Assembly: GCF_004664715.2 (NCBI RefSeq)
Contig: NC_051083.1
Coordinates: 101,709,661 to 101,773,660, forward strand
From: Peromyscus leucopus
Taxonomy: Eukaryota > Chordata > Mammalia > Rodentia > Cricetidae
Direction of reading: 5' to 3'
DNA: 64,000 nucleotides
Part shown: positions 1 to 64,000 of the stretch, piece after piece
Layout of the letters: the number at the start of each line of letters is the position of its first letter
How positions within the stretch are numbered: position 1 is the stretch's first letter
The notes under the pieces: generated by a model
Databases searched by the model: none
Told to the model about the DNA's origin: nothing
The model's input: only the letters and a program-made list of their open reading frames with translations
Program-made: the position numbers and the translations under genes

Positions 1-68
1 TCAATTTCTTCTGATGGTACATAGAAAATACTACAGTGGTCAACAGCACCAAGATTTTGAATAGAGAG

Positions 69-100
<32 letters not shown>

Positions 101-566
101 GAATCCTAAAGGATGGAAAATAAGGTGACCATAAGAGGAAACCGGCATGGAAGTCAATGGCCCTTGGCCACAAAAGGACATCAAGCCCCAGAATGAGACT
201 CAGAGCTCATTACTAAAGCAAACTGAATTGCAATAGCAAAAGCAATACAATTTAAATAAGTAGTGTAAGAGAAAGAACTTATGACTAATCCTCTAGCAAT
301 CTAAATCAAAGACCAATTCAAACTACTTTTGGAAAATTCCTTTCCTACTTTAGGCAGCTTCACCTGAATGATATTATGACTTCTAAGCCTGGAATACTTG
401 AGAATTTGTGACTCAATTTTAACTCCAGGACATAATACATTCCCAGATGTGGGAGAACTTACAGGGGTGCATTTTGGTGTTCTGAGCAACAGAAAATTCC
501 AGGGCCAGAAAGGTCAAAGCTTTATTTTGTGTATCAGGAGATAAAGAGGTTAAACAGTCACAGAAT
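1..566. other. No gene; poly-T run at 69-92
   Basis: I see no coding exon or recognisable transposon here. A run of about 24 T lies at 69-92 and could be the tail of an old minus-strand retroelement whose body I cannot identify. Confidence 0.5.
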
Positions 567-662
567 GGAGGAAGGAAGGAAGGAAGGAAGGAAGGAAGGA
601 AGGAAGGAAGAAGGAAGCAAGGAAGCAAGGAAAGAAGGAAGCAAGGAAGGAAAGAAGGAAGG
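567..662 (+). repeat. (GGAA)n microsatellite
   Basis: A purine-only tract of GGAA units, interrupted towards its 3' end by GCAA and AGAA variants. It produces meaningless Lys/Glu/Gly-rich reading frames. Confidence 0.95.
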
Positions 663-903
663 CCATCCAGTTCAACTTGTTTCTTCCTTGTCATTCTCTG
701 CATCTTACTCCTCTAAATTTCTCACCATCATAACTATAGTCTTTAATTCTGGTCTATAGGAAAGCTTAGGTCAATCTATAATTTCTATCTGTAGCTTCCT
801 CTCAGGGGTTATTACTGGTTGAGTAGGAGTGATGCTGCACATTCACTAGAGAAGATTCTAGCAACACAGTCCAGCATGTATTTAAGAATATTAACATTTT
901 ATA

Positions 904-1105
904 GGATGGAGGGGTAGCACAGAGGTAAAGAACACTTTACCTTGCAGGGGACCTAGGTTTGGTAGACTTCTATAACTCCAGTGCCACAGGATCTGACAGC
1001 CTCTTCTGACCTCAGCGGGCATCTGGCTCTTCCACAGAGAAGAGAAACACAAACAAACACACACATAAAAAGTAAAACAACAAATATTTTTTAAAAAAAA
1101 TAAGG
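904..1105 (+). repeat. B2/B3-type SINE
   Basis: A tRNA-like head (ggatggaggggtagcacag, then aggtaaagaacac) is followed by the B2-family body with 'ctcttctgacctcagcgggcat' and an A-rich tail of aaac/aaat units. It is diverged, so it is an old copy. Confidence 0.65.
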
Positions 1106-1290
1106 AATCATAGCCTTTGGGAGAGACATATTTTCAAAGGTCCAGTTAGAATTATGTGTGTGATGGTGAACACTAGGCAAAAACTATCTCCACAGCTGAA
1201 TGACACAACTTTGAAATTATAAGGAGAACAATTACTTTTACATTTGCATTTCTTTTCTTTTCTTCCTTCCTTCCTTTATTTCTTTCTCTC

Positions 1291-1436
1291 TTTTTTTGTG
1301 AGACAGGGTTTCTCTGTGTAACCATGGATATACTGGAACTCACTCTGTAGACCAGGCTGGCTTTAGACTCACAGAGATCAACCTGCCTCTGCCTCCTGAG
1401 TACAGAGATTAAAGGCATGTGTGACCATCGCCTGAC
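1291..1436 (-). repeat. B1 SINE
   Basis: Reverse complement of B1: 'gagacagggtttctctgtg' near the left and 'gattaaaggcatgtg' near the right, with the poly-T (tail) on the left next to a TTCC-rich tract. Confidence 0.9.
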
Positions 1437-1651
1437 TATATTTTCTAATCAGAAATTCCACATCAAAGATCAGACTTATTGTAGTGAAATTAGTAACAAT
1501 TATACTGTTCAAGTAATATAAAAGTTCTTTCCTACCCAGAAATAATAGACTAAGTGGCTTCACCATTGGTGATCTTAGCACAAAGGAAAAGTTAAGCTTG
1601 TCCTGAAATATGGGCTGAAGAGGAAAAGTCAATGAATTAAAAATAGATCAA

Positions 1652-1717
1652 GGCTAGAATATGTCTCAGTTGGTAGAGTGCTTGTCCTGTATGCATCACA
1701 GCATTGAAAAAAAAAAA
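1652..1717 (+). repeat. ID SINE, diverged
   Basis: 'ggctagaatatgtctcag', then 'ttggtagagtgcttgtcctgt', ending in a 10-12 A tail: the tRNA-Ala-derived ID/BC1 layout. Confidence 0.65.
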
Positions 1718-1868
1718 CCTCAATTTCTCTTCCTCCCCTTTCATATCTGAAAATATATCCCATATGAGTCAATAACAGCATACACAAAGTCAAAGATTGC
1801 ATCTATCCAAATCAATGATAAGTAAAGAACATTCTCAAACCTGACCACAGAGATCCAATAAAAAAAGA

Positions 1869-2024
1869 TGAATGTGTTGCTATATGCCTATAATTGCAAC
1901 TATTCAGAAGGTTGTAGCAGGAGTAAACCATTTCAGGTCCAGCCCTCAATACATAGTAACACCTTGTCAAACATTCCTGACTAAGTAAACACAAACAAAT
2001 GAACAAAAAAACAAAAAAGCAACT
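1869..2024 (+). repeat. Old B1-like SINE
   Basis: Body resembles B1 (tgcctataattgcaac, ttcaggtccagccctcaa, acaccttgtcaaac) with an A-rich aaacaaa tail. It is heavily diverged. Confidence 0.6.
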
Positions 2025-2149
2025 AAAAAATAGCACATGAGCACATACAAAACCTATAAAGCATCAGAAACACTGAGAAAAGAAAACCTGAAAATTAAAA
2101 TACTGAAGGAAGGTGGATATTTACTTATTTGTTTGTTTGTATATCTATC

Positions 2150-2152
2150 TAT

Positions 2153-2195
<43 letters not shown>

Positions 2196-2197
2196 TT
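2150..2197 (+). repeat. (ATTT)n microsatellite
   Basis: Twelve or so uninterrupted ATTT units directly abut the next B1. This is the expanded poly-A tail of that minus-strand SINE. Confidence 0.95.
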
Positions 2198-2348
2198 GGG
2201 GTTTTTGAGACAGAGTTTCTCTGTGTAGCTTTTGGAGCCTGTCCTAGAACTCACTCTGTAGGCCAAGCTGGTCTTGAACTCACAGAGATTCACCTGCCTC
2301 TGCATCCCGAGTGCTGGAATTAAAGGCGTGCATCACCACCACCCAGCC
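2198..2348 (-). repeat. B1 SINE
   Basis: Contains 'gagacagagtttctctgtg', 'ggtcttgaactcacagag' and 'attaaaggcgtgcatcacc', the reverse-complement B1 landmarks in order. Confidence 0.92.
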
Positions 2349-3163
2349 AGGAAGGTGGATCTTAACTGGAGTTATGTGAGTGCTGGACAGAAATTCATTT
2401 GGGCTAGAGCATCACTGACTAGGTCAAAATTTTCCACCAATATGTCAGTGGTTGGTCTGGAAATCCTGGACAGTAATCATGCTACAGACTAGGCAGATAA
2501 TGGTCAACTAGCCAGCAGACTATGAAGGAAAGCTCTGGACTGTCTAGTTGAAAGACAGCATGAAAACAAATGCTCATTCTCTGCTCACAAACATTATTTC
2601 TTTCTGTTGGAATTAACGAGGCATATATGGCCAACAGTTTGATTATACACAAGTGGATTGTATTGATCCACAGCTTATATTCCCCCTGAATAAAAGATGT
2701 ACTTGCCTGAGTTGCTGAAAGTGCTACTAAAAAGTAGGTTCTAGATACAGAGAACTGCCTTACCCAAGGACACACACTTTCCCAGTGGCCTGTACCCAAC
2801 AGCCAACTCAGGCAGTAATATTAAAGCATAATAAAAATCTTGACCAATTGGGCAATTGAGAGTACAAGACATGCTAGGAGTATATTACAAATTGACTTTT
2901 CTTACCGTGCCATTTCATTACTGAGTATTAGAGCTCCTAGAAGAGTCTAAACTATGGCAACATTGAAAAAATAATGATAATGCAAAAAAAGAGAACATTA
3001 GATGTGAGATACCTATTACCTATTATGAAGAGATATTAAGTAGATACTATGTAAGTATGGAGCACAAATAAAAGGGGACTGCATGATAAAATAAAAGATT
3101 TGAACAAAATCTGGACTTTGCCAGTATTATTAGATAATTTGTTCAGAACACAACCAAAGAATT
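2349..3163. other. No gene seen
   Basis: No exon-like signal. The 105-codon minus frame at 2482-2799 has no family resemblance. The stretch could hide an old LTR that I cannot name. Confidence 0.4.
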
Positions 3164-3365
3164 AAGAAAATAACAAGCTGGGCGTTGGTGGCGCACGCCT
3201 TTAATCCCAGCACTCGGGAGGCAGAGCCAGGCGGATCTCTGTGAGTTCTAGGCCAGCCTGGGCTACAGAGTGAGTTACAGGAAAAGGCGCAAAGCTACAC
3301 AGAGAAACCCTGTCTTGAAAAACCAAAAAAAAAAAAAAAACTAAGAAAAAAAAAGAAAATAACAA
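3164..3365 (+). repeat. Young B1 SINE with target duplication
   Basis: B1 body starts at 3177 (gctgggcgttggtggcgcac) and ends in a 17-A tail plus A-rich sequence. A 13-bp direct repeat, aagaaaataacaa, flanks it at 3164-3176 and 3353-3365. The internal 'ggaaaaggcgcaaagctac' form is the type I associate with cricetid rodents. Confidence 0.95.
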
Positions 3366-3589
3366 ATTAGAAAAATAAAACCCTAAAAACAATACCAAAA
3401 TGAATACATATCTGAATATTTCTTGTTTGTTTAATAAGAAAATGCTAAAGACTCAAATTTAAAAATTCATGCCTCAGACACAGAAGTGAGCTCAGAAAGA
3501 TCCTAGGTACATGTTAATAGAAACAACTCACACATTTATTACTAACAATATGGTAAGACAAAAATTTAGAACACAGTATCATTTCAAAT

Positions 3590-3840
3590 TACTCAAACCT
3601 GGAAATGATTTATATGTCCTTGATTAGCTCTATATGTGTATGACTCGAAAGCAGCAATATCATAGAATAATGCTCAGTGGAAATGTTGTATGCACACAAC
3701 ACCAAGGGTAAATCTCCTGGTATAATCAGATACTAAGTTTCCACTTATATAACATTTTTGGAATGCAATATATATAAAGAGAATGGACTAGCAATTGCAA
3801 AAGATTAAGGGAGTATGCTAAAGAACAGCATGAGGAGCTT
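3590..3840 (+). repeat. Ancient L1 (L1M-type) ORF2 3' end
   Basis: Phrases such as 'aataatgctcagtggaaatg', 'caagggtaaatctcctgg' and 'tttccacttatataac' match the C-terminal ORF2/early 3' UTR of old mammalian L1s. All reading frames are broken. Confidence 0.5.
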
Positions 3841-4044
3841 AGTAGTAATGGACATGTCCTGACTCTTTACCATCTTAATTTCCCTGCATGCTTGGTCTTT
3901 TTAAAATCCTTGTCAACATACATGTTTAGATATTGTACTATAGTTAGGAGAGGTATTACCATTTGAGGAATCTATGCAAAGTGTATGACGATCTTTCTGG
4001 ATTATTTATTACAAATATGTGTAGACTTAAACATAGTTTTAAAT

Positions 4045-4180
4045 AGCCAAGTGTCATGGAACAGGCCATTAATTCTGGCACTCAGGAATTAGAGGCAGGT
4101 AGATTTCGGTGAGTTTTGAGGCCCTCCTAGTCTTTACAAGTGAGTTCTAAGACAGGATACATAAGACCCTGTCTCAAAAG
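4045..4180 (+). repeat. B1 SINE, diverged
   Basis: B1 landmarks 'gccaagtgtcatggaaca', 'ggcactcaggaattagag' and 'gaccctgtctcaaaa' occur in order. Confidence 0.75.
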
Positions 4181-5559
4181 TAGTTATATATCTGGCTCTT
4201 TTATGAAACATGTTATATTAAGGGGTCGAGTATATAGGTACCATTGTAGCAAACCAAGAATACAGTATGGGACCAGAGCTGAGGTGGAATTTGCACAGGT
4301 GAAGAAAAAGTTATAATGTTGGCAGATATCAAGTTCTATAATTAACAGGGCTTGCTAATGTAATAAAAGAATCAAAGGGACTCCAAGATTTGGCTTAGTC
4401 TTCTTATAGAACTGACTAGAAGGATTTTAAAAAGACCAAGCATGCAGGGAAGTTAAGATACACTAGAGTGGAACTGTCTATTAGTAAAATTGAATTATTA
4501 AGTATAAAGCAGAATGTATAATCATGATAACAGTGTGGAGAAAGAGCTGTCAAAATTCCCAGCATATAGATGGCAGTTAACATCAGAAACTAAAAAGTGA
4601 CTTGAGAGAAGAACACTAACAGAAAAGGAAAAGAAATGGATTTTAACCCAAGACAGAGGAGGAGCACATAAGAGTTGATCCTCCTGAAAGAAGAACCAAT
4701 TAAATGGCACTGGGAAGCTTTAGAAAAGGCAGCAATTGCCATTAGAATGACCTGGTCAGTTTTGTCAAATCCCTGAATGGCAAAGTCCAATAACCATGGT
4801 AATGTAACTAAAGAATATCATATCAAGGAAGTCAATGGTGAAATTGATCAGGGTTATCTCAGATGTATTAATAAAAAGATTCTAGGAAATAGTAAGGAAA
4901 GAAACAGATACATTAACTTAACCTTTGATATTATCAGAAAAGTTTGCTAGATTTGTATGGTAATCACTGGAAGGGCAGAGCTTTGTTAGAGGAAGCATAG
5001 ATCTGAGACACTAAAACATTCACATATATTAACAGGAATAATATATCACAAATTGTTAGTGATAGAGGAAGGAAGAAGGTTAGAATTATAGAGATAATGC
5101 CTTGAAAAATAAGGAGGATAGAGTCCAGAAACTATTATGAGAATTTGTTGATTATGTGTTACAAGGCATATCATTTGAAATGATGTTGGTGCAGGTTGAG
5201 AGGGAATCTGGTGGTAGGCAGATGGGTCACTTCCTGTTGGCAGCTTTTCTCTCTGAAGTATAACAAAAATCAGTCAGATAGATCTTTGTTCAATCTTGAT
5301 TCTCCAAGTTCCTTAACTCTCTTAATTGTGTGATATGATCTTTGTTGTTTTAAGGACTTTGTATCCTCTAACTCTTTCCATACTTAACCTACTCCAGGCC
5401 ACACAAACTCTCAAAACAGTGTTTTTCTGTCTCAGATGTATGATTTTCTGTTCTCTAGAAATGTGATGTTATTTGAAGAGATATGTCTATATCTTGTGTT
5501 ATGGAAAGATCAACAACATAGTCCACATGTGGACAACTCCAGTTCTTCATCTTTTAAAC
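4181..5559. other. No gene seen
   Basis: No exon-like frames and no repeat family that I can name. Single-copy-looking AT-rich DNA. Confidence 0.4.
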
Positions 5560-5859
5560 ACTTGACTTAAAAACAGCATCACAAAAGAGAATGAATATGC
5601 AGAAGTAGCATAGTCACTTCAGAAAACTCTTGGGTTTCTCCTTGAAAACTGCTGGTGTCTGTGATGAATGGTCCTATCTTCTAATAGCAATTTTTTCCAC
5701 TTTGTCTAATATAGAATCAAATGTGACAAAGAGGAACTTTGGGAAGTGGTACACTGTGGTACTGAATAGAGAATGATATTGTAACCTCTTCTGGCAGTGC
5801 AGGGATAAGTGGACTCTTCACAGTTCCCAAAGTCACCTCAATCAAGTAGCCGAAAGATG

Positions 5860-6415
5860 TTACATTATGCAGAAAATAGCATCTGTGGAGTGTTCTGCCC
5901 TAAATGGGGCATGTATATCACACCTCCTTCACTCAGGTTCAAGGAACATGAAAAAAAGAGGGTATAGAAAGATTCTAAGAGCCAGAGGTGAGAGAGAACT
6001 ATGAAAAATAGTGGCTTCCAGACATTATATGGTTGTTATACTAATGAACTGAACTCATTGCAACTGTGGTAACTCCCAGTCAATGTCACTAAGAATTCAA
6101 ACACAGATTGAGGAGAAACACAGGAGCTCCCACCCTTAGCTGGCAAGTTACTGACAGGCAATGGCTGTGAGAAGAGGAAGAATCACATTTTTATAGGATG
6201 TAGAGACTGGTAGGCTACCCATCCTCCAGTGGAGGGCCCTATAGTCATTCACATAGAGGAAGCACTAAAAATGCACAAGTGCCTATAAACATTGAGCAGC
6301 GTGAAGTTGAGAGAGAGAGATGGAAGATCCATCGGGAGCTGGAGGCTGACAGTGGTAGATAGATGAATTAAATACATTGTGTGCATGTATGAAATTACTA
6401 TTTTTTAAAAAAAAA
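5860..6415 (+). repeat. L1 (Lx-type) 3' UTR
   Basis: Matches the rodent Lx 3' UTR layout: 'aagattctaagagccagagg', 'cccatcctccagtggaggg' and the terminal 'cattgtgtgcatgtatgaaa' followed by T/A-rich tail. Some upstream sequence (from about 5560) may belong to the same element. Confidence 0.65.
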
Positions 6416-6500
6416 ACAGTCCTTTCATGATCAACTTTTGTAATCCTTATACTTATTTTTTACTCATCATGAATAACCATCCATAAATAATTGTGTGCAT

Positions 6501-6505
6501 GTGTG

Positions 6506-6551
<46 letters not shown>
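6501..6551 (+). repeat. (GT)n microsatellite
   Basis: A run of GT units flanked by GCAT variants. The Cys/Val frame across it is not a gene. Confidence 0.95.
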
Positions 6552-6553
<2 letters not shown>

Positions 6554-6555
6554 CA

Positions 6556-6842
6556 TGTATGCTTGTGCATACACATGTAGAAGCCCAAGTTCAATGGTAG
6601 GTGTCTTTGTTGATTACTCTTCAACTTATGTTTTGAGAAAGGTTCTGTTGTTGAGCCTGGATCTTTCCAAGGTACACTGGCTCATCAGCAAGACCCAGGG
6701 ATGAACCTGTCTCTACTCCCAAACACTGGAATTACAAGGATGCACTACAAAGACCAGCTTATTTGTGTGGGTGTTGAGGATCCAACAAAGACTTTCATGC
6801 TTCTAAGGCAAGCACTTTACTGATAAAGTCACTGTCCAAGCC
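6556..6842 (-). repeat. B4-type SINE
   Basis: Reverse complement of an ID/B1-type dimer: it ends with 'gcaagcactttactgataaa', the tRNA-derived head read backwards, and begins in a GT-rich tail. Confidence 0.5.
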
Positions 6843-7154
6843 TCCTACAACATGTTTATTAAATACTAAATTACTTTCTCTATCATCACAATTTCTTGAA
6901 AGAAAATACTTTCTTTTGTTTGTTGTTGTTATCCCAGAATACAAAGTAGTGCCTAGCATATAGTCATGATCAATACAAGTTGGTTAAATGGATGAATAGA
7001 AGGGATTTCTTTTTCAATAAATAGAGTTAACTATCTCTACTTCTCTATGAACTCATTTAAGAATTGAGCAAATAATTGCATGTTTAAAAGTAACTACCAC
7101 CACTTTAAGCACACATAGGTATCCAAAATAATAGTAGTTCATTTATACCTGAAA

Positions 7155-7545
7155 ATAGAAGTATTACTGTGGAAAATTCCTTTACACTGTGTGAATATTT
7201 GCCACTATGATTGGTTTAATAAACAAGTTGGCTGGCCAATAGCTGAACAGGATAAAATTAGGCAGGAAAGCCAAACCGAAAATGATGGGATGAGAAAAGG
7301 CAGAGTCAGGACTCACCAGCCAGACACAGAGGGAGCAGGAGATGAACATGCCATGCTAATAAAGGTACTACCACATGGCAGAGTATGAATAAGGAATATG
7401 AATTAAACTTAAATTCATAAATAAGAGCTAGTTATTAATAAGCCTGAGCTATTGGCTTAACATTTACAATTAATGTAAGCCTCTGTGTAATAATTTGGAT
7501 GTGGATCCTGGGATGAAAAAATTCCACCTACAAAGTATCTTGAGG
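7155..7545 (+). repeat. LTR-like rodent repeat (mys-type family)
   Basis: Shares the core 'ggctggccaatagctgaaca', then 'taataagcctgagctattgg' and 'agcctctgtgtaataatttg', with the copies at 30660, 49795 (-) and 53333. I take it as a solo LTR of a cricetid ERV. The assignment to the mys/MysERV group is by memory only. Confidence 0.55.
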
Positions 7546-8969
7546 AGGATCTCACTGATAATATATCAATAAGACAATAAAGATATTTTTCAATTCTAGG
7601 CATGATTTGGACTCATGAACTGAATTACCTTTGTTAGCCCACTACATAGTATCTGGTTCCATATTAAAAGCATAAGATAGAAACCTTGTCATTTAATGCA
7701 CACAAAAGCTATTAGAACACCAGAGTCATACTCATAGACATAAAGTTGAATCTCTTTTAATGGGTCACTATGTATGATGCTGAAGGAGCCATATCCATCA
7801 AAGGATCTTGTCAAAGTGTATGAAGATTTCCCAATATTACAGTCATTTTTAGACATTCTACTGATTCTGATGGCCAAAGTCATGACTGGTAATATGTGAT
7901 TTATTATTGTATTAGTTAATATAGGTCGGCACTTTACTTCCACACACTTCTTTCCTTAGAAGATCTGCTATTGGATCAAGAGAAGATAAACCGTGCCTTA
8001 CTATATAATACAAAGTAGAAAGAAGAAAACTTACATTATTCAGTAAGTCCACTGATGGTTGTTCCTGGAAAAAAAGAAAAAAGTCCAGCCAGATGCCCAT
8101 ATATTATCCCAAGAAGTCCTTAATGTGTTTTATGAATAAAATTTAAGGTTCTAACCACTTAGTGACCTTATTTTGAAGAAAAAACTGGAAGTAACTTCAT
8201 AATTTTGAATTTATGTGTTGTGTGACAAAATAGTAGATTTTAAACAGACTGCTTACATTTGTGTAATGAATGGGGAAGTACCAAAGGGGACTGGATTATA
8301 ATTGAATGGAAGAGAATAGAAAGAGACGAGAAAAGGGATGCCATTCGAAGTGCTAATTGCCTTCATACACCATAAGCTGGCTTTTTTTTTAAAAATGTAC
8401 AGCTTCTTCAGTTCAGATGGGCACAAGGAATATCAGGACCCAGGAATCACTCCATTCAGTCCTTCAAGAGTGAAGCTTAAGGACTCATATTTTAATTGAT
8501 CTACAGTTTGTGTTTGCATTGCTCAGTCATGATCAAAAAACATTGGGTTAATTTTCCTGGGTTACTTTTCTTCTCTGATATTGATTCTCTAGTATACTAT
8601 CAGTTATTGATTTATCACATATACCTTGGTAAGATTCTGTTGGAGATAAAGCACTGTTTATGCATCAGTCTTCAACCCAGAAATCTCCCTTACTATGTGT
8701 GCTTAATTATTGCAAAGCCCAAGATATACCTTGTATATCTTGAAAACAGAGAAGCCCCAAATAAATGTTCCCATACAGAAGGGATGTTTGGTAAATAGAT
8801 GAACCAGTGAACTGCTCAAGGGTGGCTCCAGAAAGCAGAAGGTACCAGACAAATCAAGTGATCCTCTCAATGTTCAATGACTCCAGATTGTACAGACAAG
8901 TATTTTATCCAATCTCATGTTTTCTTCACATGTACAAAATCAAAATGCTTGGCATTAGAATAGATATGA
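7546..8969. other. No gene seen
   Basis: No exon or named repeat. A 100-codon + frame at 8496-8798 is stop-free but has no recognisable similarity and no splice or promoter context. Confidence 0.4.
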
Positions 8970-9285
8970 ACGGGACTGGGGAGGTGGCTCTTATAGTTTA
9001 GATCATCAGCATCCATCAAAAAGCCAATTATGCTACACACCTGTCTGTAACTAGCACAGGGATGGCAAAGACAGGAGGATTTTGGGGGCTTCCTGACACC
9101 CACACTAGCTCCAGGTTCACTGAAAGACCTGATAGAACAGGCAACCCATAGTTCTCCTCTGAACAGCCAAGTGCATACACAAACACACATGCATGCACAA
9201 TACAAACTCACACACACATGCACACATGCACATACACACATACCACCACTACCACCATCACCTCCACCACCAAAAAAAAAAAATA
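8970..9285 (+). repeat. B4-type SINE
   Basis: Head 'gggactggggaggtggctct', a B1-like middle ('gacaggaggattttgggggc', 'gctccaggttcactgaaaga') and a CA-rich tail ending in a short A run. Confidence 0.6.
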
Positions 9286-10330
9286 GGAACAAAAGGTAAG
9301 GTTGGATGTTGCTTTGCAAGGAAAAGTATAGGATTCATACATAAGTTTGAATTTCAGATAATGAATAATTTTAGTTTAAATATGCCTTCATGTGATGTAT
9401 GGGACAATCTTTGTACTAAACATTTCTATTTTCTAAACCTGACAAACTCATCTAACTGGATAATCAAAATAATGAAGGAAAAAGTACTTCTAATTTGTCC
9501 ATGCAGTAATCTCACCAGCAGGGAAATAATAGCATGGTTTAGCAAAGAAAATTAAACCAAGAATAGATAAAGGCCTTCAATAGTGAATGCTTGACTTCAG
9601 TTTCTTCACCTGAGAAACAAAAGAATTAAACTAGATCATTCCTTACAACTTTCTTTACAGGCTGGCATTTTATGTCCTTTTGTAAAAGGGTCCATCTGTA
9701 CTTCCTAGACATGTTTAAGATGTTTGTGTCTTATTCTAGATCTCTTGGTGCGGATGTTGTCTATACTTGTAATTTGTCAATATCTCTCACAGTAATTGGT
9801 AGACAACAACTATGCATAATACCTATCCCACTTCAAACAATAATGTAGATAGGGACTTTTCTTCATCAAGTTTTCAGGCTACATGTGACCTGAGAGAAGA
9901 CCATACAAAAGCGTTTGAACCTTTTTCCTTTATTAGCATAACTATTGCAGTATCTTCCTTTTTCAAATAAAAACATCCTAGCCTTGTGACAGATTATTAA
10001 ACTGTGCTCCTTTTATCTCTCTTTTGTTCCAAAACAGGTGTTAGCTGAGTCTTATTATTATTATCTTGGAGTGAAAATTGCATATCAGTCCCCATCCTAT
10101 TAGGAAACTAAGTTAATGAGGAGAGAAAGGTGTCACATTGCCTGGATTCATTTTCACTCCATCCTTAGAGAGAAGGATGCTAGATCTTTGGTCCACAGTC
10201 ATTGGAATTTCTCTCACTAAAACAATTCCATTATCTAAGAAGCCGTAAGATCTGCAATTCCAGTCTGTACTAATTGATTTTTCCTCCATACATCTGATGA
10301 CAATGGGAGAGGTTTTATTCAACTAACGTC
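9286..10330. other. No gene seen
   Basis: No named repeat. The 120-codon frame at 9193-9555 begins in the CA tail of the SINE and is not supported as a gene. Confidence 0.4.
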
Positions 10331-10860
10331 GATTTCATTGTCAAGTCCTCACTGTAGGCCGAACTCCATGCTGTCAGCCAGTTCCTTCATTCCACGTGAG
10401 GAGCTCTGTTCTCTAACTCTTTCCTATTAATTAATCACTATCTTTATACACGTAATAAATAGCATGACTGCCAGCTAAAAGACAAGCATGTTAGTGCTAA
10501 AATACAGGGGTTTTTCCCACTGAAAACCACTTCAGACAGCATAAATATCAGCCTCAGTGTGATGTTTTGCCATATAAATAACAGAAATTGTCTTAACTGG
10601 TTATTTTCAAGCACTGGTTTAAAAGAAGCCAGGGAAACTGAAACCTTTTGACAAGATTTTAAGGCGAGATTCTGTACAAAATGTCATAATTATAAGCACC
10701 TGTTAATTACCATCTTATCTACATTTGTCATGAATTATAATTGTTCAGCTCAATTGAAGGGATTTTTTTATATCTAAGAGGAGGCAATTTTTAATGATCA
10801 TCTCAAGTTTGACAAGATGTAAGCTGCATTCATTTTATTACATTTTTATGTAAATTATTT
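10331..10860. other. Repeat-free AT-rich block, possible conserved noncoding DNA
   Basis: Repeat-free by eye, with several TAATTA/ATTA homeodomain-type sites (for example 'ctgttaattaccatctta', 'catgaattataattgttc'). It has the look of a conserved noncoding element, but this rests only on composition and motif impression. Confidence 0.25.
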
Positions 10861-11165
10861 TTATTAGTTCTTTGAAGATTTTATACATTTTTAATCACAG
10901 TCATCCCATGCCCTCATATCTCCCAGATCCATTGCCCCTTCCCTACCCATCTAACTTTGTGTCTACTTTTTAAAAATGTTTAACCCATCAAATTCAGTTG
11001 GTGCTGCCCATATACTCTTGGATGCATGGCCTTCCAGTGGAGTGTGGAAGGGGATGTTATTGGCCTTGGAATATTTTTCATAGAGACAAATGCAGAGAAG
11101 ATGTTGCTAGGATACAAGAGGTAATTATATTGTGGGAAGCTGTGGTAAGGATATTTGTTGTTCCC
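10861..11165 (-). repeat. L1 (Lx-type) 3' UTR
   Basis: Reads in reverse as the Lx 3' end: 'taactttgtgtctacttttt', 'cagttggtgctgcccatata' and 'ttccagtggagtgtgg'. Confidence 0.75.
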
Positions 11166-11549
11166 TTTTTGTAGTCCTTCATTTTCTTTAACTGAGCTCT
11201 ACCCAGCCTATGCTCCATGGCCTTTCTTCACCACCTCCTCCTTTCTTGCTAGTTTCTCTAGAAGATCAGCACTGCTGTTGTTAAAATGATAAGTTCATTA
11301 GCTACATTTTTAATAAAATGAATTATTTACCCTAGCCTGTAACTAGACAGACAAGATCAGGCTTCACCAATAAATTTCTTTTCTTAATTTCATTAAAAAA
11401 AATTCCTTTGTAAAGAAAGTCCTTTACTTCAAATATCTGTATTGCTCCCACGGCCCAGATGACCTTCTTAAACCCCAGCATATCAACCTAGCAGCAGTTT
11501 CCTCTTATTCAAGATATTTGGTACTCCCAATGCCTACTTTTTTGTACAT
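11166..11549. other. No gene seen
   Basis: No exon or recognisable repeat. Confidence 0.35.
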
Positions 11550-11860
11550 TTATTTTTCTAGGTCTGGGTTACCTCATTCATCATGATCTTTGCTATGTCC
11601 ATCCATTTCCATCTTTCTTTGCAGCTAAATAATACTCCATAGTATGCGTATACCCCATTTCACTATCTGTTTGTCAATTGAAAGACATTGAGGTTGAATA
11701 GTAATGAGCATGACTAAGTTAGTGACTGTGGAGTAGGGTGCAGATTCCTTTGGGAAGATGGCAAGGGGTGGTATAGCTAGGTCATAGATTCATTTTTAGT
11801 TTTTTGTGGGTGAGGGTTCCACACTGATTTCCAGTTTGTAGTTTAACCCACCCACTTCCA
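11550..11860 (-). repeat. L1 ORF2 3' end
   Basis: Contains 'cagctaaataatactccata', the reverse complement of the conserved 'tactgga' ORF2 C-terminal block (read MEYYL on the minus strand), and 'ccacactgatttccag' further on. Frames are broken. Confidence 0.85.
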
Positions 11861-12394
11861 GCATTTGTTTTTGTGTTCTTTGCTTATTACATCTAGATCT
11901 TCTACTTTTCTTTGAGCCCTGCTATTCTAGCTCCTGCTTGATTAATTTTACTTGTAAGGCTTTCCTTGGAGTTTTCTAGTTGTTTTAATGTAGGCTCTGT
12001 TCCATCTTCATTTCAGCTTGAGTTCTCTTTGGAGTTACTATCTCTTCAGGAAATTCTGTTCTCAAGCCTAGATTGTCTTCATCATTTCCATCAGTCTTAG
12101 GGCATCATTCAAGCATGTATTCTTTTTAATCGCTTTGAGATGTTTCCTGTGTCTTCTGTAAACTCCTAGAATGTTTGTATAAAGTTTTGTCCTGGGCTTA
12201 CCCAAATACTTCTCGTTGGAGAATATTTCTATATAACTGATAGTTTTGGGGAGGAGAATGAAAGTGAGGAGATACTCCTTGGTCTTCCCATACTGTTTGC
12301 ATTCTTGTGATAAGATATTGGCATGGGGACTTCTTTTGTTAATTCTATATCTAATATGAATAGAGCAGGTTGGAGCAGAGCACAAGATATGAGA
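11861..12394 (-). repeat. Unresolved, probably L1-derived
   Basis: Follows the L1 ORF2 end directly and gives two overlapping minus frames (105 and 114 codons). I could not match either to ORF1 or ORF2, so the assignment is by position only. Confidence 0.3.
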
Positions 12395-12745
12395 AATATT
12401 AGGAGGTGTGTCCTTGTTGGAGGAGGTGTGTCACTGGAAGTAGGCTTTAAGATCTTAAGGGCCCATGTAATTCCCACTTCTCTCTCTGTCTGTCTCTCTG
12501 TCTGTCTCTCTGTCTCTGTCTCTCTCCTTCTCCCTCTCCCTCCTCCCTTTCCACTACTCATTCTCTGTCTCATGCTTCAGAATAAGATTTAAGCTCTCAC
12601 CTACTGCCCCTGCATCATCATTCTTGACTGCCTGATGACATGCCTCGGTTATGGACTCTGAAACTGTAAGTCCCAATAAACCTTTCCTTTTCTAAGTTGC
12701 CTTGGTCATAGTGCCACATTGTAGCAATGGAAAAAAACTAAGAAA
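12395..12745 (+). repeat. Medium reiterated rodent repeat with TC-rich insert
   Basis: Begins with the 'aggaggtgtgtccttgttgg' type of block and ends with 'cccaataaacctttcctttt' and 'gtagcaatggaaaaaaacta', the same 3' end as the copies near 51,739 and 55,245. A (TCTG/TCTC)n tract occupies 12481-12545. I do not know the family name with certainty. Confidence 0.6.
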
Positions 12746-14236
12746 ATGTCCATCAACTGATTAACAGATAACAAAAATTTTAAGGAAATGGATAGATAAG
12801 AATCCATTCATTCTAAGTGAGCCACTCCAGACCCAGAAAAACAAATACTGCTTGCTCTCTTCTCAAATGTAGATGCTAGGTTTGAGTATTTGTGTGTTTC
12901 ATTTGAAGTGCCCATAGAAGATGGGAAGCTATCATAGGGGAAATATAATAAAGGCGTTATGAATGGTGAAATGGGGGGGTGGTGTCTCAGGAGGGGTAAC
13001 TAACACTGAAGTTATTTGAAAATGCTATATGGAAGCCTGCTACTATAGAAGCTTCTGAAATTGTATACCTAAACATATGTAAAAGAAGTCTAAAAGGATT
13101 TATCCAATAACCAAGGCCAGTGCCTCTTCCCAACAACATAGGCTATAAAATCATAATCCCAGTGCCACATATGGGTGACCTTTTTATTGAGTTCTTGGTC
13201 AGTGGGGTCTGATAGATGTCCCACACCTAAAAACTAACAAGCTATTGTCATTGCTATTGGTTACCCTCCAGAGCTTCATAGGAAGATGTTGCTGATAGAG
13301 ACAACACATACTTGAGGAAATCATACTAGTACAAATCTGGAAGTTTCATTCCAATTGGTTAGCTTTCATAGTGCTGGAAATTTCTATGCATGCTGCCAGG
13401 GTAAAAAGTGATCAACAATCTTACATAGCTGCTTACCCTATTGACTACAATAATGACCAACTAGGAAGAAAGGATCACTGGGAAGATCATGGCGTGTATG
13501 TTATGGGAGTAATCAACCACATTTTTATTGCATTTAGAGCCCACTTCACAATACACATGACTAGTATGGTTAACTGGATCAAAAATTCATGGCTAGCTAC
13601 ATCATAGGCCCTGTGAGGGGGATTAGTCTACTATTGGCCTATGAAATGGGCATACTAAATGTCCCCTAATTTTTAAACTCTATATCATAGATTACTGAAT
13701 CTCTCATCTCAACCCTCATCAGAGACATTTCGTTATATAGTAGATGGTGATTATTACAGAGATCCAAAATTGGTCAACATTCAAAGAATAGAAGACTATA
13801 GAGTACTCAGCTTTAAATGGTTCAGGGATCATCACTGAAAAGAGGGATGGAAATATTGTAATGTCCAGGGTAATGTATTTCTGCACACATGAACCTACAG
13901 AAGCTGGGACTGCTTATATAAAACCTGCAAAAGATCAAGCCAGCTAAAATCCCAGCATGGGGGGGAGAGGCTCATTGCAAGTGATGGCTATTGTCAGAGG
14001 GAGAAGCAGTTTTCTCCAGTGATATGGCCCTGAGAAGTTACCCATGCTTCGGTACATGGTCTTTTACCCATTCACATACTGACAGCCCTAAGAAGACTCA
14101 ATGACTTTTTTGAGGAGCACAGTAAAATAAAAAGGAAATTTGGTGGAAAGACAGGGAAGGTAATGGAAGGGGGTGGAATGGATTGGTATTTTGTAAGTAT
14201 GTATGAAATTCTCAAACAATAAAAAAGGGAAAATTC
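12746..14236 (+). repeat. L1 (Lx-type) ORF2 end and long 3' UTR
   Basis: Starts in the last part of ORF2 ('gagccactccagacccagaa') and runs through a long Lx 3' UTR: 'gtgacctttttattgagttc', 'taccctattgactacaataa', 'aagatcaagccagctaaaat', ending at 'tgtatgaaattctcaaacaa' plus A-rich tail. It is near full-length for this 3' UTR. Confidence 0.85.
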
Positions 14237-14744
14237 TCCCCAGAAAGAAAAGCCCAGGACCAGATAGATTCACTGCTGAATTATATGAAATGTTTAGGAA
14301 GATCTAATACTTCCAAATTCTTTCAACAACATAGATTGGGAAGGAATACTAACAAATTCATTCCACAAAGCCAGTCTTATTCTGATATTAAAATCAAAGA
14401 ATGATATAACAAAAAGAGGAAGCTACAAACCAATTTCCCTGATGGATAGATGCAAAAACTCTCAACAAAATACTTGCAAATCAAACTCAAGATCAGTTTA
14501 ACATGTTTATACATCATGATGAAGTGGTCTCTATAAAGAAGATGCAAAATTGTTTCACTATAAGTAAAACAATTAATGGGATACATCATAGAAATAAACT
14601 TAAAGATAGATATCACATAATCATTTCCACAGATGTAGAAAAGGCATATGACAGAGTTCAAAACACCTTTATGATATAATTCCTTGAGAAACTAAGAAAA
14701 TATGGGCCATATTGATTTCAAAAGAACACACACAAACACACACA

Positions 14745-14808
<64 letters not shown>

Positions 14809-16690
14809 TATATATTATATATATATATATATCCAACATTATACTATGCATAGAAAGACTGATAGCATTTCCTATAAAACTGGAAACAAAGCATTGACAT
14901 CAATTTTCCCCTGACCTACTCACTATAATACTAAATCTTAGATATAGCAATAATACCAGAAAAAGACTTAAAGAAGTCAACTATCCCTATTAGCACATGA
15001 CATGACTCCATACTAAAAAGACCCTATAGAATCGCCCATAAAACTTTTCAAACTAATAAACATTTATATACAAAATCAATATATAAAATCAATAACCTTA
15101 ATACATACTAGCTTGCAGGGAAAAATTTAGGAACAACACCCCATTCATAAGAACTCAAAAGAAATACATAGGGAAAAAAACCTACCAATGAATGACAGAA
15201 TTCTACAATGAACACTAGAAGACAATGAAAAGGAAAATAAAGAAACAAAATAGTAGAAAGACCTTAATATTTCTAAATTGCCAGAACAAATACCATGAAA
15301 ATTAGCATATTACCAAAAACAATGCAATTCCCATTAAAATGATAATGTCCTACTTCACAGAACTACAAAACTAGCCAAGAATACATATGAAATCACAAAA
15401 CAACCCTAATGAGGAGGAACATAGCTGGAAATTTCCAAATACCTGACTTCAAACTACAAAGATACTGGCACAAAAACTGATAGGCAGACCAATAGCATAG
15501 AGGACCTACAAATAAACTGACCAAGATACAACCACCTAATGCTTGATAAACCAGTCATAGTAGAAAGGAGACAGCCTATTCAACAAAGGATTCTCCAAAG
15601 GTGGATATACAGCTGCAGAATGAAAATAGATACATTTTATCCCCCCTGTAGAAAACTCAAAGTTGATTGAAGAAATAAAAACTTATTTTAAAACCTGAAA
15701 TGCTGAAACAGCTAGAAGAAAACAGAGATGGATCTCGATTTATGGTAGAATTTTCTGAAGCAAACATCAGTAGCATAAGAATGGGTCCCAAGAATGATGA
15801 AATGAGTGTATATAAAATTAAAATTAAATTTTTCTGCACAGCAAAATAAACTATCCACATAGCAAAGGTGCTACCAAATGGGAGAAAATCTTTATCAACT
15901 ATGCTTCAGACAGGAGGATAATATATTCAGTTTACAAATAATTGAAAAAAAGTTAAACACTCAAATCCCTAAAGTGTCAATCAAAAAATAGCCTAATGAA
16001 ACATACAGATAGTGCTCAAAAGAAGAAACATAAATGTTCAATAACTATTTTTTTAAATATTCAACAGCCCTAATCATAAGGGAAATGCAAAATCAGTGTA
16101 GAGGTTTTGGACAAATTTAAAAATAGAAGTACCATATTACCTAGCTATTTTATTCCTGAATACCTACCTAACGTACTCTATATCTAGCCCATCCAGATAT
16201 ATTGCTGGTCTATTAATAATTGTGAACAAATAGAAACAACATAGATGTCCATCAACAAACAAATTAATAATGTAAATTTGGTACATAAACATAATAGAGT
16301 CTCAGTATACTGAAAAGTAAAATATAAAATTGAAGGAGAAAGAGGGTAGATTTGGAAAGTATATTATTAAGCAAAGTGTCCCAAACTCAGAGATATGAAA
16401 AACTCATGTATTCTCTCTTATGTGGTCCTAAACTGTAAAGTATGCCTATGTATGCATGTATGTAAACAAGGCAAAAAGAGGATAAAAAATGAGTGCCAAG
16501 GATCAATGGGGGATAGTGTTTAGTGGAGAATGGGACAGATATGGCATGGCAGAGGAAAAGAGATGTTACAAGAGAGAATAGACACAGTGTAGGTGGTTAA
16601 TGGGGGAGGAGAATCTATCAAACACATTATTCAAAATATATTCCTGATGTCTCATATCTTGTATGCTAATTAAACAAATGAAAGATATTT
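14237..16690 (+). repeat. L1 ORF2 3' half (reverse transcriptase to 3' UTR)
   Basis: Begins in the RT region ('aagcccaggaccagatagat'; then 'gatgtagaaaaggcatatga', the D-x-E-K-A-Y/F-D-R block) and continues in order to the ORF2 C-terminus and a short 3' UTR ending near 'aaacaaatgaaagatattta'. Many stops and indels make it a dead copy. It lies directly after the tail of the preceding L1. Confidence 0.9.
14724..14838. repeat. (CA)n-(TA)n compound microsatellite
   Basis: A CA run followed by TA runs, interrupting the L1 RT region. Reading frames through it (His/Thr, Tyr/Ile) are artefacts. Confidence 0.95.
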
Positions 16691-17149
16691 AAAAACAACA
16701 ACAACACAAAATTCGGTGTTAGACTAGACCAGCATTAGAGCAGTGTCTATGTTGCCAGTTAAAGTAAGTCAGTATTTCTGTCTCCATTTCTACTTCTGTA
16801 ATGTGAAGCTGTTATATAATACTGGGAGTAACTGTTGTGATTATTGTAAAGATGGAAAAAAAAGTTTCATAATTTGGCTGAAAAGAATATATATTGCTGC
16901 AACCCACAAGACTTGGGTTTTAGAACCATGACTAGTGGCAGTGATTGATGAACAAAGGACAGGTACATGTATAGAAAAGCTGGGGTCAGGTAGGAGTGTG
17001 TACTGTGATGGAGAGTACTTGCTACTTTTGTCAACCTAGAGCCTCAGGGAGGCAGGTAAGCTACACTAGGTAGGAAGTCTACATAGGTGACGATTCTCTG
17101 CCTATAAATATGCTAAAAGGAAGAAGCTGCAGTTACTAGTTTTTTTACA
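16691..17149. other. No gene seen
   Basis: Short stretch between two L1s. The 3' part could be the 5' UTR of the next L1, but I see no monomer repeats. Confidence 0.4.
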
Positions 17150-18560
17150 CACCGATAAACATTCATACTTGGAACAGAAGAATGTGTTATTCACAACTCC
17201 CGCAAAAGCCCCCTGCTTTCTCAAAGGCTACACCAACACACAAAACTCCAAGTAAGCCCTCTGCCCATAGACCATCAACACTCCCTAAGAGCCCACCAAG
17301 CCTACCCCTAACAGACCCCACTTTTCTTCTCAATATATCTCAGGTACAACTTTATCCAAACCCTCCAGCTTTGTCAGAGCCCATGCCAGTACTCAGCAGC
17401 CCAGAGGTCATACAGGCCACCAGAAACCCAGCAGATACACATTGCTAGACCAGGGGACTCTCAGGTCACCAGAACCACATGCTACTACTCCATCCAGAAG
17501 ATGAAAGATAAAACAGAAACCAGGGAGAAAACATTCATCCAACAAAGCCAACTTAAAAATCTGTACCTAGATCTATAATCACACTAAACCCAGATGCCTA
17601 TCCATCAGTGTAAGAACACAATCAACAACAGCCAGGGCAATATGTCACCAGTAGAACATGGCTATTCTGCTACAGAAAGCCTTGAATATTCCAACACAGC
17701 TGAAATACAAGAAAATGACCTTAAAACCAACTTTATGAAGATGATAGAGTTCCTAAAAGAGGAAATGAAAAAAATCCCTTAAAGAAATTGAGGCAAAGAC
17801 AAAGAAAAATGGAGAAAATGAATAAATCCCTTTACAAATGCCAAGGAAAAAACCAAGAGTTGAAGGAAATAAATAAAACTGTTCAACACCATGAAACGAA
17901 ATAGAAGCAATAAAGAAAACACAAACTGGATATGGAAAATATAGGTAAGCAACCAGGAACCAAAGATGGAAGAATCACCAAAAGAATACAACAGATGGAA
18001 GAGAGAATATCAGGCTTTGAAAATATGATAGATGAAATAGATACACTGGTGAAAGAAAATGTTAAATTAAAAAAAAAATTCCTGACACAAAACATCCAGG
18101 AAATCTGGGACACTAGGAAAAGACCAAACCTAAGAATAATAGGAATATAAGAAGGAGAATAATCCCATCTCAAAGGCCTAGAAAAAAACTTTAAAAATCA
18201 TGTAAAGAAGGGCATGCCTATAAAATTACAAGAAACTTACAGAATACCAAATAGATTAGACCAGAAAAGAAATCCCCTCATCACATAATAATCAAAACAC
18301 TAAACATACAGAACAAAGAAAGAATAATAAAAGCTGCAAGGGAAATATCTAAGTAACATATTAAGGCAGACCTAGGAGACCACAAATGCTGGCAAGACTA
18401 CCATACCCATCAAAGCTTTCAATCATCATAGATAGAGAAAACAAGATATTGCATGATAAAGTCAAATTGATACAGTATCTATCTACAAATCCAGCCCTAC
18501 AGAAGGTGCTAGAAGAAAAACTCCAACTCACCCATGAAAACGCAGGAAATAAATAATCTC
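17150..18560 (+). pseudogene. L1 5' region and ORF1 remnant
   Basis: After a Pro/Ser-rich leader frame (17182-17448), the ORF1 remnant begins near 17594. Its N-terminal part holds 'NTAEIQENDLKTNFMKMIEF', typical of rodent L1 ORF1 just before the coiled coil, and 17932-18150 reads as coiled coil plus the start of the RRM. The C-terminal domain is recognisable near 18410-18510 ('YLSTNPALQKVLEEKL'). ORF1 encodes the trimeric RNA-binding chaperone of the L1 RNP. Stops and frameshifts break it into at least three frames. Confidence 0.85.
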
Positions 18561-18585
18561 ACACCAGCAAAACTAAAAGAAGGGA

Positions 18586-18587
<2 letters not shown>

Positions 18588-18664
<77 letters not shown>

Positions 18665-18668
18665 CAAT
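18588..18668 (+). repeat. (CA)n then (CCA)/(CAA)n repeat
   Basis: Lies in the ORF1-ORF2 junction of the L1. It makes the His-Thr run seen in the 179-codon frame at 18534-19073. Confidence 0.95.
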
Positions 18669-18689
18669 AACAGCAAAATAACAGGAATT

Positions 18690-19402
18690 AGGAATCATAG
18701 GCCATTGAAAAATATCAATATCAATGGGTTTAATTCCCCAGTAAAAAGACACAGACTAAGAGAATTCATGCAAAAACAGTCTCCAACCTCCTGCTACATA
18801 CAGGAAACACACCTCAACATCAAAGATAGGCATTACCTCAGAGTAAAGGGTTGGAAAAAGATTTTCCAAACAAACAGAACTAAGAAACAAGTTGGTGTAG
18901 CTATTATAATATCTAACAAAACAGACCTCAAACTAAAATTAATCAAAAGAGACAGGGTAAGATATTTCATACTCATCAAAGTAAAGATCAACCAAGATGA
19001 TTTTTCAATTTTAATATCTCTGCCCCAAATGCAAAGGCACTACCTTTGTAAAGGAAACACTGCTAAAGCTTAAGTCACAATTCGACCCTCACACATAATG
19101 GGAGGCTGCAATGCCCCACTCTCACCAATGGACAGGACTTCCAGACAAAAACTAAACAGAGAAATACCCGATAACAGACATTATGAACCAAGCGGATCTA
19201 ACAGATATCTACAAAACATTTCATGCCAACACTAAGAATATACCATCTTCTCAGCACCCCTCAGAACATTTTCAACAATTGAATGCATACTTGGTCACAA
19301 TATAAGTCTTAATACAGATACAATGAAATTTAAGTAACCCCCTGTATCCTATCAGACCTCCACAGATTAAAACTGGATTTCAACAACAGAAAGCTTAAAA
19401 AC
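18690..19402 (+). pseudogene. L1 ORF2 endonuclease domain (partial)
   Basis: The frame at 18534-19073 carries the apurinic-type endonuclease start of ORF2: NINGFNSPVKRHR, then QETHLNIKDRHYLRVKGWK, then the VGVAIIISNK strand. The domain continues past a frame disruption ('GCNAPLSPMDRTSRQKLNRE'-like) and up to an SDH-type block just before the assembly gap. This nuclease nicks the target for L1 insertion. The copy is interrupted and dead, or is truncated by the gap. Confidence 0.85.
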
Positions 19403-19902
19403 NNNNNNNNNNNNNNNNNNNNNNNNNNNNNNNNNNNNNNNNNNNNNNNNNNNNNNNNNNNNNNNNNNNNNNNNNNNNNNNNNNNNNNNNNNNNNNNNNN
19501 NNNNNNNNNNNNNNNNNNNNNNNNNNNNNNNNNNNNNNNNNNNNNNNNNNNNNNNNNNNNNNNNNNNNNNNNNNNNNNNNNNNNNNNNNNNNNNNNNNNN
19601 NNNNNNNNNNNNNNNNNNNNNNNNNNNNNNNNNNNNNNNNNNNNNNNNNNNNNNNNNNNNNNNNNNNNNNNNNNNNNNNNNNNNNNNNNNNNNNNNNNNN
19701 NNNNNNNNNNNNNNNNNNNNNNNNNNNNNNNNNNNNNNNNNNNNNNNNNNNNNNNNNNNNNNNNNNNNNNNNNNNNNNNNNNNNNNNNNNNNNNNNNNNN
19801 NNNNNNNNNNNNNNNNNNNNNNNNNNNNNNNNNNNNNNNNNNNNNNNNNNNNNNNNNNNNNNNNNNNNNNNNNNNNNNNNNNNNNNNNNNNNNNNNNNNN
19901 NN
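19403..19902. other. Assembly gap (exactly 500 N)
   Basis: Exactly 500 N, which suggests a fixed-size placeholder rather than a measured gap. By L1 layout it should contain most of the ORF2 reverse transcriptase, about 2-3 kb if the L1 were intact. The two long minus frames of X across it are artefacts. Confidence 0.99.
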
Positions 19903-21413
19903 TATGGGAAAAAAAACCCAGGATAGCTAAAACTATTGTGAACAATAAAAGAACTTCCATGCATATCACCATCCATGATTTCAAGCTGAGCTACAGAGTT
20001 ACAGTAATAATAAAAAACATGGTATTGGCATAAAAACAGCCATGTTAATCAATAAAATTGAATTGAACACCCAGACATAAATCCACACACCTGTGCACAT
20101 CTGATTTTTAATAAAGAAGCCAGAAATACACAATGGAAAAATGACAGAATCTTCAACAAATGGTGCTGGTCCTACTGGATGTCTGCTTGCAGAAGAATGT
20201 AAATAGATCCATATTTATCATCCTGCACAAAACTCAAGTACAAGTTGATCAAAGACCTTAGCATAAAACCAGATATACTGAACCTGATAGAAGAGAAAGT
20301 TGAAGAATAGCCTTGAACGCATTGGCACAGAATCCAACTTCCAGAACAGAATACCAATTGCACAGACACTTAAGAACAACTACCAATAAATGGGACCTCA
20401 TGAAACTGAAAAGCTTGTGTAAGGCAAAGGATACCTACCATCAATCAGACAAAGTGGTAGCCTACCGAATGGGAAAAGATTTTCACCAACTCCACATCCA
20501 ATAGAGGGCTAATATCAACAATATATAAAGAGCTCAAGAAACTAGACATCAACTAATCAACAATCCAATTTTTAAAAATGGGGTACAGATCTAAAGAGAG
20601 AATTCTTTAGAGTAATCTCAAATGGCTGAGAAATACTTAAAGAAATGTTCAACATCCTTAGCAATCAGGGAAAGGCAAGTCAAATGACTCTGAGATTCTA
20701 TCTTACATATGTCAGAAAGGATAAGATTGAAAACACAAGTAACAGCTCATACTGTCGAGGATGTGAAGGAAGGGGAACACTTCTCCAGTGCTGGTGGGAA
20801 TATAAACTGGTACAACCACTGTGGAAATCAATATGGAGCTTCCTCAGGAAACTGGGAACCAAGCTACCTCTAGACCCAGCCATACCACTCTTGGACATAT
20901 ACTCAAAGGATGCTCCATCATACCACAAGGATACTTGCTCAACTATGTTCATAGCAGCTTTTATTTATTTGTAATAGCCAGAAACTAGAAATAATCTAAG
21001 TGTTCCTCAACAAAAGAATGGATAAAGAAAATGTGGTACATTTACAAAATGGAATGTTACTCATCCATTAAAAACAATGACATCAAATTTGCAGGCAAAT
21101 GGATGAAACTGAAAAAATTGTCCTGAGTCAGGTAATCCAGATCCAGAAAGACAAACAGGGTAGGTAGTCATAAGTGGATATTAGTTGTTAAGTAAATGAT
21201 AATCATGCTGCAATTCACAGACCCAGAGAGGCTAAGTAACAAGGACTCTAACGGGGGAATGCATCAATCTCATTGGGAAGGGGAAATAGAATATATTTTG
21301 TGGGTGGGATTGGGAATGAGGGGTCAGGGTACAGAGGGAGAGAGTACAGGGAGAGAAAACTGGAATTAGCAAGCATTTAGGGGATGATGTGGACACCTAG
21401 TACAGTGGAAAGT
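19903..21413 (+). pseudogene. L1 ORF2 C-terminus and start of 3' UTR
   Basis: Contains in order the 'aatggtgctgg' region, 'NKWDLMKLKSLCKAKDTYHQ' and the frame 20645-20974 with 'LWKSIWSFLRKLG' and 'DPAIPLLDIYSKDAPSYHKD', the conserved Cys-rich end of ORF2. The 3' UTR begins near 21240 and is cut at 21413 by the ERV. Frameshifts are present, so no active protein is expected. Confidence 0.92.
21408..21413. repeat. Target-site duplication, left copy
   Basis: GAAAGT; the identical hexamer is at 24564-24569. Six base pairs is the normal duplication for IAP/ERVK integrase. Confidence 0.93.
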
Positions 21414-21736
21414 TGCGACGCGCTCCTCGGCCAGCGAGGAAGAACGACCACCATGCGAGGATCCGTCTCAGAACACACTTTATTGGAGCGCCTCTTGATT
21501 AAGGGAGAGCGGGAGGTGAGGGGCCCCGAGGACTAAACTGCAGCTGCTTATATAGGGAATCAGGCAAACGTGCCGTACTGTGATTGGGTTCCGCCAGAAT
21601 GCTAACACGGGGAGCCACGGGATAGGCTGAGGACATAAGGCCAATTACCATACTCGTGCATCATAGCCAAATATGGAGTTGTTTACAGCTAGGCTACCAG
21701 GAAGCCAGCGCCATCTTTGAATAGCGGCTCCCTACA
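21414..21736 (-). repeat. 3' LTR of the IAP-type provirus
   Basis: 323 bp. By eye it differs from the 5' LTR at only three positions, near 21418, 21594 and 21608, all A/G or C/T transitions at or next to CpG. A TATA box (TATATAA, minus) is at 21548-21554 and an AATAAA signal at 21479-21484. Confidence 0.95.
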
Positions 21737-21750
21737 TCTCCCCCCTCTTT
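21737..21750 (-). promoter_or_regulatory. Polypurine tract
   Basis: AAAGAGGGGGGAGA on the minus strand, immediately next to the 3' LTR. This is the expected plus-strand primer for reverse transcription. Confidence 0.9.
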
Positions 21751-21865
21751 ATTAATTAAGCAGCAGGAGAGAGTATAGGTCTGATTTCTGCAACACAAGT
21801 ATTTCATCCGATCAGGTCCCCACCTCATGATGTGTTGACCGATCGAGGATGAGTTAACTGTGCGT

Positions 21866-22170
21866 AATTGCCTGCATACCTTCCCGAGTGCAATGGACCA
21901 ACCAGTCCCTGGGGTGCAAAGGCTATGCATGTAACAATTGTCCACATACCTTCCCATGTGCAATGGACTAACCAGTCCTAAGGGTGCAAAGGCTATGTGA
22001 CTCCATATGCAGTCAGACTTGCTCTCCTTGAAGGAAGGAAAATGACCTACACTTCAAGTGCAGTGCACAAGCCTGGCATCCTGTGCTCAATACAAGTATG
22101 TGAAAGCTGTCCACATACCTTCCCGAGTGCAATGGACTAACCAGTCCTGGGGGTGCAAAGGCTGTGTGGA
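21866..22170 (-). repeat. Three copies of a ~62-70 bp repeat between env and the polypurine tract
   Basis: Block 'cataccttcccgagtgcaat' ... 'ggtgcaaaggct' occurs at about 21871-21930, 21941-22000 and 22110-22170. The first two are 70 bp apart and the third is separated by about 107 bp of other sequence. It lies just after the env remnant and contributes no clear open frame. Confidence 0.85.
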
Positions 22171-22860
22171 TATTAGGTATCTGGGGGGAGGCGCCACACT
22201 CCAAAGCGGCTAATGCTTGAGTGATAATGACCTTGTCCTTTTTTGTTCGTGCTCGCAAACGGCAGACCAACCACAGACAAAACACGCATCCTCCAAGGCA
22301 GCATGCCAAAAATATACCCTACCCCCACCCATTCTAAACAGGGAAAAGGTAGAAGCAATCCAGGAGGACAGTCCCTCTGCCATGCTGAGGTCCACTTGTG
22401 TGGAGTTGATGGTCACCACCGCCACTCTGTTTTTCCAGCGTCTCTTCAAATTCTCCAGACCAATTTCCTATAAGATAACTGGACAATTGTTTAGACAAAT
22501 TCGCTGCTCAGGAACCATTCTGGAACTGCACACTAGTGACACACAAACCAGGCATTCTCCACTCACAGCCCAATTGGGCCAGCTGCCAAAGGATGGCAAC
22601 TTGTTCTTGTACCAAGTCAATGCACTGGTTAAGCACCATAAGGCCACCTTTCAACTGTGCATTTAGGGAAGTAGAGGTATGAAGGATAGTTTGGAGCCAT
22701 CAACTCCTTCCACCTGAAGAGGCTGAAATGGCCAACCCTGCATCTCTGGAGACAGGGACCAGCTGCAGCAGTTTGAACCTCCACTGCAAAGGTGATGCCT
22801 AGCACCTGGCCCCCAGCCAGCACAAGGATTCCCCATAACCTCTCTGAGAATGATTAGAAT
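22150..22860 (-). pseudogene. env transmembrane (TM) remnant of the ERV
   Basis: Minus-strand frames across this stretch contain a class II ERV TM-like series: a heptad-type stretch with 'QEQVAILWQL' and the following C-rich turn (near 22560-22620), a stretch with 'SSYLIGNWSG' near 22465, a hydrophobic membrane segment near 22310-22370 and a short basic cytoplasmic tail near 22220-22270. Env TM anchors and fuses retroviral envelope. Several stops and frameshifts break it, the SU half is missing, and the upstream edge is a deletion junction with gag at about 22860. No functional envelope can be made. Confidence 0.7.
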
Positions 22861-24029
22861 TCTCCCTTGTGCAGCTCGTGTGGCTGCAAGGACTGCTGCC
22901 GCTAGGCCAGCATTACTTAGCGGTCCCCCAATTTCCCGACAGGCTTTTAGCCAAGCTTCTAATCCTTTCCTTTCCACGGGGTAATAGCTCTTCGACATTC
23001 TTTTGTGCTCTGCTCATACACTAGTTGTTGAACCAGAGGCATATCTGTTTCTACGTCACCAAATATCTTTCCTGCTGCCTCCATCATTCTAGCTACGAAA
23101 TCTGAAAAAGGTTCATTCGGTCCCTGAATGATCTTAGTCAAATTCCCTGATACTTCTCCTTTATTTGGTAATGATTTCCAAGCTTTAGAATAAATCTCAT
23201 TTATCTGTTGATAAACTTCAATAGGATTTGCTGTCTGATTTACGGTCCATTGTCTTTGACCCAGTAGCATGTCAACCGTCCATTGTGGTCGATTATTCTG
23301 GAGGTTGATTCTAGCTTGTACCTGGGATCTATCTGTAACTATAGATTTGAAATCCAGATACTGTCCTGTAGTTAAACATGCTCTGGCTATTTCGAACCAA
23401 TCTGTTGGAGTCATACCCTGAATAGTGAGCCTAGTCAATAATGTTAAGGTATAACTGGCCGTTACTCCGTAGGCTCGAGCAGCCTCTACCAGGTCTTTTA
23501 ATTGTTTATAAGGCACAGGTTCATGATATCTGTTTGTTTGCGGATCTTCAAAGACTGGAAACGCGGACGCTAGCCGCGCCCAGGTGTCTCTCCTGATAAA
23601 ACGACAACCTTCACCTGTTTGCAGATACGAAGGTGTTGCCGGGGGTGGATGTGGTCCCGAAGGCGCCGTTGGTTCCACATTCACCCCAGCAGAAACATTA
23701 TAAGGAGGAGGTCGCTGCCGCCCATATCTCTCTTTTTTATATTCAGCAGCAGCTTCCTCTAAATTTTCCTCCTCATCTGGATCCAATTCATTGTCAGCCT
23801 TTTTAGGCCTACTTAAGTCCTCCCCTTTAAAGTCTAATTCTGATAGACTATCCTGGTGCTTAATTAATGCCTTGCGTCCCTTTCTAATGATTTCCACATT
23901 GCGTTCTTCCTTGAGACATGCATATATAAAACAGCAAAGAACAACAATTGTCATAGGAATGAACACAAAAGCAAGCACAAACGGATTAATCCCAGCCATC
24001 AGCATACCTGGAGAACTTACCGACGTCAT
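22861..24029 (-). pseudogene. gag remnant of the IAP-type ERV
   Basis: The open frame 24029-22959 (356 codons) starts in the leader repeat. A Met at 23999 (MAGINPF) is the likelier original start. A hydrophobic segment at residues ~17-40 (FVLAFVFIPMTIVVLCCF) fits the ER-targeting N-terminus of IAP Gag. A PPPY motif (RQRPPPYN) is at ~105-112, and a capsid with the major homology region (QGPNEPFSDFVARM) at ~305-320. The frame stops at 22959, but capsid-like sequence (GLEAWLKACREIGG) continues in the next frame (22998-22663), so a 1-nt indel lies near 22965-22980. Nucleocapsid zinc knuckles are missing. Gag builds the intracisternal particle; this copy lacks the part that binds RNA. Confidence 0.88.
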
Positions 24030-24113
24030 CGCCGTTCCTGGCGACTTACTGACGTCACCGTTCCTAGAGAACTCACCGACGTCACCGTTCCTGGAGAACT
24101 CACCGACGTCACC
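24003..24113 (-). repeat. 27-29 bp leader repeat, four units
   Basis: Four units of the type GTCGGTGAGTTCTCCAGGAA (minus) cover the leader just upstream of gag. Each carries a splice-donor-like core: GTAAGT (24015-24020 and 24044-24049) or GTGAGT (24071-24076 and 24098-24103). Each also has a GACGTC core, and one is a perfect CRE palindrome TGACGTCA at 24050-24057. The first Met of the long gag frame falls in the last unit. Confidence 0.85.
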
Positions 24114-24154
24114 GCTCCGTGTGCTGAGTTCTGAATCCTCTTCGACCCCTCACC

Positions 24155-24240
24155 TGGTGTCTGAAGTTTCCTTCCCTTCCCAGGTTTCGGTACCAGTTGG
24201 TGTCCGAAGTTTCCTTCCCTTCCCGGGTTTCGGCACCAGT
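24155..24240 (-). repeat. Tandem 43-bp duplication containing the primer binding site
   Basis: Units 24155-24197 and 24198-24240 are each 43 bp and differ at three positions, all transitions. The unit next to the LTR holds the perfect primer site; the second holds a copy with two changes at 24178-24195. Confidence 0.93.
24221..24238 (-). promoter_or_regulatory. Primer binding site, tRNA-Phe
   Basis: Minus strand reads TGGTGCCGAAACCCGGGA, complementary to the 3' end of tRNA-Phe, the IAP primer. It sits two bases (AC) after the LTR, as is normal. Confidence 0.93.
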
Positions 24241-24563
24241 TGCGGCGCGCTCCTCGGCCAGCGAGGAAGAACGACCACCATGCGAGGATCCGTCTCAGAA
24301 CACACTTTATTGGAGCGCCTCTTGATTAAGGGAGAGCGGGAGGTGAGGGGCCCCGAGGACTAAACTGCAGCTGCTTATATAGGGAATCAGGCAAACGTGC
24401 CGTACTGTGATTGGGTTCCACCAGAATGCTAACATGGGGAGCCACGGGATAGGCTGAGGACATAAGGCCAATTACCATACTCGTGCATCATAGCCAAATA
24501 TGGAGTTGTTTACAGCTAGGCTACCAGGAAGCCAGCGCCATCTTTGAATAGCGGCTCCCTACA
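24241..24563 (-). repeat. 5' LTR of the IAP-type provirus
   Basis: 323 bp, the same length as the 3' LTR. TATATAA is at 24375-24381 and AATAAA at 24306-24311 (minus strand). Transcription would run leftwards into gag. The 24564-24569 target duplication follows directly. Confidence 0.95.
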
Positions 24564-24569
24564 GAAAGT

Positions 24570-25515
24570 GGGGTATCTTGGAATCTTTGAGGGTGGCCTT
24601 AGTGAGGACTCCTAGTAATGGGGGACATGGAGCCTGAACTGGCCATCTTCTGTAACCAGGTAAGGCTACCAGTGATGGTACTGGGACACCAACAAAGCCA
24701 CAAAACTTTCTACCTACAATCTACCCTGTCTGAAAGTGCTCAGGAAGTGCTGGTGTAGAACTTGTGAAAGTGGCCAATGACTTATCTAATTTGAGGCCCA
24801 AGTCATGAAAGATATCCTATGTGGCACACTGCCTGGATGACCATGAAAGAAGACTCGATAGCTCAGAGACCTAGGGTAAAAAAAAAAAAAAAATCAATGA
24901 AATGATTCCTAATGATATTATGCTATATTCATACACTCATAAATTTGTGCCTAGCCTAAACATCAACAGAGATGCTTCCTCCAGCAAGCTGATAGGAGCA
25001 GATGCAGAGACTCAAAGTGAGACATTATGTGGAGAGTCTAAATTTGAGGTTTCCATTGGGTCCCTCCACTCAGAGCTTGGGGAACCCTGCAGAAGAAGGG
25101 GGAGGAAATAATTCAGGAGTTAGAGGGGATGGAGCACCCTAGGAGAACATGGTACACTGAATCAACTAAGCAGGCCTCATATGAGCTCACAAACACTGAA
25201 GCTGCAAGCACAGGGCCTGCACAGGTCAGCACCAGATTCTCAGCATATATGTTACGGCTGTTAGCTTGGTGTCTTTGTGGGAATCTTAATAGTGGGAGCA
25301 AGTGTGTCTCTGACTCTTTTGCCTGCATTTGGGACTCTTCCTCCTATCAGGATTCCTTGTCTGGCCTCCTTGTTTGGTTGCTGTCTCTTGGAGCCCTGTT
25401 CTTTTCTCAATGGAAACAGAGACAGGGGTGTGAAGGAGTTGGAAGAAGTACAGAGAGGAAAAACCATGATCAGAATGTAGTGCATGATTAAAGAATCTAT
25501 TTTCAATAAAAAAAA
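24570..25515 (+). repeat. Rest of the L1 3' UTR, right of the ERV
   Basis: Continues the L1 interrupted at 21413: 'ggggtatcttggaatctttg' through a run of 16 A at about 24878-24893 and a final part ending in 'ttcaataaaaaaaa'. The ERV sits between 'gtggaaagt' and 'gaaagtgggg'. Confidence 0.85.
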
Positions 25516-26444
25516 TCCCCCCAAGAACTTCTTCCAGTCAGATCACCTCAATATAGCCCATTCAAAATGACTATATCAGTGTATTAATTGCACATCATTA
25601 ATTAAGTTAATGATTTCATGATAATATCTACCTCTCAAAAGCACAAATAGGAGGTAAAATTCTAACAAATTACCTTTGGGGGACATTACATATTCGAACC
25701 ATACTGATTAATAACAAGGACTCTGAAGTTAAAATTGTGTCTCTATAATCTTGAATGAATCAGCTAACTTCTCTGAGCTTATATGAAATGTAATTTACAT
25801 GTAGCAATATAGGTAAAGTATGTCACAAAAATGTAATATAGTATCATTGTTATGTTATTTTCCTGATCACAATATATCTGTCGATCACTTGATCATCACA
25901 CAAAAAAATAGGATTCCATCTACTTTCAGAAAAAATAAATGAATATTTAAAACATAAATCAAAATAGTGGCACTACATCCAGATATAAGTAATGTGAAGC
26001 ATAAGAAATAATGCTGGTTGAGGCATAACGACAAGATGGAAAATAGCAAATGGAAGTATAATCAGCATTCATTTCAGAAGAATGCATTTGCATAAATACA
26101 GACATATAAAATCAACCAAGCCAAGGTCCAAGTTATAAACCTGAAATTAGATGGCAAAGCAGAAAGATAAACTAAATGGTCATTTTCACAAGATCAGCTT
26201 GAGGATCAATTCAGAGGCAACACAGTAAGTCAGAAGACCACATATCTACAACTAGGTATCTCAAATACGAGCAATCTATTGGATGAAGCAAATTTAAAAA
26301 CAGTTTATTCACAAGTACAAACTTAACACTTCTGCTGGTAATTGCTCTGTATTTTTTAAAAAGCTTTTACTGTCATTTTTTTCATAAAAGGTAAATAATA
26401 TTCCATTTACCTGACTCCAAATTACTTATTATTTATACCCATGT
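25516..26444. other. No gene seen
   Basis: AT-rich, no exon signal, no repeat that I can name with confidence. Confidence 0.4.
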
Positions 26445-27030
26445 AGTAATGTATCTCTCAACCCTAATGAGAAAAGTTTCTATTTGCAGTAGATAGTGAT
26501 TAACACAGAGAACCACACCTGGCCAAGATACAGAGACTGAAGAATGCCCTAAGTGGAATATACGTATCACAGCCCCTCCTCCGAAGGCTCAGGGACCATT
26601 GTGGAAAGGAGTGCAGAAACAGTGTAAGAGAGAATGTGGATGACTACAAGAGTGCCTTCCAGACACAAATGCACTTGCTGTGGTTATGAGCACATACACA
26701 ACACAAGTGCAAGCCTAAGTCAGAGCAAATCTCAGCATGGAGATGGAAGTTGGGCACAAAATAATACTCCTAGCTGTGGGAGATAGTGGCAACTGTCACC
26801 TTCAGGGAAAAAGAGAGTCAGTTTTTTCTAAGAGTGTAGCCCATTGTAAATTAACAGCATTCAGTAGAAGGTCACACATCCAAGAATATTTGAACAGCAC
26901 AAACTGGTCTTCCTGGAAAACAAAAAGAAACAAAGTTGAGTAGATAGAAAGGGAAGGTGGATCTGGGAAGAGTTAGGGAGAGAGAATAAATATCATCAAA
27001 ATGTGCATGAAATTCTCAAAAAAAAAAATC
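26445..27030 (+). repeat. L1 (Lx-type) 3' UTR
   Basis: Parallels the 3' UTR at 12746-14236: 'gtagatagtgattaacacag', 'ggctcagggaccattgtgga', ending 'gtgcatgaaattctcaaaaa'. Confidence 0.8.
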
Positions 27031-28035
27031 CAAAGGATTTAATGTAGATTGAAAGGCAAGCACACATGAATAGGAGTGGTGTCACAATAATTTCGAAGAG
27101 AAAAAAAAATATTCCCATGGTTTTGGGAAGACTGTAAGGAAAGAAGCAGATGTGCTGGGGAAAGTGTTGATGGTTGAAGCAATGCCTCCCTGACAGCTTC
27201 AGCGTTAATAACAGCAGTGCAAAGAGATACAATCCATGGAGAACAATTCTCTAGGATACAGAACCCTAAAATGTTCAGACTCTAAGACACTATAACATTA
27301 TGCCACAAAATCTGTCATACAGAGATGATTTTAAATAGCAAAAGTTTTATTCTTTTTTTTTTTATTTTTTGAGAATTTCATGAAATTTATGTTGCTTAGC
27401 TCCTCTCAGTTCCTGTCCCACCTCTGTACCCACCCAAATTCATATACATTCTCTTCTAAAAAAACTCAAACAAACATAAAAGCACACATACTTACACACA
27501 CAAAACAAACAAACAAAAACATAGAGTTCAAATTGAGTTGGCCAACTATTTGTGTGTGTGATTCCTGCCTGAAGTGTGATAAATATACCAATGCCATTCT
27601 ACTGTAGTAAACTGACTCTCCTAATCACAGGACCAAACAGCATTTGTGCCTCAGCTAGACATAGGACTTCATGCCCCCCTCTCCTCTTCTGTACTAGGAT
27701 TTGGGCTGGAAAAAGTTTTATTGTTAACAAAAGACTCATGACAGATTTGGCAATATTAATAGTATGATTGATAACTGTGGGGCTTGAAAATATTTTTCCT
27801 GTTAAGATTCCAGTTGTTAGGTTGCAACAGAGATCTAGTCTGGCAAGGACTTCACAACTCTCTTGTGTAACAGGAACATGAAACTCTGCTTCAACTTTTC
27901 CCACATGTCCTCACTCTCAAGGATTAATTACTTCATAAAACACTTGGCTATGTGTTTTCTTAAATATTAAGGACCCTTTACTTCCTTACACAGAAATGTA
28001 AATGTTAAAGTGAAAAGTATTTGACTGACTGACCT
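27031..28035. other. No gene seen
   Basis: Contains a short T-rich tract at 27351-27367 and a CA/AAAC-rich stretch at 27460-27520, possibly old SINE remnants. Nothing coding. Confidence 0.4.
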
Positions 28036-28490
28036 AGTTAGGGTTTCTATTGCTGTGATGAAACACCATGACCAAAAGGAAGTTGGGGAGGAAAAGGTTT
28101 ATTTGGCTTACACTTCCACATGATGTTCATTACTGAAGGAAGTAAGGACAGGAACTCAAACAGGGTAGGAACCAGGAGGCAGCAGCTGGCACAGAGGCTA
28201 TGGGGGGGGGGGTTATTGCTTACTGGTTCGCACATCATGGTTTGCTCTCCCTGTTTTTTTGTTTGTTTGTTTGTTTGTTTTCTTGCTTGCTTGTTTATCC
28301 TAGGACCACAAATCGAGGAATAACATCACCAAAAATGGGCTGGACCTGCCCTATACCCAAATCTTATGGAAGCATTTTCTCAAATGACTATAGCTTGTGT
28401 CAAGTTCACATAAAACCAGCCACCACAACTTCCTGTGCTCTTTACTCTCCTCCCATCGAATAGTTGGAGGACCAGAAGCATTGCTAGTTG
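28036..28490 (-). repeat. Medium reiterated rodent repeat
   Basis: Starts 'agttagggtttctattgctg' and continues 'ggttactggttcgcacatc'-like, then 'cttgtgtcaagttcacataa'. This is the reverse complement of the family seen on + at 51739-52140. A (TTTG)n tract interrupts it at 28255-28300. Family name uncertain. Confidence 0.7.
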
Positions 28491-28563
28491 AACCTCAAGT
28501 AAATAATGTCATTCCAAGGAATTTTTTCCCATGAGGATAAAGTATTTCCTATTTTATAAACAT

Positions 28564-28749
28564 TAAAAAATCTGGCATTATGCAGGGCAGTGGTGGCGCA
28601 TGCCTTTAATCCCAGCACTCAGGAGGCATAGCCAGGCAAATCTTTGTGAGATCGAGGCCAGCCTGGTCTACTGAGCAAGACCCAGGACAGGCACCAAAAC
28701 TACACGGAGAGACCCTGTCTCAAAAAAGAAAATCTAAAAAATCTGGCAT
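28564..28749 (+). repeat. B1 SINE with 15-bp target duplication
   Basis: TSD taaaaaatctggcat at 28564-28578 and 28735-28749 brackets a B1 with 'ggcagtggtggcgcatgcct' and 'gagagaccctgtctcaaaaa'. Confidence 0.95.
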
Positions 28750-29804
28750 CCTTTACTGACTTACATACATTCTCCACACCTACAGTTAATGTAAAGTCTT
28801 ATCTAACAATATTTTGAACACATCTAAATATAGAACACCTTCTTGATTGTAACTAAAAGACCTGAAATTGTAGATCATAGAATGCAACTGAGAGATTTGT
28901 AAAGTATAGAATAATCTACAAATTAGGCTCCAGAAATGTTATCAATGAGAAGACATTCAAAACTATTTTGACTTGGTAGTCTTACAACAATAGATTCTTA
29001 CCTTTGTTATTTGAAAATACTCTTATGCTCAGTTGATCTGTTTATATAATCATTGTAATCATGCATTATTGCATAATTAGTGTAAGTACATGTAATCAGC
29101 TATAATATATAATCACATAATGGAGTCATTGTAAAACAAGTCCTTGTGAATCTGAATATAATGTTTCATACATCTGTAGAAGATAAATAATCTTTGTATT
29201 TGGAATGGTTAAAATGGGACCTTATTTTCTCCAAGCAGTTACCTTGTTCAAGAGCCAGCTTTCCACTTGTCATTTCAAGGAAAGGAAATGCGTACACTTT
29301 CATGTTCTAAATCACATGGTGAAATCAGATTGCCTGCCAAAGGCATTATTTATTTGATGCACACTAAATAATTTCACAATGTTTGGAGCCATGGGGATGC
29401 TCATATGTAATGCAAAAGATCCCTAACAGGAGATATAACAATCGCAATTAAAAGCTATCATAAATCACTGGAGACTAGATTAGGATTCTGTTAGATATTG
29501 AATAAATTAATAGAAAAGCAATGATAATAGGTTCTCTACTTATAAAACATAGGCAATGAAATAATAGACTTTTATAAGAGATACCATCCTGAAGATGTTC
29601 ATCCAAATTCCAGAGAGGACCACTATGAACATTCTCAGTGTCTTGGTATATAGTTTCAGGCTCATCTGAAACTTGTTATGTATCTAAGATCTGAGTTGAA
29701 CTCATAATTCTCTTGCCTCAGCTTTCCAAGTACCAAGGTGAATATATAACTTCAATCAACATCCTTCTGATTTCTTTTAAAATTGCTAAAAATTACAATA
29801 TTTT
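28750..29804. other. Repeat-poor stretch, possible conserved noncoding DNA
   Basis: No transposon that I can see. It is rich in ATTA and ATGCAAA/TGCAT motifs (for example 'catgcattattgcataatta' near 29060), which could mark regulatory DNA or just AT-rich sequence. Confidence 0.25.
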
Positions 29805-29940
29805 GCCAGGTGGTGATAGTGCACACCTTTGATCCCAGTTCTTGGGAGGCAGAGGCAGGTGGAATCTGTGAGTTCAAGGCCAGCATCATCTACAGAGTGA
29901 GTTACAGAACAAATACACTGTCTCAAAAAAGAAAAAAAAA
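29805..29940 (+). repeat. B1 SINE
   Basis: 'gccaggtggtgatagtgcac', 'gttcttgggaggcagaggca', and an A-rich tail after 'actgtctcaaaa'. Confidence 0.9.
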
Positions 29941-29954
29941 CACAATGTTTTATT

Positions 29955-30168
29955 TTTTGTATATGGATGTTTTGCTTGCTTGTATGTATGTCTGTTCATC
30001 ATGTGTGAGCCTGGTACCCTTGAAGGCAGGAAGAAGGGGTCAGATTCCTTGGGACTGGAGTTACAGACTATTGTGATCCACCATATGGTTGCTGGTAACC
30101 AAACCTAGGGCCTCTGCTACAGCAGCAAGTACTCCAAACTACCAAGCCATTTCTCCAGGCCCCTTTCT
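29955..30168 (-). repeat. B2/B3-type SINE
   Basis: Reverse complement: 'gatccaccatatggttgctg' in the middle and 'caagccatttctccaggccc' at the head end. Confidence 0.75.
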
Positions 30169-30179
30169 GACTTTCAACT

Positions 30180-30345
30180 AAAGTAAGTTGAGGTCCCTTA
30201 CTGTTCTTGTAGAAGACCTGTGCTAAGGTCCCAGCACCCACATGGAAATTTACAACTGTCTTTACTTCTATCGGGTCTGATGCCCCATTCTGCCCTGATA
30301 CACTGATACATATGAATAAAATTTAAGAAATCTTTTTTAAAAAGA
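30180..30345 (+). repeat. B2/B3-type SINE
   Basis: 'ggtcccagcacccacatgga', 'tcgggtctgatgccccattc' and a tail 'gaataaaatttaagaaatct'. The tRNA-like head is missing or diverged. Confidence 0.65.
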
Positions 30346-30349
30346 AAAG

Positions 30350-30545
30350 GCACAGGCTAGTGAGATAGCTAGAGAATAAAGACACTTGCTTATGAGACTG
30401 AGGACCTGAGTTGAAGTACAGAGACCCATAGCATGGAGAAAAAGCACTAACATCACAAATCATTCTCTGAACTTCACAAGGGTATAGTGAAATGCAACCC
30501 CCAACACACACACAAAATAATAAATCTAATTTAAACATTAAAAGA
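30350..30545 (+). repeat. B3-type SINE
   Basis: Head 'ggctagtgagatagctagag', then 'gaggacctgagttgaagtac', and a CACACA/AATAA tail. Confidence 0.7.
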
Positions 30546-30659
30546 ATAAAAGCAGCACAAATAATCAACCTTATATATCTCAAAAAAAACTTCAAAAACA
30601 AACAAATTCAAATTAGTAGTAAGAAGAAGGACATAAGAGGGTAAACAAGTAGATAAAAT

Positions 30660-31045
30660 GCTCTGGGATGGTCTGTATGTCAAATTACTCTGATTGGTCA
30701 ATAAATAAAACATTGATTGGCCAGTGGCTAGGCAGGAAATATAGGTGGGACTGAGCGGAGACAAGAAAGAACAGAAAGGCAGGAGACACTGCCAGCCACC
30801 ACCAGGACAAGCAGCATGTAAAGATACCAGTAAGCCATGAGCCACATGGCAAGGTATAGATTTATGGAAATGGATTAATTTAAGCTATAAGAACAGTTAG
30901 CAAGAAGCCTGCCACTGCCATACAGTTTGTAAGCAATATAAGTCTCTGTGTTTACTTGGTTGGGTCTGAGCGGCTGTGGGACTGGCAGGTGACAGAGATT
31001 TGTCTTGACTGTGGGCAAGGCAGGAAAACTCTAGCTATAATAAAA
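30660..31045 (+). repeat. LTR-like rodent repeat (mys-type family)
   Basis: 'gattggccagtggctaggca', 'gcaagaagcctgccactgcc', 'gtctctgtgtttacttggtt', 'ggtctgagcggctgtgggac'. It is the same family as the minus copy at 49795-50432. Confidence 0.65.
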
Positions 31046-31174
31046 CACGAATATTTACACTTATATAAATGTAGTTATAAATAGCGAACATCACCAAATC
31101 TACAAAGCATTAAGTCAAGCTAGGAGAATAGTATTGATTAAAATAAAAAACAGACAATATTGTAATGGATGCCA

Positions 31175-31530
31175 CAAAAATAAAAAAAAAGATCATAAAA
31201 GACTACTGTGAAAATTCCCATACCAACAGAAAATTAGATATAATTTTGAAACATAAAATTTTCCCAAAAAGAAAACATGAAAAAAATAGAAAACCTAAAA
31301 AAAAATATATAAGAACAGGGAAATAAAAGCCATAATGAACAAATTCCCATCAAAGAAAATGCCAGTAGTGATACTTAACTGTTGAAGTCTATCAAATGTT
31401 AAATGAAGAAATAATAGCAATCTTCAAATACTTCCAAAAATCTTATTTAGGAACACTCCTGCACTTATTTTGAGGGTTCAGAATTACCCAACATCAAAAC
31501 CATAAAAGAGCTGTTCAGGAAGTTTGCAGC
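31175..31530 (+). repeat. Old L1 ORF2 fragment
   Basis: A-rich reading with 'gatcataaaagactactgtg' and 'tatcaaatgttaaatgaaga', similar to the stretch before the RT domain. Frames are heavily broken. Confidence 0.5.
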
Positions 31531-31556
31531 TAATATCTCTAAAACTTTGAGGTATA

Positions 31557-31707
31557 GCTGGGCAGTGGTGGCACATGCCTTTAATTCCAGCACTTAGGAG
31601 GCTGAGTCAGGCAGATTTCTGTGAGTTCAAGGCCAGCCTGGTCTATAGAGCGAGCTCTAGGACAGGCACCAAACTTTGTCTCAAAAAACAGCAACCAAAA
31701 AAAAAAA
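31557..31707 (+). repeat. B1 SINE
   Basis: 'gctgggcagtggtggcacat' to 'actttgtctcaaaaa' with an A tail. Confidence 0.92.
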
Positions 31708-31729
31708 TTGAATAAAACAAAATCAAAAC

Positions 31730-33122
31730 TGCCAGAGACCAGCCTCAGCAGTCTCAGGGGTCTGAAGGACAGGATACCTGGAAGGCACAGTAACGACTCA
31801 TGCAAGTTGACAGGTCACTTTGGGGTTCTGCAGTTGCTAAGCAGCTTCTGCTACAGCTTCTGCTTTTGCCTTAGTAACCTCTGTCTTTAATTTTCATGAG
31901 CTATGGGAAATAGAGAAAAAGGGGGGAGGGGGAATCACCCAATATGGAGTGTTCTCATGATTCCAAAGATTATTCTTAGAAAATCACCAATATATCTTGT
32001 ATCATCTTTAATTAAACACAGGAACTATCCCAGGCTTAACACCAAAGCAAGCACAATCTATTTTTATTATTAACTATTATAAAATCTTCTGAGCACTTGA
32101 CCCAGAGGCTAGCAACATACAAAAAAAGGTAAAAGTAAGAACAGTGGTTCTTTACCTTTTCACAGCCTGCTCTGACCTCAGGACCTCTGCAGCAGCCTAA
32201 GTTCCTCCTAAGATCTCTGCAAACACCAAGCCCCATGACTGGTGGGCCACAATGACCTCAGACAAGAAATATGTCCCTGCAAGTCAGCAGCTTCTGTCCT
32301 TATCCCAACAGTTCCAAGGAAGACCTCATCCAATTTTCAGAGCTTTCATGAAGGAAGCTCACCTTTCCTGGCAGCTCTTTTCAATCTAGGAGCCAATAAG
32401 CCTTGCAGCAATCACTCCAACCATTACCACATTGTCTCCACACTCCTTCAGGAGGAATCAAAATATCTGGATTAAAGTTGCCATCTCCCTTTCTTGGTGG
32501 AGGCCACCATTTTCCTCCTATTCTAGGTTCCCACACTTTTAGTTTTTCATCCCATCTATATGTTACTCCATCCATAGTCTTCAGCCAATACCCCTTAGGG
32601 TCTCAAGTTTTACACAATGCCCTTGAAATATCCTCAGAAACTGAATTATTCATCATGGCCAATTTGAGTCTAGTATGTTAATACACATCATACCATGTGC
32701 TATAGTTGACCATATATTCGGTACAGTTTATCCAAGCCTGAAAAGCTTCCTCAGGCTGCAGGTTCTTTCCCATGACCCGCATAACTGCCTTAACCCCAGC
32801 TTGAGTGATCATCTCTATAAAATTTCCTGTGAAATTCACTTTACTCCTTTCCTGTATCACAGAAATCACCATTGATCTAGGAACACAGAACATGAAGATC
32901 AGACAGAAGAAAAAGATTAGTATTACAAAAATATTTATATAGAGGAGGGCATGACATGTGCACACCATAAAGCATGACCTTGGGACATGTAGGCATTTCT
33001 TTCTTGGCCCTATCGAAGCATGGTAAGCAGAATATCTGTAGGGGAACACATGGAGGGTTGATGGTCCACAATCTCAGGTCCCCCTTTCTCCAATCTCTGA
33101 TGGCAGCACAAAACCACATTGG
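31730..33122 (-). repeat. Probable ERV relic (LTR part plus env-like coding remnant)
   Basis: Begins 'tgccagagaccagcctcagc', which reads as a retroviral CA end on the minus strand, with an ATTAAA signal near 31885. Further right are minus frames 32575-32381 (64 codons, with 'WEPRIGGKWWPPPRKGDGNF') and 33049-32678 (123 codons, with a hydrophobic run, then 'AFQAWINCTEYMVNYSTW'). The W/P-rich and C/N-glycosylation-type features suggest a class II ERV envelope surface remnant. Stops separate the two frames. I cannot fix the ends or the family. Confidence 0.4.
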
Positions 33123-33190
33123 AGCTGAATGTGGTGGCACATACCTTTACTCTCAGCACTCAGGATGTAGAGGCAGGCTGAAAATAAGTG
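33123..33190 (+). repeat. Truncated B1 SINE
   Basis: Only the 5' half of a B1 ('gctgaatgtggtggcacata', 'ctcagcactcaggatgtaga'). Confidence 0.75.
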
Positions 33191-33224
33191 TGATAAACAA
33201 CAAAGAATGAAGGGCAAAGCCATG

Positions 33225-33480
33225 ATACTTTCAGTAGATGTCAAAAATTCACTTTACAACATTTAACATCCTTGCTAATAAAATTTATGAAAAAATATAG
33301 ATATTTATTTAATTAAAGTACTTCATTATAACACAAGATATGCAACAGCAGGATATAAAAGTTGTGAAATTGAAAATATACCCTCTAATATCAATAATGA
33401 GTCAAACATGTCAACTTTCATCATTCTACTCAACAGAGTATTAGAAGTCCTAGCCACAACTGTGAAAAAGAAGAGGGAAA
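33225..33480 (+). repeat. Old L1 reverse-transcriptase fragment
   Basis: 'aacagagtattagaagtcct' reads as the conserved RT block (RVLEVLA). Surrounding frames are broken. Confidence 0.6.
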
Positions 33481-33694
33481 ATGTTCTTGAATCATTTACA
33501 AAGCTAAACTTTCCTCCAAAATATGCAATTTGAACTTTCTACCTGATGAGTCAGAATATTCAACTGCCTAGAGATGCATTTTTCATTCATAACAAACAAC
33601 ATGTAAATAAAGTCCTAAATACAGAGGGAACAAACATGGCATACCGTAAGTTATTTTGTTTAACAGTCTCCATTCTATAGAGGTAACCACTGTG

Positions 33695-34050
33695 TTATGG
33701 TTTGAACTGGACAGATATTCTCACAGTTTAATGTCCAACTTTTAAGAGTTGGGGACTTAAGCGGTCACTAGATAATAAGATTTGCCCACTGATGTATACG
33801 TAAGAGAATGACCTATAAAGTGGTGAGGTCCAGTTAAAGGAAGTATGTCATTTACTGAAGGCATGGATTTGAAAGGGAAATCTGACCCTACATCCTCCCT
33901 ACTCATCTCCCTGCCCTTTCTCTCTACTCTATATTCTTGCCAGCCTTATATGAGTCCCAGCACATGCTTCCTGATGGAGTCTCAAATAACCATGAACTAA
34001 AGCCATTAGCCAAAATTTGTCTTTCCTCATTTCAGTTTTTTGTTGTTTGT
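33695..34050 (+). repeat. Medium reiterated repeat
   Basis: 'gtgttatggtttgaactgga', 'ggtgaggtccagttaaagga', 'ctcatctccctgccctttc', 'gaactaaagccattagccaa': the layout of a common mammalian/rodent medium-copy repeat. Family not resolved. Confidence 0.55.
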
Positions 34051-34274
34051 TTTTTATTTGTTTACTTTAGGTATTATGTCTGGGACAGCAAACTGAAACA
34101 ATCAGATCTCAGTTGTCCTAACTATTTCCTGAAAAAAAAATTGTATACACGTGCGTATATGTATTCAAGCAATATGTACTTATATATGCACAATTTCATT
34201 ATAAAACATAACATGATATCAATACTCCACTGCTACTTGCAAAGGTTCTGAGATCCACATTCATCTTATATAGT

Positions 34275-34770
34275 TGTCTTAGTTAGAGTTTCTATTGCTG
34301 TGAGGAGACACCATGACCACAGCAACTCTTATAAAGGAAATTGAGGTTGTCTCGCAGTTTCAGAGTTTCAGTCCATTATGATCATGAAGGGGAACATGGC
34401 AGCATGCAGGCAGACATGGTGCTGGTGCTGAGAGTGCTACATCTTGCAGGCAACAGAGAGTCAGCTGACTGTCACACTGAGGGAAGATAGAGAAAAAGAG
34501 AACAGCTTATAGTTCAGAGGTTTAGCCATTGTCATGGTGGAAAATGGTGGTGCATAGGCAGACATGGTGCTGGAGAGGGAGTTGAGACTTCTATATCTTG
34601 ATCCACAGGCAGCAGAAACAACAATGACACTGGGCACACCTTGAGCATATGCGATCTCAAAGGCCGCCCTCACAGTGACACACTTCCATACCTACTCCAA
34701 CAAAGCCACACCTCCAAATAGTGCCAGTCCTTATGGGGGGCATTTTTTTCCAAATCACCACAATAGTGTA
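34275..34770 (-). repeat. Medium reiterated rodent repeat, internally duplicated
   Basis: 'cttagttagagtttctattg', 'gacaccatgaccacagcaac', 'ggccgccctcacagtgacac', 'gccacacctccaaatagtgc'. The central block around 'caggcagacatggtgctgg' occurs twice (about 34360-34455 and 34505-34620). Confidence 0.7.
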
Positions 34771-35564
34771 TTTTGAGAAGCAGCTATATATTTAAACAAC
34801 TTCCTAGATGTACTTTTTTGTATGCTTTCATAGGACAAGCATTAGAACAGGAAATATTCTCAAGTGTGGATTATTTGGGTATATTTGAATGTGCATAATA
34901 TACATTCCTAGAAATAGTCAACAAAAGATGCATGTGGTTTACCTTCATTAGATATTGTTATATATTCTACAGAAAACTCCTAACATTCATTACAAATTTG
35001 TAGGTCTTATAAAACCCATGAAATTATTAAAGGACTCATTGCCTGAATATCAGCAATCAATGCTTGGATATGTAAACTGAACTATATGACACACCCTCCA
35101 TAAAGCATGCTTGTATCATTTATCTTAATATTCCTTAAATTTTAATGTACATGTGAATCTTTTTACTCTTGCTTAAAAGCAGATAAGCTGAAATTCTATA
35201 CTTCTAACAAGCTCGCAGGTGAAGCAAATGCTCTGGCTCTATGAACCACATAGAACAAATATTCTATAGGACTTTGCCCATCTATAGTACATAGACAGGC
35301 ATATAGATTGGAGTCCATGAGTGCTGAAAATTTTTAGGCTCACAGACCTGAAGTCACTTACAGTACAGTCTCTCTAGGAGTTTTATTACCATAGTTTTGT
35401 CTGTTCATATTTGCCACAATTTGAATGAAAAGTTTTCAAATTCTATATCTCATTTCAAATAACAATATACATAATACATGTTAACAGAAATGATGTTTTC
35501 TAATTCTAAAACAATATTAGTGAAGAGGAGTGAGAACTTTACATTCTAAAAGGTTTCATCAAGG
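34771..35564. other. No gene seen
   Basis: AT-rich single-copy-looking sequence. Confidence 0.4.
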
Positions 35565-35815
35565 GACTGAAAATATGGCTCAGTGGGTAAGAGAACTTGC
35601 TATACAGGAATCAGGACCTGAGTTCAGAACCAGGACCCCACATCAAATGTTCAGAGTAGCTTGGCACACCAATGACCCATGTGCTGTGGGGACTGAAGAC
35701 AGGCAGATGACTGGGGCTTGCTGACCAGCAGGCTAATTTGAAGCTCTGTGACAAACCATGTCTAAAGAGATTAAGAAGGAGAATGGTAGAGATGAACATT
35801 TGAAGTCTTGCTCCT
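35565..35815 (+). repeat. B4-type (ID+B1) SINE
   Basis: Head 'tatggctcagtgggtaagag', a middle with 'tgactggggcttgctgacca' and a B1-like end, followed by the CA tail. Confidence 0.65.
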
Positions 35816-35816
35816 A

Positions 35817-35830
35817 TACACACATACACA

Positions 35831-35880
<50 letters not shown>
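35817..35880 (+). repeat. (CA)n microsatellite
   Basis: A CA run forming the expanded tail of the adjacent SINE. Confidence 0.95.
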
Positions 35881-35882
<2 letters not shown>

Positions 35883-36049
35883 GTGGGGGAAGACCTAAGG
35901 CCTTGTTTACTAGAATGTTAGAATTCTTATATATATTTCTATGTACAACTATTGTGCTGCTGTTTACTAGGTTCCACTTAGCTGCTGCAGAACTCTGTTA
36001 TACATTCCTTAGAGGAAGAGGAGGAAGTAAATGGTATCATAGTATTTTT

Positions 36050-36362
36050 ACATGAATATGAATTTTCACATATGTAGGCTCATATGAGTGCACATGCACA
36101 TGTGTACATGCACATAGTGAGGATCTAGGCTGCTGTCAGGTATCTCCCCCCCCCATTCACTGATACAGGATTTCTCAATTGAACCCAATACTGATACAGT
36201 GAGTCTAGTTAACTAGCTTGCTCCTGGAATCTCTTGTCTCCAGTACTGATATTGCAACCAGGCCACAACAACCACCCCACAATTATGTGGGTTGTGCTGA
36301 TCTGAACTCAATTCATCATGATCATGTGGTAAACGCTTTATGCACTGAACCATCTGAAGACA
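36050..36362 (-). repeat. B4-type SINE
   Basis: Begins with CACATG-rich tail sequence and ends at 'cactgaaccatctgaag', the reversed head. Confidence 0.5.
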
Positions 36363-38460
36363 GCCTTAACCTTCCATACAGCCATGTAGTTGTCACAGAT
36401 CTCCAAACCATGCTTTAGGAACTCACTTTATGGACTGGCTCCATTGTATTCTTTATTTTCACAATGTTACCTTGGATCACTCTTAAGTCAAAGGTTACTG
36501 ATTTCATATGAAAAAAACTACTATAAGCTTGGTAGAATAATTGTTGTTCCCCTTATTTAATAAAAATTTGAAACTGTAACGCAGACCAAGTTTCCAAACA
36601 TGTTCCAGCAACAAAATGACAACTAAGCTAGCATGATGAGAATATAACTCATCCTTGGGCCAAGAGGAAGTTGAAGGAATAATGTAATATTTTTCATTAG
36701 TCCCTTTGATATTAATGCTGTTCAGGAATGAGAACATTTGCAATCAGATGTCTCTACGGCAACGAAATATTTAAAGTTCTCTGGGGGCATTCACTCACCT
36801 GCTAACTATATCTATTGCTTGACAATGAACATTCTCCCTCAAGCTGCTTGCTTCCGTGGTGCTGTGACATAATTAGGTTTTCCAGGAAGTCTATCTTTGT
36901 GTCATTATAATTTTGTGTCAGCACAGTGAACACTGACAGCCTCTTCGGCTACTAGACTGATGTAATTATTTCTCAGGAAATCTTCATGTTACCTTCTCAA
37001 GAAGTCCAGGTCAGTCAATCAGGAACTCAGAGTCCCTGAAGAGGGTAAAGGCAAGATCATTTTCTTCTTGTCAACAATTAGAAGATCCATAGTTTCCAAA
37101 GAAATGCTACCATAATTATCAATAAGGCTCTTCCCCTATATCCCAACTCTATTTATAAAAAATTTAAAATTAGTATTTGAAACATATGCAATGCTCCTAG
37201 CTGAACCTTGTCCTCCTTTGCAAGTAAGGAACAACTTAGGACCTTAAAAGCCAAAGGAAGCATAGCCAGTTTCAGAACTGGTAACAATGGTAATCCTTGG
37301 ACATATGTATTCTCTCATGGATACTAAATCTTATATTTTAATTAAATCTAAGCATTCTAAGAGTTCACTTTACAGGAAAATTAGTCCATATGATTCTTCA
37401 TCTTCCTTTCTTTGAGGTGATAGATAGATAGATACTTTTCACTGAGCTTTCTCTAAATCTTCCTGTATTCAGTTTTAGAAGAGACCAGCGATTAAAATGG
37501 TATTGGTATTTTAATCACTGAAAAGATTTTTATTGTTGACGGGATTATGTATTGCTTTGAATGACAAAACTCAGCATATATTTGAAAATGGATGTAGTAC
37601 AATATGTGAAATAAATACTGTTGGAGGAAAATCTACCTGTCAGTTAGAATCCAGTTCATAAATAAAGCTAAGGCCATTTTCCAGCACCGTTATGCAAGAC
37701 ACAAAATTCTGCAATAGTAGACATGTAATCAGTGCAGGGGTTAAGTAACATGCATTCAAAAGAAATCAGGGAAGATGTAATGGAGTTTATTATGCCTAAC
37801 CATCATTATTAAACACAAATAATTTGGAAAAATGGTTTTCTTTGCTGGAATGGTACTGAGGTTTAAAAGAAAATTACCAGTCTATCTAAAACATGGAAAG
37901 CTAGGACTCTCAAATATCCAGTCAAAATCTGCTTTACTTTCTCCTTCCACAGAAAGCAGATCATAATGCCCAACAATTCACAGCTCACATTCAGTTATGT
38001 TAACTATCCTCAGTTGACTGCCATTTAGAAACACAGTATTTACGGAATGCTGGGAATGACATCATATATCATTTTATAGCTCAATATGGCTACCTTGATG
38101 GCTTTATAAACAAGAGACAAATAAAAACAATGATGGCAAAAATTCTTAGCACACATATTTCTCCCCAAAAAGACTATATGTTTTCTGAGTAATATTTTAA
38201 TAATAAATCAATAATAATTTATTAATTTGATAACAAATAATAATTTAATAAGTTTGAATCATATCCCATTTATCATTTTAGTTGCTATACAACAATTGAA
38301 CATTTTTGTGAGGTGTAATAGGATAACCAATACCTGCCTAACTGAAGAAAATGTTTATTCAAAGCTTAACAATAAAATAATGAGTTCTTAAATACATTTC
38401 AATTCATGATCATAGAATTTATATCTGCATTTATACTATCAATTTTGGTAGTTATTTGTA
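36363..38460. other. About 2.1 kb with no gene or clear transposon
   Basis: This is the longest stretch without a recognisable repeat. It contains scattered ATTA and TGACATAATTAGG-like motifs and a GATA run (gatagatagatagata) at 37421-37436. It might hold conserved noncoding elements. No exon-like frames. Confidence 0.3.
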
Positions 38461-38462
38461 GC

Positions 38463-38524
38463 TACCACATTTATTGAGTGTTATCATTTCCTCAACATAT
38501 TAGCTAAGCACCTACTATCTACCC
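38463..38524 (+). repeat. MIR fragment (5' part)
   Basis: 'tttattgagtgttatcattt' and 'taagcacctactatctaccc' resemble the MIR core. Confidence 0.4.
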
Positions 38525-38540
38525 AGGAGTTTGTTCAACA

Positions 38541-38697
38541 GAGATCTACCTGCCTCTGCCTCTGCCTCTGCCTCTGCCTCTGCCTCTGCCTCTGCCTCTG
38601 CCTCTGCCTCTGCCTCTGCCTCTGCCTCTGCCTCTGCCTCTGCCTCTGCCTCTGCCTCTGCCGGGATTAAAGGAGTGTACCACCATCTCCTGGTTTA
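38541..38697 (-). repeat. B1 fragment with internal (CTCTGC)n expansion
   Basis: Reverse B1 sequence 'agagatctacctgcctctgc' runs into about 18 uninterrupted TGCCTC units (38551-38662), then returns to B1 ('gggattaaaggagtgtacca'). The unit is present once or twice in normal B1. Confidence 0.92.
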
Positions 38698-38734
38698 TAG
38701 TACTTACTTTTCATAATGACCCCAAATTGAATGT

Positions 38735-38840
38735 TTGGTCAATGAAAAACTGTGTGCCAAGTACTTCACATGTTTTATTACTTAAAGAAGAAGGGATTAT
38801 TATTAATCATATTTTACAGATGAAGAAGCCGTGAGAACAG
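38735..38840 (+). repeat. MIR
   Basis: 'aaactgtgtgccaagtactt' ... 'attttacagatgaagaagcc', the MIR core and 3' block. Confidence 0.75.
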
Positions 38841-38844
38841 TAAG

Positions 38845-39005
38845 ATAGGTTAGCAGAAAAAATGTGCTTGCCACCAAACCTGGCGAACTGAAATTCATGC
38901 TCAGAACCCACATGCTAGAAGGAGAGAACCAACTCTGTCACGTTACTCTCTGACTTTCACATGTTTTCCATAGCAAGTGTTCTAACCCCCAAATAAATGA
39001 ATACA
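38845..39005 (+). repeat. B3-type SINE
   Basis: 'aaatgtgcttgccaccaaac', 'cagaacccacatgctagaag', 'gagagaaccaactctgtcac' and a tail 'ccccaaataaatgaatac'. Confidence 0.7.
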
Positions 39006-39889
39006 AGAATCTGTGCTTGTAAACTTGTAAACAGCTCTACTTGACTGGAAAACCCTCATGTGCTACTGCCTCTCCTTCTTAGGTCAACTTTAATTCACTG
39101 TTTCTTTAATATGCATACAATTTTACAAATCATTAAATATGACATATGTATGCTTTGCATCATGAAAGCTTTATATACATATGATAGATTCTCTTCTGAA
39201 TGCTGCTATAGTTGCCCATGGGGGAAAAACAATTTCTTCAAACATACTTGAAGAGCAAAAGTTCTTGTGAACAATACTCTAACAAGCCTGTCTGTTCAGA
39301 AGGGTGCTACTCATGGGGAGAGGGTGCTGACGTGTCATCTCCAACAACCACTTCTGTTCAGCAGCATTGTTTTGCTTTGTTTTGGATTCCTGCGCCATCT
39401 CACTCCGTAAACACTGTTAAATAGACCATGCCAAGACTTACACTAAGAATTACCCAATGTGCAAAATAGAACCATGTGTCACCCACTAACCTCTAAGCTA
39501 TGAAGACTAAAAGAGAAGCTATTTGGAGAGGTGTATTCTTGAAATAAAAATTGGGCTAAAACTCTGGGAATAGTTGACTAATCAGAGACTATCTTAGGAA
39601 GCATGGGACTTTTCCTCCCACAAATTTGGTAGCTAGAGATTTATTATCTCACTGCTCTGAAGACTCCAAGTCCAAAATCAGCTTTACTGAACCAGGGTAA
39701 AGTAAAATCTGTATGTAATTGGAATTCTTACCCATCATCAATGGAGCTTTGGTTTGTAGCAGACAGACCACTGCAGAAATCATCCAAATAACACATGCAT
39801 AAGTTACCAGCTCCAGTTGACATATAACATGGATGGTGTAAATACCTTACAAGGTATCACTCTAATTGAGGAGCCACTGGCAATTAATA
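39006..39889. other. No gene seen
   Basis: Nothing coding. Sequence from about 39690 may already belong to the L1 3' UTR that follows. Confidence 0.4.
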
Positions 39890-40145
39890 GCAGCTGAGAT
39901 ACAGAGAATCACTATTCTCCAGAAATGAGCCCCATGGTAGGTTATCTAATCCCAATTGGTCAGTCATAAGAACATACACATTTGAACATTAGGTGAACAC
40001 AGCAAGTTGTATTCACATATGCATATATTTGAAGAGGGAGTGGGGTGGACATAGAAGGAGTTGAAGAGAGGAGAGGGGTAGAAATGATGTAAATATAGTA
40101 CTCAGAGAAAAGTATCAACAATTTTTAATAAAATGAATTAAAACA
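39890..40145 (+). repeat. L1 3' UTR fragment
   Basis: 'aatcccaattggtcagtcat', 'acatacacatttgaacatta', a G-rich part and 'aatgatgtaaatatagtact' before an A-rich end. Confidence 0.6.
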
Positions 40146-41045
40146 CAAATGTGACCTCAGGATGTTTCCTGCCTTTCTCTGTGGCTCCAAGGGTGAATCT
40201 TTAACTTGTATGCCACAGGTTGATACAATGGTTGGCTTTCTTTAACTCCATCAGTCCAATGCCTGTTGCGTAAACATGTCTTCTTTTCTCTATCAGTGAT
40301 GTTTCTCCACCTCCTACATGGTACACGTACTTTCCATCTCAGTGTCCTTAATTAAATTACATTTGCCAAGCTTGTTTCCTATCTCAAGTAACATTACAGG
40401 TTCCAGGTACTAGTATTTCGTATTTTTGTATACCTTTCTTCAAGATAAAACATATAGAAAGACAGTAAAAAGAGCAGCTTTCAGATTTAACTATGTTTAT
40501 ACTATTTGGCCCGTTCATCTAATATATTTTAATACAAGAACAGTGCCTCTCAGCCTTCAGTAAGACCTCCCTTCACCACAGCTGAGCACTGTCTACTGCA
40601 CTGCATCCCAACCCCATCCAATGGTATATAATATACATGGCTGTTATCTCAGCATACAGGTCTAACTCCTTTGTAAAACCCCAGGTCTCCATTCTGTCCA
40701 CATGCTATCATTTCAGCATGTGTTTGCTATACCTCAGGCACTCTGAACAGGCCCCTTGTGACCATTCTGGTCCTCTCTGTGCCTCTCTGTGCCATCCCTT
40801 TGCTTTCCAAACTACTCCTCTTCTACACAAAGCTCCTTAAAATCAAGACTGCATGGAAATTGCAAAGAAATTTCTCATGGCTTAATGCAAAGATAGATGT
40901 ATATTGCTGTGCTTTGATTGTTTTATGAACCATCGAATGTTTTAAATGATAAGTTGAAACAATATCCCAATGTTTCTTCTAGCCCCTGGGTTGAAATCCA
41001 TATCAGAAAACTTTCACTTTTTATCCAGTTTCTTTTGTCGAAAAT
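40146..41045. other. No gene seen
   Basis: No repeat or exon identified. Confidence 0.4.
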
Positions 41046-43445
41046 GGACTTTTTTTCATACAAAATATTCTGAGTATGGTTTCCCTTCTCCTACCATTCC
41101 CAGTTCCTCTAAACCTCACATCTCATCCAGGTTTATACCCTTTTGTCTCTCCTTAGAAAACAAATAGGCATCTAAGGAATAATGATTAAATAAAATAAGA
41201 TAAATAAAAACAAACAACTCAGAATATGACAAAACAATCAGACAAGAAAAAGACCCAAAGGAAAAGCACAAAAAATGCATATAGATGCAGACACACACAG
41301 GTTTACACACTAGGAAGTCCCATAAAACCCCAAACATAAAGCCGTAATATAAACTCAAAGGGGCTGTAAGGTAGAAAAAAAATATTAAAATGCCAAGGAA
41401 CCTACAAAGATACTACTGAGCTCATTTTGTATTGGTCATCTGATGCTCAGCATGGGGCCTGCCCTTAAGAGTAGTTTGCTTCCCTGGTGAGACTCCCTTG
41501 GAAAAACAAATATTTCATTTTCATGTGGCTATCAGTTGGAGGATAGCTTCTGGGTTAGGGATAGGTGTGTGTGTTCACTTCTTTTAGCTCTAATATCCTA
41601 TCTGATGTAGACCTGTGCAGGCCCTGTGCATGCTGCCATAGTCTCTGTGAGTTCATATGAGCTTTGATTGTGTTGATTTAGAGTGTCTTGTTTTCTTGGT
41701 GTCTTTCATCTCCTCTGGCTCTTACACTCTCTCCACCTCCTCTTTCACAGGGTTCCCTGAGCCCTGAAGTGGACATTTAATGGAGACATCCCATTTAGGA
41801 CTAAGTGTTCCAAGGTTTCTCTGTGCATATTGTATAGCTGTGGGAACAATATGCATATTGCCTCTATCTGCTGCTGCAGGAGGAAGCTTCTCTGATGATG
41901 GTTGGGCAAGGCACTGATCCATGAGGATAGCAGAATGTCATTAGGAGTCATTTTATGTATATGCTCCTTTAGCAAAACAATAGTATGCAGTTTTCCCTAG
42001 GTCCCTAAGCTATGTAGCCTCCAATCCTTGGTCACCCAAGCAGCTTTGGGTATAAGTTCCATTTCATAGAGTGGGGTCATAACACAAACAAGGCATTGGT
42101 GGGCTACTCTAAGAAGCTTTAGGCTACTATTGCTCTAGCATATCTTGCAAACAAGTCACTCTTGTAGATTGACTGAAGAGTTTGTAGTTGGGTTGATATT
42201 TATCTGTCTCTTTTGGTAGAGTGCTAAGTATATTCCAGTACCATGAACACTGATCCATATGGGTGAAGGTTCTAGGAAGGTACCAGCTCGACTCCTCTGT
42301 GTCCAATGAGTTGTGTAGATGTTGACTTTAGCAATAAAACCTTACAGTCAGTTTGTAGAGAACTTTAGATAAATAGCCTTTGCAATAGCCTGGGTTGTTT
42401 GGAGGTTCCCATGGAAGTGCTTTGGCCAACAATCTCATTAGATGTAACCCATTCCTAGTACTGGAAGCTTCATTTGGTAACATGAGATGTAAACTTGGGG
42501 TTCTATCTCCCCCATTATTTGGCAACTTCATTTAGATCATAGCCTTGTATTTATATATCACTCCTTAAATGGCCTTTAATTTTAGCTGTGCTCCCCCATA
42601 TTCCCTCCCTCAACCTCTTATTCCCTCCCCATCCCTGGTTGATTCTTCTATTCCAGTCTTACCCCTTCCATGCATAACTATCTATTTTATTTCCTCTTCC
42701 TAGGGAGATTCATCACTCCACCTAGTCCCTTACTCTCTGCCTAACAACTGTGGTTATACAGACTGTATGTAGCTTGCTTATCAATGACTTAAAAGCTAGC
42801 ATCCACATTTTGACAAATATGTACAATATTTTTTTGAGTCTCAGTTACCTCACTAAGGATGACCTTTTCTAGTTTCATACATTTACTTGCAAATTTCATT
42901 TTTTGTTTGTTTGTTTGTTTTTCGAGACAGGGTTTCTCTGCAAATTTCATTTTTTAATGGCTGCAAATATTCCATTGCATTAATGTACTATGTTTTGTTT
43001 ATCCATTCCTCTGTTGGGGGGCATCTAGGTTGTTTCCAATTTCTAGCTATTATGAGTAGAAAAGCAATGAACATGGTTGAGCAAGTGTCTCTGTAGTAGG
43101 TAGAGTCCTTTGAGTATATGCCCAAGAGTGGTATATAGCTAGATCTTGAGGAAGATCAAGTCCCATCTTCCTGAGGAACCACCATACTGATTTCCACAGT
43201 GACAGTACAAGTTTGCACTCCCAGAAGCAATGGATGAATGTTCTTCTTAATCCTTGCCAGCAGGAACTGTCATTTCTTTAATTGATCTTAGTCATTCTGA
43301 CAGGTGTAAGATGAAATCTCAAAATAGTTTTGATTTGCATTTCCCTGATGACTAAGGAGGTTGAATATTTCTGTAAGTGTTTCTCAGCCAATTGTGTTTT
43401 CTCTTCTGAGAATTCTGTTTAGATCTGTACACCATGTTTCCATTC
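41046..43445 (-). repeat. L1, 5'-truncated (ORF2 C-terminus and 3' UTR)
   Basis: Read on the minus strand: the ORF2 C-terminus at 43445-42540 (the 'ggtggttcctcag' block near 43165 and the 'tgcaatggaatatttgca' block near 42970), then a long 3' UTR ending at 'atattttgtatgaaaaaaaa' near 41050. Frames are broken. Confidence 0.9.
42888..42955 (-). repeat. Tiny (18-nt) B1 insertion with 17-bp target duplication
   Basis: TSD tgcaaatttcatttttt at 42888-42904 and 42939-42955 encloses only 'cgagacagggtttctctg' (the last 18 nt of B1, minus) plus a GTTT tail. The L1 sequence is continuous if it is removed. Confidence 0.9.
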
Positions 43446-43547
43446 ACATTAAGAAGATGTACATTTTCTTCCTACTCTCTTCTTTATACCACTTTCTTAA
43501 ATTCCAGTTTTGACCTGCTTAGTAATCATTTAAAACTATGCATTCTT

Positions 43548-43712
43548 ACTGTGCATGGTGGAACACACCATTAATCTCAGCACTTGGGAGGAAGAGGCTA
43601 GAAGATAACTAACAGTTTGGGGCCTGTTCTTCCTTTTACATAGGAGTTGATGGCTAGCTTGGGTTACAGAGCTGGATCCTATCTCATAAAAAAGAAAAAC
43701 GGGGAAAAAAGG
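43548..43712 (+). repeat. Old B1 SINE
   Basis: 'actgtgcatggtggaacaca', 'ctcagcacttgggaggaaga', 'gcttgggttacagagctgga', with about 40 bp of extra sequence in the middle. Confidence 0.65.
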
Positions 43713-43964
43713 GAAAGAGAACAACAAAGAAATTAATAATGGTTAATTCTTTCCTAGACTTTCCAAGGTCCCAGCATTGAAGCCCAAGGTATATACAGAT
43801 CAAAATAAGGACCTATACTTGCTAAAAATATTTGGATTTTTTTTGTCATATGAACTTAAAGATCAGTTTCTTCTGACACAGAAACCATGCTTCAAAATAA
43901 TAGGTGATATCTGTTAAATAATAGAATAAAAACATATTATGGTGGTAATTAAAAAAAGAAAGGC

Positions 43965-44092
43965 AGAGGGAAAGATAAATGGCTCAGTTATAATGGTATC
44001 TGCATACAACCCTAAAAATCTGGGTGATTCCTAGAGCCCGCATTGAACAGGAAAGAATTGAATCCCACAGGTGGTCCTTTAGCCACCAAAGT

Positions 44093-44132
<40 letters not shown>
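43965..44132 (+). repeat. B3-type SINE with (CA)n tail
   Basis: 'aagataaatggctcagttat', 'gattcctagagcccgcattg' and a CA run at 44096-44132. Confidence 0.6.
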
Positions 44133-44134
<2 letters not shown>

Positions 44135-44424
44135 CATACAAAAATAAGTGTAAAAATTAGAAAAATATTAAATATTCAATAATAAGGAATTAGTTATGTT
44201 ATGCAGACATTAAGTCATACAAGCTAGTAAAATTTGATTGCATGGGGATATCACTATAAAATTACAAGACAAAAACAAGATGTAGACTACATATATGATA
44301 TGATAAAATGTATATGCATACATAGAGAGTTGATAGATATTCAGTGATATACTACATAGAGCATTTTATCTTTGAGGGCTGCAATCATAAAGGAAATACA
44401 TTTTCATTTTTCATTTTGGTTTTT

Positions 44425-44561
44425 TATTTTAGTCTTGTTTCAGGCAGGGTTTGTTCTAGAAATCACTATGCAAACCAGGGTGACTGTGGACTTGCAGAGA
44501 TATGCCTGCCTCTGTCTGCTCCACCATGCTAGGCCCTAATTTTTTTTTTTTTTTTTTTTTA
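44425..44561 (-). repeat. Old B1 SINE and poly-T
   Basis: 'ggcagggtttgttctagaaa', 'gcagagatatgcctgcctct'. A 22-T run at 44540-44561 follows. Confidence 0.55.
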
Positions 44562-44689
44562 CTATTTCTATAGCAAATTATTTCCCTATTTGGTTTTATG
44601 AAGCTGGATCTTCTTAATACTTTGTATGGAAACCAAATATGTAAAAAGTAGCTTGAAATCATGGAAATCATAGATACAGCATAAGGACA

Positions 44690-44992
44690 TAGTTTGGTGT
44701 TAATGAGGTAATAGGACATAGGATCTATCCCCGGTTCATGAACTGGCTTTTTGGAGCCCATTCCCTATGGTTGGACAGCTTGTACAGCCTTGATGCAGGG
44801 TGAGGGGCTTGGACCTGCTTCAACTGAATGTACCAGGCTCTGCTGACTCCCCATGGGAGGCCTTACCATGTCAGAGGAAGGAATAGGTGGTTTGGGATAG
44901 GGGAAGGCTTGGGGGCTGGGAGGATAGAGGAGAGGGGGATGTATGGTTGATATGTAAAATGAATAAAAATTTCTTAATAAAAAAATTATACT
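44690..44992 (+). repeat. L1 3' UTR end
   Basis: 'gaactggctttttggagccc', 'cagccttgatgcagggtgag', 'ccccatgggaggccttacca' and a tail 'gtaaaatgaataaaaatttc'. Same subfamily as 52905-53332. Confidence 0.85.
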
Positions 44993-45280
44993 CCCAAAAT
45001 CCCTTCCAGCTTTGGTTATCCCTTATTTTACACCACAACTCATTACAATCATAAGGGGTAGGGTAGATAATATTTCATGTATAATTGGATTGCCATGTTC
45101 ATTTTTTAATGAATTTTTATTTTTTCTGTGAAAATTTCAGACATTTACACTGTCTGGGTCCTTTACTAGTATTTGAGTTGCAAGGCACAGACTTCCATAT
45201 TCTTTTCAACACATCTAATGTTAAGTACAATGCCTGAAATGTAGTAGTCACTAAATAGCTGTTGCATGACTGAATGAACA

Positions 45281-45344
45281 TATACATATATATTATATAT
45301 ATATATATATATAATGTATACACACAAATACACACAGAGACAAA

Positions 45345-45399
<55 letters not shown>
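45281..45399. repeat. (TA)n and (CA)n microsatellites
   Basis: A TA tract at 45281-45315 and a CA tract at 45341-45399. Confidence 0.95.
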
Positions 45400-45401
<2 letters not shown>

Positions 45402-45441
45402 ACATTGTGTACAGATATTTTCCACCACCTCTCCCTAAATC

Positions 45442-45602
45442 AAGACTAGATTGTTGCCGGGCGGTGGTGGCGCACGCCTTTAATCCCAGCACTCGGGAGG
45501 CAGAGCCAGGCGGATCTCTGTGAGTTTGAAGCCAGCCTGGGCTACCAAGTGAGTTCCAGGAAAAGGCACAAAGCTACACAGAGAAACCCTGTCTCGAAAA
45601 AC

Positions 45603-45636
<34 letters not shown>

Positions 45637-45645
45637 CTAGATTGT
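45442..45645 (+). repeat. Young B1 SINE with 13-bp target duplication
   Basis: TSD aagactagattgt at 45442-45454 and 45633-45645. The B1 starts gccgggcggtggtggcgcac at 45456 and has an A tail of more than 30. Very close to consensus, so recent. Confidence 0.96.
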
Positions 45646-45769
45646 ATTAACAATAATGAAGTGTGGAAAACACACTAGGAAAGAACATTATAAGTGATCA
45701 ATAGATCACTAATAAAAAATTGCATATTTTTTAAGCATGAAATAGAATATCGATGTGTAGCAAGTATTT

Positions 45770-45950
45770 GTTAGAACCCATTCTGGAGAGCTCCAGTAAG
45801 TAGAACAATAGCCCTCTGAAGACTTGTACATCCTACAGTATGGTGACAGCATCTTTGCAGATATCATTAAGGCTGTACATTCAGATGTTAAGATTATCCT
45901 GTATTATTCAGATGAGACAAATATAATCGCAAAAGTCTATTCATGGCTGA
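45770..45950 (+). repeat. MLT1-like LTR, left half
   Basis: 'gacagcatctttgcagatat', 'ttaagattatcctgtattat' and 'gatgagacaaatataatcgc' parallel the first half of MLT1 (ERVL-MaLR) LTRs. Confidence 0.55.
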
Positions 45951-47473
45951 GAAAAACAGGCCTATCTTCTTTAATACTGAGGCCAAATCTAAAGCTGTGC
46001 TAACCAACTATGGAACACTATCTCTTTTTAGTAGAGTACTGGGCACCCATGACCCGTGATTAATGGAGGCTGCCATATACTCTGTCATCAAACTCACAGC
46101 TTTTGGAAATTATTTAGGATAGCCAAGTGGTATCTTTAGGGTGTGCAAGATAATCCTATAAAATGACCCAATAGAATTCTATGTCTTTTTAAAACATCAG
46201 ATAGATACTTTCTCACAAAGCTTCCAGGTGCATGTCCTTATGCAGGAGTCTGATGTAATGAACAGCTGATTAGAGTTACCTTATCCTTCCACAGAACACT
46301 GGTACAAGGTCCTGGAAATTATGATTACATTTCACCTTATTAAACAAAGTTTATGCTAATCATGGTGTTAAAATTTTTCCTCATTAACTTTGTCTCTTAG
46401 TGTTCCCCACAAGGTTGTAATAGAGGAGATCTAATGACCGATTCTGATCACCAATGAAAAAACTGTTCGAAGTTCTTGCACCAAATCAGTAGCTTTACAT
46501 GTTGTAATGGGCAATAGTGACAAAAATCAGTCTAACACCTCTGATAGAGCCTGCTAAGGGTTCTTTAGCTGGTTTTCTTTCAGGGTCTCTTTCTATAATA
46601 AGGACAAAACTGCTCTAAATATTTTCCTAACTACACTCTTAGTAATAATTATAATAGTATTAATAGTCTTGTATTTTGATTGTTACACATGCTACCTCAA
46701 CACACAGCAAGAATGCATACTGTCATCACATGGCTAGTCTACCTTTCCCAATTGTTAACTTTTATTATGGCCCCTAGACTAACATCCCTCTGAAACACTT
46801 TAACTAATGCCTCTGCTACATCACACCTTTTGCCAGCTTGAAAGCAGTTAGAGTGGTCTGAGCCCTCAAACCCCTATCAGCATTCAGATGACCTCCAAAA
46901 GGGACTAACAAGCCATCTAACTCATTCCTCTTCTTGGCTCTCTGGACATCCTTTTTAAGGACCCACAACTAAAAAAATTGGACTGAGGTTCTCTTTGCAT
47001 CAATTAACCTCTCTGACTGACCATCTCTCAGAAAGACTTAAAGAAATTTCAGATCAGATGAACATCCATCAAAACCAACTCTTTGGCTTCTGCAGTACTC
47101 CAAAATTAAAGATACAGCCTCCTCTTTTCTTTTATCTGTCCTCTCAGGTCTGGAGTGAGAGGCTAAGAGCCAAAAAGCCTGGGCAGGATGAGAAACTCCA
47201 GACAGGAGTTGAGGAGCTGATAACAGCTTCCACAGGCTGTTAGAATCTGGGAAACCACAGAGAAGTTCAATATACCTGCCTCCCATTGCTATTTATAACT
47301 TTGAGACAGCAGGGGAACAGGTGTGCATATGGAATTTGTACCCTAAGGTTGCCTATTCTGCTCCTGGGCAGAGAGATTCCTGCCCTTCATTCTTCCAATT
47401 AAAGGATAATCTGCAGAGTGGGAGGGGGCCACATATTCCGTTCTCAGTCTGTGTTCATATAGTGACATGGTGC
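45951..47473. other. Unidentified ~1.5-kb segment between two MLT1 halves
   Basis: No SINE, L1 or LTR that I know. A hydrophobic frame near 46610-46690 (Ile/Val-rich, 'ctcttagtaataattataat') and a + frame at 46995-47243 show no recognisable protein. It could be an insertion or an MLT1 internal remnant. Confidence 0.4.
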
Positions 47474-47672
47474 TGGAATCAGAAGCAGAAAGATGCAACA
47501 CAGATGCCTTTGAAGATGGAAAAAGAGGCCACAATCCAAGGAATGTAGACAGCTTTAAAGCTGCCTGAAGACTCTGGAAAGAATACAGAAATTCTGGCAC
47601 CTTAATTTTTGCCCAGGCAGATCCATATTAGACTTCTATGCTCACAACTATGAGACAATAAATATTCTAAGT
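47474..47672 (+). repeat. MLT1-like LTR, right half
   Basis: 'gcctttgaagatggaaaaag', 'aggccacaatccaaggaatg', 'agacttctatgctcacaact', 'gagacaataaatattctaag', the standard MLT1 3' half with its polyadenylation region. Confidence 0.65.
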
Positions 47673-48462
47673 TTATGCCAATTTTCATACAGATAGAAAA
47701 CTATTATAAGAGCAAAGTCAGTTCACGTATCAAGGGTTTCTGGCCATGCCTACATTGTAGATTAACTTTTCCTACACTATACATTAACTTTCCCTTGATT
47801 GAACATTTCTTTATGATGAGACAAAAATCATCTTTATGTCCTCACAGTTCAAACTATAATATACTTTAATGGCAGTGGTGTTTAATAGAATCCTTTGTGA
47901 GCATTCTGTCTTTAACAACATTTATTCACAGAGTACAGTGATTAACGTGAAAAGAATCTGGACTACTCCATGCATTATCCAGCTAGCTGAAAGTCCCCAG
48001 TCCTTCAGATGTTCCTGTTGACACTGGTATGTACAAACTCCACTGCCATATTTCTAGACCAGGAGACATTGGGAAGTATTACCATGAGGTGTGTCCATTT
48101 TTAAAAAAGGATCTGCTGCCAGATAATTGTGGGACTAAAAACATGCATTGCTGGTTGTTAGATCAAAAACCTTCCAGATGCAGCAGCTTGAAGAGGTCAA
48201 GCCACACATCCTGCAGTCTCACCCTATAGACACATTTATATGGAGCTGATGAACTGCATGACGTGAGCTGGAGGCTGGTCTCTCCATCTTCCTTCTGCTA
48301 CCTGAATATCACAGGCAACCTAACCTGACCCCAAAGCAATATAGGTTTCAACCTACTTATTCGCCACTGTCCCTTTCTTTGAAAATTTAGAGAGACTCTG
48401 GCTTTGTCTTGTAGAAAGAACTTGTGGACAGGTTTTGTCTTGTTTTAACAACTGTCATAGCT
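47673..48462. other. No gene seen
   Basis: No repeat identified. The Cys-rich 66-codon + frame at 48029-48229 matches no family that I know. Confidence 0.35.
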
Positions 48463-48626
48463 GTTTTGTGGTGGGCCACACCTTTAATCTCAGCACTAAC
48501 GAAGCAGAGGCAAGTGGATCTCTTCAAGTGGATCAAGTTCAAGGCCAACCTGGTCTACAGAGTGAGCTCTAGGACAAGCAGGGCTACACAGAGAAATCCT
48601 ATCTCAAAAAACAAACAAACAAAAAA
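48463..48626 (+). repeat. B1 SINE
   Basis: 'gtggtgggccacacctttaa' to 'aatcctatctcaaaaaacaa', with an AAAC tail. Confidence 0.9.
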
Positions 48627-49119
48627 GAACAGTTGTAATACTGCCTATGTTATTCATAATTCTACTAATATCTCTCTTCCCCTGAGGAACAATTGGTATC
48701 ACACCTTCTTTTTCAAACTCGACATCTTCACTAAGTCAGCTAACACTGGGAAAATATTTATCCTTATTTCAAGGAGACACTTTTGGAGCTGAGAAATAAA
48801 TGGACCCTTCCTCTTGTACTGATGGAATTCAGTTGGTAATTGATGTCATCATAGTTATGGTTTAATTGTGGTGCATGCACTCCTAACCTCAAGTGGAGAT
48901 GTTGAAGGAGACCTTTAAGAAGCATGCAGGGATAGTAGGTGAATTCACACAAGAGTGAGAGTTGGTACGTAGCACAGTCTCCTCTTCTGTTGGGACTCTG
49001 TGTACACATTTGCCTTTTCTTCTTTCTACCATGTTATCACACATCATCAGGCTCTCATCAGATATGGTCAGCAATTCTATCTAGGACTTTACTTCCAGAA
49101 GTGTTTTTCTTTTCTTTTT
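48627..49119. other. No gene seen
   Basis: No repeat or exon identified. Confidence 0.4.
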
Positions 49120-49317
49120 AAGATATATTTTTATTTAATTTATGTCTATGGAGCTAGTGTATGTGCACATGCATGGAGATGCCCATAGAGCCAATAAAAG
49201 GGCAGTAGATCTCTGGAGCTAGAGTTGCAGGTGGTTGTGAGCTACCTGATATGGTTACTGAAATTGAGCAAATACAGGAAGTACTATAAACAGATGAGCG
49301 ACCTCTCCAACCCCAGT
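49120..49317 (-). repeat. B2/B3-type SINE
   Basis: 'gatatatttttatttaattt' tail on the left, 'gtggttgtgagctacctgat' in the middle, head 'gacctctccaacccc' on the right. Confidence 0.75.
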
Positions 49318-49625
49318 TAGTCTATTATAATTTCTCAGTTTAAGAGGTTTTGTTATAACAGTTGGAATAACAAAGGCATGAAAGAGAGGTCTAATATGAA
49401 AGAACATTGTAAAATTTAAAATGTAAAAATTTATTATTTGTAACTCCAGAGTCAATTTATTTTCCTCTTCAAGACGCTAGCCACACCTAGTTTTCTCATT
49501 AAATATGACTATCTCTGCTCATATTTGTAGCCCTATGTTAAGCATTCAGAGTGTCTTTATATATTCTATTCTTTTTGTACAAGAAACCTTTGACATACAA
49601 GGGTCAGGTTACAGTAACACAATGG
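49318..49625. other. No gene seen
   Basis: Short AT-rich stretch. Confidence 0.4.
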
Positions 49626-49790
49626 ACAGAAGTGATTAAAGTTATATTTTTTAACCTACAGCCAAGTGTAACTCCCACCTTCATCAGAGAAGCTTCTTTT
49701 TTTTCAGCAAAGATTATAGAAATCCACACCTGGTAAAAATATAGAGAACAACTGACTACTTGGGGCTCAACTACAACTGATTCATGGTAG
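49626..49790 (+). repeat. L1 3' UTR fragment
   Basis: 'aagtgtaactcccaccttca', 'cagagaagcttctttttttt' and 'gagaacaactgactacttgg' resemble the middle of the Lx-type 3' UTR. Confidence 0.55.
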
Positions 49791-49794
49791 GAAG

Positions 49795-50432
49795 CAAGAT
49801 TCACGACCTTTTGGAGGGGTTTATTTTTAATATATGCCCTCCCCTGTAGCTTTAGAGTTTTTCTGCCTGGCCCACAGTCAGGACAAATCTCTGTCACCCG
49901 CCAGTCCCACAACCGCTCAGACCCAACCAAGTAAACACAGACACTTATATTGCTTTCAAACTGTATGGCCGTGGCAGGCTTCTTGCTAACTGTTCCTTTA
50001 TCTTAAATTAATCCATTTCTACAAATCTATACCTCGCCACGTGGCTGGTGGCTTATCGACGTCTTCACAGGCTGCTGGTCACGGCGGCGGCTGCAGTGTC
50101 TCTGGTCATGGCGGCGGCTGCAGCATCTCTGGTCATTGAGGCGGCTGCAGCAGCGTCTCTTTCTGCCTTTGTCCTTTTATTTCTCCTCTCTGCTAGTCCC
50201 GCCTATCTTTCGTGCCTAGCCACGGCCAATCAGGTTTTATTTATTAACCAATCAGAACAACTTGACATACAGACCATCCCCCCAGCACAGCCAAGTGCAG
50301 ACCATCTCAAACACCTGCACTCAGGCCCATGGTCCTAATCATCCTCTATACAGACCTGCTGGGTAACGCCACAAAGAACCCAAGAAGGGCTCCCACAGGA
50401 CATACAAATCATCCCACAGCACTCCCCCACAG
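49795..50432 (-). repeat. LTR-like rodent repeat with GC-rich 27-bp triplication
   Basis: Minus copy of the family at 30660-31045 ('cacaaccgctcagacccaac', 'tggcaggcttcttgctaact'), extended at its 5' end by a GC-rich block. At about 50072-50157 a ~27-bp unit, 'ctggtcatggcggcggctgc', repeats three times. 'actcccccaca' may be the reverse of the LTR start. The 96-codon frame across it is an artefact. Confidence 0.6.
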
Positions 50433-51738
50433 AAAAAAGTCAGAATTACAGCTTACTTACTATCTTCTATTGATTAGATTGTCGGGAAATGCAAAGGAAG
50501 TTGTATCTTCAAGATATGCCATATACTAATTTCTATTCTAAATTTAAACTGTAGAAAGTAGCAATCTCCTTCAAAGTTATGAATCAATATGACATAGAAA
50601 TACAAACAACAATAAGAACTACATTAGGATCTTGTTATGAAACAAATATTGAGAATTTTCAAAGTTAGAATCACACATTATGCACCATCTCCACAAATGA
50701 TGAATGTAGATTTTACTTTTACACAATTCCCATTCTTCACCTGAAGTATGAGCTGATATTTCTTAATGAATATTTAAACTAATATCTGCTTTGGTCTCTT
50801 GTGCAGAATCAAACAAAACTTTTCATACTCAACTTTTGTAAAGTGTTATGTATTTGCTTATGAACATTGCCTTGGAAAAATGGGTCATCTATTTTAAAGA
50901 GATTATTTGGCATCTGTATAAAAGAGGGTCCCTAAAAGGCTTTTTGAGGATTTTACTCTCAAAGAACATATTTCAAAGAAGCTTTACATTTACCCAGACC
51001 ATAGTAAGTTATCCCAGCTGGAAAATGAAACTACCATCTCACTAATTACATCCTTTCATTATTGGAATAAAGTTCTGTTTGATGTACCAAAGCTCATTCA
51101 CTTAATGATAAGTTCAAATGTCTTTTTTTCAGAAGATGAAGGGCATTTAATATACTCATTGTCTTTAGAGTTATGTCACCATGAAAAGAAGGCATGGTGA
51201 CCTGCTTATTACAGAAAGCCTTTTCTAAGTGTTGCTTTTGTTTCAGAAACTTTTCTTTAATGTATCTGCCTTGCCTATAACAATCTTGTATGTCACAAGT
51301 TCACAATGTATCCATAAGCATGTATGGAAACATTGTAAATTACCCAACCCAAGGATTTCAGTCCATAGCCACCTGAGAACCTGTCATTTAGAAAATATAT
51401 TGATTCACTATCCAATCTCAAATATTTTTCACATGCACAAGCTTTACTTCTACTATTCTTTCTTAATAACTGAAATCCCTACCTACAAACTAATGATATC
51501 ACATTAAAGTTATACTTTATCAAGAAAGGAAAGCAAATACCCCAAACACCAAAATTTAATAAGCATAATTTACAAAATTGAATGAATGGTAGAGGTAAAA
51601 AATGTTGTAAGAGATAGATATTGTCAAAACACTAGTATTGAGCAATAATTAATCAATAAGGAAATGACCCACTATATAATATTATAAATGTACACATTAT
51701 AAAAAAATTACTATCATAAAGGTAAGGAACAGTATACT
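50433..51738. other. No gene seen
   Basis: About 1.3 kb of AT-rich DNA without recognised repeats or exons. Confidence 0.4.
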
Positions 51739-52140
51739 ACTATGCTGACTAGTTTTATGTCAACTTGACACAAGGTAGAGTCATCAGAGAGGAGGAGCCT
51801 CAGTTGATAAAATGCCTCCATAAGATCCAACTGTAGGACATGTTCTTAGATAGTGATTAGTGATCCATTGTGGGTGGTGCCATCCCTGGGCTGGTGGCCC
51901 TGGGTTATATAAGGAGGCAGGCTGAGCAAGTCATGGGAAGCAAGTGAGTAAGCAGAACCCCTCTATTACCTTTGCATCAACTCCTACCTCCTGGTTCCTG
52001 CTCTGCTTGAGTTTCTGCCTTCACTGTTTTTAATAATGAACTGCTATATGGAACTGTGAGGAAAATAAACCCTTTCTGCCACAAGCTGCCTTTAGTTATG
52101 GTGTTTTATCACAGCAATAGTAACCCTAAGATAACAACCA
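51739..52140 (+). repeat. Medium reiterated rodent repeat, near full length
   Basis: Starts 'tatgctgactagttttatgt' and 'gtcaacttgacacaagg', has 'gttatataaggaggcaggct' in the middle and ends 'ataaaccctttctgccacaa' and 'cacagcaatagtaaccctaa'. It is the best-preserved copy of this family in the window. Confidence 0.75.
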
Positions 52141-52320
52141 AAAGGAATGGCATGGTACCCTACTTTAAATAGAACAGTTTGGAATAGCATTCACTAATAC
52201 TAATATTTCCTCAAGGAAAAGGAAACGTAAATCTCATTGATAATATAGATATGACTCCTAACTAAAATAACACAAAAAATTATGGGTACAATGTTGTAGA
52301 GTAGTACTTTAATAGTAAAG

Positions 52321-52849
52321 GTGTGTTGTGGTGGTATTGTGTTCCCCAAAATATTGTGTACCTTAATAAACTTATCTGGGGTCAGAGAACAGAAAAGCCA
52401 CTAGTTAGGCAGTGATAGCACACACCTTTAATCCTAGCATTCCAGAGATAGAAATCCCTCTGGATCTCTGTGAGTTCAAGGCCACATTGGAAAAAGCCAA
52501 GCATGGTGACACATGCCTTTAATCCCAGAAAGCCAGCCTTTAATCCCAGAGAGTGGTGGTAGAAAGCAGAAAGATATATAAGGCGTGAGGACCAGAAACT
52601 AGAAGCATTTGGCTGGTTAAGCACATGGCCGGTTAAGCTTCAGGCTTTCCAGCAGCAGTTCAGCTGAGAGCCATTGGGATGAGGACACAGAAGCTTCCAG
52701 TCGGAGGAAACAAGACCAGCTGAGAAGTTGACCAGGTGAGGTTAGCTGAGGCTTGTTCTGTCTCTCTGATCTACCAGCATGGACCCCAATAACTCGCCTC
52801 GGGTTTGATTTTATTAATAAGTACTTTTAAGATTCCTGCTACAGTGTGT
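52321..52849 (+). mobile_element. Solo LTR (517 bp) with embedded B1-like sequence
   Basis: Element 52327-52843 starts TGTGGTGGTATTGTGTTCCC and ends ATTCCTGCTACA, flanked by GTGTGT at 52321-52326 and 52844-52849. Inside are two B1-like blocks ('gcacacacctttaatcctag', 'cacatgcctttaatcccaga') and a TATA-like 'gatatataaggcgtg' near 52570. TG...CA ends and a 6-bp duplication fit a class II ERV solo LTR. Confidence 0.8.
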
Positions 52850-52904
52850 TACATTTCTTTATGATTCAGAATATTACTTTAACTATATAAAGATGTCTTA
52901 TATT

Positions 52905-53332
52905 TGTTTATGCTCCATTTGTTTAATGATGTAAAGATGCCTGCCTAAGACACCTGATTACTTTACACAGACAGCTGTGGAGCCTGCATGGGACCTGACT
53001 AGGACCTCTGCATATGGGAGACAATTGTGTAGCTTGGTCTATTTGAGGGGCCCCTGGCAGTGGAATCAGGGTCTATCCCTGGTGCATGAGCTGGTCTCTT
53101 GGAGCCTATTTCCTATGGTGGTACACCTTACTCAGCCTTGATGCAGGGGTGAGGGTCTTGGTCCTGCCTCAACAGAATGTACCAGGCTTTGCTGGCTCCC
53201 AATGGAAGACCTTACCCTTTCAGAGGAGGACATGGGGGTGGGTGGGTGGGGGGAGACTGGGAGAAAGTGAGAGGAGGGATGAGAGGAGGATCTGTGGTTG
53301 GTATGTAAAATGAATAAAAAATTCTTAAATAA
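52905..53332 (+). repeat. L1 3' UTR end
   Basis: 'gacctctgcatatgggagac', 'cccctggcagtggaatcagg', 'cagccttgatgcaggggtga' and 'tggttggtatgtaaaatgaa' before the A-rich tail. Confidence 0.88.
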
Positions 53333-53692
53333 AATAATAAAGCTGAATGGCCAATAGCGAGGCAGAGGAAGGATAGGTTGGGCTGGCAGGCAGAGAGAAT
53401 AGGAGAAGGAATCTAGTCTCCAGAGGAGAGTACACAGAAAGAAAGCAAGGGAGACACCTGTGGGCAACCAGCCAGGCAGCCACCAGACAGACAGAGTAGG
53501 ACATACAGACTGAAAGAAAGGTAAAAAGCCCTGAAGAAAAAAATGCAGATGAAAAAAAACAGGTTTAAATAAGTTATAAGAGCTAGTGGGACAAACATAA
53601 GCTAAGGCCGAGCATTCATAACCAAAAATAAGTCTCCATGTCATGATTTGGGGGCTGGCTGATGGCAGAAAATAAAGCCTACAGTATAAGGC
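53333..53692 (+). repeat. LTR-like rodent repeat (mys-type family)
   Basis: 'aaagctgaatggccaatagc', 'ctggcaggcagagagaatag', 'gctaaggccgagcattcata', 'aagtctccatgtcatgattt'. It abuts the tail of the L1 before it. Confidence 0.65.
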
Positions 53693-53704
53693 AAACCTAA
53701 AATG

Positions 53705-53892
53705 ATGATAGTTCACAAGTATGTTTCAACATTAAGAAATCTGTTCATATATTGCATAAAATTAAAATGGCTAATGAGGAAAATGAAATAAATATCTCCA
53801 AAGATGGAAAACAGTGTTCAATAAAAAGACAGTGGGTAAAATGTTTGTGCAGCCATTTTGGAAATCAATCTGGATGGTTGTTAGAAACTTAA
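53705..53892 (+). repeat. L1 ORF2 fragments
   Basis: A short RT-like part ('catatattgcataaaattaa') and then 'tgtgcagccattttggaaat', the reading that lies near the ORF2 C-terminus. Confidence 0.65.
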
Positions 53893-55023
53893 AAATGTCC
53901 AGTTTCTTGAGTTCTTTATATATTTTGGAGATCAGCCCACTGTCAGATGTGTGGTTGGTGAAGATCTTTTCCCATTCTGTAGGCTGTTGTTTTGAATTAT
54001 TTACCATGTCCTTTGCCTTACAGAAGCTTCTCAGTCTTAGAAGGTCCCATTTATTAAGTGTTGCTCTCAGTGTCTGTGCTACTGGTGTTATATTTAGGAA
54101 GTGTTCTCCTGTCCCAATGCATTCAAGGCTACTTCCCATTTCCTCTTCTATCAGGTTCAGTGTAACAGGATTTATGTTGAGGTCTTTGATCCACTTCAAC
54201 TTGAGTTTTGTGCATAGCAATAGATATGGATCTATTTGCAGTCTTCTACATGTTGGCATCCAGCTATGCCAGTACCATTTGTTGAAGATGCTTTCTTTTT
54301 TCCATTGTCAAATATCAGGTGTTCATAGGTGTGCAGATTTATGTCAGGGCCTTGAATTTGATTCCATTGATCCACAGGTTAGTTGTTATGCCAACACCAA
54401 GTTGTTTTTATTACTATAGCTCTATAGTAGAACTTGAGGTCAGGGATAGTGATGCCACCAGAAGTTGCTTTATTGTACTGGATTGTTTTAGTTACCCTGT
54501 TTTTTTTTGTTTGTTTGTTTGTTTGTTTGTTTTTCCACATGAATTCGAGTATTGTTATTTCCAGGTCTGTGAAGAATTGTGTTGGGATTTTGATGGGATT
54601 GCATTGAATCTGTAGATTGCTTTTGGTAAGATTACCATTTTTACTATGTTAATCCTACCTATACATGAGCATGGGAGATCTTTCCATTTTCTGATATCTT
54701 CTTCAATTTCTTTCTTCAGAGACTTAAATTTCTCATCATATAGGTCTTTCACTTGCTTAGTTAGAAATACCCCAAGGTATTTTATATTATTTGTGGCTAT
54801 TGTACAGGGTGATGTTTCTCTGATTTATTTCTCAGCCCATTTATTATTTGTACATAGGAGAGCTACTGATTTTTTTTGAGTTAATCTTGTATCCTGCCAC
54901 ATTACAGAAGGTGTTTTTTTTTTTAAATCAGCTGTAGGAGCTCCCTGGTAGAATTTTTTGGGGTCACTTATTATACTACCATATTGTCTGCAAATAGCAA
55001 AAATTTTACCTCTTTCTTTACAA
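53893..55023 (-). repeat. L1 ORF2 segment, inverted
   Basis: On the minus strand the frames 54752-54555 ('[20 protein letters not shown]') and 54259-53771 ('RATLNKWDLLRLRSFCKAKD') give ORF2 in order from the RT thumb to 'SGLISKIYKELKKLD'. A (TTTG)n tract sits at 54501-54535. Confidence 0.9.
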
Positions 55024-55245
55024 TTTGTATTCATATCTGACAAATGGCTGATCTCCAAATTATATAAAGAACTCAAGAAACTATACAGCAAAATACCAAT
55101 CAATCCAATTAAAAAGGGGCTACAGTGCTAAACATAGAATTCTCAACAGAAGAATCCCAAATGGCCAAAAGACATTTAAAGAATTGCTCAACACCCTTAG
55201 TCAACAGGGAAATGCAAAGCAAAATGACTCTAAGATACAATCTTA
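55024..55245 (+). repeat. L1 ORF2 segment, direct
   Basis: Starts 'atatctgacaaatggctgat', the same ORF2 point at which the inverted segment ends, and goes on to 'caaaatgactctaagataca'. Confidence 0.88.
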
Positions 55246-55402
55246 CCCCTGCCTCCAGGTTCCTTCCCTATGTGAGTATCTGCCCTGACTCCTCTCTGTG
55301 ATCAACAGTGAAGTGGAATCATAAGCCAAATAAACCCTTTCTTCCCCAGTTGCTTTTCATCACAGTTTTTCATCACACCAATAGTAACCCTAAGACAAGG
55401 AT
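55246..55402 (+). repeat. Medium reiterated repeat, 3' end only
   Basis: 'cccctgcctccaggttcctt', 'ccaaataaaccctttcttcc', 'accaatagtaaccctaagac', the same 3' end as 51739-52140. Confidence 0.75.
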
Positions 55403-55894
55403 TAAGCAGGGATGAGGGGGTGGTAATGGGAGAGGAGGTCATAATGGATGAGTTTAACAAAACTAAGGATGTATGAACAGGCCTTATAAAAACCCACTTT
55501 ACAACTTAAAAAAAAAGAATCTGAAGGTAATTTACCTTGCCTAAGTAGATAATGTCACTCTGAAAATTCATGGGATATTAAATGAAAATTGCAGTGCAAG
55601 GAAAAAAAAAAACCACAAGTCTTTGCCTTGATTCTTGTTTACACACCATAACTATGTGGTAAGACCCTATTGGCTGCAGGAGATACAGAAATTATTTCAA
55701 ACTGAGCAGGAAAGTTCCTTCCTGCTGGCTATCTTTCATAGTACCAAGGCACTATGCAGGCTGCTAGGAAGAAAAGATATCACTGATCTTTGTCAGCACT
55801 GGATCCTACACATTGTGCAAACCTGCCAAGCAAGATGTGGCAAGTGTACAATAGTGGAAAAACTGTTGTGTGGTGACAGACAACTTCCTGTCTT
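55403..55894 (+). repeat. L1 (Lx-type) 3' UTR, left part
   Basis: 'gttttacaaaac'-like G-rich start, then 'gcactatgcaggctgctagg' and 'gcaagtgtacaatagtggaa', part of the long 3' UTR that resumes at 56520. Confidence 0.6.
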
Positions 55895-56515
55895 TTAGCC
55901 TTTATTAATACTGTATTTACTTCTCTCTGCCAAACTAAGAGTCGACCACTTTCCCTGAACTTTCTGAGAAGGTACAGGAAAAGGAACACATGGGGCAGAT
56001 GACACATGGGAGAAAGAATTATGAGAGGTGGCAGTAGAATCTGTTGATTCACATAGCAAAACAAAGAGGATGAGAAAATCCACCATTACACAAAAGCACC
56101 CCATAGCTCATGGAGGGCAAAACCCAGGTTTACATAGGAGAACATTGCTTCAGAGAAGGGTTCCTGGCATAACCAATAATGACGTTCCCAAAGTAGTTCC
56201 AATCCAAGCCCCAGGGTGAGTCCCTCCCAACTGCAGTAGCCTTAACCACAAAGAACTTGGCTGCTGTGTCAATGTCCTTTTGAATACCACTGATTTGAAT
56301 CTGCAGCTAGGGACAAGTAAGGTCAGGGGACAAGGGACTTTGAAGCTGCTGAAGGTCTCATTTGTTAATATCTCTGGCCAGTTCAATACCATAGCACATA
56401 GTAATTGACAGGTGCTGTTGACAAAAGAAATAGGAAAGACAAACGTGGAAAAGGTATACATTTTCAGGAGTGAGGGGCCAAGGATGTAGAGCTGTAGCCA
56501 CTGAAGAGAAGACAC
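55895..56515 (-). pseudogene. Processed pseudogene of ATP synthase subunit c (ATP5MC2/Atp5g2)
   Basis: The coding remnant runs from ATG at 56461 to TGA at 56049-56051. It reads the mitochondrial presequence of the ATP5MC2 precursor (Met at 56461, then a stretch with NWPEILTNE) and then the mature c-subunit start DIDTAAKF and the loop YARNPSLK; the last helix appears as MVDFLILF. The normal protein forms the proton-translocating c-ring of ATP synthase in the inner mitochondrial membrane. There are no introns, an AATAAA at 55901-55906, and about 50 bp of 5' UTR-like sequence. At least three frame shifts and a ruined Gly-rich helix make it dead. I see no long poly-A or target duplication. ATP5MC1/3 are excluded by the presequence. 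Confidence 0.88.
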
Positions 56516-57345
56516 TTTCTTATTGAGTTCCAGACATGCTCCACAGCAGGGTATTCCTCCTGGTCAGAAACCAGTTGCTGGGGAAGTCATATGCACTAGA
56601 GTAGAACCAACCATTGCTGTTTTCTAAATGTGCATCCTGTTGAATTTTCCTTCTAAATATTTGTGCTTTTATTCGTAGACCTGGATGTCTGTCAGCCTTG
56701 GCCAGTGAAGCTTTTCCATGCAGTAGACAGTAGTCAGTGGAGAGGTGTATAACTCCTCAAATTGTTAACAGACTTGATGCTCTGCTCCAATAAGGATATT
56801 AATATGAACACCCTGTCCCCCAGAAAAGCTCAGGGAACATGGTGGAAGAAGTAACAGAAATGATGGAAGAAGTAAGTAGTAGAAGTTATGGGAGAGGTAA
56901 TGATAGGGAAGAGCACTGTGAAATGCTGCTGTCTTCTGAACATGGCATGTTGATTGAACTCATTGAATGACAGCATCTGTGGTTAACTGCACAATATCCA
57001 TACAAAATTAAGCCAGCCAAAATCTTATCTTAGATAATAGGTAGATGAACTCCAGACTGTACCTCATAGTGAAGAGCTATTTGTAATCAATGGTTAGCAG
57101 GGAGAGGGAGATTCATTCTTCAATGAGAATGAGGCCATTGCTACGTTTCCCACACAACAGTTGGTGGCCCCATAATCATGCATATAAGGGCAAAAAAAGT
57201 CCCATGATGTTTGGAGAGGTATGTTGGAATGGATATGGGGACAGTTGGAGGGAGGAGATGGGGATAGAAATGACCACAATCATATTTCACACATATATGA
57301 TATATATGTATAAGATTATCAAAAAATTATTATTATTAAATTAAA
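56516..57345 (+). repeat. L1 (Lx-type) 3' UTR, right part
   Basis: 'cttctaaatatttgtgcttt', 'agtgaagcttttccatgcag', 'ttgtaatcaatggttagcag', ending in TATA/ATT-rich sequence. It continues the 3' UTR interrupted by the pseudogene. Confidence 0.82.
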
Positions 57346-57612
57346 TATACTATAACCCAATTTTCACCCCTCTCCATGATGGGATGTGCTCTGCCACTTG
57401 ATTGCATCTGGGAGTGGGAAAGCCAGCAAGATGACCATATTCTAGTAGCAGTCCTCACATCCAAGACAGTATAGGCTTCACAAATGGGATTTGAGGGGTT
57501 TTTTAAAGAAGAAAAGGAAAAAAGTTGTGGGGGTAGGGAAGGGTGATAATGTGCAGTGAATATGATGAAAACACATTGTATGAAATTATCAAAAGGTTAA
57601 TAAAAAATGGAG
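57346..57612 (+). repeat. L1 3' UTR fragment
   Basis: A second 3' terminus, 'gaaaacacattgtatgaaat' then 'ttaataaaaaatgg', follows the first directly. Confidence 0.6.
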
Positions 57613-58708
57613 CTGTCCAAGAGACTCCTATAACATTACAGGCTGTTACCCTAATTGCTGAAGACATCATGAAATTTGGACATAGAACCCAGAGGACCTG
57701 AAATGGATTTGACCTGCGAACCTCCTCCCTGAAGAATAGTTTCCATTGTACCAGAAGGCATTATGCAAGCTAAGAGAGGATGGAAGCAACCAACAGTCCT
57801 ATCCAATCATGAATCTTATAAACCACAACAACAGCCAACATGGCACAATAAACCTAAATGTACAGTAGTGGCACACATACCTGACCTGCATGGTCACCAG
57901 TTGGTCTCTAACTGGACTGAAGACCTGCTCAACAAGGGAAACCATATTTGGCAATGGAAACCTAAGGAACTGCTCAGTGCTAATGAAGTCATGCATATTG
58001 GAGGAGGACCTATAGCCACCACAAAACTAGCATAATGCCTAACAACAATCCATACCTTTGTCTTAATACACACAGAAAAGTATAATTCCCACCATTCATT
58101 GAGGAAACTTCTCTGTGAAACAGACAGAAACTATTACAGAAAATCTAATCAATAAAAATGCGGAGTTCTGGAACCCAGACCCAGTGAATACATCAACAAT
58201 ATAATTCCCACACATAAGGCTCATGAATCATGAGCAGGGGAGGTCAGAAACATTACAAAAGCCAGTGGCTCGGAGAGTTGCCTATGAGAGATGTCTTCTA
58301 GGAATGCCAGAAACTTCATTCATAAAATCTCACCAATATTGACTGCTTAACTATGAACTGAACAAGGACAACAATAGACATGCAAAGATAGAGCAAAGTC
58401 CTCAAGGCTTCAGCCCTACTCAAACAACTATCAGAAACTAAAGAATGGACAGTCTTCTCCAGGGAAGAAGAACCCAATAGGTTATCTGATAATGAAGTTC
58501 AGCCCTGAAAACATGCCTACAATTAACCTTATACAGACTGACCAGGCTATATAGGTTATATATGTGAAAATACAGCTGCATGTAACAAGAAATTAATAAA
58601 AAAAAGGAGGCCATGAATTTGAAATAAAGCAAGGAGGAGTACATGGGAGGGTTTGGAATGAGTAAAGGTAAGAGGGAAAAATGTAATTATGTTATAAACT
58701 CAAAACGT
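57613..58708 (+). repeat. L1 (Lx-type) 3' UTR, long copy
   Basis: The second half matches a 3' UTR that I recognise: 'aactgaacaaggacaacaat', 'agtcttctccagggaagaag', 'ccctgaaaacatgcctacaa', 'aaggaggccatgaatttgaa', ending 'ttataaactcaaaacgtaaa'. The first half (57613-58200) is assigned by continuity and is less certain. The 90-codon frame at 57763-58035 is part of it. Confidence 0.7.
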
Positions 58709-58887
58709 AAAAGATATTTTTTTTTTTTTGATTTTTCGAGACAGGGTTTCTCTTGTGTAGCTTTGCACCTTTCCTGGAACTCACTTGGTAGCCCAGGCTG
58801 GCCTCGAACTCACAGAGATCCACCTGCCTCTGCCTCCCGAGTGCTGGGATTAAAGGCGTGCGCCACCACCGCCCGGCAAAAGATATT
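58709..58887 (-). repeat. Young B1 SINE with 10-bp target duplication
   Basis: TSD aaaagatatt at 58709-58718 and 58878-58887. The B1 is near consensus on the minus strand and ends in the intact gccgggc start. Confidence 0.95.
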
Positions 58888-60634
58888 ATTAAAACCTGGA
58901 AAACAAAGAGAAAAAAATCCAACTTTATCTTGCAAACATAATATATTCAAACCAAACTACTGAATGAGTAGATGCATAAACTCATAAAATATAAAGTAAT
59001 GAATGCATAGTAAACCTAGAAATATAAGTGCTTATAATAAGCTTCTTAAAAACTATAAACATCAAAACTCCAATAGAAACAGATTAAAGTGCATGAAGAC
59101 AGGATTCACTAAGTGGGTAACATGAATAAAATAAAAATTGAAGAGATCATTACATTCCAGGAAGGAACAAAAGAGATGAGAGATTAGGAGATTAGACAAT
59201 TAGTATCTAAGCACTATTCTACTATTCTATAACACAGTAGTGTACTGTCTTATTTTATTTTATGTTTTATGAATAACCAGAAGAGTGGATCTCAAATGCT
59301 CTTAACAAAATTTAATGTTAAGGAGCTGGAAGTATAAAATTTCCTGATCTGATTAGTATATATGGTATATGGGAGTTGTAATATTTTACATTAACCTAGA
59401 AATGTGAAATTATATGTTAATCAAAAATGTTAAAAAGCATTTGAAGACATGGAAATGGTAAGTATTCTGATTTAATCAATATACATTGTATGCACACATT
59501 GAACTATCACATAATAATTCTTAACTTAGTGCAACTAGACCATTTAAATATACATACAAACTTATAATTTTAGAAATTCAACCTAAATAATTATATGATC
59601 TTGTGTAAGATTGCACTTAATCTCTTTAGACCTCAAATGGCTGATGTTTATAATAGAAAGGGAAAAGGTAACTGGTTTCTCTTTTCTGTCCTTGAGTGCA
59701 CATAGACAATTGGTTGCAGAACAAACACAGTGAGTTAATGTATTTGAATGGAGGCTATTTCATTATTTAAGGTAGCTTCTATATATCATTCGATTAGAAG
59801 GCACACCTAGTATATTCTCAGGTATATTTATTGGTAGGAAAAAGTGAGCCACAATGCTCTTTCAGTATAACTAAATAAGAATTTAGTCACTTGTATTTTA
59901 TAAAAATCATTTGTCTACTTGCTGCATATAGGTGATCCTAGCCAAGTCTATATTTTTATGTTGCTGTGGAAGCAGAAATTTGTTGGATGCTTTTGTCACT
60001 TGCAATTACATAAGACACAATTCAACTCTTCTTTTCTATTGGGAACCTCGACTATATCAGAAAAGGTCTCAAATGGTGTTGACCCTTCCTGTCCTTCATA
60101 AAAAATAAGCACTGGAATAGAAAGAACTGTTCCCAAAGGAGAATGACAAATCCACAAATGGAGGTTTAAAAGCTAAGGAAAGATAATTGTATAAAACCCA
60201 AAATATATAGAGATAAAATATCACAAACTATAATGTTTTTGCTGGACTTTCTTGCAAATTGGTAAATCAATTTTTAGTGGTACATAAGGAAAGCAGCCAC
60301 TTTACTAATCTCAAGTTCAGATCTGGGTTATACAGAATTATTGGACATAGAGAAATCAAAGCTTTGTTACCTGAGATTGCAGTTCACAACAGATTACAAG
60401 AATGTAGTGAAAACAGGAAGCAGAGTAAAGAAGCTGTCATAGGAAACAGTCTGTATTAAAAGAAATAGATGATTGTAAAGTTACCAAACATCTCCCCACA
60501 GCCTCGAGCATTTACTGAAGCGACAACCAGTTTAATGGCCCCTGGGGATGTTCCCACATTAGAATTCTGCTCAGCAATTACAGGAGTAATAACTGCAGCT
60601 ATTGATTGAACTCACATTATATGGACAGGTACTG
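58888..60634. other. About 1.7 kb without gene or clear repeat
   Basis: AT-rich single-copy-looking DNA. No exon-like signal. Confidence 0.4.
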
Positions 60635-60800
60635 ATGAGAAAGACTTTATGTGCTTCTTCCGTACAATAATCTTCTGAAATTGGTACTATTAATATTGTA
60701 ACGTTATAGATGAGGAAACTGAAAGCTCAGTTACAGAAAAAACCAAAGCAAAAGAGCTTGAATGGAATTTCAGATCTTCTAGGCTCCAAAGCCCTGAAGG
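60635..60800 (+). repeat. MIR
   Basis: 'ttggtactattaatattgta' and 'atagatgaggaaactgaaag', the conserved MIR core, then a degraded 3' part. Confidence 0.8.
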
Positions 60801-61340
60801 TTTATCCAATCTTCCCTGCTGTCCTCCTCAATAGGACTCTTTCATCATACTCTATTATGGATTCTGGACTTTCGTTCCAATTTCTCTTGTCACAAACACA
60901 TCCAATCTTTGGCATTTTTTTTAAAAAACAGAAATGGCAATGCTCTGGCAGTTTTCCAGAAAAAGCTCTCATTCTTGGGAGGGAGGAAATGACTAAAAAA
61001 TTCATCAGCAACACAACAGAGTGGCTGGAGCATTTTTCTTTGTTGATGAATAGGAATTAATTATCACTACAAGTTTGCAACTATTTGCAATGGAATCTGA
61101 TTTCAGAAATTATTTTTCATTTCACTTTTGTCAGAGTACGTAAAATTACCCTGAAAGCTCAATGATATGTCCACTGCAGTTTTAAGAATGGTGGAGGAAT
61201 TCTCTACACAGAGAAGAGGATACACACATGTATAAAAGCTAGGAATAATAGTAATGAATTCAGAAACTGCAGTCTCTTCAGTAGTCCACAGTGGTCCTTA
61301 AAACTGTTTCATTCATGTGGAATATCTTTAAAAGTTTTGA
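60801..61340. other. No gene seen
   Basis: The 116-codon + frame at 60710-61060 starts inside the MIR and has no recognisable similarity. Confidence 0.4.
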
Positions 61341-61344
61341 CATT

Positions 61345-61530
61345 TATTCATTTATATTTTGTATGGAGATTTATAGGTGAGCATGTGTACATCAGCCCTT
61401 GCATGGAGGTCAGAGGACAACTCATCAATTCTATCATACCACCACTTGGGTCTTGGGATTAGTCTCAGTTTATCAAGAGTGCTAATGCTAACAGGCACCT
61501 TTACCCACTGAGCCAATTCACTGGGAGAAT
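61345..61530 (-). repeat. B3-type SINE
   Basis: 'catggaggtcagaggacaac' and 'acctttacccactgagccaa', the reversed body and head. Confidence 0.8.
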
Positions 61531-62382
61531 CTTTCAAAATCAGTTTTGTGGACTTTGTTTCAAAGATTCTAAATCAACAGGTCAGAGATAGGACTGAGGA
61601 ACATAAATTTGAATGATACTTAGCTGCCATCACCCAGATAAATCTCAGGTTGACACAAGAAAAAAATCCTGGAATAATTTGCTGACATCAGGAAGCAACT
61701 ATCATAACAAAGACCACAAGATAGGTTGGTTGATAGAGAAGTCAGTTAAGACAAAGTGATTCTTCAGAATGAGCTTTATTTGAAAAGAGAGCCTTTTGAA
61801 CATGCCTTGGAGGGAGGAAGAAAGACTTCAGTTCAGAAAACCAGGAGAAACGACATTAAAAGATACAGCGTAGATTATGTAAGCTACCTAGCAACAAAGC
61901 TCACTGATTCAGTCACTATGCAAGCTCTTCATTTTATTCTTCTCATTTTGTTTATAGGCAGAAATAACACTGGTATCAAAGTAAAACCATGTCTATCTAT
62001 TGTCTTTGACTTCAGTCAAACTGTCTATGAGCACCACTGCTGAAATTATTTTATGTAGAAGACATAAAATACTATAGAAATTAGGGAAGATGAAAAAACA
62101 TAATATGAAAGATTGAGGGAGATAGGTGACATACACAATGTGATGGAGAACTCAATGGGAAAGGGGGGCAAGATAAGGAGAAACAGAGATTCTACAGAGA
62201 AATACACCGCCAACAAAGATGATATCTGACTTTCATTGTTTCAGATTAATATTTTAATCTATTTTACCTAAGAAGGAGCTGGGTACTGACTAGGACCATA
62301 GCTGTATCTTGAAGTTGAAGGAGGGATGGTTTGCATTTGTTTCTCTAGCTAACCTATCTGTGTTATGAACCTGCACAACAGA

Positions 62383-62385
<3 letters not shown>
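61531..62385. other. No gene seen
   Basis: No repeat or exon identified. Confidence 0.4.
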
Positions 62386-62433
<48 letters not shown>

Positions 62434-62545
62434 TGTGTGTGTGCATGCGTACATACACACAGACACAGAGAAATTGACTGTGTGTGTATATGTGTGTATG
62501 TGTGTGTGAGAGACAGAGAGACAGAGAGACAGAGACTGAGGGAAT
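62386..62545. repeat. (CA)n/(GT)n/(GAGACA)n complex simple repeat
   Basis: A CA run to 62430 turns at once into GT (an inverted CA/TG junction), followed by GT-rich and AGAGACAG-rich tracts. Confidence 0.95.
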
Positions 62546-62679
62546 GAGAAAATGTGATCTAATATCAAGGAAAGCTCAGGTCCAAGGAGTCTACAAACAT
62601 TCCTCACAGTTGGTGTAAAGACTCCAAGTCTGAGTCCTCTGTTGTTATTTTTACCATGTTGGAGCTCCAGGTCTATAGG

Positions 62680-62752
62680 CTGCATAAATATATATACATA
62701 TATATGTATATACATACATATACACACACATATGTGTATATATATATATGCA
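62680..62752. repeat. TA/CATA-rich simple repeat
   Basis: ATATATACATATATAT-type sequence. Confidence 0.9.
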
Positions 62753-64000
62753 CTCAAAGATGTGTGGTTCTTTTCTCTTAGACTGAACTCCAGGGAAGTT
62801 CTAAGAATAAGGCTGGGATAGTCATCCAGTTGCTTCACTGTGAGCACATATCCTCTATGACATGAGTTTACCTGTAGTACTTCAAAGACTACCCATTCCT
62901 CACTTACAGGCAGGGCTCATCACAGATTGGTCATATGCTATAATTAGCCTACAAGCCAAATGGAAACTGTTTGCTCAAGAATGACTTCCAGACATTTGGC
63001 AGGATGAGATAGGAAGTAGAGCCAATTTCTTACTATTTTTTCCTGAAGTATGATGTCAGAATCGTGTACAAAAAAAAAAAAACCACAAGTTTTAAACTCT
63101 CCCTCTTAGATAATGCAACCAGGAGAGTGGAAGAATGAGGCTGTGGTGAAAGTAAAAATGGCTACTACAGGACAACATGGCAGCTCACACATACTGCTGT
63201 TGCGAGGAAGCTTAAACCCCATGTAGGAAGCAAAACAGAAGGGCAAGAGTGATTGAGTCAGATGACAGAGGACAGTTTGGCTAGTGTCAGAATACTTCCT
63301 TTGCTTCCAGTAATGATCAAAGTGTGAGTGTATGTGGGGCCGATTTCTAACTATCTGTGCATAGCTCTAATGTAGCTCAATAAAAAGCAGAAAATCAAAC
63401 ACAAAAACCCACTTCAAAAAGGCTGTTACACATAACAGAGAATCAAAGACAAGACAAAGAGAAAAACTGTACAAATCACAAATAACAGGATAAGTGCATG
63501 AATTTATCTCTAGGAAGCCTCCACTGACTAATCAAATTGCTGATATCCATGTTTTCCCAGCATCCTATATCTAAAGGAAATAAAAATGACAGCAAAAAAA
63601 AAACTAGTGCAGGAGACTTTAGTAGGTGTATCTATGAGTCCCAAACTACTCACTTTTTTTTTTTAGTTACCAGTACTACAGGTGTATCATTGAGCTAAAC
63701 ATCAGAAGTCACTTTGGATGCAAAATACATGTAAACTGGAAACTGGCAAAATACCATTATTATAATGTCTCATCTACCTTTCACATCAACCACTTAAATA
63801 TTGTGATAAGATGTATTTCAAACAAGGAAACCAAAATGAGGCTTTGGTGACTCTAAGTTAGTAAACAACCCTTAGTCATCAAAAACATCATTCATAAACC
63901 ATTTATTGTTATTAAAATAGGAAGACCACTATAGATAAAAGAATTTTAAATATTAAGTGAAATAAAACCCAAACTTTTTTATTTTTAAATGAACTCATTG
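62753..64000. other. No gene seen
   Basis: Short A and T runs at 63069-63081 and 63654-63664, otherwise single-copy-looking. Confidence 0.4.

What the first reader, a model, noticed from the sequence alone, without database searches (positions are those of the whole stretch)
21408..24569. Recent IAP-type provirus reduced to gag joined directly to env TM
The ends are all intact (two 323-bp LTRs, PBS, polypurine tract, 6-bp GAAAGT duplication), yet pro, pol, most of gag's 3' end and env SU are missing. The gag capsid passes into env TM-like sequence at about 22860. A clean, small (2.5-kb internal) gag-env form with intact ends suggests a non-autonomous lineage moved in trans rather than a decayed single copy. 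This is inference.
Basis: partly seen in the sequence, partly recalled or inferred. Interest (0 to 1): 0.8.

Follow-up and report, generated by a model that had tools for sequence, protein, structure and literature searches.

The report
Pol-less IAP-like retrovirus family in rodents
This is one copy of a recently multiplied, cut-down relative of mouse IAP retroviruses that kept gag and a scrap of envelope but no polymerase, and probably spread by borrowing enzymes from longer sister copies in the same genome.

Summary
The provirus lies on the minus strand at 21414-24563: two 323-bp LTRs (3 differences), GAAAGT duplication, PBS, PPT, and a gag-to-env join near 22860; NC, pro, pol and SU are missing. 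The join is not private: one genome search gave 24 full-span rows at 95% identity or more, and all 22 window-type loci examined, window included, have the same join. Of the 20 with two readable LTRs, 19 have an exact 6-bp duplication. Four loci have a sister join. Six other loci share LTRs and 3' tail but carry pol and only the last 84 bp of env, again with one shared join. The family thus has two complementary deletion forms; the pol-bearing one is the likely helper. Capsid variants shared among the 22 copies favour third codon positions (18/18/44), private ones do not (36/30/29), so Gag was under selection in the source lineage or its recombination partners. The kind is known (IAP 1-delta-1, ETn/MusD, deer-mouse nonautonomous ERVKs); the gag-env build and split family are the new parts. 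TM identity rests on motifs, not a library hit. Movement in trans is inferred.

The parts
21408..21413 (.). target-site duplication GAAAGT, left copy
21414..21736 (-). 3' LTR, 323 bp, TGTA...CGCA
21737..21750 (-). polypurine tract
   Evidence: sequence
21751..22229 (-). 3' tail with three diverged 71-bp direct repeats (21859-21929, 21929-21999, 22098-22168); also present in the pol-bearing form
22230..22663 (-). env TM remnant in broken frames: CX7C motif, membrane-span-like stretch; its last 84 bp also kept in the pol-bearing form
   Evidence: motif-based; no library match
22664..22860 (-). env-derived segment just 3' of the join; read in gag frame as a tail ending SFIPLLP
22859..22872 (-). 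gag-to-env join, identical at 22 of 22 window-type loci examined
22666..23013 (-). frame in which the capsid C-terminus continues across the join (116 codons)
22962..24149 (-). gag open frame, 396 codons; Gag_p24 at about 23157-23525, Gag_p24_C at about 22965-23144
23925..23981 (-). hydrophobic N-terminal stretch in place of matrix
   Evidence: Gag_p10 absent
24007..24118 (-). 4.1 copies of a 27-bp repeat in leader/gag start (GACGTCAC motif)
24155..24242 (-). two tandem 43-bp units, each with a PBS-like sequence
24221..24238 (-). primer binding site, matches tRNA-Phe 3' end (recalled)
24241..24563 (-). 5' LTR, 323 bp, 3 differences from the 3' LTR
24564..24569 (.). target-site duplication GAAAGT, right copy

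Best explanation
The locus is one insertion, roughly 1-2 million years old, of an amplified non-autonomous subfamily of an IAP-like betaretroviral family in a Peromyscus-like rodent. Template switching joined the end of the capsid coding region to sequence at about the SU/TM boundary, removing NC, pro, pol and SU. The RNA kept both LTRs, PBS, leader, 3' tail and PPT, so it could be packaged, reverse transcribed and integrated by enzymes made in trans by pol-bearing, env-deleted copies that share those ends. Shown: the shared join, independent insertions, the pol-bearing sister form, and codon bias of shared capsid variants. Inferred: the trans supply, packaging, the template-switch origin, the SU/TM placing, and the age (it uses recalled substitution rates).
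For: Junction search: 29 rows span the query (28 at 1-201, one at 2-201), 24 of them at 95% or more, with 40 of 104 candidates scored. 22 of 22 window-type loci have the identical join; exact 6-bp duplications in 19 of 20 with two readable LTRs; substitutions between LTRs 0-12, none in 4 of 20; flanks not alike. No match to L029 pol inside 25 gag-env loci, nor in the window or the fetched part of L059. The 40 LTR rows best matching the window LTR (of 834 candidates), matched to loci by coordinates, are 13 solo LTRs and 27 rows at 19 provirus loci: 12 gag-env, 6 pol-bearing, 1 short. L029 has RVT_1, RNase_H, rve, dUTPase, RVP and G-patch. All six pol-bearing loci share one pol-to-env join. Capsid selection signal.
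Against: No expression, packaging or mobilisation data. In L029 gag is split into three open stretches, and in the four partly fetched pol-bearing loci the longest open stretches are 439, 211, 292 and 392 codons (pieces cut by the fetch), so no copy seen here encodes everything. The capsid signal could come from gag imported by recombination with pol-bearing copies. Gag is broken in many copies, the window's included. TM codon bias is not significant (10/9/18, p=0.055). The capsid tree is almost unresolved, and the AU test does not reject one clade for the sister-join copies (p=0.21). The LTR control has few shared variants.
Confidence: 0.85

Rival explanations
1. Gag-tail acts in cis: the deleted form multiplied because its Gag, fused in frame to an env-derived tail, helps its own RNA, as reported for the mouse IAP 1-delta-1 gag-pol fusion.
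For: Shared capsid variants favour third positions, private ones do not. All three join variants seen (window type, 72 bp longer, 12 bp shorter) keep the gag frame into the same tail. The tail is open to its common stop in 16 of 22 window-type loci, 3 of 3 sister-join loci tested and the one 12-bp variant. 1-delta-1 cis effect: PMC6466679, section 8 part 1 of 2 read.
Against: Frame keeping in two further joins has a chance of about 1 in 9. The tail has only 4 shared variants, too few to test, and it is broken in 6 of 22 loci. Recombination with pol-bearing copies could explain the capsid signal.
Confidence: 0.3
2. A private deletion of one decayed provirus.
For: Gag frame of this copy is broken.
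Against: Join found at 22 of 22 loci examined with independent insertions.
Confidence: 0.01
3. An assembly misjoin or segmental duplication of one locus.
For: The assembly has gaps (N run 19403-19902 in the window).
Against: Different target duplications and different flanks of up to 200 bp at 28 two-LTR loci, apart from one 169-bp repeat shared by two.
Confidence: 0.02
4. The 22860-22230 stretch is not env TM but other non-coding sequence captured by the family.
For: No Pfam match for window pieces or for open pieces of four other copies, and no significant PDB match; no significant codon bias.
Against: CX7C motif, hydrophobic span and charged tail in order; three weak matches of one open piece to coronavirus spike stalks (E 0.03-0.34, beside one unrelated enzyme at 0.35) are at most consistent with a class I fusion protein; it sits before the PPT-bearing tail where env belongs.
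Confidence: 0.08

Closest known systems
Mouse IAP 1-delta-1 proviruses
   Same: Internally deleted IAP moved with gag and pol supplied in trans; deletion leaves a gag fusion (PMC6466679, section 8 part 1 of 2 read)
   Different: There a 1.9-kb deletion gives gag-pol; here gag joins env-derived sequence and pol is lost. L030 in this genome (gag start joined to RT) is the nearer match
ETn/MusD
   Same: Non-autonomous and coding sister forms (PMC6466679 passages)
   Different: ETn has no coding capacity; this form keeps a gag with signs of selection
Deer mouse nonautonomous ERVKs and mysTR relatives
   Same: Similar host; high-copy pol-less ERVKs; ERVs interrupting L1 (PMC10089650, abstract, sections 7, 8, 14 and passages)
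   Different: Those are described as lacking obvious coding capacity, and mysTR as lacking env. Whether this family is one of them could not be tested: no reference sequences held
Beta_Pman-ERV_cluster-5 / IAPE
   Same: IAP-like family with env about 60% similar to mouse IAP env (PMC10089650 passage); IAPE env is called beta-type (PMC3758190 passages)
   Different: Those have env; no copy with full env was seen among the 19 provirus loci sampled by LTR here. No sequence comparison was possible

Membership tests
IAP-like class II (ERVK) family | betaretroviral capsid closest to IAP-type Gag | tested here: met
   Gag_p24 hit; among the 120 relatives listed many named ones are 'IgE-binding protein-like', e.g. 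Apodemus, Microtus, Peromyscus (that this name denotes IAP Gag is recalled)
IAP-like class II (ERVK) family | 6-bp target duplication, TG...CA LTR ends | tested here: met
IAP-like class II (ERVK) family | tRNA-Phe primer binding site | tested here: inconclusive
   18-base PBS read; tRNA sequence is recalled, not fetched
IAP-like class II (ERVK) family | N-terminal hydrophobic stretch in place of matrix | tested here: met
   no Gag_p10 in the window, three other gag-env copies or two gag pieces of L029; best 19-mer at 2.4 or more in 27 of 28 loci (33 of 422 window frames reach 2.4 by chance). ER targeting in IAP is recalled
IAP-like class II (ERVK) family | pro with dUTPase and G-patch, pol with RT/RH/IN | tested here: met
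   in sister locus L029, not in the window copy
IAP-like class II (ERVK) family | intracisternal particles | not testable with these tools
   needs microscopy
IAP 1-delta-1 | gag-pol fusion | tested here: not met
   gag joins env-derived sequence
Beta-type env | two-cysteine CXnC (n 4-7) in TM | tested here: met
   CX7C in the piece 22511-22699; definition from PMC3758190 passages. That the piece is TM is itself motif-based
mysTR | pro-pol similarity to mysTR | not tested
   no mysTR sequence held
Trans-mobilised non-autonomous element | same deletion at many independent insertions plus a pol-bearing partner with the same ends | tested here: met
Trans-mobilised non-autonomous element | movement with enzymes supplied by the partner | not testable with these tools
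   needs cells

The most novel reading that the evidence does not exclude
The family works as a split retroelement: pol-bearing, env-less copies and gag-plus-tail, pol-less copies have multiplied side by side, each fixed by its own join, and the pol-less form keeps a selected Gag with an env-derived C-terminal tail that favours its own RNA.
Probability: 0.3. Interest if true: 0.65.

Novelty: new variant of a known kind. Interest (0 to 1): 0.42.

Why it matters
It gives a rodent that is probably outside Mus a dated, countable case of an IAP-like family broken into complementary deletion forms, and lets one ask whether a pol-less element gains from keeping its own Gag. The deer-mouse paper I read in part describes the abundant nonautonomous ERVKs as lacking obvious coding capacity. 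Here the capsid region shows signs of selection.

Tried and rejected
Private deletion and misjoin: rejected. Splicing as the source of the join: by eye, the sister join shows no AG before the shared env start, so not favoured. P0076 (Peromyscus maniculatus predicted protein) was first taken as proof of the window join; its junction residues fit the sister join instead, and a predicted intron is not excluded, so it is only supporting. TM under selection: third positions looked enriched with a frame set on another copy (20/9/8, p=0.013) but not significantly with the window's own frames (10/9/18, p=0.055); I report the latter. Low shared diversity of the env segment after the join (4 in 198 against 88 in 835 for capsid, 26 rows) stands, but CpG columns inflate the capsid count. 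Retroviral relatives in viral contigs: none. Leader fold: z -1.47, nothing notable. Rfam at gathering threshold: none. Pfam on four open frames of the window, two of them in the L1-like flank: none. Pol copy number by direct genome search did not complete.

Rows dropped before counts: L030 from CA; L015, L029, L030, L031 from TM; L029 left out of variant counts. 'Window-type' excludes L032-L035 and L059. Of the 23 loci behind the 24 high-identity rows, one (C24) was not fetched. Of five full-span rows below 95%, one is L032 and four were not fetched. Eleven further rows match the env side only, seven of them with the gag side about 80 bp away; three of these were fetched (L033-L035).

Full report
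WHAT IS THERE. The provirus lies on the minus strand at 21414-24563 between GAAAGT copies (21408-21413, 24564-24569). Each LTR is 323 bp and they differ at three sites, all transitions. The internal part is 2504 bp. Three per 323 gives about 0.9-2.1 million years with recalled rates of 2.2-5.3e-9 per site per year. Sense order is: 5' LTR; a PBS inside two tandem 43-bp units; a leader with 27-bp repeats carrying GACGTCAC; gag; the join; env remnant; a 3' tail with 71-bp repeats; PPT; 3' LTR.

GAG. The 396-codon frame holds Gag_p24 and Gag_p24_C and matches solved ERV-K and p27 capsids. Matrix is absent and a hydrophobic stretch stands in its place. A 19-residue stretch of that strength (2.4 or more) is found at 27 of 28 loci, in pol-less and pol-bearing forms alike; 33 of 422 window frames reach that value by chance. 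Gag_p10 is found in none of the family proteins scanned (window, L020, L027, L032, two pieces of L029) but is found in relative P0001. By E-value the best named relative is an Apodemus protein at 56% identity; by identity it is a Peromyscus maniculatus predicted protein, 87% over its 217 residues in the alignment, with a second at 69%. Seventeen host contigs whose lengths were shown measure 56-194 Mb and numbering runs to C24, which would fit a 2n=48 genus such as Peromyscus (recalled). The species is not shown. The window copy's gag frame breaks near 22960, and its capsid end continues in another frame across the join.

ENV. From about 22860 to 22230 broken frames show, in order, a hydrophobic stretch, a segment with CX7C, and a membrane-span-like stretch with a basic tail. 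No library confirms it. CX7C fits the beta-type motif, and IAPE env is called beta-type (PMC3758190, passages).

THE JOIN IS A FAMILY TRAIT. The genome search with 201 bp across the join gave 29 full-span rows, 24 at 95% or better at 23 loci, with only 40 of 104 candidates scored. All 22 window-type loci examined (20 fetched, L036, and the window) carry the identical join. Of these, 20 have two readable LTRs and 19 of the 20 have an exact 6-bp duplication; substitutions between LTRs range from 0 to 12, with none in four. L015 has one LTR; L036 was cut by my fetch; L011, the one without a duplication, looks like part of a tandem array; L014 is a three-LTR tandem. Flanks of up to 200 bp at the 28 two-LTR loci are not alike, apart from a 169-bp repeat in two. 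A sister join with 72 more bases occurs at L033-L035 and, by its spacing, L059. L032 is 12 bp shorter. All three variants keep the gag frame into one tail.

THE POL-BEARING PARTNER. L029, 6.5 kb, has the same LTRs, leader, gag and tail, then NC, dUTPase-protease-G-patch and an 886-codon RT/RNase H/integrase frame, and only the last 84 bp of env. L030, L055, L056, L057 and L058 share pol sequence with it at 96-98% and its exact pol-to-env join; the last four were read only about 2.4 kb inward from the 3' LTR. Pol frames in those four are interrupted as far as read, and gag in L029 is in three stretches. No match to L029 pol lies inside the 25 gag-env loci scanned (L026 has one 69% match outside its element), nor in the window or L059's fetched part. 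L030 also fuses the start of gag to RT in one frame. The 40 LTR rows (of 834 candidates) resolve into 13 solo LTRs, 10 with exact duplications, and 27 rows at 19 provirus loci: 12 gag-env (7 window join, 4 sister join, 1 shorter), 6 pol-bearing, 1 short form.

SELECTION. Among 22 window-type copies, capsid variants found in three or more copies fall 18/18/44 on codon positions 1/2/3 (p=7e-5), private ones 36/30/29; without CpG columns 13/8/29 against 27/19/25. Shared variants are 44 synonymous to 36 not, private 32 to 63, judged on the codons of one copy. The LTR control has too few shared variants (4/3/6) to be a strong control. The source Gag was therefore constrained, whether in the pol-less lineage itself or through exchange with pol-bearing copies. 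The capsid tree mixes the forms but is nearly unresolved. TM shows no significant constraint, and 11 of 24 copies share one stop in that region.

SITE. The insertion interrupts what I recognise as an L1 (recalled; Pfam found nothing in two of its frames): both flanks match, in order and at 68-73%, another copy at 43439-41600. ERVs interrupting L1 are reported for the deer mouse (PMC10089650, section 14 read).

VERDICT. A real, recent, amplified non-autonomous form with a co-resident pol-bearing partner. The kind is known. The particular build and the constrained Gag are the new part. I noticed no description of a gag-env form in the titles and abstract starts listed, or in the parts read of PMC10089650, PMC6466679 and PMC3758190; most subscription papers are not in that library, and I saw none of the original mys and mysTR reports.

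Noticed in passing
window 20400-21407 and 24570-25240: The provirus sits inside an L1-like 3' region; flanks are collinear with another copy at 43439-41600.
   Followed up: partly
L030:360-2768: Pol-bearing sister locus with the start of gag fused to RT in one 803-codon frame, a look-alike of mouse 1-delta-1.
   Followed up: partly
L014:1287-8102: Tandem LTR-internal-LTR-internal-LTR array with one target duplication outside.
   Followed up: no
L031:130-1631: A 1.5-kb form: leader joined to the last 250 bp of env and the tail, two LTRs, target duplication.
   Followed up: no
window 24155-24242: PBS region duplicated in tandem; fetched copies differ in how they align here and in the 27-bp and 71-bp repeats.
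   Followed up: no
window 19403-19902: Run of 500 N, an assembly gap.
   Followed up: no
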